A DNA stretch of 64,000 nucleotides from Echinarachnius parma. Taxonomy: Eukaryota > Echinodermata > Echinoidea > Clypeasteroida > Echinarachniidae. The stretch spans positions 1 to 64,000 of the forward strand of contig JBAMJV010004364.1 of the NCBI GenBank assembly GCA_037951105.1, written 5' to 3'. Made by a program: the position numbers and the translations under genes. Under the pieces are notes generated by a model. The model did no database searches, had not been told where the DNA came from, and saw only the letters and a list, made by a program, of their open reading frames with translations. Positions 1 through 64,000 of this stretch are shown here, one piece after another (position 1 is the stretch's first letter; the number at the start of each line of letters is the position of its first letter).

Positions 1-445
1 GAGTGAATTCTATTGTTGACTGGTGGTGACATCATCTGTCAATCACTGGTCAGTTACCATGAGATTAGCAAATTAGATGAAAGTACAGAAAGATCATGCA
101 CACAAAAGCATGCCCTGCACGCCTCCAAACAATAGCTTGGACAGTGCCCTTCTTCTGACAAAGCAACTGCTATTGACATTGAAGGTGTGTGAGTTGGTAT
201 TGTATTCAACCATGTGATGTTATTTGTAACTAAGTAGTGAATGACTGATGTCACAACCAGTCAATACAATTTTACTCGGGAGAGGTTATCAGAGGTCGGG
301 GGGGGGGGGGGGGGGGGGGGGGGCTAGCACTATGGCGACAAATAACTAATACAATGTTTTTAAATATACAAAATATGTTGGGTCAAATGGTTTACAAATA
401 GTTGACGGAAGATAACATGCGTTTTGGTTTACCTGGCCACTTGAA
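1..445. mobile_element. Fold-back MITE family F1, copy 1 (cut by window start)
   Basis: This matches the element at 9260-9916 in inverted orientation. Shared landmarks include GTTGACTGGTGGTGACATC near the start, the internal AAAAGCATGCCCTGCA and the right arm near 345-440 (ACAAATAGTTG, GATAACATGC). The right end degenerates at GGCCACTTGAA, where copy 2 has TTAA. The left arm is missing because the window starts inside the element. A 26-nt G run (298-323) sits in the right arm where copy 2 has no run. There is no coding capacity. Confidence 0.75.
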
Positions 446-954
446 AAAAAAAACCCGTTTTCACACCCGATTGCTGCTCTAAAGATACCCGACTTTCAAA
501 AAATGCCGCTCTTTAGACCACCGGAATGAATTGGCTAAGTAGTATGAAGACATATTAGTTTAAATGACCATTTCAACAAAATATTACATTATTATAAATG
601 CTAATTAAGACATTCCCCACTAAGCCCTTCAAAAACAACCAATTACAACAAAACTTGTCTAATTTGACTTCTATTATACACACAACTTGAAATTATGTCA
701 CATTTCTGCGAATTCGTAATATTCTATGTACAACAATTAAAATAGCATCGTTTATGCAACAAAGCTATGTAAATAAATGCAATTCTAGTAACGTAAATTG
801 TTAAATTGTTAAATCGTGTCATAATACCATTCAGGAAAAGGTCCTTTTATGTACACGTCAAAAATATTCTTAATTTATTTTTATTCATTAGAACTTTTCA
901 TGCCTCTATCATGATGTTCACGACAACATCAGCTTGTCACCAGCGATTATAAAA
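446..954. other. AT-rich spacer, nothing recognised
   Basis: No open frame, tRNA, clear inverted repeat or tandem repeat is visible here. It separates the fold-back element from the larger DNA element. Confidence 0.5.
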
Positions 955-1160
955 ATGCCCTTATTAAACACGTAGTATAAATTAGTATGTCCTAGTCTAG
1001 GCGATTGGTGCGAAAATTGCTCGGAAAATGATACAAGTATGAAATGTTCTACACATGTAGGTCTCATCATTCTAAGCATTTTCAGAGGTGGAGCCAATGC
1101 AAACGGTACATAGTATAGCAACGGTTGCTAAGCAACGTATTTTCCATAGCAACCAACATG
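955..1160 (+). repeat. Left terminal inverted repeat of the 4.86 kb element
   Basis: Pairs with 5610-5812 in inverted orientation, with small gaps. It ends in the first GCAACGGTTGCTAAGCAAC motif. Confidence 0.72.
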
Positions 1161-1460
1161 TAAGATGCCTATAGACCAATTTTTCCGAACAATTTAATGT
1201 ATTTTAATATCTGCAGCTTTGCTCTTCATCATAACACCACCCTGGAGCAATTGCAATATACACATCATAGCAACAGTTGCTAGGCAACACATTTTCCTTA
1301 GCAACCAAGCAAATTTGATGTTTGCAGACCAATTTTACTAAACATTATAATGTATTTCAATATATATTGCTTTACTATGCATAATATATTCACTCTGAAG
1401 CAAAAGGCCACCCCACAGTGCACATGGCTTTAAAATGGTTGCTAGGCAACGCATTTACCT
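1124..1460. repeat. Left subterminal GTTGCTAGGCAAC-type repeats
   Basis: Three units: around 1124 (GGTTGCTAAGCAACGTATTTTCC), near 1270 (AGTTGCTAGGCAACACATTTTCC) and near 1438 (GGTTGCTAGGCAACGCATTT). Each near-palindrome is followed by a similar T-rich stretch, and the first two then by AGCAACC. Regular subterminal motifs are commonly transposase binding sites. The core also resembles the metazoan RFX X-box consensus (GTTRCC-RGYAAC). Function is inferred. Confidence 0.65.
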
Positions 1461-1509
1461 GATTGTATCAACATTTGGGCTTTTCTAACCTGTCAACTAT
1501 TGTTGGCCA

Positions 1510-4025
1510 ATTTTTGACTTACTGAATGTAGGTGCGTAGGACGGTGTGTACCCATGCTCCCCTACGAGAAATCCTGCTCTATTCTGATCTATCCTGGGCT
1601 AGATGTTCTACCTCATGAATGGATAGACCCATATCGCACCTAACTTGGTCCTTCCATCTCGTAGGAGGGCGTCCCCGTGGTCTGCGTGCGTCAAAGTAAT
1701 TATGGTATGCTTGGTATGGTAGGCGGTGATGCGGCATGAGTACCACATGGCCAAACCATTTCCGGCTACGTTTTGTTATTTCTTCACATATGGTGCTTGG
1801 GATGTTCAGCCTCTGTCTGATCTCTTCGTTTCTTATTCTGTCCATTAGGTGAACTCCAAGAATGGTCCGGAGGCATCTCATTTCAAATACCTCAAGCTTA
1901 CATGTAGATCTATCTGATTTACGGAGGGTCCAGGATTCTGCCCCATATGTGTCAATAGGGAGGATCAGGGCTATGTAGATCCTGACTTTGAGTGTCCTTG
2001 AAATATCTTGGTTGGACCAGATGGCACTTTTCAGCCTTCCAAATGACCAGTCTGCCAGTCTTGTTCTCCTCTTCACGTCATCTTCTATAGAAGGTACCAT
2101 GCTGCCGAGAAAGACAAATTTATCCATTTTCTCGATGTTGGTGTTGTTTAGTGTAATAACTTCTTGATCCTCTGTCATGATTCTGCATTTCGTGGCATTG
2201 ATTTTCATTCGTCAACTTCTACATGCCTTTTCCAGTTCCCGTGTAAAGATTTGGAGGTTTTCAAATACAAGTTCCATGAGGGTGGTGTCATCTGCATAAC
2301 CGATGTTGTTAGTACGCATGTCACCCATCTGTATTCCACTGTCTACTTTTTGGATGTCATTCATCACAAATTCCAGGAATGGGTTAAAGAGGCTTGGAGA
2401 GAGGAGGCAGCCTTGTCGAACACCAGTCATGACATCAAACCATTCGGTTATCTTACCGTTAACCATAACAGAGCAGTTGCTTTGCTTGTACATGCTCTCT
2501 ATAAGCTCGACTAGGGACTTGTCCACACCAATGGAACGTAAACATTTCCAGAGAGCTTCTCTCCAAATAGTATCGAATGCCGCTTTAAAATCAAATGTCA
2601 AGTGGATTGGTATCTTTCTTTCTCTGGCCTTTTTGATGATCTGTCTGACGACAAACACAGCATCTGTGGTGCCTCTACAACTTCTGAACCAGCATTTTTC
2701 CTCAGTCAGATGGTTCTCAATGGTTCCCTGTATTCTCCTGAGGACCATCCTACAGAATACTTTCCCAGGTATGGAGAGCAGTGTTATAGCCCTGTAGTTG
2801 GATGGGTCCAGCTTGTCTTCTTTCTCACTGGAGTGATGAGACCCTTGCTCCAGTCTTCCGGGGTTTTACCTTCCAACCATGCTGCATTTATTAATTTGAG
2901 CAGGAGTAGTCTCGTCGGCTGTCCACCAGTCCTCAGGGTTTCGGCCGCTATTTTGTCCTAACCACAGGCCTTGTTGTTCTTCAACAGTTTTATTGCTGCC
3001 TCTACTTCTTCAATTGTGAAAGGTTCATTTGGGTTATCTGTAGGTTGAGGGTCAGGTATGGTCTGAAGAGTATTTCGACCCTTGGAAATTCCGTGTAAAG
3101 GTGGCCGCTAAAATGTTCTTCCCAGCATTTCAACACTTCTGCAGGAGCCGTTTTAAAGATGCCGTCCTTGTTCTTTACGGCAGGTTGCATCTTGTCTCTT
3201 TCTCCAGATAGTTTCTTAACCTTCTTGAAGAGCTCATGGATGTTGTTCTTTGCGTGAGCAATCTCCATTTCTTCCACCTCTGCGTCAAGAATTTTCTTCT
3301 TCCAATTCTTCACTTCATACTTGACCGTTTTATTGAGTTTTTTGTAGCTCTTCTTGGTGTGGACAGAGGGATTGTTCATCACCAGGATTCTGGCTTTCCT
3401 CCCTTGTTCACACACCTTACAGACATCTTCTGGGCGACCTTTAACTTGTTTTGACCTTTTGAAGCCTACAACTTCTTCTGTGATGTTATTGGTAGTATCC
3501 CTGAATTGCTTCCACAGCTCATCTGCATCCGTGTCCTGAAGCTGAAGTTGTGGTTCAAAGGCACCTCCAATCCTGGCTTTAAATGCTTCTGCTATGTTAG
3601 AGTCCTTAAGTCTGCCAACATCGTAGCTTTTGGGAAGGCTCTTCATTCGCTTAGACTTTGTAGGTGATAGCTTTACATCTGCCAGTACTAGATTGTGGTT
3701 TGACCCAACCTCTGCTGAGCAGTATGATCTGCAGTAGGACTTGATGTTCTCTAATTTGGTAATGATGAAGTCTATCTGATTTATGTAATGTCCACACGGG
3801 GACGTCCATGTTGCCCATTCTTATATTCCTACATGTTCCTACATTCTTTGTGTTGGAAGTATGTGTTACACACTGCCATTCCGTGTAACATACATAATTC
3901 TAGAAGCTTCTCCCCTCTGCTATTGAGCTGTCCTAGTCCATACTTGCCCAAAGGTGGTGCCCATACTCCGTGGTCCGCTCCTACTTTTGCATTGAGGTCA
4001 CCCATCACAATTTTTAGAGAACAGT
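1510..4025 (-). pseudogene. 5'-truncated LINE (non-LTR retrotransposon) ORF2 remnant
   Basis: Read from 4025 down, this encodes the end of an endonuclease domain (GDLNAKVGADHGVWAP near 4000-3950). A linker follows (3646-3002). Next is a reverse transcriptase with fingers/palm blocks such as FDFKAAFDTIWREALWKCL, GVRQGCLLSPSLFN and the catalytic YADD (in IGYADDTTLME) at about 2740-2290. Last is the C-terminal region ending GRPPTRWKDQVRCDMG (2208-1579). The frame breaks between about 3002 and 2748 and near 2210, and a TAG replaces the usual Trp codon near 1580, so it is dead. The upstream half of the endonuclease is missing, as in typical 5' truncation on insertion. The layout suggests an RTE-like clade, but the clade is not certain. 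It lies inside the 955-5812 DNA element, opposite to that element's ORF. Confidence 0.85.
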
Positions 4026-4165
4026 AGTTGTCATGATATAGAAGTTTAAATGTATGTATTTAGTTATAGTTACTGAGGTCACTTATTAAACTTAAATAAT
4101 TGTGAGTCCATACTATAGGAATATTATGGTATTAAGTATCGTATAAATAACCCCCTGCATCAGCA

Positions 4166-5041
4166 GAGAACCCTCTTGTCACCGATGGTGCTAATGTACT
4201 CTGTATACCTGCACGAGACACATCCAGCATTACTCCCTGCAACCATGAATAAGCAGATTCCAGGATCATGGTACATGTTGCCGATGCTGTCAGACAGGGC
4301 TTTCACAAGATCCTTGTTCGGACAGTAGATACTGATGTACTTGTGTTAGCAGTAGCAACTGTACAGCAGATAGGAAGGATAGACCTCTGGATCGCATTCG
4401 GAACTGGCAAGAACTTTCACTACATCCCGGCTCATGAGATAAGTGCCTCCCTTGGCCCACAAATATCGTTGGTTCTTCCGGTGTTTCGTGCTTTCACGGG
4501 CTGCGACACTGTTTCCCAGTTTGCCCAAGTTGGAAAGAAGACTGCATGGAAAATGTGGGAGACACATGATGAACTCACTGGAGCCCTGTATGAGCTGCAC
4601 TGTGCACCAGATCAGATATCTGAAGAGACTGAGGCTGCCCTAGAATACTTCACCATCCTTCTCTATGATAATACAGCAACATGTACCTCCATCAACGAAG
4701 TCAGAAAGCTTCTATTCGCACGAAAAGGGCGTCAGATGTCAGCGCTTCCCCCCACCAAGGCTGCATTACAGCAACATATCAGAAGGGCAGCATTGCAAGG
4801 TGGGCACCATTGGGGACGTACTACTATGCCATATCGCCAGATGCCCTCCCCTTCTGAGTGGGGATGGACTTGCCCAGAACAGTGGAGACCCCTGTGGACA
4901 AACTTACCTGAAGCATGCGCATCCTGCCCAGAGCTGCTGAGGTGTCAATGCAGGAGCAGGTGTAGAGACTGCAAATGTGTACGAGCGCTCTTAAAATGCA
5001 CTGTGTATTGCACATGCACAGGAGATTGCGACAATGCCTGA
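4166..5041 (+). pseudogene. Decayed FEN1/PIN-like nuclease-type ORF with Cys-rich tail
   Basis: An open frame runs from 4268 to a TGA at 5039-5041. The same frame continues upstream to about 4166 through one stop: ITPCNHE-stop-ADSRIM, where the Glu codon of an expected NHEEADTR motif reads TAA (4246-4248). I recall this family as uncharacterised, multi-copy proteins in many invertebrate genomes. Three acidic blocks are visible: (E)AD before 4268, VDTDVLVLAVA near 4330 and FTGCDTVSQF near 4495. Their order and spacing resemble the EAxA, SDD/DTD and GxD motifs of XPG/FEN1-type PIN nucleases; that link is my inference. The C-terminus is Cys-rich (CQCRSRCRDCKCVRALLKC and on), like a CXC zinc-binding segment. 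Upstream coding sequence is absent, and the LINE lies about 140 bp before the frame begins. It is probably the element's own protein gene, now inactive. Confidence 0.7.
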
Positions 5042-5660
5042 AACTATGATCAATGACTTACGACTTCATGGTGAGAACATGTATTGTTAAGACAATCCAT
5101 CTGTCCCAAAATAGCTGGTTGCTTCCATGAATGTATTGCCTAGCAACATTGTTTCAATTTGATATGGGGTATCATACCATAAGTAACCCTGGCTTACTAA
5201 TTACCTTGCCATAGGCCTTATATTGACAAGAAAATTGTTTGAGTTAAATGGATACCATGTGAAGTGATTGTTTTCATGTGTACACAGCTTGTTGCTATGG
5301 TAAATATGTTACTAAGCAACTGATTTTTTTATATTATTTACCAATTAACCTTCATAGCAGTTGAAAACATACCCAAATATTTCTCTGTTAGCTGTTTTAG
5401 GCAGTGAGACGTGAAAAATCATTTACAAATAGACAATTACGATAACAAATATACAGTCGTTATGGTTTATCTGTTGCCTAGCAACACAACAATTTTGTTT
5501 TGTATTAATATTGAAACTTAAAATGACAATATAGCACGTCTTTAGTTAGTTTTGATGCTAAAACACATAGCATCATGCTTTTGGAATGAATAAGATATGC
5601 TTAAAAGGCTCGTTGCTAGGGTCAATAAGTTTCTTAGCAACCGTTGCTAAGAAACAGGCC
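5042..5660. repeat. Right subterminal GTTGC/GCAAC repeats
   Basis: Motifs near 5138 (TTGCCTAGCAAC), 5305 (TTACTAAGCAAC), 5473 (TTGCCTAGCAAC), 5610 (CGTTGCTAGG) and 5636-5655 (TTAGCAACCGTTGCTAAGAA). They mirror the left subterminal set in inverted order. No gene is seen in this stretch. Confidence 0.6.
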
Positions 5661-5812
5661 GGATGCATTGGCTCCACCTTTTAAAATATTCAGTATAGGC
5701 TCAATTATAACTGTACCAAGTTTCATACTTGTATCATTTTCCGAGCGATTTTCGCCTTTTTTTGCACCGATCGCCTAGACTATCCCTACAATACACGTTT
5801 AATAAGGGCGCG
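5610..5812 (-). repeat. Right terminal inverted repeat of the 4.86 kb element
   Basis: Inverted match to 955-1160. The outer end reads TTTAATAAGGGC. Confidence 0.72.
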
Positions 5813-6060
5813 CGTATGACGGGCCAATAGTTGTATAGTTTCCTGCGCCCCGATTGGTCAAAACCGTACATCTACACCGTGGATGTATCGATGTATAGTT
5901 GTACATACTTATGTCATGTTTGGCCCGTCATATACGCGCGCGATAATGTCCTTCTTATCATGCGTATGCGCGGTGATTATGCATACGAAATCGGCTCATG
6001 AAAGGGCGATATGCAAATCGCCCTTTTATACATGCGCACTTTGGACTTTGCTTTGCGCGT
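5811..6060. mobile_element. Small palindromic insertion between direct AATAAGGGCG repeats
   Basis: AATAAGGGCG occurs at about 5801-5810 and again near 6061-6070. The DNA between contains paired arms (GCGCGTATGACGGGCC near 5811 against GGCCCGTCATATACGCGC near 5923). It also holds a second hairpin (AAAGGGCGATATGCAAATCGCCCTTTT near 6001). The 10-bp direct repeats could be a target-site duplication at the very edge of the larger element. Confidence 0.4.
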
Positions 6061-7048
6061 AATAAGGGCGATGTAATAAAAGTTCATTTTCTTCGTTTTA
6101 AAACATAGATTTGACCTGTAAACCAAACACGGCGTTTATTTCTTATCACTTCATCATGTATTAAGCACACAACTTAATTTACTCATAATATATGAAATAT
6201 AATGAAAATTTCCTTTACTTGTAAAAAAAACATGTATCGGTTTTTGCTATCGATAGCGTCATAATGCCCTTTCATTTGCCGACCGACGATTAAAGAGCCA
6301 TGCATATCTGCAGGTGCCGCCCTATAGCGGAACTTTTTTTTTCTAATCTCCAATTTTGTTCTGGGAAAACCATTAAACTGTACATGTATTATTGTCTTTC
6401 ATTGAGAAGGTATCGTTATCTGTTTCTGAATAATATGATGACTATTTTCATGTAAAATATATGCTTAAGTCAAGTTACTGTAAAATTAAAATTGTTTGCC
6501 CTGCATGGTTAAATATTGTATATGTTTTATTGAAGTATTTATATTCATGCATCCTTTGTTGGTGAAGATTTCAATTTCATTTTCGTTTATTTAACCATAA
6601 AATGAATAATACATGCCCATGAGTATACATCACAAATAACATGATATGGTAAGGTATGATATGATATTGCTTGTAGCAGGGGCCTTAAAAAGAAAACTAC
6701 ACATAATTAATAAAGCATGTTTTCAAATCACATGATACAAACACACATACACACATAAAGTATACATTCACCTCTGCTCAAACCTTTTTTTTTACATAAA
6801 TCAAATTATTTAATTTATTGTATTATTATATCATAATTATACTTCTTTTCTTCTTCGCTGCCCTCTGATTTCGTTCCTCACAAGTATATATACTTGTGAG
6901 CAAGAGAATGATGTTGTTATGAATGTTCATTTACTCATCAGTTTTTCGACCCGAAATAAATATAACTTAAATATGAATTCAATTTTGTGCGCATAAACGG
7001 TTCCTTGTGAATGTGAATTGTAGGATAAAACAAATTTAACATTAATGT
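6061..7048. other. AT-rich spacer
   Basis: No gene is seen. The only structure noted is a short perfect palindrome, CACAAGTATATATACTTGTG, near 6881-6900. Confidence 0.5.
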
Positions 7049-7049
7049 A

Positions 7050-7116
7050 AGAATGATGATGGTGATGATGATGATGATGGTGATGGTGATGATGATAATG
7101 GTGATGTTGATGATGG

Positions 7117-7147
<31 letters not shown>

Positions 7148-7247
7148 GATGATGATGATGGTGATGATGATAATGGTGATGTTGATGATGGTGATGATGA
7201 TGATGATGATGATGATAATGATGATGATTATGATGATAATGATGCTT

Positions 7248-7282
<35 letters not shown>

Positions 7283-7301
7283 AATGATAATTATGATGAT
7301 A

Positions 7302-7334
<33 letters not shown>

Positions 7335-7336
7335 GT
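7050..7336. repeat. (GAT)n / (GGTGAT)n microsatellite
   Basis: About 285 bp of imperfect GAT triplets with GGT and AAT interruptions. It contains a duplicated longer block (GATAATGGTGATGTTGATGA near 7091 and 7168). The long His-rich and Met-rich frames here are artefacts of the repeat. Confidence 0.95.
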
Positions 7337-7354
7337 AAAGATGACGATGATAGC

Positions 7355-7551
7355 AGTTTTGTTCCAGTAATAACCTTCCAGTGGATAAATACAAATCTGA
7401 ACACTTCAATCGTAAATAACTTTTTAAGGAAAGGGACATTCGAAGAATCATAACCCGCGTTCTATTTGTAAAACGAATACAACAATGTATGTAAATACCA
7501 CTAGTGTTAAGTAAATTTGTGGATTTGGACAATGTTACTAGATCCCTTTAA
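7355..7551 (-). mobile_element. MITE family 2, truncated copy
   Basis: Ends AATGTTACTAGATCCCTTTAA at 7551 and carries the family's inner words (CCAGTGGATAA, CACTTCAATCGTAAATA, GAATACAACAA). The other end is lost against the GAT microsatellite. Confidence 0.6.
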
Positions 7552-7834
7552 AATACATCTGTGATACACAAATTCGTTTATGATAGCCCGTTTCCACTAT
7601 TTCACACATTGGGTTCACTAGCAGCACTCACAGACACACTTTAATGTAATTATAACTATATAATAGCTTCTATTTGCCGCCATACTAGACTAAACAAAAA
7701 GCAAGTCCAACAAATCAAACGGAATTTTGAGTTTAAACAGATCCGTTGCATACAAATGCGTCTGATTTTCAAGTACAAGTTGCATTTTTATCAAATATAT
7801 TCATTCGTTCGTGAATTAATTCATTCAACTATAT

Positions 7835-7955
7835 TCATCCATCCACCATACCATCCGTTCATGCATCCATCCATCCACTCATTCGTCCATCCATCCATCC
7901 ATCCATCCATCCATCCACTCATTCGTCCACTCATTCGTCCATCAATCCATCCGTC
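7835..7955. repeat. (CATC)n tetranucleotide repeat
   Basis: Imperfect CATC/CATT array with short interruptions. It is similar in word to the GGAT array near 58710. Confidence 0.9.
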
Positions 7956-8305
7956 AACATGTTCTATCAACTCATCCTTCAGTCCACTATCCAACGCAAT
8001 TTGACCCATAAATAAAGTAAATAGAAGTAACAGCGATATGTAATTTAACCCATTATTGCTGATTGATATTGCCGCCACAAAAAAGAGAAGAAAGAAAAAG
8101 CATGTTTAGGGTACCTATGAAATAAAATTTGTTCATGCATTTTCAGACTACAACGTGACTCGCTATAATCTGTCCCTTTATCCCTATATAATCATCAAAT
8201 CTACAATATGTGCGATGTTCGGTTGGTTATTTTGTTTGACACAATCAATTACGATTTTTTTACGTCTGGGACCGCCCTTTAAAGTCACCATCCAAGCAAA
8301 TTGGG

Positions 8306-8442
8306 CACCGTTACAGAAATAGATACAATCGATTGTAAGTTACAATTAATTGTAAGTCAGATCTTGTGTTGTAAATGCGCGAATCTGATTGGATGAAACG
8401 AGCAACGTTTCTGACTTACAATCAATTGTATCAATATTAATT
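8306..8442. mobile_element. F3 palindromic MITE, copy 1
   Basis: A ~135-bp near-palindrome with arms ATACAATCGATTGTAAGTTA and CTGACTTACAATCAATTGTA around the core GCGCGAATCTGATTGGATG. The same unit occurs near 34110, 38093 and 50669. This copy is diverged at the ends. Confidence 0.75.
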
Positions 8443-8868
8443 ACACGAATGTGCGAGTCAGCAGAATAATGGTCCCATATAGCTAACCATGATGGCAATT
8501 CTTTTGACCCAAAGCATAAAGAAAAATAAGGGGAAATCCTTTTTAAATCAAATAATTGTATACGTTCTCCCAAAATTAATACATTGAAAAGTACCAGTTA
8601 TATCGAAAATACGAAGCGAAGTGCAATGGAGTCATAATGATGATACACTATATCAACATTTTCAGCTGCTTGATTTACTGTAGTTAAAACAATAGTAACA
8701 GAAACGTATTTTAGGAAATTGAAATATAAAGAGCTGCAATCATGGTCAAATTCAGTTTCGGTTTCAAATTCCAAGGCATCTGACGTTTGACCTTCTCATT
8801 ACTATTGCAGTTTAACATGTGATTGCCAAGATTATTTCGAATTTTGTTTGAGATGAAACAAAAACCCA

Positions 8869-8967
8869 TGGGTGTCGATACTTACGTAATACCTATTCAT
8901 CAGGGGGGATGAATGAATAGATCATCCCCCTGATGAATGGGTATCAATTACAGATCGACGCCCATGC
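8869..8967. repeat. ~100-bp hairpin
   Basis: Arms CATGGGTGTCGATACTTACG and the inverse of GATCGACGCCCATG enclose an inner stem (CATTCATCAGGGGGATGA against its complement, around 8897-8940). Confidence 0.7.
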
Positions 8968-9259
8968 AAAAACCCCTGAAAGCAAGACGATGGAAACAAG
9001 TTATTGTTAAGCAAAACGCTAATTAGTCAAATCTACTACAGATATGAGCAATAACGTACGGAGAGTAGGTTGATTCAAATGTGTGTTATTGGTGATTATC
9101 CACTTTTGTTGTAAATGTGGCCTAGGGCTACAGAATGAGAAAGAGGCGCTGCCTTATGTGTGAAATTTACACGGAAAGAACTTGAACGTTTAACGTTTAC
9201 TCCATGTTATCAGTAGGGTGTTTCACTTGCACTAAGATCGATTTAGCATCGATTTGAGT

Positions 9260-9916
9260 TTAAAGTGGCCAGGCAAACTAAACGCATGTTATCTTCTGTT
9301 CATCTATATTAGTGTACACATCAACTATTTGTAAACCATTTGACCCAAACATATTTTGTTTATTTTAAAAAATGTTAGTGATTATTTTTCTGCATATTGT
9401 GAAGCCCCCACTTCTGAAAATCTCTCCAGAGTAGAATTATATTGTTGACCTGTTGTGACATCATCATCCATTCACTACTCAGTTACAAAGAAGTTACCTT
9501 CACCCAAGCTGAGTGCCTAATCACAATATCATCACACGGTTGAATAGAATACTAACTCCACACCTTCAATTTCAATAGCAGTTGCTATGTCAGAAGAAGA
9601 GCATTGTCTAAGCTATTGCATGGAGGTATGCAGGGCATGCTTTTGTGTGGATATCTTTTTGTACTTTCATCTTTTGTTAATCTCATGGTAGCTGACCAGT
9701 GATTGACAGATGATGTCACAACAGGTCAACAATAGAATTTACTCTGGATGTTTTTTTAGGAGGTGGGGCTTAGCAACATGAAGAAAAATAAATGATAACA
9801 TGTTTAAAAATATACAAAACATATTTAGGTCAAACCGTTTACAAATATTGAATGTGTACACTAATACAGATGAACAGATGAAGTAAACATGCATTTGGTT
9901 TGCAGGGCCCCTTTAA
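9260..9916. mobile_element. Fold-back MITE family F1, intact copy
   Basis: Bounded by TTAA at 9260-9263 and 9913-9916. Inverted arms of about 200 bp pair AGTGGCCAGGCAAACTAAAC (left) with the complement of GGTTTGCAGGGCCCCT (right). They also pair TAGTGTACACAT, ATTTGTAAACC and an inner CCAGAGTA...ATTGTTGACCTGTTGTGACA block. The centre is about 230 bp of unique sequence and there is no ORF. The TTAA target is typical of piggyBac and Kolobok relatives; which one is not clear. Confidence 0.8.
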
Positions 9917-9935
9917 GTGATAAACATGTCCTATA

Positions 9936-10102
9936 CACTGCAAACTAGTTGTGTAAAGCTTTGTAAAGTTGTGTAGTTGTGCGGTTCATATACTACACTA
10001 CTTAAACCATCTCGTATATGGTTTATAATGTACACAACTGTAGACATATATATATGGTCCATATAGTACACAACTTTCCACAACTAGTTATGTGCAGTGT
10101 AA
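9936..10102. mobile_element. Small palindromic element near lectin 3' end
   Basis: Opens CACTGCAAACTAGTTGTG and closes CACAACTAGTTATGTGCAGTG, with further inverted TACACAACT/AGTTGTGTA words inside. About 165 bp and non-coding. Confidence 0.65.
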
Positions 10103-10138
10103 AGAATCGATGCTAAAAAAAGAAAGAAAAACAATCTG

Positions 10139-10144
10139 TTTAAT
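10139..10144 (-). terminator. Candidate ATTAAA poly(A) signal for the lectin gene
   Basis: On the minus strand ATTAAA lies about 145 nt past the lectin stop codon, after the 32-bp repeat array. No AATAAA was seen closer. Position alone supports it. Confidence 0.25.
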
Positions 10145-10178
10145 GTTTAGTGAAACACGCCCCTGGTTATGTACGCAT

Positions 10179-10279
10179 GGTAATGATGGGGCCCATATCA
10201 AGGCCTGGCCTAGTAATGATGGGGCCCAGATCAAGGCCTGGCCTAGTAATGATGGGGCCCAGACCAAGGCCTGGCCTAA
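10179..10279. repeat. Three tandem 32-bp units in the lectin 3' UTR
   Basis: TAGTAATGATGGGGCCCAGA followed by TCAAGGCCTGGCC repeats three times with a 32-bp period. It begins within 10 nt of the lectin stop codon, so it would lie in the 3' UTR. Each unit contains GGGCCC and GGCC palindromes. Confidence 0.85.
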
Positions 10280-10287
10280 TTAGCAGC

Positions 10288-10548
10288 CTAGTTGTAGACG
10301 GGCCTGTTGCACATGTAAGCGCGCAGCTGGGTACAGCGTCTTGTGGTCCACTTCTGCTGTTCCAGGGCGGTGTCCCCGTTGATGCTCAGCTCGACACAGT
10401 CCTTCGAGGTCTTCCCGTCTTCCGGCGCAACATATGCGGTGGGCTGATCGGGGTTCCAGTTCTTGTACGGGCCCTGAGGTCCATCGAGCGTTTCCCACCA
10501 TGAATACCCATCACCGTTGATTTTGCGCGACAGCCCGATCCAAAATCC
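10288..10548 (-). CDS. Lectin coding exon 2 (C-terminal half of CTLD)
   Basis: Encodes residues 102-187, from GFWIGLSR to CNRPVYN and TAG at 10290-10288. The acceptor is AAACAG|GGATTT. A 106-bp hairpin of SINE sequence starts about 50 nt upstream of this acceptor in the intron. Confidence 0.88.
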   Translation of the reverse strand, partial: GFWIGLSRKINGDGYSWWETLDGPQGPYKNWNPDQPTAYVAPEDGKTSKDCVELSINGDTALEQQKWTTRRCTQLRAYMCNRPVYN

Positions 10549-13481
10549 CTGTTTTGGTTTGAAATCAAAATATACTACAGTTAGTATTAGTTCATATTTT
10601 TGATTAAAATGAGCAAAGAAAAGTAGGCTTCGCCGGGAATCGTCTAGCAATCCCGAGGTCTCGGGTTCGATTCCCGGCGAAGCCTATTTTTCTTTGCTCA
10701 TTTTTAATCATTTAAAATACAATATATCTAGTCAGTTTCTTTTATGTTTGAATGTAGATCATATTGTTAATAAATACTGTCTATTTTCTTTATTATATCA
10801 ATGTTACTCCACTAGTCACCATAATGGACGCCACACACTGAGAAATAAAGCTTCCAATTTCTTGCGAAACGCTGCTACAATAACAGCGCCATTAAATGTA
10901 CCCTAATGTCTAGTTTCTTAGACCCAAATTCTCATCAGTGGCACATCGTTAGTCTGGCCTAATAAGATAGAAACTACCAGTAACCTGTTCAACCGTTAAG
11001 CACCTGTGGACCCATTGATGGTTGTCATTTGCCACCGGAGATGTTGTAATGTTTTCCATTCATAAGCCAGTCAGTCCCTCTAGATCTACTTAGGAATCAG
11101 GACAATGTACCGGTTTAAATTCAAGTCATAGTCATGTAGTCGGTCATCATGGCCATGGGCAAAATTGCGTCCTGGATCATGCAGGCCATTATATTACTGG
11201 TGACCAGTTATTCCTTCATTGAAATGGCAAGCTGCCCGTTGTCCCAATGCCTAAGCAGAACTCGAGGGATTAACTAGAAAATGAATGGAAACAATCAGAA
11301 CATCTCCGATGGCAAATGGCAACCATCAATAGGTTCACAGGTGCAAAATTGTTTAGCAGGTAACTGGTAGTTTCTGTCTTTTTATATAGGTTTTCCCGCT
11401 CAATTTGACACTTTTTTCAATCGAATTCAATAAGGGTCATTCAAATTCACGCATTGCCGCGTAATCGTTGGTATCGGTTTTTTTTCTTCAAATTCCGAAT
11501 AAGTGCAAGCGAATTCATGCATACGCATAAGCTTTCGTGAATATACACAGGAGTTCATTTATGGGCACTCGATTTCACGAATGTGCAGCCAAATGTCAAC
11601 TTGGTGCATACAAATTAACGGTATGCCCTTTCACGAATTCGAAAGACCGAAGAGGCGCTAGCGTAAACTACATGCCAATTTGAATGACCATTAAAGAAAG
11701 GGTATGCTCTTTGTGCAAATTCGCTTGCTCCGGACGCGATTTTGAACTATTTACGAATTCGAATGCTGCTTTGGTACGGCGATCGCAAATCGCGCGAATT
11801 CGTTTGCTCCTATTATCGATTCGAATGTCACAATCGCGAAATCGAGCGGGAAAACCTATATTAGCCCAGACTAAAGTTGTGCCACTGATGAGAATTCGGG
11901 CATAATAAGCTATAAATTAGGATACGATTAATTAAAGGCGCTACTATTGTAGCAGCGTTTTGCACACAATTTGAACCTTTATTTCTCAGTGTGTGGTGTA
12001 GGTGTCGCTGTCGCGGCATGGACTGGGACTTGATTTGAAAGTGATTTGAAGGGATAGCAGTTTTCATGGTCAAACATAATTTCACTAAGATGCAAAGTAA
12101 AACTTTCAATTTATCATTACAAACTATATAACAGTCATAATTCAATGATGCTTGAATGATAGGAAGACTTAAACAAGGTTACGTTACAGGGCTGTGTTCA
12201 TTCCAAAAAGCAGCCGTTAACATAAGAGGCCCTCCAGACACCTAAAGTGTCAACCATTTTGTCATAAAAATGTGAATGTGATGTTTGGATATAATGATTA
12301 TTCAACAGAGAGTCAAAAACAAAAATATCAAAAACAATTCTAAAGCAATTTTTATACATTTTCAAAAATAGGAGGATTTGTATATGTTTTCTTGAATGAC
12401 TGACTAAATACAATTTGGTCTCCAACATTTATCAATATTGGATTTTCATATTGATATTTCAACTGTACCTGAACCAATTTTGATTAAAAAAAGTTGATAC
12501 TGTCTTAAAAATCATTCATCTTTCAAAATGTACACTTAGCTTTTCATTACCTTACAAAAAATACTTTTGCACCCTCTAAACCAAAACTAAACGTTCCCTT
12601 TAATTGTAGATTTGGACATGGTAATACAAGTCATGTAATGTATGCTGCGCAAGTGCATGGTGAATTATACCCATGGCAAAAAAAACCTAACCTTAATTGA
12701 TTTTCAATTTCAACTTTATTTTCGTATCTTATCCTAACCCTAATCCATAAGTTGGTGGCTATACGTATGTAAGTTGTGGTGGCTAGGTGTTAAACTAATC
12801 ATGCTAAGTGGCTATGGTTAGCTGTTTTTATGGCCCGTAGTCAGGATTTTTCAAAGGGGGGGGGGGGGGGGGGGAGGGTGTCCATCGCCAACAAAATTCG
12901 AGGCCGAGACCACTGGTTAAGTTGTGTATTAAAGCAGGGAGGGAGGGGGTCCGTCCAAGACCACTGGTGTAGATGGTTGAGACCGAGAAAAAGTGGATCC
13001 GGGATTGATAACAAGTGGACCCGCGACCGACATAAAAAGGACCTTTCTGATTTTGTTTTTGGGGGGGGGGGGGGTGCGTACGCACCCAACGCACCCCCTA
13101 ACTACGGGACTGCATACTTGTAGGCTACTGAATAAGCTAATACGTTTAGCAAGGCTATCATTATTATGGTATACTCACAGGCTTTTTGGTCTCGTTCTGG
13201 AAAGATGCCCAGAGATCGTAGACCGCGGCGTTCTCCTCCGCGCTCCGTATGGATACCAGGTTGGCTTCGCTGTCGGCCTGCTTGCACGCTTCCTGCGCCT
13301 CCGCCCAGTCGACCATCTGACCGTAGTAGCGGTAGCACTCATCAGTGCGGTTGCAGCATTCACCGTACGTCAGCTGGACCCAGCCTGCGGGGCAGTACAT
13401 CGACTGAGCTGCTCCGAACGTCGACCATGTCGACAGCAGACATCCGAAAGCGATGAGCAACGCTTGTTGAATCTGAGCCAT
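10288..13481 (-). CDS. Secreted C-type lectin, 187 aa, two coding exons
   Basis: The model joins 13481-13179 and 10548-10288, both in phase 0 with canonical sites (CCT|GTGAGTAT and AACAG|GGA). It starts with a signal peptide (MAQIQQALLIAFGCLLSTW) and continues as one C-type lectin domain (residues about 30-182). Cysteines are at 30, 42, 43, 49, 66, 152, 173 and 181. In long-form domains the pattern expects 66-181 and 152-173 disulfides plus an N-terminal pair. FWIGLSR is the conserved WIGL block. The calcium/sugar site departs from the usual EPN or QPD and WND: here QPT (136-138) and WTT (168-170), so classical calcium-dependent sugar binding is doubtful. N-glycosylation sequons lie at N44 and N96. 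Start choice: an upstream in-frame Met at 13523 is beyond the inferred splice acceptor (near 13498) and the signal peptide begins at 13481. Family roles are pathogen recognition or matrix binding; neither is shown here. Confidence 0.88.
10600..10708. repeat. Head-to-head hairpin made from two tRNA-SINE tails
   Basis: GAGCAAAGAAAAGTAGGCTT (left) is the near-perfect inverse of AAGCCTATTTTTCTTTGCTC (right). The arms are about 45 nt and surround a short loop with AATCCCGAGGTCTCGGGTTCG. The right half equals the tail of the tRNA-like SINEs at 31252 and 46137, including a GGTTCGATTCC B box. It lies in the lectin intron. Confidence 0.8.
10965..11384. mobile_element. Nested palindromic module 1
   Basis: GATAGAAACTACCAGTAACC and CACCTGTGGACCCATTGATGG on the left pair with CCATCAATAGGTTCACAGGTG and GGTAACTGGTAGTTTCTGTC on the right. 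Arms are about 120 bp. Confidence 0.7.
11385..11865. mobile_element. Nested palindromic module 2
   Basis: Opens TATAGGTTTTCCCGCTCAAT and closes with the inverse (ATCGAGCGGGAAAACCTATA). The interior is full of AATTCG/CGAATT words. Repeated TATA at both ends may be the target duplication. Confidence 0.7.
12006..12850. other. Lectin intron sequence without recognised features
   Basis: AT-rich DNA with no convincing exon, RNA gene or inverted repeat. Confidence 0.45.
12840..13115. mobile_element. G-run-bearing repeat with inverted GTAGT ends
   Basis: Opens CCCGTAGTCAGGATTTTTCA and closes with CCCCCTAACTACGGG. It contains G runs of 19 (12856-12874) and 14 (13061-13074) plus duplicated AAGTGGAtCC/AAGTGGACCC and GACCACTGGT words. 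Probably a degenerate MITE in the lectin intron. Confidence 0.5.
13179..13481 (-). CDS. Lectin coding exon 1 (signal peptide and N-terminal half of CTLD)
   Basis: Encodes residues 1-101, ending QNETKKP at the donor CCT|GTGAGTAT. It carries the first five cysteines and the alpha-helical ANLVSIRSAEEN block. Confidence 0.88.
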
Positions 13482-13697
13482 TTTGACCAGGTTAATTCTG
13501 TGAAGACCAAGACATGAGAACAAACTTGTGAATTATTATGAATCAAATTCCAGGTTACTTGGTTGCAGTTAAAGCAACATAACAGTATTGGGAAACGCTC
13601 CACACACAACAAAATGAAAATATGCTTTCATCACCTACCGCGTGAAGGAATATATCATAACCTATTTGTTAATATAATAATTTGGAAAAAACCTACT

Positions 13698-13975
13698 TTG
13701 AAATTGACTAATTGAGCAATAAAATGTTCGACATGAAAAAGTGTTTAACCAATATTCAATTCAAAGCGCTGATATGCACGGCAAGCAGGCTTATCGACCA
13801 ATACCCAGCCCGGCGGCGAGGGCGAATTCGGTGAATTATTTTAGGCCCAATTTCAGGGGCATACTTGCGCTGTGTTTTGAAGTTTCAATCGAAATTTCTG
13901 CATTTAACGATACTAAGTTTCAGATTTTACCACACAAGCCCTTTTAAAAATACTATTTCAACAATATTGATCATA
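13698..13975. repeat. Dispersed repeat R, copy 1
   Basis: Shares ACTTTGAAAT, GCAATAAAATGTTC, and the later CACACAAGCC and CTATTTCAAC words, in order, with 31589-31834. In both places a MITE family 2 copy lies directly beside it. Confidence 0.6.
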
Positions 13976-14278
13976 GTAATCTGTACAAACTTCACGCTGG
14001 ATATATATCTTAGGGTAATAAGCGAACATGTCAAGAACTATTCGCTTACTCATTGTAATGAATATTTACACAGTACACAGCTATAACTTTCCAATGGATA
14101 ATTTTAAAAAGTCAACGCTTTAATCAGTAAATATCCTTTTAACGAATGGGAAATTCGAAAAAAATCGAAACATGTTCCATGCTTCTATTGACTATATGAA
14201 TACAACAAGGTTTGAATGAACCGCTATAGTTTTAAGAAACATGTGACGAGTTATGACAATGTTACTTGAACCCTTTAA
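13976..14278 (-). mobile_element. MITE family 2 copy beside the lectin promoter
   Basis: Ends AATGTTACTTGAACCCTTTAA at 14278 and contains TCCAATGGATAATT, TAGAAGC-complement and GAATACAACAAGG. Lies about 65 bp below the non-coding first exon, inside the 5' UTR intron. Confidence 0.65.
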
Positions 14279-14342
14279 CGGGGTGTGGCAGATGGAAATT
14301 CGAAATGAAAGGACAATTTGAATGAAAGTGAACCATGCATAC

Positions 14343-14442
14343 CTCGATTCCGACAAAGTGAGCTTGGTTGTTATCGAAGACAAGATGGCGGCTGGAAGTG
14401 AAGCGGCAGTCGATGATACTGGTGGAGTCTTCAGCAGACACT
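14343..14442 (-). other. Non-coding first exon of the lectin gene (inferred)
   Basis: Reading the minus strand, a transcript from the initiator at 14442 would reach a donor CGAG|GTATGCATGG at 14343. A matching acceptor (TTCACAG|AATTAACC) sits 17 nt before the lectin ATG. The exon has no start codon in frame with the lectin. Inferred from signals only. Confidence 0.5.
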
Positions 14443-14475
14443 GATGTTAGAGGTCTGATTTGCAGCAGTTTTATA
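14439..14475 (-). promoter_or_regulatory. Core promoter of the lectin gene
   Basis: TATAAAA on the minus strand (14475-14469) is followed 33 nt later by TCAGTG (14444-14439), a good initiator, giving +1 near 14442. The spacing is canonical and it sits just upstream of the inferred 5' UTR exon. Confidence 0.55.
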
Positions 14476-14540
14476 GGATTTTGCGGGCACAGAAATCACA
14501 GAACCTCGAAAAAATTTATCTATCATTTACTATACATTAT

Positions 14541-14544
<4 letters not shown>

Positions 14545-14576
<32 letters not shown>
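14545..14576. repeat. (CT)n microsatellite upstream of the lectin promoter
   Basis: About 16 CT dinucleotides, roughly 70-100 bp upstream of the lectin TATA box. On the lectin strand this is a (GA)n tract. Confidence 0.9.
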
Positions 14577-14579
<3 letters not shown>

Positions 14580-15165
14580 CTACAATGTTCAAGAAGCGTC
14601 TGTATTTGCATTGTATGTAAGTAATGAATCCGCGGTAATTAAACATTTATTTTACTAATTGCAAACCATTATAATTATAGGTATTGTATGATTACTCTTT
14701 TCTATTTTTATACCAGAGAAGGTCGGAGAATGGCAGAATGGTACTAGTATTACCAAACTCTATTATCTCGTTTATCGGGCTATACGTGCATTGTTGTTGC
14801 TTCCGCTGGTATATCGGGTGTCTTGCCTTTGTTTGATTTCAAACGTGGTATTACAGTGATAAATATTTTGTGTTCATAAAATGTTTACATTAATTGATTT
14901 TGTATAATTAATCGTATTACGTTCCATAATTGACATTGTGTAATTATTCGTATTACGTTCCATTATTGATATTGTGTAGTTATTCGTTATTACGTTCCAA
15001 ATGATTCTTTGATTATCATCATTGCACATGTTGGCATAATGATTTCAGCATATTAAACCGTTGTTCAATTTATTAAAGCATCATCTTTTTTTAATTTTTT
15101 TTTTTATTAAATAGGCAGTTTCGTCGCGTCCGAGGGCTTAGCACAATTAAATGAGTCGTTACATC
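14577..15165. other. AT-rich intergenic DNA with short direct repeats
   Basis: TTATTCGTATTACGTTCCAT-like words repeat near 14910, 14942 and 14978. No gene is seen. Confidence 0.5.
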
Positions 15166-15167
15166 AT

Positions 15168-15460
15168 AATTTATAATAATATATTCGATTTATATAGCGC
15201 CTTATATGATTGATAATCATCTCTAAGCGCTTTACAATGATATCAATACCCCGAGCATATAGGATACAATGCAAAACCAGCACACATTGTGTGCACCATC
15301 TCCACTCCCTGTGGAGCATTCCTTCTAAGCGGCTCATGGGTATTGAGAAGATCGTTCACATATAGGTTTTCACCTCCTACCAGGTCCCCATGTATACACC
15401 TGGTTAGAGAGCAGCAATGTGGCCTAATGGTCTTGCTGAAGGACAAACGTGATGGGCATA
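15168..15460 (+). mobile_element. SINE-like repeat with AGCGCTTTACA motif
   Basis: Contains TATATAGCGCCTTATATGA, CTCTAAGCGCTTTACAATG, CACCATCTCCACTCCC and GGTTAGAGAGCAGCAATGTGG. Close variants occur at 25175-25440 and, shorter, at 49225-49310 and 61440-61500. This is a common metazoan dispersed repeat type by memory. Confidence 0.6.
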
Positions 15461-15590
15461 TACAATATTATATACATGGACCTACTTCCATGACCAAGCA
15501 ATGATCACAAGCTGCACAGAAGACATGGAAGAGGGACTGCAACACACGGTGGACAAACTCACCGAAGTGGTATGAAGATATGGGATGAAG

Positions 15591-15898
15591 TTAAAGGGAT
15601 CTAGTAACTTTGTTGACAAGTGCAAAAAGTGATGCGTGGTTAACAAAATATGTATTGGTGTGATCTTATAAAATGCAAGTTGATGTTCACTTACTTTATA
15701 CACGGCTAAAACGATCCCGTAGATAGTTTAACATCCGAACAGTTCGATCGTAAATATCTTTTGAACGAAATGGAAATTTGAAAAACCGAAACTTGTCCCA
15801 CGCTTTTATTATTTATATGAATACAACAAAGTATGAGAGAACCATTATAGTTCCAAGTAAGTTTTGAGGATTTGGACAACGTTACTAACTTCCTTTAA
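15591..15898. mobile_element. MITE family 2 inserted in LINE (TTAA target)
   Basis: Starts TTAAAGGGATCTAGTAACTT and ends GTTACTAACTTCCTTTAA. Removing it with one TTAA restores the LINE reading across GMK and LN. Inner words match the copies at 31835 and 39350. Confidence 0.85.
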
Positions 15899-16126
15899 AT
15901 GCTAAAAAGACCAACGTCATGAAGATAGGAAGACACAGATCCCAAGTCAAAATCACAGCGGGAGGGGAACTCCCTAGAAAAAAGTGAAACATTTCAAATA
16001 CATTGAGCGAGGATGGAAGATGCTCAGTTGAAGTTGGAACCAGAATAGCACTGGCCAAAGCCGCATTCAATAAAAGGAAAGAACTTCTCGCACGAGGTCT
16101 CGGTTTAGATGTAAAAAAAAGTATGG

Positions 16127-16683
16127 TTAAAGGGATAGTTGAGTTTTGGTATAGAGGGCACTACACAAACATTTATTTGGTGAGATAATGAAAAACTGAG
16201 TGTCAAATTCGAAAGAGCATACAATTTTAATGACAGAATAAACTTTATTTGGTCAAAATCGGTTCAGAAATGGGTTATATATACATAAACGTAACCATTT
16301 GTAATAATTATGGGGCCCCACAATTATTAGATAATTTTGAAATAGCCGTTAAAAATGTTTTTAAAATGCTTCCTCTTTTAAAAAGATTATAAAAGAGATT
16401 TTTAAATAGTTGTTGATTATCTCTCTATCTAACCACTCTATCTAATGTCAACAAAACATTGCATACTAAATTGGTTAAAACCAATGAGTGTTTAGAGTTT
16501 TGACTGCTCTTTTTGAATGATAACAGGCTTTTTACTTAGTCATTTGTAATTTTGTATTCATTTCGAGCATGGTTTAGTTATTAATATTAGTTTGTAATGG
16601 TTTTGGTTACTAAAATTCAGTTTGATCAAAACTGAACTCTCTTTACCAAAACTCAACTACCTATCCCTTTACTATCCCTTTAA
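16127..16683. mobile_element. MITE family A, copy 1 (TTAA target), inside LINE
   Basis: Ends TTAAAGGGATAGTTGAGTTT and ACTATCCCTTTAA. Removal with one TTAA joins SMV to KARSV in one frame. About 555 bp, palindromic at the ends, non-coding. Confidence 0.88.
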
Positions 16684-16901
16684 GGCACGGAGTGTACTCC
16701 TATACGAAGCTGAGACATGGGCCCTGATGAAGACAGATGTTACAAACTTGGAAGTAATACTATGTAAAATGTGGTGCAGGAAAAGGTTGCTGATGATTAG
16801 TTGGACCGATAGAGTGCGAAATGAAGATGTGCGGATGAGAGTAGGACATCAAATGTATACTTTATATCATAAATATATTTAAATATAATTAATACGTATA
16901 C

Positions 16902-17462
16902 TTAAAGGGGTAGTTCAGTTTTGGTATATAGGACGCTGCACGAAATATTTTTTTGTGAGATAATGAAAAACTCAGTGTAAAATGTGAAAGAGAAAACAAT
17001 TCTAATGACACAATAAACTTTATTTGATCAAAATCGGTTCTGAAACGGCTGAAATATCAATAAATATATCCGATCAGAATAAATCCGGGGCCCAGATTTA
17101 TTCGATGATTTAAACAAAAAACTGAAATGCTTACACTTTTTCAAAAAATTTCAAAAGAGGTTTTTAAATAGTTATTGATGATCTCTCTATTCAATCATTA
17201 TTTCAACAAAACATCACATGCATAATTTTGTATGAAAAATAGTTGAAGCCAATGTTGTTTTTTTTAGAGAGCGCCCTCTTGTGTTGTAATGGCTCTTTTT
17301 TCTTCTTCTTTTTTTAATGATAACAGGTTTTTTTACTTAGTCGTTTGTAATTTTCGATACCTTTCGAGCATGGTGGATTTATAACTATATTACTTTGTAA
17401 TGTTATTGTGCAGGTTTTGGTTACTAAAGCTCAGCCTTACCAAAACTGTACTACCCCTTTAA
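16902..17462. mobile_element. MITE family A, copy 2 (subtype GGGGTAG), inside LINE
   Basis: Starts TTAAAGGGGTAGTTCAGTTT and ends CTGTACTACCCCTTTAA. Shares the interior with the other family A copies, including CAAAATCGGTTC and TGATCTCTCTAT. Confidence 0.85.
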
Positions 17463-17610
17463 TATCATAAACAAGCGAAATCAAGCAAGGCCTACACAAT
17501 TAATACTTAGACACGCTAATCCCCTGAAAAGTGCAATAGAAGGAAGACGTGAAGGGAAAAGACCAAGAGGTAGGAAGCGGATAATGCTTCTTGACTCAGT
17601 AGCACAAGGA

Positions 17611-17942
17611 CCATAGAGTGGTGAAGTGTGACGTCATCAAAAATCTATTTTTAGAATTTTCAAATTTGAACTTCATTTTCAGAAAGAGCATCAAAAATAA
17701 TGTCCAAATGTCGAAAATCAATTTTATATGTTAAGTATTGGCTGAGATATGCCCATCCGAATGAATTTGTTTTACTTCAATGGGTAATCCGTGTTATAGT
17801 GATCTGGTTCATATAAATACTTTACATATTCAATTGATTTTCGACATTTGGACATTATTTTGTATGCTCTTTCGGAAAACGAAGCTCAAATTGAGAAATC
17901 TAAAATAGATTTGTATGACGTCATAGCTTCTGTACTCTATAA
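17611..17942. mobile_element. Palindromic MITE with GACGTCAT arms
   Basis: ATAGAGTGG...GACGTCATCAAAAATCTATTTT on the left pairs with AAAATAGATTTGTATGACGTCATAGC...ACTCTAT on the right. Inner arms (TGTCCAAATGTCGAAAATCAA) pair too. About 330 bp, lying at the 3' end of the LINE fragment. Confidence 0.75.
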
Positions 17943-18354
17943 CAGCAGATTTGAAAGAACGATCACTTAGGAGAGAAGTTTATTTTTGATGAGTTTTAAA
18001 AACCTGCCTGTATGCAGACTACTTGAAGACTACCGTGTAACTAAAAAAGAAAACATTTTTTTAAAGATATGAAGGTAATTGGAAAAAAAATATTACTTTT
18101 TGGTGTCACATTGAAGATAAATAGCCAGACTGCATAATGAATTTATTTCAGCTTATTGGGGTTTGTCAATCGTGATAATATGGTCGATTGTTTGCAGCAC
18201 ATCGTAATGCACATTGAAATCCACATTGTATTGCTACAAACAATCGATTTCGAAGCGGTCTTGCCCGAATGTTAACTTTAACAGATACGTTGTGATAATA
18301 TGGTAGATAATAAAAGCGTATATTTATTTTGTTTGTGTGTGGGGGCGTTTTCCA

Positions 18355-18445
18355 ATGCGTAGGCGAGATGCGCGGGAATATCGCGTCACCTTTACAATGC
18401 GTAGGCGAGATGCTCGGGTATTTCGCGGTCGGTCACCTTTACAAT
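18355..18445. repeat. Two tandem ~44-bp units
   Basis: CAATGCGTAGGCGAGATGC followed by CGGGnATnTCGCG and GTCACCTTTA occurs twice in tandem. Confidence 0.75.
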
Positions 18446-18567
18446 TCCACCATGCTCTAAAACAATGGCGCCACACTGAACATATCAATTTCGGATGTTG
18501 ACGCAGTAATTTCAATGGGGCTTGGAAACAAGAAACATTGTCAACATGAACAGCTGCTCACTCTTAT

Positions 18568-18665
18568 CTAAAAGTACACCCAATACAAAAGGTGCCCCAT
18601 TCACTAGCGTAAATCGCTTCATTCGAGTGAATGGAACACCTTTTGTATTGAGAGTACTTTTCACA
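18568..18665. repeat. ~95-bp hairpin
   Basis: AAAGTACACCCAATACAAAAGG pairs with CCTTTTGTATTGAGAGTACTTTT, and CATTCACT pairs with AGTGAATG. Confidence 0.7.
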
Positions 18666-18762
18666 CTGTCGCTGACTTCATGAAGAGGGCGCTGTTGCTA
18701 TATCCAGTATTTTTTATATCGATGGTATTACCTCGTCATTGTCCTTTATAAGGTTGCTTTCA

Positions 18763-19190
18763 TAGACTTGAAGAGATTAGGAGGAATAATTCTGGAAAGT
18801 TAAAGCACAATCGGGCAAGAAACAAGAAACGTATGGCTCTTTGAATATGTCCATTTATTCCTATGGGGAACTCAAATTGGCAACGCACTCTGATAAGTGT
18901 GTGGACTACTCCCCATATGTTTTGTAAAATCATAGTCACACTTTTCCATTCCCCCCAACTCATGATATGTTATGTATAAATGCATTCTACAAAACATATG
19001 TTGAACTCAAATGAAGGGTAATCATCAATTTTTAGAAAATTGAACACAATTGAAATTTTGTGTACAAAATGTATGGGGAGTAGTCCACAACTTTGCCAGA
19101 GTGCGTTGCCAATTTGAGTCACTCGAATAAATAAATGGCTTTTCTTATTTCTTGACCGATTGTGCTCAAATTTTGAGGGACTATTCATCC
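18763..19190. mobile_element. Palindromic element
   Basis: AAAGCACAATCGGGCAAGAAA, CTCAAATTGGCAACGCACTC and GTGGACTACTCCCCATA on the left are inverted on the right (TATGGGGAGTAGTCCAC, GAGTGCGTTGCCAATTTGAG, TTCTTGACCGATTGTGCT). About 420 bp and non-coding. Confidence 0.75.
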
Positions 19191-19318
19191 TATTTAGTGT
19201 CTTATAGTGCATACAACAATTTGTCTGGATTTCATAATTGTCCTTGAAGCAAATTAATCTTTGCGAAGGGGAAAGTTGGATAGAGCGTGCAGTTTGTCGC
19301 TGTTGGGCGTACGGGCAA

Positions 19319-19812
19319 GTGCGTATCTCACCGACGGAGACGTCGCCGCGACTGCCGCGACTGATCAGTCGCGGTAGTCGCGGCGACTCGGGAGACCCGA
19401 AAATGGTTTGCAATCTCACCAAGGCGAAGTCTCGGAGACGTCTCCGCGACGTATCCATGGGAGCAGGAACAAACTGTACCAAATGATAAAGAACTCAGTC
19501 ACGTGGTCTCTAAAGTGGGTCAAGCAACGTCAAGTAGTGTCGCGGAGACGTCTCCGCAACGTATCCTCTCAGTCGCCTTGGTCTCCAGTAGGTCGCGGCG
19601 ACGTCGCGGCGACGTCTCCCCAGTCGCGGACAAAATTAGTCTCCGCGACTGATGGTCGAAAATCGAACATGTTTGATTTTCCCTCGACTCCCCGGAGACC
19701 CGGCTAGTCTCCAGGAGACGTCGCGGCGACGTCGCGGAGACGTCTCCGCGACCAGCGGAGATTGAATCGCCAACTAATCGCCAACTAGTATCCAGCCCGG
19801 TGAGATACCACC
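19319..19812. mobile_element. Word-repeat element 1 (interior of GTCGCGGAGACG words)
   Basis: Ends GTATCTCACCG and, inverted, CGGTGAGATAC. The interior is an unusually GC-rich series of CGCGAC, GGAGACGTC and GTCGCGGCGAC words in both orientations. It abuts the next element. Confidence 0.65.
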
Positions 19813-20617
19813 TTTAGGGCCGGTCATACTTGCGGTAGTGGACGTAGTTGAACGTAGTGGTGGCTAACGTTGTTGATCGTAGTTGAACGAAGTTGAAGGT
19901 AGTTGAACGTACTAGCATCCGTATCGTACCGTAGTTGTCCGTGATGCTAACTTGGTATATTGGTATAACTTGGTTTAATTTTTGAACATGTTCAAAAGAG
20001 CGGTACGTTAAAGGCATCCGTAGTAATAACGTACTAAACCGAAGTTTAACGTAGTCTAACGTAGTCTAACGAAGTCTAGCGTAGTCTAACGTACTTCGTT
20101 ACGTATTTAAATATACTCTAGCGTACTCTAACGTACTTTACCGTGTACAAAACCAGCATCGACAGTCTTGATCCAGACATGTTTGAGCAAAAAAATAGAC
20201 AAATTTCACAGAACTGCTATGTTTGAAAAACAAGCGCACAATGGCCGTACCACACCACCGGCTGGCTGTTATACTCCGTGCGGGGTTGCTATTTACCGTA
20301 GTTTGACGTTCTTTAGCGTAGTCCAGCGTAGTGGCTACCACAGTCTCTCGTACTCAAGCGTAGTCAGACGTACCACTCCGTACCTGTCCGTGAGCAAGCT
20401 GTACCCACATTAGCGTAGTCTAGCGTAGTTTAATGTACTTAAACGTACTTATCCGTACCCTTCCGTGGCCAACCACCGTACCTTAACGTAATTCACCGTA
20501 GTTCCACGTTGTTCAACTTAGTTTAACCTAGTTTAACGTACTTACACCACGTCTGACCCACATTAAATTACCATACGGATCACTACGTCACCTACCGCAA
20601 GTATGACCGGCCCTTAA
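19812..20617. mobile_element. Word-repeat element 2 (interior of CGTAGT words)
   Basis: Ends AGGGCCGGTCATACTTGCGG and its inverse CCGCAAGTATGACCGGCCCT, with TTTAG on the left and TTAA on the right. Between are dozens of degenerate ACGTAGT(C/T)TA units on the left and mixed orientations on the right. Non-coding, about 800 bp. Confidence 0.8.
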
Positions 20618-20835
20618 GGGGGCTGCTCAAGGTCCCTTCCTGAATAATATTCTTCTTGTTTCCCCCAAAATGGCGTTTTATATTGCCATAAAAATGACGT
20701 GATTTTGAGTGCTGTTGTCGAGTCCGGGTTCAAGACTTGTTTTGGTGGTCTCGTGACTCGGATAAACCAATTGAGAACATGCTATTTCGCTGGGGACTCG
20801 GGCTAGGAACTTGTGGACTCGACTTCATCCCTATA
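20618..20835. other. Unremarkable spacer
   Basis: No coding or repeat structure was recognised in this stretch between two repeats. Confidence 0.4.
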
Positions 20836-21065
20836 TGTTTTGTCGAATATGACTTGAGATTGCCCGAATATGACAGGGTTTTCCCCGAATTTGAGATGCC
20901 TTTTGCCTGAATATTGCCATTTTAAAACTCTGGGGAAAGGGGCTCTGATGGGGGGGGGGGGGGGGGGGGTCGAGAGGCCTAAGCCCCATAGAGCCCCCAC
21001 AGCTCTGACGCCTATCCAGCCAATCATGTGACCCCCGCCATTTTGTTTTATCCTCAGGATGCAAA
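20836..21065 (-). repeat. Dispersed G-run/TCATATTCGGGCAA repeat, copy 1
   Basis: On the minus strand it reads GCGTCAGAGC..., a C20 run (20969-20950), then TCATATTCGGGCAA-type words. The same order is seen on the plus strand at 63600-63860. Confidence 0.55.
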
Positions 21066-21780
21066 AGGTCCTGTGCAATTCAATTCAATGCAACGTGGCT
21101 TCTTGTTCAAATACACATCCCTATCTTTCGCAAACATGCTGATATGTGTATAGCATTCAACTGCACCGATCGATGAGATAAATATGAACATTGTGAAACG
21201 GCGCATGTTGTTGAATACGTTGGTTATATTATGCATTGTGAAACGATGCTGTTTAATATTCCATCCATTCAGATTTTTTTTAAATAATCAAACGTATTTA
21301 TAGCGTGACCAAGCAACATCGTTATCTATTCTACTTGTTTTCTATCGTTGTTTTGCTGAAAAAGACTGAAATACATGTATTTTAAAACAGACTCAGATAT
21401 TGTTTGTTATGACAACTGTTATGAATATGTCGTATCGAAACGAAAATGTTGCCGTTAATTACAACTTTGTGTGTGTCACAAAATTCGTGACATAGACAAT
21501 ATGAACAGCACAACGAGAGATCAATTTCTAGGCCGATTTGTTTAATATGATTATTATATCTATATGGCAAACAGATAGGAGTGGGGGGGGGGGGGGGGGG
21601 GGGGGGGGCTTGGGAGCACCTGCAGCCCCCTGAAATGACAATGGCATAAAATTAATGATCTATAATTTATGAAAGAGGCAACTAAAAAATATTTTCAATA
21701 GCCTAAAGTCATAAATGATATTGCGATATAAATATCGACCCATCATGTCCGTTTTCTGTTTTGCTCGCTTGTTTGCTTGC
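21066..21780. other. AT-rich spacer with a 26-nt G run
   Basis: The only outstanding feature is G26 at 21583-21608. No gene is seen. Confidence 0.5.
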
Positions 21781-22250
21781 TTAAGCCCCTTTCACACCGA
21801 ACCTGCGTAGAGTTGCGAAGTGTTGCGTACAGAGTACGCCGAAATAGGCTGCGTATTCGGGGCGTATTCGTGAACAAAAAACATTCTTCGGCAACTAACG
21901 CTTGTAGGGGCCGCGAGTAGATGTTTCGTCGGACTGGCGTAGTGAGGGAAGCGTACTATTGCGTAGGCATGGCGTACAGTAGCGTAGTGTTGCGTATACT
22001 TGCGTTGGCATGGCGTATAGTAGCGTAGTGTTGCGTAGACTTGCGTACTTTCTGCGTTCAGTGTCTACGCAGACAGTACGCGAAACAAATTAAACATGTT
22101 TTTTGCGTCCATCTCGCGTACCCCTCTGCGTACCTCAGCGTGTAGTTGCGTAGAGTTGCGTAGGGCAACGTACACTCGGCGTAGTCGGTACGCAACACTA
22201 CACAACTCTACTCAACTCTACGCAGGGCCCGGTGTGAAACCCCCTTTAGG
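21781..22250. mobile_element. Word-repeat element 3 (interior of GCGTAGTGTTGCGTA words)
   Basis: Starts TTAAGCCCCTTTCACACCGA and ends with the inverse GGTGTGAAACCCCCTTTA. The interior iterates TTGCGTAG, GGCGTA and GTACGC words; outermost words (CCTGCGTAGAGTTG) are inverted at the other end. Confidence 0.8.
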
Positions 22251-22340
22251 CAGCCTACAGATTTGATTCATTGGATTTGAATATATAAAATCCAAAAGCT
22301 CCGGGCGCCGTCCTTTGGACCCTACCCGATGCGGCTCGCA

Positions 22341-22395
22341 CTTAAGCCCGGCGCAGACAGAGCCGACTCGACTCGACCCGATCCGACTGGTTTTC
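22341..22395 (+). mobile_element. Truncated word-repeat element
   Basis: Begins TTAAGCCCGGCGCAGACAGA then GACTCGACTCGACCCGATCCGAC, the same terminus-plus-word layout as its neighbours. It stops where the duplicated protease segment begins. Confidence 0.45.
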
Positions 22396-22399
22396 ATTA

Positions 22400-22912
22400 A
22401 CTTTCTTCTATTCCGATAAAACGCAATATGGTATAGAAAGCAGTCGACAAGGTGTACTGGTTCATATGAATGACCAGCAGATTCTTGGCTGCAATGTTAT
22501 TGGAACATTTTAAAATGAAATGTATTGCTCACGGTGGATGTGCGAGCGGGGGGGGGGGGGGGGGGACGTTGCAGGCGTTCTGGATTTCTTTTTCCGACGG
22601 CGACGGCGGTGGGGATGCCGGCGGCGACCATACTCGCTACGGCGTTGTCCATGACTCCATGGATATATAGGCACTACCTCCAATATACATGGAGGCGACG
22701 GCATCGAAGTCGGCGTTGAAGAGGACGAAGTCGCATCCGCCGACGATGCTGCTGGTGCTACCGCTTGTTAAGGACCTTGACTCCCCTGATGACGTCTGAA
22801 CTCCTATGGCCACACCATATGACTGTGAAGGAGCCAACGGTTCCGGGGCAGTGGGCTCCGTGACCGTTGCAGTCGCTCTGCAGCAAAAGAGAGGACGTTC
22901 TACAATTCTATT
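22400..22912 (-). pseudogene. Inverted, decayed copy of the protease His exon with intron flanks
   Basis: The minus strand matches 32240-32760 through the acceptor (CGTCCTCTCTTTTGCT-CAG), exon 5, the donor (GTGAGCAATACATT) and over 150 bp of intron (ACACCTTGTCGAC, GGAATAGAAGAAAGTT). Because the intron is included, this is a DNA-level duplication, not a retrocopy. The exon reads DCNGHGAHC, so the catalytic His is kept. It frameshifts soon after (extra bases after GGCTCCTTCAC) and later runs into C18 (G run 22548-22565) exactly where the intact exon has CCCCC before GCTCGC. It cannot make a protease. Confidence 0.88.
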
Positions 22913-23031
22913 CAAAAAAATAATGAACTTTTTCGCTCGTGTTTTTCTTAACCTCTGTAATAAATATTTTTAAAATGTGTACATAGAAACTGTCTAAAAA
23001 AAACACGACTATTGCAAAATTGGACAAGATC

Positions 23032-23603
23032 TTAAAAAGATAGTTGAGTTCTGGTAAAGAGAGTACAGTTTTGGTCAAACTGAATTTTAGTAACCAAAAC
23101 CTGTACCATTAAATTACAAACTAAAAGTTACAGCTTGAAAGGAATTCAAAATTACAAATGACTAGGTAAAAAGCCTGTTATCATAAAAAAAAAAATAGCC
23201 GTTAAAACTCAAGAGGGCGTTCTCTAAGCACTCATTCGTTTCAACCATACAAAATAAAATATTGTGCATGTGATGTTTTGTTGAAATAGTGATTAGATAG
23301 AGAGATTACCAACAACTATTTCAAAACCTCTTTTGTAAATTTTTGGAAAGAGGAGGCATTTAAAAAAAAAATAACGGCTGGTTTAACATTATTGAATAAT
23401 TGTGGAGCCCCACAATTATTACAAAATTAATGGTTATGTTTATGGATATTTCAGCCATTTCTGAACCAATTTTGATCAATTAAAGTTTATTCTGTCATTA
23501 AAATTGTATGCTCTTTCAAATTTGATACTCGGTTTTTCATTATCTCACAAAAATAATTATTTTGTGTAGCGCCCTCTATACCAAAACTCAACTATCCCTT
23601 TAA
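23032..23603. mobile_element. MITE family A, copy 3
   Basis: TTAA at 23032-23035 and 23600-23603. The right end is CCAAAACTCAACTATCCCTTTAA. The left 60 bp carries the GAGAGTACAGTTTTGGTCAA variant also seen at 54095. Confidence 0.85.
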
Positions 23604-23869
23604 GGTGAAACGATCGTTAACATCACGGTGGCTCCGCCGGCAAAGTTGGCAACCTGCATGTTACGGAGTTTGACAATCAAAAGAAACTATATAAGTATAT
23701 ACCACAAAGCCTCAAATAGGCTATTCCACGGATATATTCTCTAAATTCTTTTATTTAAAAAGTTTGTTTATATTCTTTATTCCTTACATATTTAACTGAT
23801 TATATATATTGATTGTGATATATATTTTTTTCAATTCAAACATATAGAGCAACTTACCAGAAATATACT

Positions 23870-23965
23870 AGTATTGTGATTAAAAGAACGCAAAGAAAAT
23901 GGGATTCCAACGGGATTCGAAACCGAGACCTCCGGATTGCTAGACCGGTGCTCTTCTAGCCTCTT
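23870..23965 (-). mobile_element. tRNA-like SINE, copy 1
   Basis: The minus strand reads GAAGAGCACCGGTCTAGCAATCCGGAGGTCTCGG then TTCGAATCCC. This is a tRNA anticodon arm (loop CTAGCAA, anticodon AGC by position) and B box, followed by TTTTCTTTGCGTTCTTTTAATCA. The tail is shared with 10660, 31290 and 46190. The acceptor stem does not pair, so it is a SINE, not a tRNA gene. Confidence 0.7.
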
Positions 23966-24149
23966 GACAAGGCATGTCTCGTCTGAGCTGAGTTGAATAG
24001 TATGCATTATGCAGGAACGACTGGACAGCGCGACTACCCTGCACAATCATTTGCCGAGAGGGGATCGCACGTGAATTATATTCACCACCTGCCAGATAGC
24101 CTCCATCAGGCGTTCAGTCGTTCCTGATCCTGCATGCAGCGCAGCCATT

Positions 24150-24215
24150 GCTTGCTTGAGACACGAAGCCTTGTTAAAGGCTAGTGCTCTTCCGACTGAG
24201 CTATAGAAAACCCTA
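24150..24215 (-). mobile_element. tRNA-like head with A box
   Basis: The minus strand reads ATAGCTCAGTCGGAAGAGCACTAGCCTTTAACAAGGC, a tRNA-like D arm and anticodon arm. Inverted AGGAACGACTG words (near 24011 and 24115) separate it from the SINE tail at 23965, so these may be parts of one composite repeat. Confidence 0.5.
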
Positions 24216-24990
24216 GACGGTGCTCGTCCCTGAAACCCCTTAATTCTCTTTGCCAGAATGGTCAGAAGCTATTATATATGTTTGTTCTTGTATCTTTATT
24301 GTAGCTTTTTATAAGTATTTTCAGATGGAATGAATAAAGTAACGAAAAAAAACCCCACAATAATTTGCCAAAATATTATTACTTTAAAGAATTAGTACTT
24401 CTGTCGTACGCCAAGTAATCTTTAGTGATTTATTTGGTCAGAAATTGAATATACCTCTATTTTCTGCAATTTTAGGGTTTAAAGTTAGCAATGGTCCAGT
24501 GGTCCTATAGCAAGAACGAAAGAGTTTAAAAGATTTTTAAAAACATATTATTACAAATTATCGTTTCACAAAGGATATATAACAATACAGTTATAAAGTT
24601 TGGTGACAATTTATTTGAACGTTTAAATATATATAGTTTTTGGGAGAACAAAACGGACATTGCGGAAATGGGTTGTGATGTCAACGAAACATGCATGTGT
24701 TTTCAGGAGTAGTGTTGGACTTTCATTACTCGTCCATTTCTGAAAATGTAACGCATATACACCTAATTTTGACATTCCCATTATATTAAGTTTATGGTGC
24801 ACCACGTTCATGTAAATAATAAGTTACGGTAGATTAAAAGAATACTTGTAAACAGTGGATATGGATGTATATACGTCAATATAAATCCTCTTATTTGTAT
24901 AATGATATCTCTGATTATAATTACATAACATGCTCTGTTTACGGAACGTGGTTTCTGATAGTAAAGGGAACATGACACCTGTCGCACCAC
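24216..24990. other. AT-rich DNA upstream of the protease gene
   Basis: No ORF of note and no clear repeat was found. Confidence 0.45.
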
Positions 24991-24997
24991 CAAACCC

Positions 24998-25029
24998 TTT
25001 AAATATCGCTCCTTTTCTCCAGTTCGTCA
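24998..25029 (+). promoter_or_regulatory. Candidate core promoter of the protease gene
   Basis: TTTAAATA at 24998-25005 lies 31 nt before TCA at 25027-25029, a plausible initiator. It precedes a short exon-like stretch ending in a strong donor. Confidence 0.45.
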
Positions 25030-25085
25030 TCACTTCACAGCAGCTACCTTCCAGTTTCTCAAGACCCCTGTCAATCAAGAATCAG
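25029..25085 (+). other. Non-coding first exon of the protease gene (inferred)
   Basis: Ends AATCAG|GTAAGA, a near-consensus donor. The next acceptor in the right place (TTCCACAG at 25902) is one base before the protease ATG. No ATG occurs in this segment. Confidence 0.45.
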
Positions 25086-25174
25086 GTAAGATATCTTGTG
25101 AATTCCATTAATAATCATAATCATTTCGAGAAATAAAAAAACAGCAACCAAATGCAATTTTAGGAAAGTGTAAA

Positions 25175-25440
25175 ATAATAATAAAACACATTTTTGATAT
25201 AGCGCGTATCACATTGCAGATGCACGTCTCAATGCGCTTGTATTATTACCCTGGTCGTTACTGGTACTAGTTAAAACCCGCACAATTATCTTGCGCACCA
25301 TCTCAACTCCCCGGGGAACATACTAGCCGATGACAGCCATATGATAACGCCCATGCTAATTAACACCCAACCATGTACCCATTTATACTCCTGGGTAGAG
25401 AGCAGCAATATGGATTAAATTTCTTTATGAATGACATAAA
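25175..25440 (+). mobile_element. SINE-like repeat, second copy
   Basis: Contains TATAGCGCGTATCACATTG, CTCAATGCGCTTGTATTATTAC, CACCATCTCAACTCCCCGG and GGTAGAGAGCAGCAATATGG, parallel to 15168-15460. Lies in the 5' UTR intron. Confidence 0.55.
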
Positions 25441-25903
25441 TGATGGGACATCAACCGGGTATATAGTGACCACCTAAGAGAAAACGAAGAGTAGTCACTG
25501 CATACAGGGGACCTTTATAGACAGGTTTCATAACATTTGTTTTTCTCTGCATGGGATTACTTTTGGTTGCCACTACGTATAGGCAGATTGGCTGTTAAAG
25601 ACGAGTCTGACTATACAAATTAACCGCATTTTTAAATCTTGATGAATATGGCACCGATACTGTGTAGTGTTCTGACAACCAGGGATCTCGTGATATACAA
25701 AGAGACACGTAATTTCCCGCTGGTACATTACTATATGGTATGTCGTGACCGGAATACATCATTGCTCAAATAAAAACCTTATTGATTTGGTCAATGTATA
25801 CAACTTAGTATAGGCCTACATTTATTACGGATTATGTTAAGTATGGTTACAGTCGTACAATTATTGTCATAATTCTTTTTATTTTAATTTAAAATTCCAC
25901 AGC

Positions 25904-34553
<8,650 letters not shown>

Positions 34554-34576
34554 GGTTGGTATTAGACAAGATTCTA

Positions 34577-35145
34577 GTCGATATTATCGCTCGTTATTCC
34601 ATAGTCTAGGTTCTATACTCTGTTTTTACACCTTTCCCCCATATATCGCGTAACCCGGTGCATCTGTACGCCCGGTGAATCTGAACGGAAACAGAGTATA
34701 GGTAAAGTTGGCAATAGCTCCGCCCATCGCGAGTGATAGACAGCGCACCGACTGTGTTGAAGGTTCAGATCGTAGTCTGTGTATTGCATACCAAATTACA
34801 CATGTCAGCCGAAGATCTTCACTTCAAACTTAGTAGTTTATTGTAAAACACTTGTAATCAATGTTGTTTTCTCTTTTTATACACCCACTAATGAAACACA
34901 TTATCATTTTACCATGGGATTCTCACTTGTTCATTATTTTGTTATTCACAGAGTACAAAGTCCATATTGCAACTCATATTGAAGACTAATGCCCGCCGTG
35001 AAAATCCACACGAATTCCCTCGCCTTGCCAACTTTGCCTATACTCTGTTTCCGTACAGTTCATCGGGCGTACAGATGCACCGGGTTTATACGCGTATATG
35101 TATACAGAGTATAAAACCTAGACTCTTTATTCCACCGCTCCTGCG
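34577..35145. mobile_element. Palindromic element in the protease 3' UTR
   Basis: TCTAGGTTCTATACTCTG, CGGTGCATCTGTACGCCCG and TATAGGTAAAGTTGGCAA on the left are inverted on the right between 35018 and 35140. It starts about 25 nt past the stop codon, before the first AATAAA. Confidence 0.75.
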
Positions 35146-35215
35146 CAAGAATTCTTAGCGTAAGCTATTACCATTGTAAACAGAATATTTTTCTTCTTTG
35201 GAGCACAAATGTTTG

Positions 35216-35221
35216 AATAAA
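35216..35221 (+). terminator. Candidate AATAAA poly(A) signal of the protease gene
   Basis: First AATAAA on the sense strand after the stop codon, about 660 nt downstream and past the palindromic element. Not otherwise supported. Confidence 0.35.
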
Positions 35222-35379
35222 TTGGTAAGAAAAAGCATGGACCATTAATTGAAAAGAAAAAAACAAACATAAGGTATGCCCCCGATAATTCACATGCCCC
35301 CCCCCCCCCCCCCAAATCAGCTAACGATAGCTATCTCGTCTTTTTGTGCAAATTATTGTTAGCGTTGTCAGGTTGCAAC

Positions 35380-36531
35380 TTAAAGGGAACCAACAGGCAA
35401 AAAGGATATTCTTATTAAGTAACGGTGATTGTTTAAGAAGTACACCTCACCAACAAGTTCTGAAAAATAGTTTTCCAGACAAATTATATAATTGGAGAAC
35501 TCATCACCATACTTAGGTATGTTTGCATGGGTCTGCAGAAGAAGACTATCTATTGTCTAGGACGTAAGCGTCTTCCGTGGTTCAATTGTCTCCAAACGTA
35601 CACGGGCGTTTGGCGCATACGGAACCATGAGGCCCTGTTGGTTATGTATGTGTTGGTGATTAATTGTATTGTTAATGAATTACACAACCCTTTGTAAAGG
35701 GTCAGACATCTATACTACGCACAAAAAGTTCCGCAATCGAGGTTTGTGCATTAATAACTTTTCTATTAGGTTATTACCATTGGTAAATTTGGTATCATTG
35801 GAAAGCGTGAATTCTCCCCGTTACATTGACATAACATTTGCTATGAGTATTTCATCATGGAATGTGCATTGCATCCAAATGTAGGGCAAAGTCAAAAGTG
35901 AAATGTTGCAAAATGCACTGATTCTGTCAACAAAGGGCCTTCCTTTTGTTTGAAGATTAAAATGTGGCTTGAATGCCTATTACGTTATTACCATTCATAA
36001 ATTTGGTATCATTGGAAAGCGTGAATCCCCTCTTTACATTGATATAACATTTGCTATGGATATTTTATCATGGAATGTGCATTACATCCGAATGTAGGGC
36101 AAAGTAAAAAATGAAATGTTGCAAAATGCACTGATTTTGTCAACAGTGTGCCTTCCTTTTGTTTGAAGATTAAAACGTGGCTTGAATGCATGACCACATC
36201 ACCCCCATTCAAGCCAAGGAATGCACTCTGTTGACAAAATCAGTGCATTTTGCAACATTTCACTTTTGACTTTGCCCTACATTTGGATGCAATGCACATT
36301 CCATGATAAAATATTAATAGCAAATGTTATATCAATGTAAAGAGGAGGATTCACGCTTCCCAATGATACCAAATTTATGAATGGTAATAACGTAATAGGA
36401 AAGTTATTAATGTGCAAACCTCGATTGCGGAACTTTTTTGTGCGAGGTATATTTAATATCAAACAACGATATCCAAAAAGGCAAACATAATAATAAGCCT
36501 GTGTTATTTTTTGCGTGGTTGTCCCCTTTAA
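35380..36531. mobile_element. MITE family F4, copy 1, split by a TA-flanked palindrome
   Basis: TTAAAGGGAACCAACAGG at the left and GTGGTTGTCCCCTTTAA at the right. Inner words (CATGGGTCTGCA, ATTGTCTCCAAACGTACACG, ATACGGAACCA) match 44097-44508. The element is interrupted at TA by 35713-36449. Confidence 0.8.
35713..36449. mobile_element. TA-flanked palindromic element with a tandem duplication
   Basis: TACTACGCACAAAAAGTTCC and the inverse of GGAACTTTTTTGTGCGAG form the ends. The left arm is duplicated in tandem (about 210 bp, 35766-35984 and 35985-36192; shared GGTATCATTGGAAAGCGTGAA). TA target and terminus recall Tc1/mariner-type MITEs. Confidence 0.78.
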
Positions 36532-37260
36532 CATTTTCTTGTTGTCACATTTTCTCATTCAATACAGAATGGAAAAGCTGAGAAGAACACCAATAATTAC
36601 TTTGGAAAATGCTGCAGATCTCAGTCGCTCGAACAAAGTTTTTCCAGTCCTACTATACAGATTCGTTACTGATTTAATAATGATACGAACAGAAATATTA
36701 TTTGTGTGTGTGTGTGTCAAAATCGTGAAATAAAATGTTCTATTAAATCAACACTCGTTTTCGTAGAGTTGTCTTCGACTGTATCGATCTTTCGTTGGAT
36801 TGTTGTTGTTTATGTCTGCATGTGTTTGTTGATTCAGTTGTTGCTTTATTGTTCTTTTGTTAAATTTCTGAATAATTATCTAAAACTATCGGCGTGTTTG
36901 CTTACTGATTCGTTGAATGGTTATGATTTATATCTGCATGTGCGTTTGTATTTTGATTTGGTTGATGTTTTGTTCTTTTGCTAATTGCTGAATAACTATC
37001 TATAACTCTTAGCATGATTGCATATTGATTGGTCAGTGTGTGACATCTTTACCCGTGGGGGTACCTGGCGGTGACATTTACTCACTCACATACGCACTCA
37101 CATTCACTTTAAATTTGAAAAGTACACAATTCCACGAAATTACACAAAGTAATTTCATTAATTTAAAGCATTGTACCGTCCTCTAATACACTAATCATAG
37201 ATTAAAAAGCAAAATGCAGATTCTATCAAACAAAAGTACACTAACTCACAATCGCCCCCT
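36532..37260. other. AT-rich spacer
   Basis: Contains a short TG run (36700-36718) and a duplicated GATTCGTTGAATGGTT/GATTGTTG-like text near 36790-36990. No gene is seen. Confidence 0.45.
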
Positions 37261-37286
37261 GATCATCGCACCTCTATCCCTACCAC

Positions 37287-37361
37287 TACACACACACATG
37301 CACACACATACGCCCCCCCCCCCCCACACACACACACTCACGCACACGCACACGCACACGC

Positions 37362-37398
<37 letters not shown>

Positions 37399-37404
37399 TA
37401 CATG
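37287..37404. repeat. (CA)n repeat with C13
   Basis: CA dinucleotides with CGCA variants and a C run at 37313-37325. Confidence 0.95.
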
Positions 37405-38092
37405 TACATGATTATACAGTTTTCCTTGTAAACATATTCATGAATACATTACACTAGCCTTACAGAGTCTTTACAGAGGTAATCGAAATGGATGCATATG
37501 CGTAGCATTTCAAATAACTATGGTTGTCTTTTACATCAATGCAGAATTGATGGAAACGAAGCATAACGGCGTTAGAACAAAAACAAACAAACGACAGCTT
37601 GTAAAAATCATACCCATATGTTTACTCGTCTAGCAAAATACAACGTCATACATATGTAATAATGTACATTATTTATAGCTGAAGCAGGAACATATATACA
37701 CAACAACCCTTTTGATCGAAACAATTGCAACTTAACATGACATTATTTAGATTTAAAAAAAAATCACTATTTCATTGAATGTGCAACTACTCACTTTCCG
37801 CTTGATTCTTACGACACCTATATAGTTGGAAAATTACAAAAAAATTGCACATTTGAACATGTTGAATTAATAATGTTTCAGTGCTTTTTAATAACATTTC
37901 ATAATTGTGTTGTCCATTTAGGGATCGTTTATCATTTCATGGGTTATAACGCTTATGAAATAACATTAACGGAAAACAAATAAGGTTGAATTTGACAATA
38001 TCTCCTTGGGAATGTAATATACTGGGTGCATTGTTAAAGAGCGTCTCGTCTTGCACCACCAGACACCTCGTGTTCTCTCGAACAAATAGACC

Positions 38093-38238
38093 ATGAGAAA
38101 GAGAAAGATAAACAATCGATTGTAAGTTACAAATAGTTGTAAGTCACATCATATGTTCTAAATGAGCGAATCTGATTGGTTGAAACGCGCAAAGGTTCTG
38201 ACTTACAATCGATTGTATCTCTTTCTGCAACGAGACCC
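38093..38238. mobile_element. F3 palindromic MITE, copy 3
   Basis: AGAAAGATAAACAATCGATTG, core GAGCGAATCTGATTGGTTGA, and CTTACAATCGATTGTATCTC with TTTCTGCAACGAGACCC. Confidence 0.8.
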
Positions 38239-38331
38239 TGGTCACAAAAGTAGGTAGGATCCCACCGGACACTTTCGATTGTATGAACCCCAAGTGGACT
38301 GGAAAGCGATGCCGTCACGATTAGGCCCCGC

Positions 38332-38445
38332 CCCACGTTCACCCATTGGTCGGTCAACCCCGTCTCAGTCAAGTGCAAACGTGGATTTGGCGTAACAGGT
38401 TTTCGTACTCAACTGAGAAGGTCGACCGAACAATGGGTGAACGTA
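38332..38445. repeat. ~110-bp hairpin
   Basis: CGTTCACCCATTGGTCGGTC pairs with GACCGAACAATGGGTGAACG; TCTCAGT pairs with ACTGAGA. Confidence 0.7.
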
Positions 38446-38486
38446 TTGGGGAGCGATCTTATCGCCACGTCATCATGAACCAGTTT

Positions 38487-38797
38487 GACCAGGGGATGTT
38501 TCACAATGATACTAAGTCGAACTTAACACTAAGATGGACTTAAAAAGTATAGAAAGCCATTAGTTTCTTTGTTAAACTGTTAAACGATTTCTTTACACAG
38601 TCCTAGCATTTTGAGAAAAATCATCAACATTTTATTTCATCAAAGAGACTTCAAGTTATTGGTGTAAAATTGTGGGCTCTTTTGGGCTCTTGACTATCGT
38701 ATGTCTGATTCCGCAGCTACAAATGGCTTTCCATAATTTGTAAGCCCAACTTAGTGTTAAGTTTGACTTGGGATCTTTGTGAAACACCTCCAGGAGT
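38487..38797. mobile_element. Palindromic MITE with TGTTTCACAA ends
   Basis: GATGTTTCACAATGATACTAAGTCGAACTTAACACTAAG is inverted as CTTAGTGTTAAGTTTGACTTGGG...TTTGTGAAACACC. About 310 bp. Confidence 0.75.
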
Positions 38798-39349
38798 AAA
38801 CAGTCATGTAAATCGAAAGTTCTCTATGTAGATGAGAACCTCACTGAACACGCTGACGAAACGCAGTGGGCGTCCATGGCAACCCCACAGCGATCCAGAG
38901 GTGGACAGCCGTCGTTTGATTAAAACCGATGATGGCAATGCTAACAATTTAAAAGCGGAAACAAATGTCTGAGACCATCGCTTCTTTCACATCTAAGCAT
39001 GATAACGGGGGAAAATAACAACAACACTAAAATCATTAAATTGAATTGTATTATTGATTCTAATACTGATTTAAAGCACGTCGGAATTGATCATGATGGA
39101 TTTCAATTTTGAATTGTTCATATAATTTGGACATTTGAGAACTAAAAGCATAATATTTGTAATTGCAGTACATTTCAAGTAACTATGTTTTAAACTCTAT
39201 AGATCGATTCATGAGCACACACATCATATCAGTACCAAGTCTGCAGAACTAGGCGTACGTCAAAATGGCGCATGCATCCATGTGATCTCTTTGAATTGCG
39301 CCCTCAATGGTCACAATGACATAGTTACATAGTTAGAACACTAAGAGAG

Positions 39350-39745
39350 TTAAAGGGACTTAGTAACATTTTCCAAATCCTCAACATCCAATTGGAATTC
39401 TAGCGGTTCCCTCATACCTGCCTGTATTCATATTAACGATAGAAGCATTGGACAGGTTTTGATTTTTCAAATTTCCCTTGCGTTAAAAAGATATTTACGA
39501 TTGAAGTGTTCAAATGTTAAATTATCCACTGGATAGTCGTAACCGTGTACACAATCAGTGCAATGAGTTAGTTAACATCACTTTGCATTATTTTTTGCTC
39601 ATTACTCATAAACTCGTCCATTTAACTTGAAATGTTCACACAATACCAAGTGGACATATCAGATAACAACAATATATTACATTGTATCAACCATTCATCA
39701 CTTGTTGCCGCTGCACTTGTCAACAAAGTTACTAGATCCCTTTAA
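39350..39745. mobile_element. MITE family 2, full copy
   Basis: TTAAAGGGACTTAGTAACAT to GTTACTAGATCCCTTTAA. 396 bp, lying about 315 bp beyond the end of the 40061 gene. Confidence 0.82.
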
Positions 39746-40060
39746 CATTAGCTGGATGGATATCATCTTGTAAAATGCCCTTAAAAGTGAACAGTAATTA
39801 GTACATCAAGTACCGTACACTGTTAAAATATCATAGAATGATATAAATGCAGTAACTTTGACATCACTTCGGATATACAATTTCATAATTAAAGCGGCAA
39901 CATCATAACTACAAAACACTGAAAATTGTTTTTGTTTAATGAAAATTAGTGCTTTGTCTTTACCGTTGACATAATATGTTACGGTATATTTGTTATTATC
40001 TAGAGTCAGCTGAAGTCCAATGAAGCAAAATATAAAAACTGAATCGACTTAACTGAGGCA

Positions 40061-41036
40061 TTACGGCATAGCTATAGCGTAGGCTTCATTAGTATTATTA
40101 TCTTCTAGTTTTTGTAACGCGCTACTTTTCGCTTTCTTCGACATAATTCTCTGCTGCAGTGGCCCGCCATCATTGCCGAAAGTTATAAAGTCGCTCAGCA
40201 GCTGTAGTGGTGTTTTGGGGTTGGAAATGGGTCGACCGATCGGTCCGTACGGTCCACCGGGCATCGGTCGCTGCCTCGGCCGGAAGAAAGTCGGGGTTGT
40301 CGGTTGTATGCGAGGCGATAGTGTTGGTACTGGCGGCCGCGCGGGCCTTTGTCCTGGGAACATAGGCGGCCTGGCGGGCCTCTGCCCGGGGAACATAGGC
40401 GGCCTGACGGGCCCCTGCGCGGGGAACATAGGAGGCCGTACGGGCCGCTGACCTCGCATGCCTGGGAACGTAGGCGGCCGCACGGGCGCTCGACCTGCTG
40501 GGAACATTGGCGGGTAAGGCGTGCCCCGCGGCTGTTGTGGCTGCTGTGGCGAATATGGCGGGTGTGGTTGATGTGGTCCGTGCGGATAGTGTGGCTCGTT
40601 CGGCATCGATGGCGCCTTCATTGTCGGCGCCTGCTCCAGCGGCAGTTTGTATTCGCAAAGCGCCGATATGGGCACTTGTGGGTCGAAAACGTCCTCACCT
40701 TCCATCCTCGGCGCGAATCGCCTCGGATCTGTAAGGAACAACGCCGCCCCTTCCCCGAAATCCAGCGGCTCGATCAGATCGATTATCCCCGTTTCCCCGC
40801 TCATCCATTGCAGGCCCGCGCGGCCCGCAACGGGCCTACGTGGCCGGTGCAAACCGATCCAAACCGGTCTAGGCTCGCGCGAGAACCGCGTGATCCAGTC
40901 AAAGATAAAGTTGTGTTCCGTCCAGTCGTTGATGGTGACCAGCCCGGCGCCGATTAGCTCTCGGGCGCAGTCGGCGTGAGCGGCCGCCTGTAAGCCGTTG
41001 GGTGGGAAAGGTAAGCCAAATTTCCTCGGAATGATC
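40061..41036 (-). CDS. Lectin/proline-rich gene, exon 2
   Basis: Encodes the rest of the lectin domain ([10 protein letters not shown] to LCEYKLP), the repeat region ([11 protein letters not shown] units near 40450-40330) and TAA at 40063-40061. Markedly GC-rich compared with its surroundings, as are the other true exons here. Confidence 0.85.
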
Positions 41037-44000
41037 CTGCACATGAAATTAAATAACAAATGAAAATTGCGAATTAAAAGAACGTCAGCTAAAACAAACA
41101 AAACAAAATAAAACAGAAACAGACAGACATCCTTAAATCATAATGACAATTTAACAGGTGCATGATGATTCTCTATCCATCACTCCTTTGAAACGATCCT
41201 GTATGAAAAAAACAAACAATAATATATAACATCGTGACTTCGGCCTCGAACAAAATATTGTTTCGCCTACCTAAGTGCTGGTGTAAGGAATCGATTCCAA
41301 CGAATATTGCCATCCGTGGTCTTCTGAAAATTGATAAGTTCAAAGAAGATTATTGGGCGGAAAGTTGTCCTCTAACTATTTAACACAGTGGCGTAGCCAA
41401 AAACTCTGCAAGGGGGACTCGAACCTGCCAGCGCGTTTAACGCGAACCGCTTCTGATTTGATGGGGTCGCGCCTTAGGGCCCCTGGCGGGGATCCAGGAG
41501 GTGGTCAGAGCCCTCGAAAGCTTTGGGATTTTAGCTTTTGGGGATACTTATAAATAATGTCGGTCCTAGAGGGGGGGGGGGGGGTGGGGCGGCCCAGGAA
41601 CCCCCTCACTTGGCCACTGTTTTTACCCTCTGTCATGTTTAACCACTGACATTTTTTGACAAGAAATATATAGTGATGGCACAACGTGACCATGTTACGT
41701 CAGTGCTTGAGGTTGTGTGCCATATACTTGAATAAAAAAGGCCTCAGAATACATACGGTGCGAATTAAAAAAAAACATGAACAGTATTAAACGGACTTCA
41801 TTGGCCATTTGACATGTAATTTACGCGACAATTACGTCGCGACCACATAACGTGTTAATATATAGCACCAGCGTGACACATTGTAAACCGACGTGACATT
41901 AGTGCGTGACCACGTGACAGCTGTGCCAAATTAATGACAGCTTTGAAAAAGCAGTACGGGTTGGACTAAGGCGTACTCTTTCCACATGTTTAAGTTAAAA
42001 CACCTGTAAATCAATGGACATTAACACACGTCAATGAGAAAACAAGCCGCAGATTAAGTTTAGACCGTCACATGCTATAAGTTGCAATACGTGAGCGGTA
42101 ACCGCAATACTAAGTAGATAATAAACGGAATTACAAAGATTAATAGCAAACATGCGCTGTTTATTGAAAGAAAGAAAGTAAGAGAGTGTAGAGGGGGGGG
42201 GGGGGGGGGTGATGTGGTCCTTGCCAAGAATAGTAACAGTGCAGTGTTATCCAATAAGACATTTCCTCTGTAAAAACACAATTCAGTTGTCCTACGAACA
42301 GCGGAATGACTTTCCACTGGGGTCGACCATAATGAAAATTCAGTTAGTTATGTGCAGCACCCCAAATAAGACCACTTCATAAAACAGTGTTATAAACTCA
42401 TTCCCCTGTAAAAGAACTAAATTGCTTGTACTTGTCCTACAGCGGATTAACTTTTCACAGCGATCGACTATAATGCATAGTAGTCATGTGCATCAGGAGT
42501 GAAATCAACCTAAAATAAGATCACTTAAAACAGTGTCATAAACAAATATTCCTCTGTAAAAGAATTTTCTTTTTTTTTTATTGTCCTACAGCGAAATTAC
42601 TTTGCACAGGGACCGCGACACATTTAATTAGTTATGTACAGCATGTAGCATATAAGCCCCCAAATATGATGGCTTGAAACAGTGTTATGAACACATTTCC
42701 CCTGCAAAAGAACTAAACATATTTTAGTTGTCCCATTGCAGAATACTATTTTGCACATGAGCCGCATCTATGTAATTTAGATTCAGTTAGTTATGTGCAA
42801 CATGTGCGGTATAACCCCCAAATCAGATCAGTTAAAAAATAGCTTTAAATAGCATAATACCCCTTCAAAGTGATCTAGTAACAGTGTCCAAATCCTCAAA
42901 ACTTACTTTGGTATTCTAGCAGTTTTCTTGTTGTATTCGTGTTAACAATAGAAGCATGGGACAGGTTCGGGGTTTTCGAATTTCCCTTTCGTTAAAAAAA
43001 TATTTACGATTGAAGTGTTTGGATTTTTAACTATCCACTGGATAGCCATAACCGTGTAAAAAAAAGTCAGTGCAATGAGTTAGTGAATATCACTTTGCAT
43101 TTTCGCTCATTAAAGGGGTAGTTCAGTTTTGGTATAGAGGGCGCTGCACGAAATAATTTTTTTTGTGAGATAATGAAAATCTGAGTGAAAAATTTGAAAG
43201 AGCATACAATCTTAATGACAGAATAAACTTTATTTGAACAAAATCGGTTCAGAAATGGCTGAAATATCAATAAATATATCCGATCGAAATAAATCTGGCC
43301 CCCTGATTTATTCGATGATTTTCTTTTTTAATTTAAAAAATGCTTACACTTTTTCAAAAATTTGCAAAATAGTTAATGATCTCTCTATTTAATCATTTTT
43401 TCAACAAAACATCACATGCATGATTTTGTATGAAAATGGTTGAAAGCAATGCTTTTTAAATTTGATTCGAATTTATTTCCATATTTCAAAAATAATTTTT
43501 GAACAAGTAAATATACAAACAAACAATATATTCATAAACGAAATACAAAACAAAAAATACACAGAGACTAATATACAATAAATATTACTTAATCAACAAT
43601 TTGTTTATAATTAACGTGAAATATTGGAGAACCAAAAAGAAGCAAAGCTTGTACAAATATTTGGTTCCCAGGGGTAATTGTGTCTTATCAATATTGAAAA
43701 AGAACAAATTTAAAGAAAAAAAGAAAAAGAAAAACAAAAAAAACAATAAAAGAACAAGTTAAAGAAGAGAAGGTGTCATGCCAAATACTAAATATTTTTA
43801 GACCACTATAGACAAGAATGTTACAAGAATATTACAATCGATCCAACCGAATGGCCTTTTTTTTAATGGCCTTTTTTGAATGATAACAGGCTTTTTACTT
43901 AGTCGTTTGTAATTTTCTATACCTTTCGAGCATGGTGGAGTTATAACTATTAGTTTGTAGTGTTATTGTGCAGGTTTTGGTTACTAAAGCTCATCCTTAC

Positions 44001-47000
44001 CAAAACTGTACTACCCCTTTAATCATGTTAATCGGCCATATTGAGGTGGTCCTTGCCATTGAGATGGTCCTTACCAAGAATAGAACCAGTGCAATGTTAA
44101 AAAGGGTACCACCACCCAAAAATAATATTTTTATAAATGAAAGGTAACATCTTTAGTATTCCATTCAATCAACAAGTTCACACAAATATGTTTCCAGAAA
44201 AGAAAAAAAATAATTGGAAAACGCATGCGTTCATGGGTCTGCATGTACGAGACTACTTTGTCCAGAGCGAACGAATCGCCCGGGATTCTATTGTCTCCAA
44301 ACGTACGCGTGAATAGCATTGGCGCACTCGCAAATGTTTGGCCCGTACGGAACCAGGAAATAGTAGTGGTTCCGTAAGTGGTGGAAATTAATTGCTTTGT
44401 TTATGAACTACACAACTCTTTGCAAAATGTTGGGTATCTATTTAATATCACAAAACGGTACCAAAACATATACTTATGTGTTGTTCTTTGCCTGGTGGTC
44501 CCCTTTAACCAAGAACACATTTCCCCTGTAAAATAACTACACTGTATGTACTATAAACAGATGAACAGGGAAATGACTTTCCAATGGGGTCGACCATAAT
44601 GCAAATTCAATTAGTTACGAGCAGCACGTGTGGGATAATCCCGAAATAGGATCACTTAAAGCAGTATTATCAACACATTTACCTGTGCAACAATTACATT
44701 TGAGTTGTCATACAGCGGGATGATTTTCCACAGGGGCCGCGACTTATCAAAACGAGTTAGTTATGTGCAGCATGTGAGGGGTAAACCCCTACCAGGAGCA
44801 ATCCCCCGATCAATGAATCATCTCCGACAGAACTGCGCGATGATAATCACAGGGGATGTTATACAGGTTTGATATTTTCTAGCGCCTGCAATAATGTGTA
44901 TCCTGCTCGTATCACTGCAAATCTAACTTCTATTCTAAAGTTCAGATCCGGCGTACGGCTAAATATAGGTATCTACTCTATACGTGAATATATTGCATTC
45001 TACAATAATTACGATTCAAATAAAAGAAATGATAGAGAAAGAACATTTAGTCCTTATAGAAGGAAAACGGTCAGAAAAGAAAATGTTGATTATTTTATCG
45101 ACTTAGTGGCAAAAATGTAAAAACAAATACGAAAACAAAAACAACAAACGCCAGAGGACCTGCAGTCATAAGGCCTTTTCGCATCCGTTCTGATCATTTA
45201 AATGTACATCTATGAATTATGACCAATGCCCATCGCCGTAGCTGTGCCCGGTCGCGCCGTATCATGACTGTATCGCGTTTCCCGATTGGTCGCTGGTTTG
45301 AATATGTATACAACACTTAACAACCTAATTTTAGTGGAGGGCATATCATATGATTAAAAAAAGGACTAGTGGCTGCCGCTGTTCGTGTGGTAGACGTGTT
45401 CACCAGTTGTTCCTGTCATAAATTCAACTCAGACGCAATGCATTGTGGGTACTTCGATCATTCATAGAATTTGAATTTGGATATTTCCCGCGAACGATCG
45501 GTGATCAAATATGGCCTCAATTTCCATTGTTTCCACCAGGTAATTAATCCGATATCTTATATAAAATCGTACAATTATATCGATATGTGATTAAATTGCA
45601 ATATCGCTTTAGAAAAATCTCATTAAAGATAATCTACATCCCAACATTTCAAATTCTGCCTCTGACACTGCATCGCGCGTACCAGACAAACATACCGTGG
45701 AAAAGATCAAATTATTGATGATGATCGGGCGGATTATGATGCGATTTTAGTGTTTGCCGCTTTTTCACCCCTTCACCCAAAATATACAATTATTGTGAAT
45801 ATCCTCTCATTATTTTCGACGATCTTCGGAAATCAATTAAATTGCGTCATAATCCCCACTGTCTGGCTATATCTAGGCGCTGATCGAGGAGTAGGTGACA
45901 GCCCTGACTTCCAAATACAAACATGGATATCCTAAGGATTAGATGTGAGCTCTGACTTACGAAATACCAACATGGATATCCTTATTTTCCTCTGCAAAGT
46001 GTCATATTGATGTACGTGATATATGTTTTTACCCCTTTTATGACTGCATAATGTACTATGATTGGGGGACGTTCCCATGAAACAAATTTCATGGGAAAAA
46101 GAAAAGGGTTTCATGCGAATGTCCCCCATTCAATTAGGGTCTTTGTGGCTCGATGGTTGATCACCGGTCTAGCAATCCGGAGTTCTCGGGTTCGATTCCC
46201 GGCGCTGCCTATTTTTCTTTGCTCCTTTTTAATCATAATATGATTCGGTTCTCGCGTTAAATGTGGTTCGGAGTCGTTATTCGGATGCGTGGTACAACAC
46301 AGATATTGGTTCCGTATTATGTAGTTGGCACAATCAAGCCTATAGATTAAAATGGCTAACCACACATCACTATCTTGAACATTACAATTGAAGAACAGAT
46401 CAGGATTTCATTAATATTACTACCGTATGTGATTCATAATCATTCGAATCAATTCCTTATTATTTGAGACACGTCCTGTCATAGTTTATTTATTCAGCAA
46501 AATATTCCCCTATAGCTTTGAATTTCAGCTGACATGTAAGACAAACATTAAGTTTAACTATAATCATGGTAACCACATCTATGGGGATTTCAGAATTTCG
46601 AAGGGAAAAAGGTTAACGATCCCTGGGTCCCCGTGCCCCCTTGGTACCGCGAACGTGTATGTGAATATTAAGAGAACTTGCTATCACTCCTACTCCCCTT
46701 CTCTCTCTCTCACACTTTCCCATCAATCATTCCCCCCACTCTGTTTCGTGTGTCACTCCACAGAGAACACATACAGTGACATTAATGTCTCCACTTTCCT
46801 TCTGTCACTGTGTTCCCTCCCCCTCTCTATGCCTCTTTCACACTCTCTCCCCCTTCTCTCCCTCTTTCTTTCACTCTCCCTTCTCTATCCCTCTTGCATG
46901 CACACACTCTTCCTCTCCTTCTCCCCCCCCCCCCTCTTTCTCTCTCTCCCTTCTCCGTTCAGTCTCAATCTTAATTGCTTAACTTAAAGTGATTCATGTC

Positions 47001-50000
47001 GCCCCTGTCAATCTTTCCCTCTTTCTTCTCCTTACCCCTCTTTTTTTTAATCCCACTTTCGCCCCTACCATGCTTACTCTCTCCATCGATCTCTAGCTCT
47101 CACCCCGTCCCTCTCTATTTCGTTTGTCGCACTATCTAAACATGAACATGAACATAAACAAAAACATGATTATCATAATTATTCCTCCTCTCTTTCTTTA
47201 TTCTCCCTCTCCTCCTACATATCTATCTATCTATCTATCTCTCTCTTTTTTTGTTTGGTATCTCACCCTCTCTATCCTTACCCTGTTAGTCGCTACACAG
47301 ATAACACGGCGTGACATTCATGTTCAAAATCAATCAGCTGGATATTGCATCGATCGTATAACGGAAATGTATCATCTTCATGTTCCGTAAGTGATCATTT
47401 TTAAGCCCCCCGGCTCTGGATCTTTTTATAGTAGATTGTATCATAGCGTATACCTTCCTCATTTGTTGTGATATGAACTTGGATAACATGAACGCGCAAT
47501 GCCCTCTGGGTAATAGACCAATAAGCACGTGCGATGGTATATGAACATAAATAGCGTTTGAACGCACAAAACGGCTGGCGGGAAAAAAGGCTACCCAACG
47601 AGCGCATGCTACTCCTGTGCGTGCTGCTGATGCATCTCTCCCCAAACCAACCTATACATGTTGTTATATCAAACTATTGAATATAATGCTTGTGTCAGAT
47701 AAATTAATATTGCCCAAAGTCCTCGTGTAATGCCAGCCCCGAACTTTAGCCTTGTCCGGCATGTCCGGGGCCCTGTTTCATAAAACTTTCCCAATAGTTG
47801 TATGTGTCCAATTATGGTATACAACTATGGCAACAGCCACTCAGCACCAAGCATTTTAGTTGTTGCCATGGTAGTTACAATAATTGGACACTTACAACAA
47901 TTCGAACAGTTTTATGAAACAGGTCTCTGGATTGGGGGGTCGGGGGGGGGGGGGGGGGGTCAATCTTTCCTTTTGTTATAATATTCAAGCAAGCTGTCCT
48001 GAGATGAACCCAGCAAAACAAATTATTTGTGATACAGATTGTGCCAGCCGTGTAAAGTGTATGGGGACAGGTATGTTATACGGTTAAGATTTTGGTTGGG
48101 TTTGGATTAGGGTGTACGGTTAGTGTTGGGTTGGGGTTATGTTTAGGGCTATGGATATGTTTATGGTTAGGGTTATGGTTTAGGGTAAGTGGTGGGTTAG
48201 GTATAGGGTTAGGGTTAGGTTTTAGGTTTATAGTTAGGGTTATGGTATAGGGTAAGTGTGGAGGTTAGGTTAGGGCTAGGGTTATGTTTATGGTTAGGGT
48301 TATGGTTTAGGGTAAGGGTTATGTTTATTGTTTGGGTTAGGGTATAGGGTAAGGGTTAGGTTTATTAGAGTTATTGGAGGAAGAGTAACACCCCAATTTG
48401 TACCGCAAATACAAATATCCCCCCACTGCCACTGACCGTATACTGCGTAAAGTCATCATTTGCTTATTAATTCATTATATATTTATTCATGTTCTTTTTT
48501 GTTTTTATTGCGAACACGTATGGCAGCAAACAAGCCGATTGCATGTGCTAAACGTTCAATTAAATAAAAAAAAAAAAATGTTATTGATACAAACTCGAAC
48601 CATAATTGCGAAGTTCAAATTACATGTATTACATATATTTATACATTATTTAAAAAATCACATAATAAATGCAAATATTTAAAAAATGTAACTAATTGAA
48701 AGGGGGCTTCAAACATAACATAAAACAAAAATGTTGATGATAAATTACATTTCTTACACTTTTCTAAATAGTTTTCACCGGTATTGACCGCATATTACCG
48801 CAAAACATACCATGTCACCCTTCTCGGGCGCATGCATGCAGCGTTTATCATTATTGACTAAAGATGTCCCAATGTATATTTAATTTCAAATGTCCTCAGG
48901 TATAGCCTTGGCTCCAGATTGGCCTTATTATGTCCTTCCCCCTTGCTAATTGATGTTGAACGTTGGTCTATAAGTAGGTCGCCGGATATGGTCTATTTTA
49001 GAAACGTCTGTCCGTCTGTCTCGAGGCTACGGATGTATCATGCAATGCGATTATGTTACACGTCAATGCATTCGCATCCAGTTCAAGTGCTGTTAAAACT
49101 GAAGAAAAAGGATTTTTCTGTATTTTATTCGTGTTTTGTATGTACTTCTTCAAAGTATGTATTAATATGTTGTACTCTGTAAAACATTCACCGTGTGCAA
49201 GGCGTTCGCAAAATGGCACCACTCGTCTGATTTAATAATAATAATAATAATATACTCGATTCTTATTGCGCCTAATATGATTGATAATCATCTCTAAGCG
49301 AACTATACATTTATCATCGTTGAAGACGATTTGACCTTGGCTAAATTAAAATAAACGAGAAGGTAAACAAACAAACGAACACACACACGCACATATTTAT
49401 GCAAACGTGGCTTGTTGTCAGTCCCCATTTTAACACCAAGTTGCGTTTAAAGGGGTAGTTTCGTTTTGGTATAGAGGGCGCTGTACATCACAATTTTGTT
49501 GTGAGGTAACACAAAACTGAGTGTCGAATTTGAGAGAACATGCAATTTTAATGGCAGAATAACCTTTATTTGGTCAAAATCGACCCAGAAACGGCTGAAA
49601 TATCAATAAATATATCTCATCTTATAATTATTTGGGGCCCAAATAATTAGATGATTTTTTCAAAAAATTTAAAAAAATGCTTGCACTTTTTCAAAAATTT
49701 TCAAAAGCATTTTTAAAATAGTTGTTGATGATCTCTCTATTTAATAATTATTTCAATAAAACATCACATGCATACATTTGTATGAAAAGTGGTTGAAACC
49801 AATGCCTTTTTAGAAAGCGCCCTCTTGTGTTTTAATGGCTCTTTTTGAATGATAACAGGCTTTTTACTTAGTCGTTTGTAATTTTGTATACCTTCCGAGC
49901 ATGGTGGAGTTATAACTATTAGTTTATAATGTTACTGTCCAGGTTTGATTACTAAAGTTCAGCTTTACCAAAACTGTACTACCCCTTTAACCCATTTCAT

Positions 50001-53000
50001 GGCATTTTCGAGGATCGTTTTTTAATGCCCCAGATCCGTGCAGTTCAACCTGATTATGATGATTCAGTAGTGAAGCCTTTTTTTAGTTCAACATGATTAT
50101 GATGATTCAGTAGTGAAGCCTTTTTTTAGTTCAACATGATTATGATGATTCAGTAGTGAAGCCTTTTTGAGTTCAACATGATAAACGTTTCTAAGTATTT
50201 GTTGTAGATTATCAAACTTTTTTTCACTTGTCACTCCTCATATTACTTGATGTTTCGAAACAATAGTGGGTTTCCTCCCAATTGTATTGGAATATTGTGT
50301 TTCCATGGTTACCGTATGCACCGGAGGAATGACAAACACACGCCAAACGTTGGAATGTGTTTTTTTTTTAAATATAGTATATACCAACATTAATGACGAT
50401 CCATTTTCTTGCTTGAAATGTGTTGTTTTGTACTGGAAAGGAGCGCTTATTATTTCCCAATTGTGCACTGATGTGCGACTTGGAAGAGGTGCAAGGACAA
50501 GGTATTATGTTTAGATGGTGTGATGTAAGTTGTTAATGTTCAATCAAATAACAAGAGGAACCTGAATGTTCATCATTTCAAAGATCCATCAAGTTAGATT
50601 TCGGAAAACTAAATTCTCCCCCTTACGTATACCTGACTGAATAGAAGCTTGGGTAGAAGTCAAGGGCCCCGTTGCAGAAAGAGATACACTCAATTGCAAG
50701 TTACAATTAATAAGTCAGTCAGATCATGTGTTCTGAATGCGCAAATCTGATTGGTTGAAACGCGCTTGGTTTCTGACTTACAATCAATTGTATCTCTTTC
50801 TTCAACGGGACTAAGTTCATGTACATTTATTTATTCAGGGAGTCGATATAGGGCCTACATTTTCGATCCGAGCAGAATCTTCTTCAGAGTCTGAAATGAC
50901 CTCTGAAGAAGATTCTGAAGATCGACAAATTTAAGCCCTATATTGACTCTCATTTTATTATACAGGCGTTATTATAGTATTGTTATTATTATAGGTATTA
51001 TATTGCATCATTTATTTATTCATTCATACATTTATTCTATTGTCCGCATTAAGGAACAAATACTCCCTGCAGGCAAGAACACACTCATCCACAGTGTGAA
51101 CACAGTGTGAACACCCTGTGTTGCACAGTGTGGGCCACAGTGTTACATTCGACCGTTTTTACAGTGTGAAAACCAACTCACACTGTGAACACATTGTGAA
51201 ATTGCTGAGATTTTACCATTTTTACACACTGTGAACGCAGGCAATTTCACACTGTGGTAAAAGTGCCATCACAGTGTGTTCACAGTGTGGTCACATTGTG
51301 TTCACAGTGTGGTCCCATTGTGTTCACAGTGTGAGTTGGTGTTCACACTGTATAAAACGAATTTAACACCGTGGTCCACACTGTGTCCACACTGTGAAAC
51401 ACAGTGTGTTCCCACTGTGTCCACACCAGTGGATGAGTGTGTTCTTTCCGGCAGGGCTGTATTGTGATGTGAGTCGACCATGACACGCAGAGGGTTTAGA
51501 TAACCTTTAAAACATGGTTTGTAGCATGGAAGACTCAAACTATGATAAGACTGACTGATGCGTATTATTATACTTGGCACTGTGAACCAGGTCTGGGTTA
51601 TAAACACACGATATTTCAAATTCGATTGTTCATCATCTAGAGTATTACGCACGATGTGTAAGATGCCATAAAAAGAAAAAAGTCGTCTGGGAAAATTTAA
51701 GAAGTAGGGCCGCTGGGAAGGTGACTTTAAAATTCTAAAATGAAAAATTTAAGATGAAAATCATCTCAAGACTGAGTTTCACTGGCTCTCAGATTTTTAA
51801 ATAAAAGTTAGTAGTATATCCCCTAATGTAGTATAACAAAATGTTGTGAAATGTTTTGCTATAATCTTGGAAACATGTTTTAATTTGGTCTAAATACATT
51901 ACTGATAAGAAAAAGTGATGTTTCCATTTTTTATTTTTGGTCCCAGGGTGCATTTTGGCGATTTTAAAGATAATTAGCTAATTTGCATATTTGTGAAATA
52001 AGGTCAGGTGTCATTTTATATCTAAGAATAGTACAATTGATAAAAACTAGTATTATAGGGTATTTTGGGGCAAGGATTCCATTTCCAGTGCTCGTTTGTA
52101 AGTGCTGTATGGGCAACACTCTGAAATCCAAGATGGCTGCCCCTAATTTGCATATTTATGAATATTGTTGATTTTCAGTGGATACAGCCCCTAATAAGCA
52201 ATAATTCCGGAATATTATTTGTCAGTTATGTTCTAAGTATGTATTTAAGATATCAAAGATGAGTTGACATCGTGGCAACCTCTAGCAATGCATATTATTT
52301 TCATAAATATGTATTTTACCTAATTTGCATGTTCCACCAAATCGAGTATATTGGGAACCCGGCAAGTAAAAAAGACAAGTAATACCACTTTTCCAAGGTT
52401 TTCGGGGGCAGCAGATCCATTTTTGATACTTATTTACCTGTATCACCATGGCATCCATCTCAAATCCAAGATGACTGCTCCCTAAATTACACATGTTATG
52501 ATACACGACTATATTATTTCGGTTATATTAGATTGATATTATAATATTTTGACTTTTAATTATTGGAATGAGCAACTAGAATACTTGAATTATAATGTAG
52601 TTCTTTGCTTACAGTAAGGAAATCATACTTTTATAAATCAAATGCCATAAAAGTAGCAAATAGCATTATTTACTTTAAAATGACAAATGCGGCCATCTTG
52701 GATTTATGTGGGTTGCCGAGATGATACAGGTAAATAAGTATCATGAATGGATTTGTTGCCCTCTAAAACCTTGGAAAAGTGGTATTACTTGTCTTTTTTA
52801 CTTGCCGGGTTCCCAATATACTCGATTTGGGGGAATATGCAAATTAGGTAAAATACATAATTATGCAAATAATATGCATTGCTAGAGGTTGCCATGATGG
52901 CAACTCATCTTTGAAATCTTAAATACATACTTAGAACATAACTGACAAATAATAATCCGGAATTATTGCTTATTAGGGGCTGTAGCCAATGAAAATCAAT

Positions 53001-56000
53001 AATATTCCTAAATATGCAAATTAGGGGAAGCCATCTTGGATTTCAGAGTGTTTCCCATACATCACTTACAAACGAGCACCGGAAATGGATTCCTTGTCTC
53101 AAAATACCCTAGAATACTAGTTTTTATCAATATTGTACTATTCCTGGATAGAAAATGACCCCTGACCTTATTTCACAAATATGCAAATTAGCTAATTATC
53201 TTTAAAATCGTAAAAATGCACCCTGGGACCAAAAATAAAAAATGGAAACATCACTTTTTCTCATCAGTAATGTATTTAGACCAAATAAAAAAATGTTTCC
53301 AAGATTATAGCAAAAAAAATTGCTGCTTTACATAACCTGGTAGACTATAGGCCTCAACCATGACTGTTCAACGGTTGCCAAGGTGATTATCGACGCTTCT
53401 TCCCGTCGGCATTTTGACCACAGACAAACCCCCGGACAACCCCGGGAAACTCCCTGGGCACATTTAAAGGGTATCCAGACACCGACAACATTATTATGAC
53501 TGTTCAGAGGGTCTCGTTCTATATAGGCCTCGTTTAACAATAATATGGAAATATGATGCTTCTAAAGAGAATTCATAACAGACTGTTTCCGATTATCATT
53601 ACACCAATCGCTTTGTCATGTGATAGCAGTAAAATACAACATCTATTCTTTATGAAGTTAAAGGGTGATGAGGTTTATGGTCAATATTCATGTAATTTAT
53701 ATTTGTTGCCATTCCGCAGTCCACTGAAAGTAATACGTATATCTTATAATGCTTAGAATAGGAATACATTATTTCTAAAACAGATTCGTCTTGATTTGCT
53801 AGAAAAGTTGATTACTAAAGAGGAATTATTTCACATCATAAATAATTGATGTTGGGTTTTCGAGCTCTTTAATATCGTCTCACAAAGATAACCCCGGCGC
53901 GCCCACGTCACATAACCCTTTTTCATTTTCTACACGGTTTTGTGGTCAAGTGTGTTACGTCAATGGTGAGTAAGCTTGTGAAAACCTCATAAGTAGGTTA
54001 AAATATCTCACCTCATGTGTTAAAAAAAACCACAAGCATCTTTTGACAGCCAGTGTACCAAATAATTGTGTTATATCAGTAGGTTAACTTTGATTTAAAG
54101 GGATAGATGAGTTTAGGTATAGAGAGTACAGTTTTGGTCAAACTGAGTTTTAATAACCAAAACCTGCACCATTACATTACAAACTGATAGTTATAACTCC
54201 ACCATGTTCGAAAGGAATACAAAATTACTAATGACTAAGTAAAAAGCATGTTATCATACAAAAAGAGCCGTTAAAACTCAAGAGGGTGCTCTCTAAACCC
54301 TCATCGTTTTTAACCATTTTAAATAGAATATTGTGCATGTGATGTTTTGTTGAAATAGTGATTAGATAGAGAGATAATCAACAACTATTTAAAAAGCTCT
54401 TTTGTAATTTTTTTGAAAAGAGGAAGCATTTAAAAAAAAAAATTATTAACGGCTGGTTCAAAATTATCGAAAAAATGTGGGGCCCCACAATTATTACAAA
54501 TTGTTATGTTTATGAATATTTCAGCCATTTCTGAATCAATTTTGATCAAATAAAGTTTATTCTATCATTAAAATTGTATGCTCTCTCGAATTTGACACTC
54601 AGTTTTTCATTACCTCACAAACAAAATTATTTTGTGCAGCCCCCTCTATCCCTAAACTCAACTATCCCTTTAAAATAAAATAATTTTATCGCATTTTTCA
54701 AAAATATTTCTTGTCAATTAATGGAAAGAGTGTTTAAAGTTTACAATCATCTGAATCCCTTATGAATGTGAAATTTCAGCAACTTGATGTACGTAGTATC
54801 TTTGTGGTTCGTGAAATGTTTTTTTTTTATGAGTTTGAAGGTGCGTGCAAAAGAAGGACACTAAATTTGATACACACCATAGGATATTTATGATGGATAT
54901 AAATGATGTTCATTAATTCACTAATTTCATGTGAATTTAGCATTCTACAGCCATGTTTATGAACATGACAGTAAAAGGGTTAAAGTAAGGTTTGTATTTC
55001 TGCTATAAAATACAACCACAACCCTCAACCTTATCCCCAATTATACAGCTCCAATCCCTAAAGTAGCTGGAAAGGATTACGCATCCCGCGCCCACATGTT
55101 ACAGAGTTTTCTTTTTCCACACGATTATGTGGCGTGACATGAGCAGTGACTAAGCTTGTAATTAAACCAAGAGGTGGGCTAAAACACATCACGTATGTGC
55201 ATTATAAAGGCTTATTCCTGACCGATTTTAAGTGTGAATCATACTATGCAACTTGTTACTTTCACACACACAAAAATGGAGAAATATAACATATATTTGT
55301 TGAAATGTATACAAATTTGTGAAAAATTATTTCGAGAAACATGACAGCATTCATATGAATGCCACTTTTGTATCGATTTTTGAAACATAATCGTACGATT
55401 AACCTGACATAGGAGCTTTTATATTTCCCTTTTACCTTCTTTTTTTGATAATGTATATATTATCATTGAATGAAAAGCGTTCCATGGATGCTTTTCGAGC
55501 GCATTCAAAAGCACTGGGCAGTCAGTGGGTGTTAACAATGTACATCAATGTTTACTTCTTTCACTAGGTAAACATTGTTATTTTTTTCTGAAACTCTCAC
55601 TCATCATTCAGAAGGATTTACAAAGAAATTGTAAATACAATGTTACTTCTTACGATGTACTAATACATATTATATGAGACGATGCTGATCTTGCATGTAT
55701 GATTGAAGTCTCTAAGTATCATTTTTGGGACAATCCTACGACCGTGACAAAGTTATTGGATCACTTTAAGTTTTGAAAGAGTGTACCAAGGCTATCACGA
55801 GGTTATCAAGAGGGGATGGCGCGCCCAAAATTGCCTTGGTTTTGTTTTCCTGTTTGTTCTGTTTGATGTCAGCGTTTGTTTATATTTAGCTCTTATAATA
55901 AAAATTATAGATAAAACGCACAACGACAATACTAGTACAGCGGAAGTTCTTCTAGGAGGGGTGCGTGGCAGAATGCTTGTGTGAATGTGTATGTGTGAAA

Positions 56001-59000
56001 GTGTGTGTGTGGGTGGGGGTGGGGGGGGGGGGGGGAGGTTCGCGACAGCTCATCCAGTTTCGAAATGGACAGTATGATTTTATTCAACGTATTAACATGA
56101 TTAAGATCCGAAAGAATCGTTCAGTAAAAAGCAAGTATGGCCAGGGAAAGATTAATAACAGTGCAAGCGGAGAAATCTGTTTTACCGAATTTCAAGTTTC
56201 ATATCAATTTGATTTGAATACATATTATTTTCAAATGCCCCGAGAACGTTGCCCGTTTCATTCTAAAATGCATTTATTTATGTCATTAAAAGATCAAAGG
56301 AATTATAGAAAATCCCCTGTCATTGTTATATTTCATTGCCTATTGATATTTGTACCAAACGGCACACAAACAAATGGAACACTTACTTTATCAAGATACA
56401 CATATTGCAGTTTCATACACAATTTATGCTGCAACATTTCTACATCCGACACAGCATATCTGGCTAACTTTTATATCCTTCCAAGACGCACTAGAACGAT
56501 GAACTACTTAACCAAAACAACTTTTACTTAAGTGTATCAAGTAAATATCATGTGCTTAATTTTCGTGTGAGTCCATTGTGATTAAATATGCTTGTAAAAA
56601 TAGATTAACATGACGCTAAAATTAATGCCTACTTCCAAGTTGTGACTTAAAAGATCAATCAAAGGCTGTCATCTGCTTTAATTGAATTGTTCCGACAACC
56701 AATTTTGATCATATTACACAGAAATGTATTCTGTAGCAAAGACATTGAACAAACACACGAATTTGCGATAATCTCATATTGGGTGCTTATTGGGTTTAAC
56801 GCTAATAAGAAATGTTTATGAATGACGCTAACAGATTTATACTTTTAGTTTACTTATTCACTAACTATGAAGTTATTATTAGATGTGCGAACATATTTAT
56901 TTTGGTAATAGTTCATGAACTTCTAACTTATTAACAGAAAACAACAAATGTTTGATCATGTAACACATTTTATAACATAAACGTTGGTTAATATTTCTCC
57001 AAACTAAATATAATGTAAAAAATGACACGCTCAACCGCCCATAACCCATCCACTGTTAGCTGACTAATTATGGAATTATAATATGTGAACATTACTGTTG
57101 TTTTAAATGTTTTAAAAGTATCTTTCCAAACTTATAATATCTTATGATCTTTATTCAAATTCAGCTGTGAATAAACAGACATAATTCTTTTCAATAATGT
57201 TAAACGTACTCATTCTATTTATAATATGACTAATGAAAACATTCATGTTTAATAAACAACGTTAATTAATGATGTTATTTTAAACTGGATAATGATTACA
57301 TTTCGCAATTATAACTCAGCTGTGAATGAACATGATGAATAGGAACAAACTAGTTAATCATGTATATTAACCCATCATTTACTCATTAACTAACATAACA
57401 TAATTAATATTGCATCCGTTTCGAACATGAATGACTAACATAACATATTTAATATTCCATCCCATTCAAACATGAGTTAATACTAACATTGTCCATAACT
57501 CATTAGTTATGATGACACACGGCGCGTGTCTGGTAAAACCATTGGTGTTAACGTATCATTGCGATATACATAATTTGAGTGTGTACTTTCGTGACTTTGA
57601 TAATTATAGTCTATACCATGTGTTAGCCAGGACATAATCAAGGTTACATTAAGCAGTTAATTACGGAGGCTCGATGTAACTTGTATTAACTCTATGGAAA
57701 TTATATTTATTAAGGAGGGAATTGAATTATGGTTAATAATCTCATTAGAGAATCTTAGTCGCGCAATCCCGACCCTTAAGTCTACAATTTCCTCACCGAA
57801 AATTGCCGACTAAATAGCGTGATTATAAGCCAGCCAGGGCAAGTCACTGATTTGTGAACACATGGTGGTAGGTTTAAGTTTCGCACATGCTGAAAGTAAT
57901 TATGTATGCCCTTTCCTCGGTTAAATACGTAAAAATAGACTTGAAACAGACAGTGAAAGATGTGATTAATTACCAGTTAAACGCCATATATCCTGAATAT
58001 ACTTGAAAGTGACACTGAATACACATGACTGTACTTAACTTGAAATGTTCCCCTTTTGGGGCCATAGTTCCGCTGATATTATGTTTTCCACTTTTGATAA
58101 CTGTTTATTGAATTACATTTGTATGAGCCTATACAGGGTGGCCCCCAAAAAACAGAACGGGCCACTTCCCAAAATACAGAGCGTATCAAAAAAAGCGTTA
58201 CACTTTTGAACATTTTTTCAAAATTACATTTTTATATATTTAGAAGATTTTTTTCATGTCGATGGATGCCCAATGGTCTCATCTATCAAGTGCCACTAAC
58301 AAAACAAATTTTCGTTCACGCTTGGGCGAACACTGACTGTTTTTGTACAGAGTGTCAAAAATGGCTTGCGCCAATTTGAAAGAAGAGGGACAATTAAACC
58401 AGTAGATCAAATAAGTACTCCCATTCAAACAAATTGCTCTTTGCCATGAATTTAAGATTATTTTATGATAGTGTAATCATTTTGTGGCAATTTTCTATCA
58501 TAATTTAAATGATTTCATTGCTTTATGCATGGATTAGAATAAATAAGCCATAGATTGATAGATAATAAAAGGATTTGCATCGTTAATGACAACATTTCCA
58601 GCCTGTCCTCATTAACAATGCAAATTCTTTCATTGAGTGTGACACATACAAAAGATGACCCAGAAGCATGCATGAACGAATATTCATGTTGATAGATTGA
58701 TGGGCTGATTAATGGATGGATGGATGGATGGATGGATGGATGGATGGATGGATGGATGGATGGATGGATGGATGGATGGATGGATGGATGGATGGATGGA
58801 TGGATGGATGGATGGATGGATGGATGGATGGATGGATGGATGGATGGATGGATGGATGGATGGATGGATTGATTGATTGATTGATGGATGGATTGATGGA
58901 TTGCTGGATTGATTGATAGATGGATTGATCGATTAAATGATGGATTGATGGATGGATGGATGGATTGATTGATTGATTGATTGGTTGATTTCTCATTGAT

Positions 59001-60254
59001 TGATTGATGAATCGGTTGAATGATTTGAAGATTAATTGATTTGGTACTTTTTGAATGAATGACTGGCATGTGGTTTTGATGTGTCTGTGCTTTAAAACAG
59101 ATCTTGAAGTAATTACCCATTATTGATTCTCACCCATGCATATAAAACAATGAAATCAGTTAAATTATGATAGAAAATTGCCACAAAATTATTACACAAT
59201 CATAAAATATTCTTAAATTTGTGGCAAAGAGCAATTTGTTTGAATGGGAGTACTTATTCAGTCTGCTGGTTTAATTGTCCCTCTTCTTTCAATTTAGCGC
59301 AAGCCATTGTTGACACTCTGTACAAAAACTGTCAGTGTTCGCCCAAGCGTGAACAAAAATTTGTTTTGTTAGTGGCACTTGATAGATGAGACCATGGGGC
59401 ATTCATCGACATGAAAAAATCTTATAAATATATAAAAATGTAATGTTGACAATTTTTTCAAAAGTGTAACGCTTTTTTTGATACGCCCGGTATAGTAACA
59501 AAATGATTATGTCAGTTGGATAGGGTATCTTTTCCAATGAAAAACGATACCAAGAACAGGAATTTTGGTCGACGTGAAGTTTTTGTTTTACGGCGCTCTG
59601 AGTGACACCATGTTAGGTTCCCATTTTTGTCAATTTTTACCAAGTCAGTGCCTGATAAATCGCACTTACTGCCCGTCATATCATCAAACAACCAGGCCCA
59701 TTCTCTCGGCACACAGCTGAATGCACACTAACAATAGCGCGCTTATTGCTCGTTGTCCAATGCTACGACGTGCAGTAAGTGAGATTTATCAGGCACTGAC
59801 TTGGTAAAAATTGACAAAAATGGGAGCCTGACATGGTGTCATTCAGAGCGCCCTAGAGCAAAAACTACACACCCAAAATTACTGTTCTTGGTATCGTTTT
59901 TCATTGGAAAAGACATCCTATCCGATGGACAGAGTTATCTTGTTACTTTATTTTGGGAAGTGCCCCGTTCCGTTTTTTGGGGCCACCCTGTATTTTCCTA
60001 TCAAAAGGAGACATGGGCCACGCTTTGAAAGTAGGCTAGATACTTATCATGCTTATATTCAAGTAAGCATGTACTTGTATACAGTGCATGTGGACTGAAT
60101 AATTATTACATTATTGTCAAAAACAAGCATTATTACTGATATACTGTACATGTTTTCTAAAAATCAGAAGAAGAAGAAGAAGAAGAAGGAATGAAGAAGA
60201 AAAAGGATAGTAAGAAGAAGATATAGACGACGAAGACCAAGAAAATAATGAGAT

Positions 60255-60329
<75 letters not shown>

Positions 60330-60330
60330 T

Positions 60331-60421
<91 letters not shown>

Positions 60422-61627
60422 GGTGATGCTAATGATAGAAAAGAAAAGAAAAGAAAAGTATGGAGAAAAAAGGAATGAAGAAAATGAGATGAAAGAGAAG
60501 AATACAAGAACCCCCCCCCCCCCCCCAAAAAAAAAAAAAAAAAAAAAAAGAATATGGAGGAGAAGAAGCAAACAAGCACAAACAAAGAAAAAGAAGAAGA
60601 AGAAGAGAGAGAAAGAAAAAAAAAATAATATGGAAAAGTAAGGAAACAATAAATATAAGTCGGAAGATAAGCTTAAACAAACAGGAACCCCAGATCACAA
60701 GGGTTTGAAATTGTTGTAAAGTAGCAAGAATACATTCGGATGAAGCTGGGGTCACACGACGTAAGTTTGCTCCACTAATATTATTGCTCCTATGTTTTTA
60801 TCGTTACGTGATCGTTCATGTAAAAGTTATGTTTAGGGTTATGATTATGGGTATAGGGTGAGTGATGGTGACAGTGTAATAGTGATATTTAGGTTTAGGA
60901 TGCATGTAAGGATTAGTGATTGTTTTAGGCTTCGATTACGATTGGAAATATATGTTGGTTAATGCACAATTAATAGCCGAGCATTTGTCACTTGAGGGAA
61001 TGTTAAAAACAAATAATTGTGAATGCATGACTTCATACAATTCTCTACGCTAATATTGGCCGACCTACGACAAAATGTTACTAGTGTTGTATTACGTTTT
61101 AAATCAATTGTAACTCAATTATATTTCGCGAAGGATGGACGGGAGGGGTGGGGGGGGGGGGGGGGGGGAGGGGTTGTATTGAAGGTATATTTCCTCTTTC
61201 AATCATAAGAGTCACTCATACTCATAGCCATTGTCATGTTTATGGAATAACCCCCCCCCCCCCCCCCCACCCCGCAACCTATGACAGCTATCTCACCAAT
61301 AAGCTACATATCAACTTGTTTTTTGAACAAATGAAATATGTCTTGATAATTGGATACGCATGCAAGCAAGTATTGTGTTAATATAAATGCTGTCAGTATG
61401 ACCGATTAGGGAGGTTTAGTATTTCCTTTGTCATGTTTGTTATGCGCCTCGGAATAGGCTACCTAGATATATAGCGCTTTATAAATGCTTGATATTATTG
61501 TTATGATTAAAACTCACCAATAACAGCTTCCGTTCTCTTCAGTGGCGAACTGTGGGCACTGCGTGTGGTGAGCATCCACGAATCCCACCAGGACGAAAGA
61601 GGCGACAAACAAGGTCCAGGAGGCCAT
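40061..61627 (-). CDS. Secreted C-type-lectin protein with proline-rich repeat tail, 361 aa
   Basis: Exon 1 (61627-61518) encodes a signal peptide ([19 protein letters not shown]) and [13 protein letters not shown]. The donor TTATTG|GTGAGT is in phase 2. Exon 2 (41036-40061, acceptor TGTGCAG|GATC) completes a Trp codon and continues the domain in frame, which strongly supports the join over a 20.5 kb intron. The C-type lectin domain spans Cys24-Cys164, with VWIGLH at 95-100. Only four cysteines are present (24, 35, 60, 164), so the usual second internal pair is missing. There is no EPN/QPD motif. Residues 168-300 are proline-rich, with four or so units like [11 protein letters not shown] (11-12 aa). 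A basic tail with [16 protein letters not shown] follows. The lectin-plus-Pro-rich-repeat layout recalls echinoid spicule matrix proteins (SM50/SM37 type), so a biomineral or extracellular matrix role is possible but not shown. Other exons in the intron cannot be excluded. Confidence 0.82.
41384..41624. mobile_element. TIR element with CAGTGGC(GTAG)CCA ends
   Basis: ACAGTGGCGTAGCCAAAAAC at the left and the inverse of TTGGCCACTGTTTTT at the right. Contains G14 (41571-41584). About 240 bp in the large intron. Confidence 0.6.
42225..42838. repeat. Tandem array of ~143-149-bp units, block 1
   Basis: Four units are marked by CAGTGTTAT at 42242, 42385, 42531 and 42680. Each is followed by CCCCTGTAAAAGAACTA, a TTGTCCTACAGCGGA stretch, CGACCATAATG-like text and TTAGTTATGTGCAGCA. 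Units are diverged. Confidence 0.82.
42864..43110. mobile_element. MITE family 2, left part, interrupted by family A
   Basis: AAAGTGATCTAGTAACAGTGTCC through TTTGCATTTTCGCTCATTAA, where MITE family A copy 4 begins. The right part is not recognisable beyond it. Confidence 0.7.
43110..44022. mobile_element. MITE family A, copy 4, with internal insertion
   Basis: TTAAAGGGGTAGTTCAGTTT at 43110 and CTGTACTACCCCTTTAA at 44022. About 400 bp of foreign A-rich DNA (43455-43865) sits in the middle. Confidence 0.82.
43455..43865. mobile_element. A-rich insertion inside MITE family A copy 4
   Basis: Absent from the other five family A copies. It includes GATTCGAATTTATTTCCATA at one end and A-rich AAAGAAAAAGAAAAAC at the other, so it may be a retroelement 3' end. 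Origin unknown. Confidence 0.5.
44097..44508. mobile_element. MITE family F4, copy 2, inside the tandem array
   Basis: TTAAAAAGGGTACCACCACC to CCTGGTGGTCCCCTTTAA. Uninterrupted, 412 bp, with the words shared with 35380-36531. Confidence 0.8.
44509..44795. repeat. Tandem array of ~147-bp units, block 2
   Basis: Resumes with ACACATTTCCCCTGTAAAATAAC and continues through CAGTATTAT at 44662 and TTAGTTATGTGCAGCATGTG. It is the continuation of block 1 beyond the nested insertions. Confidence 0.75.
44796..46040. other. Intron DNA, no firm gene
   Basis: An 83-codon frame at 44869-45120 matches nothing I recognise. A short ATG frame at 45512-45540 ends in a donor-like CCAG|GTAATT. Near 45900-45984, ACTT(C/A)C(C/G)AAATAC-AACATGGATATCCT repeats twice. 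Confidence 0.4.
46040..46240 (+). mobile_element. tRNA-like SINE, copy 3 (best preserved)
   Basis: TGTGGCTCGATGGTTGATCACC (A box), CCGGTCTAGCAATCCGG (anticodon arm, loop CTAGCAA), GGGTTCGATTCCCGG (B box), then GCCTATTTTTCTTTGCTC tail. The acceptor stem does not pair, so it is not a working tRNA gene. A short hairpin (CCCATGAAACAAATTTCATGGG) precedes it. Confidence 0.8.
46675..47105. repeat. CT-rich low-complexity tract
   Basis: Imperfect CTCTCCC/CTTTC text with C12 at 46923-46934. Frames rich in Ser, Leu and Pro here are artefacts. Confidence 0.85.
47767..47930. mobile_element. Palindromic MITE with CCTGTTTCATAAAAC ends
   Basis: CCTGTTTCATAAAACTTTCC and the inverse of AACAGTTTTATGAAACAGG. 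Inner arms pair TGTCCAATTATGG with CAATAATTGGACA and GGCAAC with GTTGCC. Confidence 0.78.
48090..48371 (+). repeat. Degenerate TTAGGG-rich tract
   Basis: About 280 bp of GGTTAGGGTTA, GGTTTAGGGTAAG and GGTTATGGTTTAGGG text, all in one orientation. A much shorter similar stretch is at 60830-60900. Resembles interstitial telomere-like DNA but with many variants. Confidence 0.75.
49225..49312 (+). mobile_element. Short SINE-like fragment
   Basis: (AAT)n followed by ATACTCGATTCTTATTGCGCC and TGATAATCATCTCTAAGCG, matching 15168-15240. Confidence 0.55.
49447..49990. mobile_element. MITE family A, copy 5
   Basis: TTAAAGGGGTAGTTTCGTTT to CTGTACTACCCCTTTAA, uninterrupted, 544 bp. Confidence 0.87.
50037..50188. 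repeat. Three tandem ~46-bp units
   Basis: AGTTCAACATGATTATGATG followed by ATTCAGTAGTGAAGCC and a T run repeats three times, with a fourth partial unit. Confidence 0.88.
50668..50815. mobile_element. F3 palindromic MITE, copy 4
   Basis: CCCCGTTGCAGAAAGAGATA to TGTATCTCTTTCTTCAACGGG, the most complete ends of the family. Confidence 0.82.
50838..50953. repeat. ~115-bp hairpin with AGAATCTTCTTCAGAG stem
   Basis: GAGTCGATATAGGGCCTA pairs with the inverse of TAAGCCCTATATTGACTC; CAGAATCTTCTTCAGAG pairs with CTCTGAAGAAGATTCTG. Confidence 0.75.
51065..51456. mobile_element. Word-repeat element (interior of CACAGTGTG words)
   Basis: Ends CCCTGCAGGCAAGAACACAC and, inverted, the complement of GTGTGTTCTTTCCGGCAGGG, then CTCATCCAC on both sides. 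The 392-bp interior holds well over a dozen CACAGTGTG/CACACTGTG words, themselves palindromic. Confidence 0.82.
51850..53320. repeat. 1.47 kb palindrome with ~640-bp arms
   Basis: The left arm (51850-52485) is inverted at 52688-53320. Pairs include AAAGTGATGTTTCCATTTTT, GGTCCCAGGGTGCATTTT, TTAGCTAATTTGCATATTTG, CCATTTCCAGTGCTCGTTTG, CATTGCTAGAGGTTGCCA and CACTTTTCCAAGGTTTT. The spacer is about 200 bp. Arms look 85-90% alike by eye. No ORF. Confidence 0.88.
53321..54094. other. Intron DNA with a dispersed repeat
   Basis: 53890-54020 (GGCGCGCCCACGTCACATAA, AAGCTTGTGAAAAC) is similar in order to 55075-55205 (CGCGCCCACATGTTACAGAG, AAGCTTGTAATTAA). No gene is seen. Confidence 0.45.
54095..54673. 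mobile_element. MITE family A, copy 6
   Basis: TTAAAGGGATAGATGAGTTT to CTCAACTATCCCTTTAA. Carries the same left-end variant as copy 3. Confidence 0.86.
54674..58131. other. Large AT-rich intron stretch, no firm feature
   Basis: A 188-codon frame at 55965-56531 starts in a TG/G repeat and shows no recognisable domain. Near 57393-57470, CTAACATAACATA then TTAATATTCCATCC is duplicated with a ~41-bp period. G15 is at 56021-56035. Confidence 0.4.
58175..59492. mobile_element. Inner 1.3 kb palindrome inserted at TA
   Basis: Ends TACAGAGCGTATCAAAAAAA and, inverted, TTTTTTTGATACGCCCGGTA. Arms of ~350 bp pair CACTTGATAGATGAGACCAT, ATTTGTTTGAATGGGAGTAC and CTATCATAATTTAA. The middle holds the GGAT array. 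Confidence 0.85.
58708..59005. repeat. (GGAT)n / (TGAT)n array
   Basis: About 37 perfect GGAT units, then mixed GATT and GGAT units. It lies in the spacer of the inner palindrome. Confidence 0.95.
60170..60200. repeat. (GAA)n tract
   Basis: Short AGA/GAA repeat before the GAT array. Confidence 0.85.
60255..60423. repeat. (GAT)n-(ATC)n inverted microsatellite
   Basis: About 44 GAT triplets switch at 60388-60394 to about ten CAT triplets, making a perfect 30-bp hairpin at the junction. Confidence 0.95.
60511..60549. repeat. C16-A23 homopolymer junction
   Basis: A C run directly followed by an A run (60527-60549). Confidence 0.95.
61150..61268. repeat. Facing G19 and C18 runs
   Basis: G19 at 61150-61168 and C18 at 61251-61268 lie 82 bp apart and could pair. 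Confidence 0.85.
61440..61500 (+). mobile_element. SINE-like tail (TATAGCGCTTTATAAATGC)
   Basis: ATATATAGCGCTTTATAAATG then TTGATATTATTGTTATGAT, the typical end of the AGCGC repeat family. It stops just before exon 1 of the lectin/proline-rich gene. Confidence 0.5.
61518..61627 (-). CDS. Lectin/proline-rich gene, exon 1
   Basis: ATG at 61627-61625, signal peptide, then [17 protein letters not shown] and two bases of the split Trp codon. The donor is GTGAGT. Phase agreement with 41036 is the main support for linking the two. Confidence 0.82.
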
Positions 61628-61819
61628 ACTTGCCCCCCTTCTATCTCACGAAGAGCGAAGAAACGAAACCCCCTAAAATAAGACCTTAATCGACCCTCGA
61701 TTGTTAGGGGGCGAACCTGTCCTCTAAAGGTATCTTAATATCATTTGATGTAACCGTGAGCCTGTAAAGGTGATGCAAGAAAAAACGGTCTAAAACAGAC
61801 CCCCAAAGAGGTCTTTCTA

Positions 61820-62065
61820 ATGGTTTCTTGCGACGTTGACAAATTTAAACAGGCTCCAATGTCCAAAAAGGGGTGTTTCTGTAGGTTAACATTCACCACT
61901 GACAAATTTAAATTGACTCGGAAAAGGTGTGTTTGTAAAGGCAACACTCAACAGTGACAGATTTAAACAGACTCGAAAAAGGTGCGTTTTCGGTAAAACT
62001 GAACGGTGGCAAATTCAAACAGACTCGGAGAGGGGGCACTGGTAAAGGAACACATACAGCGGTGA
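61820..62065. repeat. Four degenerate 52-61-bp tandem units upstream of the lectin/proline-rich gene
   Basis: GACAAATTTAAACAGRCTCG-like cores at about 61836, 61900, 61956 and 62007. Each is followed by an A/G-rich AAAAAGGTGYGTTT stretch. It lies 200-440 bp upstream of the ATG at 61627, where promoter elements would be expected. Confidence 0.65.
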
Positions 62066-62685
62066 AGACTACTAACAGTTGGAGGTGTACCAGTTGTTCA
62101 AGTTCTTTAAAATCGATGAATGATAGTCCTTGGTAGTAGCAAATAATTCGCGTGCCTGGATAACTTTGAGTGTCGTATCAATTCGACTTAACCTCCTTTA
62201 CATCATTGAAGATGACGCTAAACCAAGATGGCGTACAGACAGACAGGTCCAACAAAAAGTAATGGCTTCACGAAGTCTAGAAGAAAAAAAAAACTTAAGA
62301 AGAAATTGAGAATGATGTGTACCGAGTTTTTGCCCCCCTCACACGCCTCCTGCATGCACCGAATGACTGCTACAATACTAACTTAGTAGGGATGAGACTT
62401 CGCTATAGTTTTTGATGCATTGCACAGATTGAACGGGCGAACGCTGACGTTCACTTCCACGGACGTACATGCTAGGTAAGTGCGTAGCCATGGCAGCGCC
62501 TAACGGCGTGCAGTTAGTCATTCAATGCCAAGTTCGTTCCGTCTTTTCCCGCCTAATTTTCAGGACACGCCTGCGCGCCCGACGAAAAGCTTATCTGCCT
62601 GACATGACGAGAGAGCGAAGCATGATAAACCAATATCATACCAAGGTTAATTACAACTCTATGGTATAGGTGTGTAAAGTTTGGA
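62066..62685. other. Upstream DNA, nothing recognised
   Basis: No gene or clear repeat was found. Confidence 0.4.
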
Positions 62686-62689
62686 ACGT

Positions 62690-63065
62690 GTACACCTAGC
62701 AAGGAAAGAGTTATAGCGAGTCACACAGATGCTCATCATAATATCAATTTCCCCGATGAATTAACCAATAACATACCAAAAATAGTGCAACACTATGGTC
62801 ACTATGCGTATAATACTATGATAGTTGCGAGTGTGAGTAACTGGCTGTAAAAGAGCTGTAGCAAGTATTGCCGATGCTCATCTTAATATCAATTTCACCT
62901 ATGAATTAACCAATAACATACCAAAAAATAGTGCAACTCTATGACATCAGCTGAGCATGTGTATACGACTATAAATAGTCGCGATCGTGCATGACTGGCA
63001 GTGAAAGGGCTATATAGAAAGTCATACAGATGCTCCGATCAGAATATCTATTTCACTCCCACCTT
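62690..63065. repeat. Two and a half ~147-bp tandem units
   Basis: GATGCTCATCATAATATCAA then GAATTAACCAATAACATACC recurs at 62727 and 62874, with a partial third unit near 63029. Confidence 0.8.
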
Positions 63066-63124
63066 GCCCCTTCCTTAGCTCACATTACCAAGTTACCCCC
63101 TTCTCAATCAAGTTCTTGAAGTAT

Positions 63125-63203
63125 GTTATTATGGTCCAATAGTTCTCAAAATATTGATATGACCTTGTGAATATCCTGACAACTTCGACGTGAGTTGTTC
63201 CCT
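63125..63203 (+). repeat. 75-bp direct repeat, copy 1
   Basis: ATGGTCCAATAGTTCTCAAA to ACTTCGACGTGAGTTGTTCC; repeated at 63520-63598. Confidence 0.85.
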
Positions 63204-63519
63204 GTGACCTTAGCTAAACTTGGAAATGGATGGATGCTGTATGACTTGGTAATCTTAATTACAGGCGGTCTTTATGTATTATAAATGTCAATACGCGTCA
63301 AGTCGTCACTTATTTCCTTCAACCAATAGTGACTGTCATTAAAGGAAACGAACGACCCAAAATATTTCTTTGGTATATGAAAAGGGGTCCGTTTTTTCAG
63401 AAATCCATCATATTATAGAATCGATTACAATTGCAAACAAAATATGATGCAAAAAGACAATATTCCTATAAGAATATTAAAAAGGATAATATTTCTCCTC
63501 GCCTTCTTTAAGTGTTTTC

Positions 63520-63598
63520 CAATGGTCCAATAGATCTCAAATATTGATATGACCTTGTAAATATCCTGACGACTTCGACGTGAGTTGTTGTTCCCAGC
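63520..63598 (+). repeat. 75-bp direct repeat, copy 2
   Basis: ATGGTCCAATAGATCTCAAA to CTTCGACGTGAGTTGTTGTTCC, about 393 bp after copy 1. Confidence 0.85.
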
Positions 63599-63599
63599 T

Positions 63600-63862
63600 C
63601 TCTTGACTAAAATCATAGGCGTAGGAGGCGGGGGGTTGAGGGGCTGAGGGCTACAGCCCCCCTCCCCCCCCCCCCCCCTGGTGTTTTGAAAACGGCCATA
63701 TTTGGGCAAAAAACACCTCAAATGATGTCATATTCGGACAAAATCATGTCATTTGAGGGCAATGTAACGTCATATTCGGGCCAAACCGTCTCATATTCGA
63801 GCAAAGTCGTATTATTTTCGGTCTAAACCAATGAAAACATCTCATTTTCGGGCATCAAAGAG
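63600..63862 (+). repeat. Dispersed C-run/TCATATTCGGGCAA repeat, copy 2
   Basis: CATAGGCGTAGGAGGCGG, a C15 run (63664-63678), then about six degenerate TCATATTCGGGCAAA words every 25-35 bp. Matches 20836-21065 on the opposite strand. Confidence 0.6.
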
Positions 63863-64000
63863 GCGAAGACCCTTTTGTTAAAGGTAAAGGCCGGTTTTGG
63901 AAACGCCCCCCTCTCAAAAAAATGAAATGGAAGCTCTTATTACCAATAATGTGAAAGAATATAATTGTACTAATATATATAGGATTATCCAAATTTGGCC

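Follow-up and report, generated by a model that had tools for sequence, protein, structure and literature searches.

The 64,000-nucleotide stretch of Echinarachnius parma DNA analyzed here, referred to in the following as the window, contains a pair of inverted repeats that enclose a reading frame with flap-nuclease-like motifs. Is this a new type of DNA transposon, and does the nuclease-like protein belong to the element that surrounds it?

Ends and boundaries of the element

The earlier note placed the element at 955–5812, with inverted ends of about 200 bp. The ends themselves were recovered, 993–1153 and 5612–5782 aligning with 71.9% identity over 171 columns (blastn inside the window, E ≈ 3e-22), but the outer limits did not hold: the repeats are 161 and 171 bp long, and the transposon spans 993–5782, as set by its genome copies and the flanking TCC (Table 1). 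Of the 41 genome matches to a query of positions 956–1155, 32 started exactly at window position 993, and the fetched copies had only 993–5782 in common. The outer inverted stretch, 955–992 and 5783–5812, was considered as part of the element and rejected, since the compared copies stop at 993 and 5782. The additional inverted similarity between 957–979 and 5787–5809 is flanking sequence. A preference for palindromic or hairpin targets, an idea taken from the outer stretch, was also discarded, being not over background (mean 10.4 against 9.8, sd 1.7).

Matching 3-bp duplications flanked all 19 complete copies examined, a sample chosen by likeness to the left end of the window copy (18 independent sites; one duplication possibly 4 bp). 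The shared ends, unrelated flanks and 3-bp duplications show that the unit 993–5782 was mobilized whole, in agreement with the proposal that this is a mobile DNA transposon with inverted repeats. What the window holds is a decayed, truncated and non-autonomous deletion derivative of this transposon. Palindromic subterminal repeats had been reported on both sides, and this was borne out by a scan with GTTGCTARGCAAC, allowing at most one mismatch, which gave nine matches at eight places in the window, every one inside the element, compared with 0.14 expected from 100 shuffles.

Table 1. Coordinates of the features of the transposon in the window.
Feature	Position	Strand	Remarks
Target site duplication, left, TCC	990..992	.	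Same as 5783–5785
Left terminal inverted repeat	993..1153	+	161 bp; starts TAGTCTAGGCGATTGGTGC; pairs with 5612–5782
Subterminal palindrome GTTGCTAAGCAAC	1124..1136	.	Pattern scan
Subterminal palindrome GTTGCTAGGCAAC	1276..1288	.	Pattern scan
Subterminal palindrome GTTGCTAGGCAAC	1438..1450	.	Pattern scan
5'-truncated non-LTR retrotransposon	1546..4009	-	Boundaries approximate; reverse transcriptase identified with Pfam, endonuclease tail seen by eye
Remnant of the element's own ORF	4157..5041	+	Residues 1216–1510 of P0001, 94.9% identity; in-frame TAA at 4250–4252
Open part of the ORF, 262 aa	4253..5041	+	D-T-D (4328–4336), G-C-D (4499–4507) and VGKKTA blocks, XPG/FEN1-like
Cys-rich tail	4925..5029	+	Ten Cys conserved between P0001 and its 37%-identical paralogue P0002
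Subterminal palindrome, 1 mismatch	5135..5147	.	Pattern scan
Subterminal palindrome, 1 mismatch	5308..5320	.	Pattern scan
Subterminal palindrome GTTGCCTAGCAAC	5473..5485	.	Pattern scan
Right terminal inverted repeat	5612..5782	-	171 bp; finishes GCACCGATCGCCTAGACTA; holds palindrome variants 5629–5641 and 5643–5655
Target site duplication, right, TCC	5783..5785	.	Same as 990–992

The ORF is part of the element

The earlier note had seen an ORF remnant between the ends, and the open frame at 4253–5041 proved to be the tail of a longer frame that can be traced from 4157. It corresponds to the C-terminal ≈295 residues of P0001, a protein of 1,510 residues that is encoded intact at another locus of the same genome (L049). 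At least eight open frames of 1,486–1,558 amino acids are present in the genome. The family had been described as multi-copy, and at least 185 genome matches at E ≤ 1e-3 were obtained here, with 146 of 785 candidates scored. Pattern scans of IMG/VR viral contigs and GTDB genomes gave no relatives.

The 19-bp terminus of the element had 139 exact copies in the genome (75 + 64), and a backwards control had none; the 100 of these 139 places that were listed included at least 40 inverted pairs, on 56 contigs and with a median of 5,074 bp. A search for further copies with the ORF between their ends, as had been suggested, gave an ORF or ORF remnant in all 19 complete copies; a plain DDE transposase between the same ends in place of the ORF was found in none of these 19, which were picked by left-end similarity. 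ORF matches were present in 19 of the 20 fetched copies, each beginning at residues 1197–1285 of P0001, and the one copy that had none, L011, runs off its contig before reaching the ORF.

The ORF might instead be a host gene, or a host gene family, caught by chance in an unrelated inverted-repeat element. The window copy alone would be compatible with such a capture, and the element does carry a captured LINE, but the arrangement of the other copies makes this reading highly unlikely. A right terminus followed the ORF in eight of nine places tested (it was not found past the ORF in L048), and the distance from the last codon to the terminus was 732–736 bp in seven of them and 1,199 bp in L040, a near-fixed distance in seven of the nine. 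Longer ORF copies also lie between both ends, in each case with stops or frame breaks: residues 131–1510 on contig C496, residues 189–740 plus the tail on C594, and residues 221–740 plus the tail on C2654. In addition, many members of this multi-copy family are broken. No single fetched copy had an unbroken full-length frame enclosed by both ends; the contig that carries the intact P0001 stops short of the left terminus.

A retrotransposon fragment was amplified with the element

The element is interrupted by a LINE fragment, which does not appear in the earlier note's description. It contains a match to the Pfam model RVT_1 at 2212–2865 (E 2.5e-25), and the sequence of the element picks up again near 4010. 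An insertion private to the window copy was ruled out, the fragment being present in 20 of 20 fetched copies and also in L031 and L040. The LINE was therefore inserted in an ancestor of the subfamily to which the window copy belongs, and was then copied along inside the element. One further copy, L046 (contig C1409), has a truncated ORF and no LINE match in the ≈1.25 kb fetched ahead of the ORF.

Its presence in all these copies could also mean that the element makes use of the LINE reverse transcriptase, which would then not be cargo. Among 15 aligned copies the LINE frame is in fact partly open, with 1582–2211 free of stops in six, 3005–3820 in two and 2212–2865 in three, where the sole LINE stop counted in the window copy and in L016 may be the terminator of the 2212–2865 frame. 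None of the 15 is stop-free across all three stretches, however, and substitutions between two subfamilies are spread about evenly over the codon positions in the LINE (7/7/9, 11/9/13 and 13/7/11), compared with 22/9/34 in the ORF remnant, these being counts only. Moreover, the longer-ORF copies (L030, L032, L035, L043, L048 and L049) had no LINE match in their fetched parts. A working role for the reverse transcriptase is accordingly very improbable. As cargo, the LINE fragment amplified within a DNA transposon represents a small case of cargo capture.

The nuclease-like domain and a candidate transposase core

The C-terminal domain had been described as FEN1/PIN-like from the order of its motifs. 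The E-A-D, D-T-D and G-C-D blocks stand in the order of the E-A-D, D-x-D and G-C-D motifs of the XPG/FEN1/EXO1 flap nucleases, and the GCD aspartate lies 9 residues before the next conserved G and 13 before the next conserved A, the same spacing as in EXO1 and FEN1. Altogether, five acidic positions and a candidate helix-hairpin block, V/I-G-K-K/R-T-A, are in FEN1-like order; the two N-terminal Asp residues of FEN1 were not located. An EXO1-led XPG profile, built after the motifs had been sighted by eye, matched residues 1112–1510 with a score of 34.7 (P 0.0007), above the maximum of 33.1 reached in 1,150 shuffles, which were run on this profile alone. In absolute terms the match was weak, the C-terminal part reaching a probability of 26.5% (37 columns) and the whole protein one of 11.3%, and a FEN1-only profile scored lower (27.3, E 0.028, probability 1.8%). 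Pfam XPG_I matched neither the ORF of the element nor the full-length protein, and of its 12 places genome-wide none overlapped a listed ORF-family match. Contig C3695 has both an XPG_I match and an ORF-family match, about 153 kb apart. The domain also differs from the known flap nucleases in being fused to an upstream part of ≈1,100 residues and to the Cys-rich tail. According to Repbase and Kojima 2020, the nuclease of AcademX transposons is reportedly of the XPG kind and accompanied by a Cys-rich finger.

Sequence searches of Pfam, NCBIfam and PDB with the full-length protein gave no XPG match and no transposase match, and nothing meaningful was found in PDB. DUF6589 came up below threshold on P0001 (E 0.035–0.08) and not at all on P0002. 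Between P0001 and P0002 the motifs are invariant, including the ten Cys of the tail, and residues 400–1000 contain 46 invariant Asp, Glu or His. From these 46, D479/D482, D656 and E876 were taken by eye as DDE candidates. They suggest a putative DDE core of RNase H fold in the central part of the protein, described here at the level of candidate residues, and the 1,510-residue protein probably holds the transposase core as well as the nuclease-like domain.

Relationship to Academ and other transposons

The passages of the published description that concern AcademX, a lineage of the Academ superfamily, give it target duplications of 3 or 4 bp and an encoded nuclease (PMC10045372). Duplications in this range flank 19 of 19 complete copies examined, and the paired ends are inverted repeats with an ORF between them, as in Academ. 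Terminal inverted repeats and 3-bp duplications are common to AcademX and our element, and the nuclease-like protein part is a candidate counterpart of the AcademX nuclease; the window copy differs in being truncated and in bearing a LINE fragment, the comparison being one of published descriptions. Since 3-bp duplications together with a nuclease have already been published for AcademX, the element is most likely of a known kind, and the suggestion of an undescribed transposon type is not supported. The sister lineage AcademH is described in the same passages as having a helicase and 9–10 bp duplications (PMC10045372), unlike the 3-bp duplications and the lack of a Pfam helicase match here. 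KolobokE, KolobokD and KolobokP are likewise DNA transposons with an accessory nuclease next to a DDE transposase, but the nucleases given for them in the relevant part of that report are lambda-exonuclease-like, DnaQ-like and His-Me finger enzymes (PMC9587614).

Could the element represent an undescribed superfamily apart from Academ, one that relies on its XPG/FEN1-like nuclease as the mobility enzyme? No family model exceeded its cut-off for any part of the full-length protein, and the sole recognizable set of catalytic motifs is the nuclease-like one. Nevertheless we consider this unlikely, given the published features of AcademX and the abundance of invariant acidic residues in the middle of the protein, a possible DDE core. 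Retention of the tail in truncated copies does not imply selection for it, because the deletion had removed the front. Similarly unlikely is a lineage outside Academ with a single protein of ≈1,510 residues and 3-bp duplications, in which a FEN1/EXO1-like flap nuclease would act as catalytic partner or strand cutter. We therefore favor, with a probability of roughly 0.75, a non-autonomous, decayed cut-and-paste transposon that most likely belongs to the AcademX lineage of the Academ superfamily, assigned by published description.

Proposed mechanism and implications

In the model that we propose, the full-length protein would act as transposase. The Cys/His clusters at its N-terminus, together with the Cys-rich tail, would bind the GTTGCTAGGCAAC palindromes as well as the ends. 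The middle domain, with its invariant Asp/Glu candidates, would form the DDE core, cut the ends and join them to target strands staggered by 3 bp. The XPG-like C-terminal domain would come into play at excision or gap repair, trimming either flaps or the second strand. Full-length copies would mobilize truncated ones, such as that in the window, in trans.

Why a transposon has a flap-nuclease-like domain is a question that can be addressed in practice in this host genome: several frames of ≈1,500 residues are intact, the ends are precisely defined, the subterminal repeats are palindromic, and there is a partner family of non-autonomous copies. A tie between the nuclease domain and short duplications has been suggested, in the passages that compare AcademX with AcademH, for the difference between the two lineages (PMC10045372). 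The element described here allows the question to be asked whether its flap-nuclease-like domain is linked to the short, 3-bp duplication.

Boundaries of the Element

The earlier note had placed an element with inverted ends at 955–5812. The inverted ends were borne out, the left and right ends pairing with 71.9% identity over 171 columns, but the outer bases were not. With bases 956–1155 as query, 41 matches were found in the 1.2-Gb genome assembly (14,790 contigs), with 40 of 202 candidates scored. Of these matches, 32 started at query base 38, corresponding to position 993 of the window. The element was matched in all 20 places taken from the assembly, and both ends were reached in 18; in L011 and L015 the contig finishes inside the copy, and these two were left out of the complete set, which with the window copy numbers 19. 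All 19 complete copies have an exact 3-bp repeat directly outside the ends (TCC in the window copy; one is readable as 4 bp). Two of them, L012 and L013, have a common flank, so that the set represents 18 independent sites. Because these repeats bound the ends in every complete copy, 993–5782 is the transposed unit, with the terminus TAGTCTAGGCGAT at one end and ATCGCCTAGACTA at the other. The additional inverted stretch outside it is target sequence and no part of the element. These flanks (GCCCTTATTAAACACG...) are inverted to each other, as if the insertion had hit some other short palindromic repeat; GGGCGAT stretches that resemble them lie further along the window (see the table).

The subterminal palindromes that had been described on both sides were also recovered. 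With up to one mismatch, GTTGCTARGCAAC was matched 9 times in the 64-kb window (0.14 expected); these matches occupy 8 places, distributed over both sides and every one within the element. They are putative binding sites for the transposase.

Features of the window
Feature	Position	Strand	Remarks
Transposed unit	993–5782		
Left inverted end	993–1153		
Right inverted end	5612–5782		
Inverted flanks	957–979; 5787–5809		target sequence
GGGCGAT stretches	5998–6079		resemble the inverted flanks
Non-LTR retrotransposon (LINE) piece	about 1546–4009	minus	reverse transcriptase RVT_1, E 2.5e-25; boundaries approximate
TAA	4250–4252		
ORF remnant	4253–5041		262 aa; no Pfam match
Open frame	29377–29877	minus	by eye like another LINE fragment
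Open frame	32938–33417		by eye like a subtilisin-like protease exon
Tandem repeat	35763–36189		213-bp unit, two copies, 90% alike
Open frame	40061–41137		by eye like a C-type-lectin-like proline-rich protein
Telomere-like GGTTAG array	48094–48364		internal to the contig

Copies in the Genome

The 19-base terminus occurs exactly 139 times in the assembly, and its backwards control not at all. Among 100 of these places listed, spread over 56 contigs, there are 40 inverted pairs, spanning 4,180–20,792 bp (median 5,074), and 16 contigs without a pair. One contig, C285, has four left-type termini in one orientation (1115–1133, 8496–8514, 16159–16177 and 18269–18287) and none of the listed right ends; these are perhaps repeated partial copies.

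The aligned copies fall into two groups. When seven copies of each were compared, the ends were on average 98.5–98.9% alike between groups, whereas the subterminal parts were 94% (left) and 85% (right) alike, a pattern consistent with one enzyme serving both groups.

The ORF Family and Its Link to the Ends

As the earlier note held, the ORF family is multi-copy, with at least 185 matches in the assembly at E ≤ 1e-3, and a remnant of it lies between the inverted ends. One match, on contig C10150, is 97% identical to the window ORF and is part of a 1,517-aa open frame; counted from the first Met, this frame, contained in L049, yields a protein of 1,510 aa, P0001. The window remnant corresponds to residues 1216–1510 of P0001 with 94.9% identity. 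Among the matches listed, seven further frames of 1,486–1,558 aa are 40–44% identical to the window ORF. The 1,522-aa paralogue P0002, from L050, is 37% identical to P0001. Another open frame, of 1,631 aa (C4547:170816–172396), is only 28% identical to P0001 residues 9–504 and may belong to a remote branch of this superfamily.

Of nine places tested for the right terminus (L030 being the same place as L049), eight have it beyond the ORF: seven at 732–736 bp from the last codon and one at 1,199 bp. In L048 it was not found. Both ends enclose the ORF on C496 (ends at 128297 and 133697, residues 131–1510), C594 (79390 and 84458, residues 189–740 plus the tail) and C2654 (ends 20.8 kb apart, residues 221–740 plus the tail), all interrupted by stops or frame shifts. 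The sole intact close copy, on C10150, has the right end, and its contig finishes before the left end. The right termini and the three enclosed ORFs tie the ORF to these ends, although none of the copies seen has both ends around an unbroken frame. Longer ORF portions are also kept on C2170, C4269, C6603, C3522, C150 and C9929.

A Retrotransposon Piece as Cargo

The LINE piece was present in all 20 copies taken from the assembly, and must therefore have entered a progenitor and then been amplified along with the element. In 19 of these copies, the ORF match starts within P0001 residues 1197–1285; L011, with its contig ending inside the copy, has no ORF match. The LINE-bearing copies, including that in the window, are deletion derivatives. 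In L046 (contig C1409), the ORF is cut at the same residue 1216, with no LINE match in the part taken.

Between-group changes per codon position, as raw counts, were roughly even in the LINE (7/7/9, 11/9/13 and 13/7/11) and 22/9/34 in the ORF remnant. Among 15 aligned copies, the LINE frame is still stop-free at 1582–2211 in 6, at 3005–3820 in 2 and at 2212–2865 in 3, and in none in all three stretches; the single stop counted at 2212–2865 in the window copy and L016 may be the frame's own terminal stop. The open parts count against simple decay. The LINE is taken as cargo of the DNA transposon, multiplied in two groups of copies.

Putative Domains of the Encoded Protein

Invariant between P0001 and P0002 are N-terminal Cys/His residues (17, 20, 30, 79, 82; 133, 136, 161, 187, 190), further D479, D482, D656, E689, D872, H873, H875 and E876, and, C-terminally, E1248, D1250, D1274, D1276, D1333, G1342 and A1346 with ten tail Cys. 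Many other positions are invariant too: residues 400–1000 by themselves hold 46 invariant Asp/Glu/His. The protein middle gave a sub-threshold DUF6589 match only (E 0.08 and 0.035). A DDE core there is putative.

The earlier note had seen the block order of FEN1/XPG nucleases in the window ORF. The C-terminal blocks do follow EXO1/FEN1 order (EAD, DTD, GCD...VGKKTA in P0001; EAD, DSD, GCD...IGKRTA in P0002), and the spacing in typed-in EXO1 and FEN1 is equal: 9 from the GCD aspartate to the following conserved G, 13 to the conserved A. Against a FEN1 profile of 81 sequences (archaeal loci and two typed-in), whole P0001 scored 27.3 at the GCD block (E 0.028, probability only 1.8%). A thinned XPG profile led by typed-in human EXO1 gave 35.1 for the whole protein (P 0.0027, probability 11.3%) and 34.7 for residues 1112–1510 (P 0.0007, probability 26.5%, 37 columns at the GCD block). 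Column shuffles of the latter reached at most 23.8 (150 shuffles) and 33.1 (1,000 more), the reversed profile 17.9, and three other protein segments ≤17.3. However, Pfam XPG_I did not match the protein, and PDB sequence searches with it returned nothing useful. None of the 12 XPG_I places in the assembly (8 above cut-off) overlapped listed matches of the ORF family; two above the cut-off, C1038:64626–64871 and C2467:153684–153932, fall within a 481-aa and a 480-aa open frame, respectively, away from the listed matches of the element family. A C-terminal XPG-like domain is thus likely, though not proven by sequence.

Placement and Proposed Mechanism

AcademX encodes an XPG nuclease, and a Cys8 zinc finger is described for Academ in Repbase. 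Eukaryotic DNA transposons include Academ as a recognized superfamily (PMC4455052), which is counted with the groups that have a DDD/E transposase (PMC9587614). Duplications are given as 3 or 4 bp for AcademX and 9 or 10 bp for AcademH, a difference tied to the encoded helicase and nuclease (PMC10045372). Because the 3-bp duplications and the likely nuclease domain fit, the element is probably an AcademX member, placed by these two features rather than by comparison with Academ proteins. The earlier note had proposed an undescribed type; we make no claim that the family is absent from Repbase or print.

The transposed unit, its duplications, the origin of the remnant in the 1,510-aa ORF and the tie of that ORF to the ends are shown by the sequences; binding, cutting and processing are inferred. 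Full-length copies would encode a large transposase able to bind the element ends and palindromes. Its DDE core would cut, with insertion at a 3-bp stagger, and processing of flaps or the other strand would fall to the XPG-like domain. The window copy lacks the front four-fifths of the ORF, has TAA directly before the remnant and is unable to make the full protein; it would have been moved in trans.
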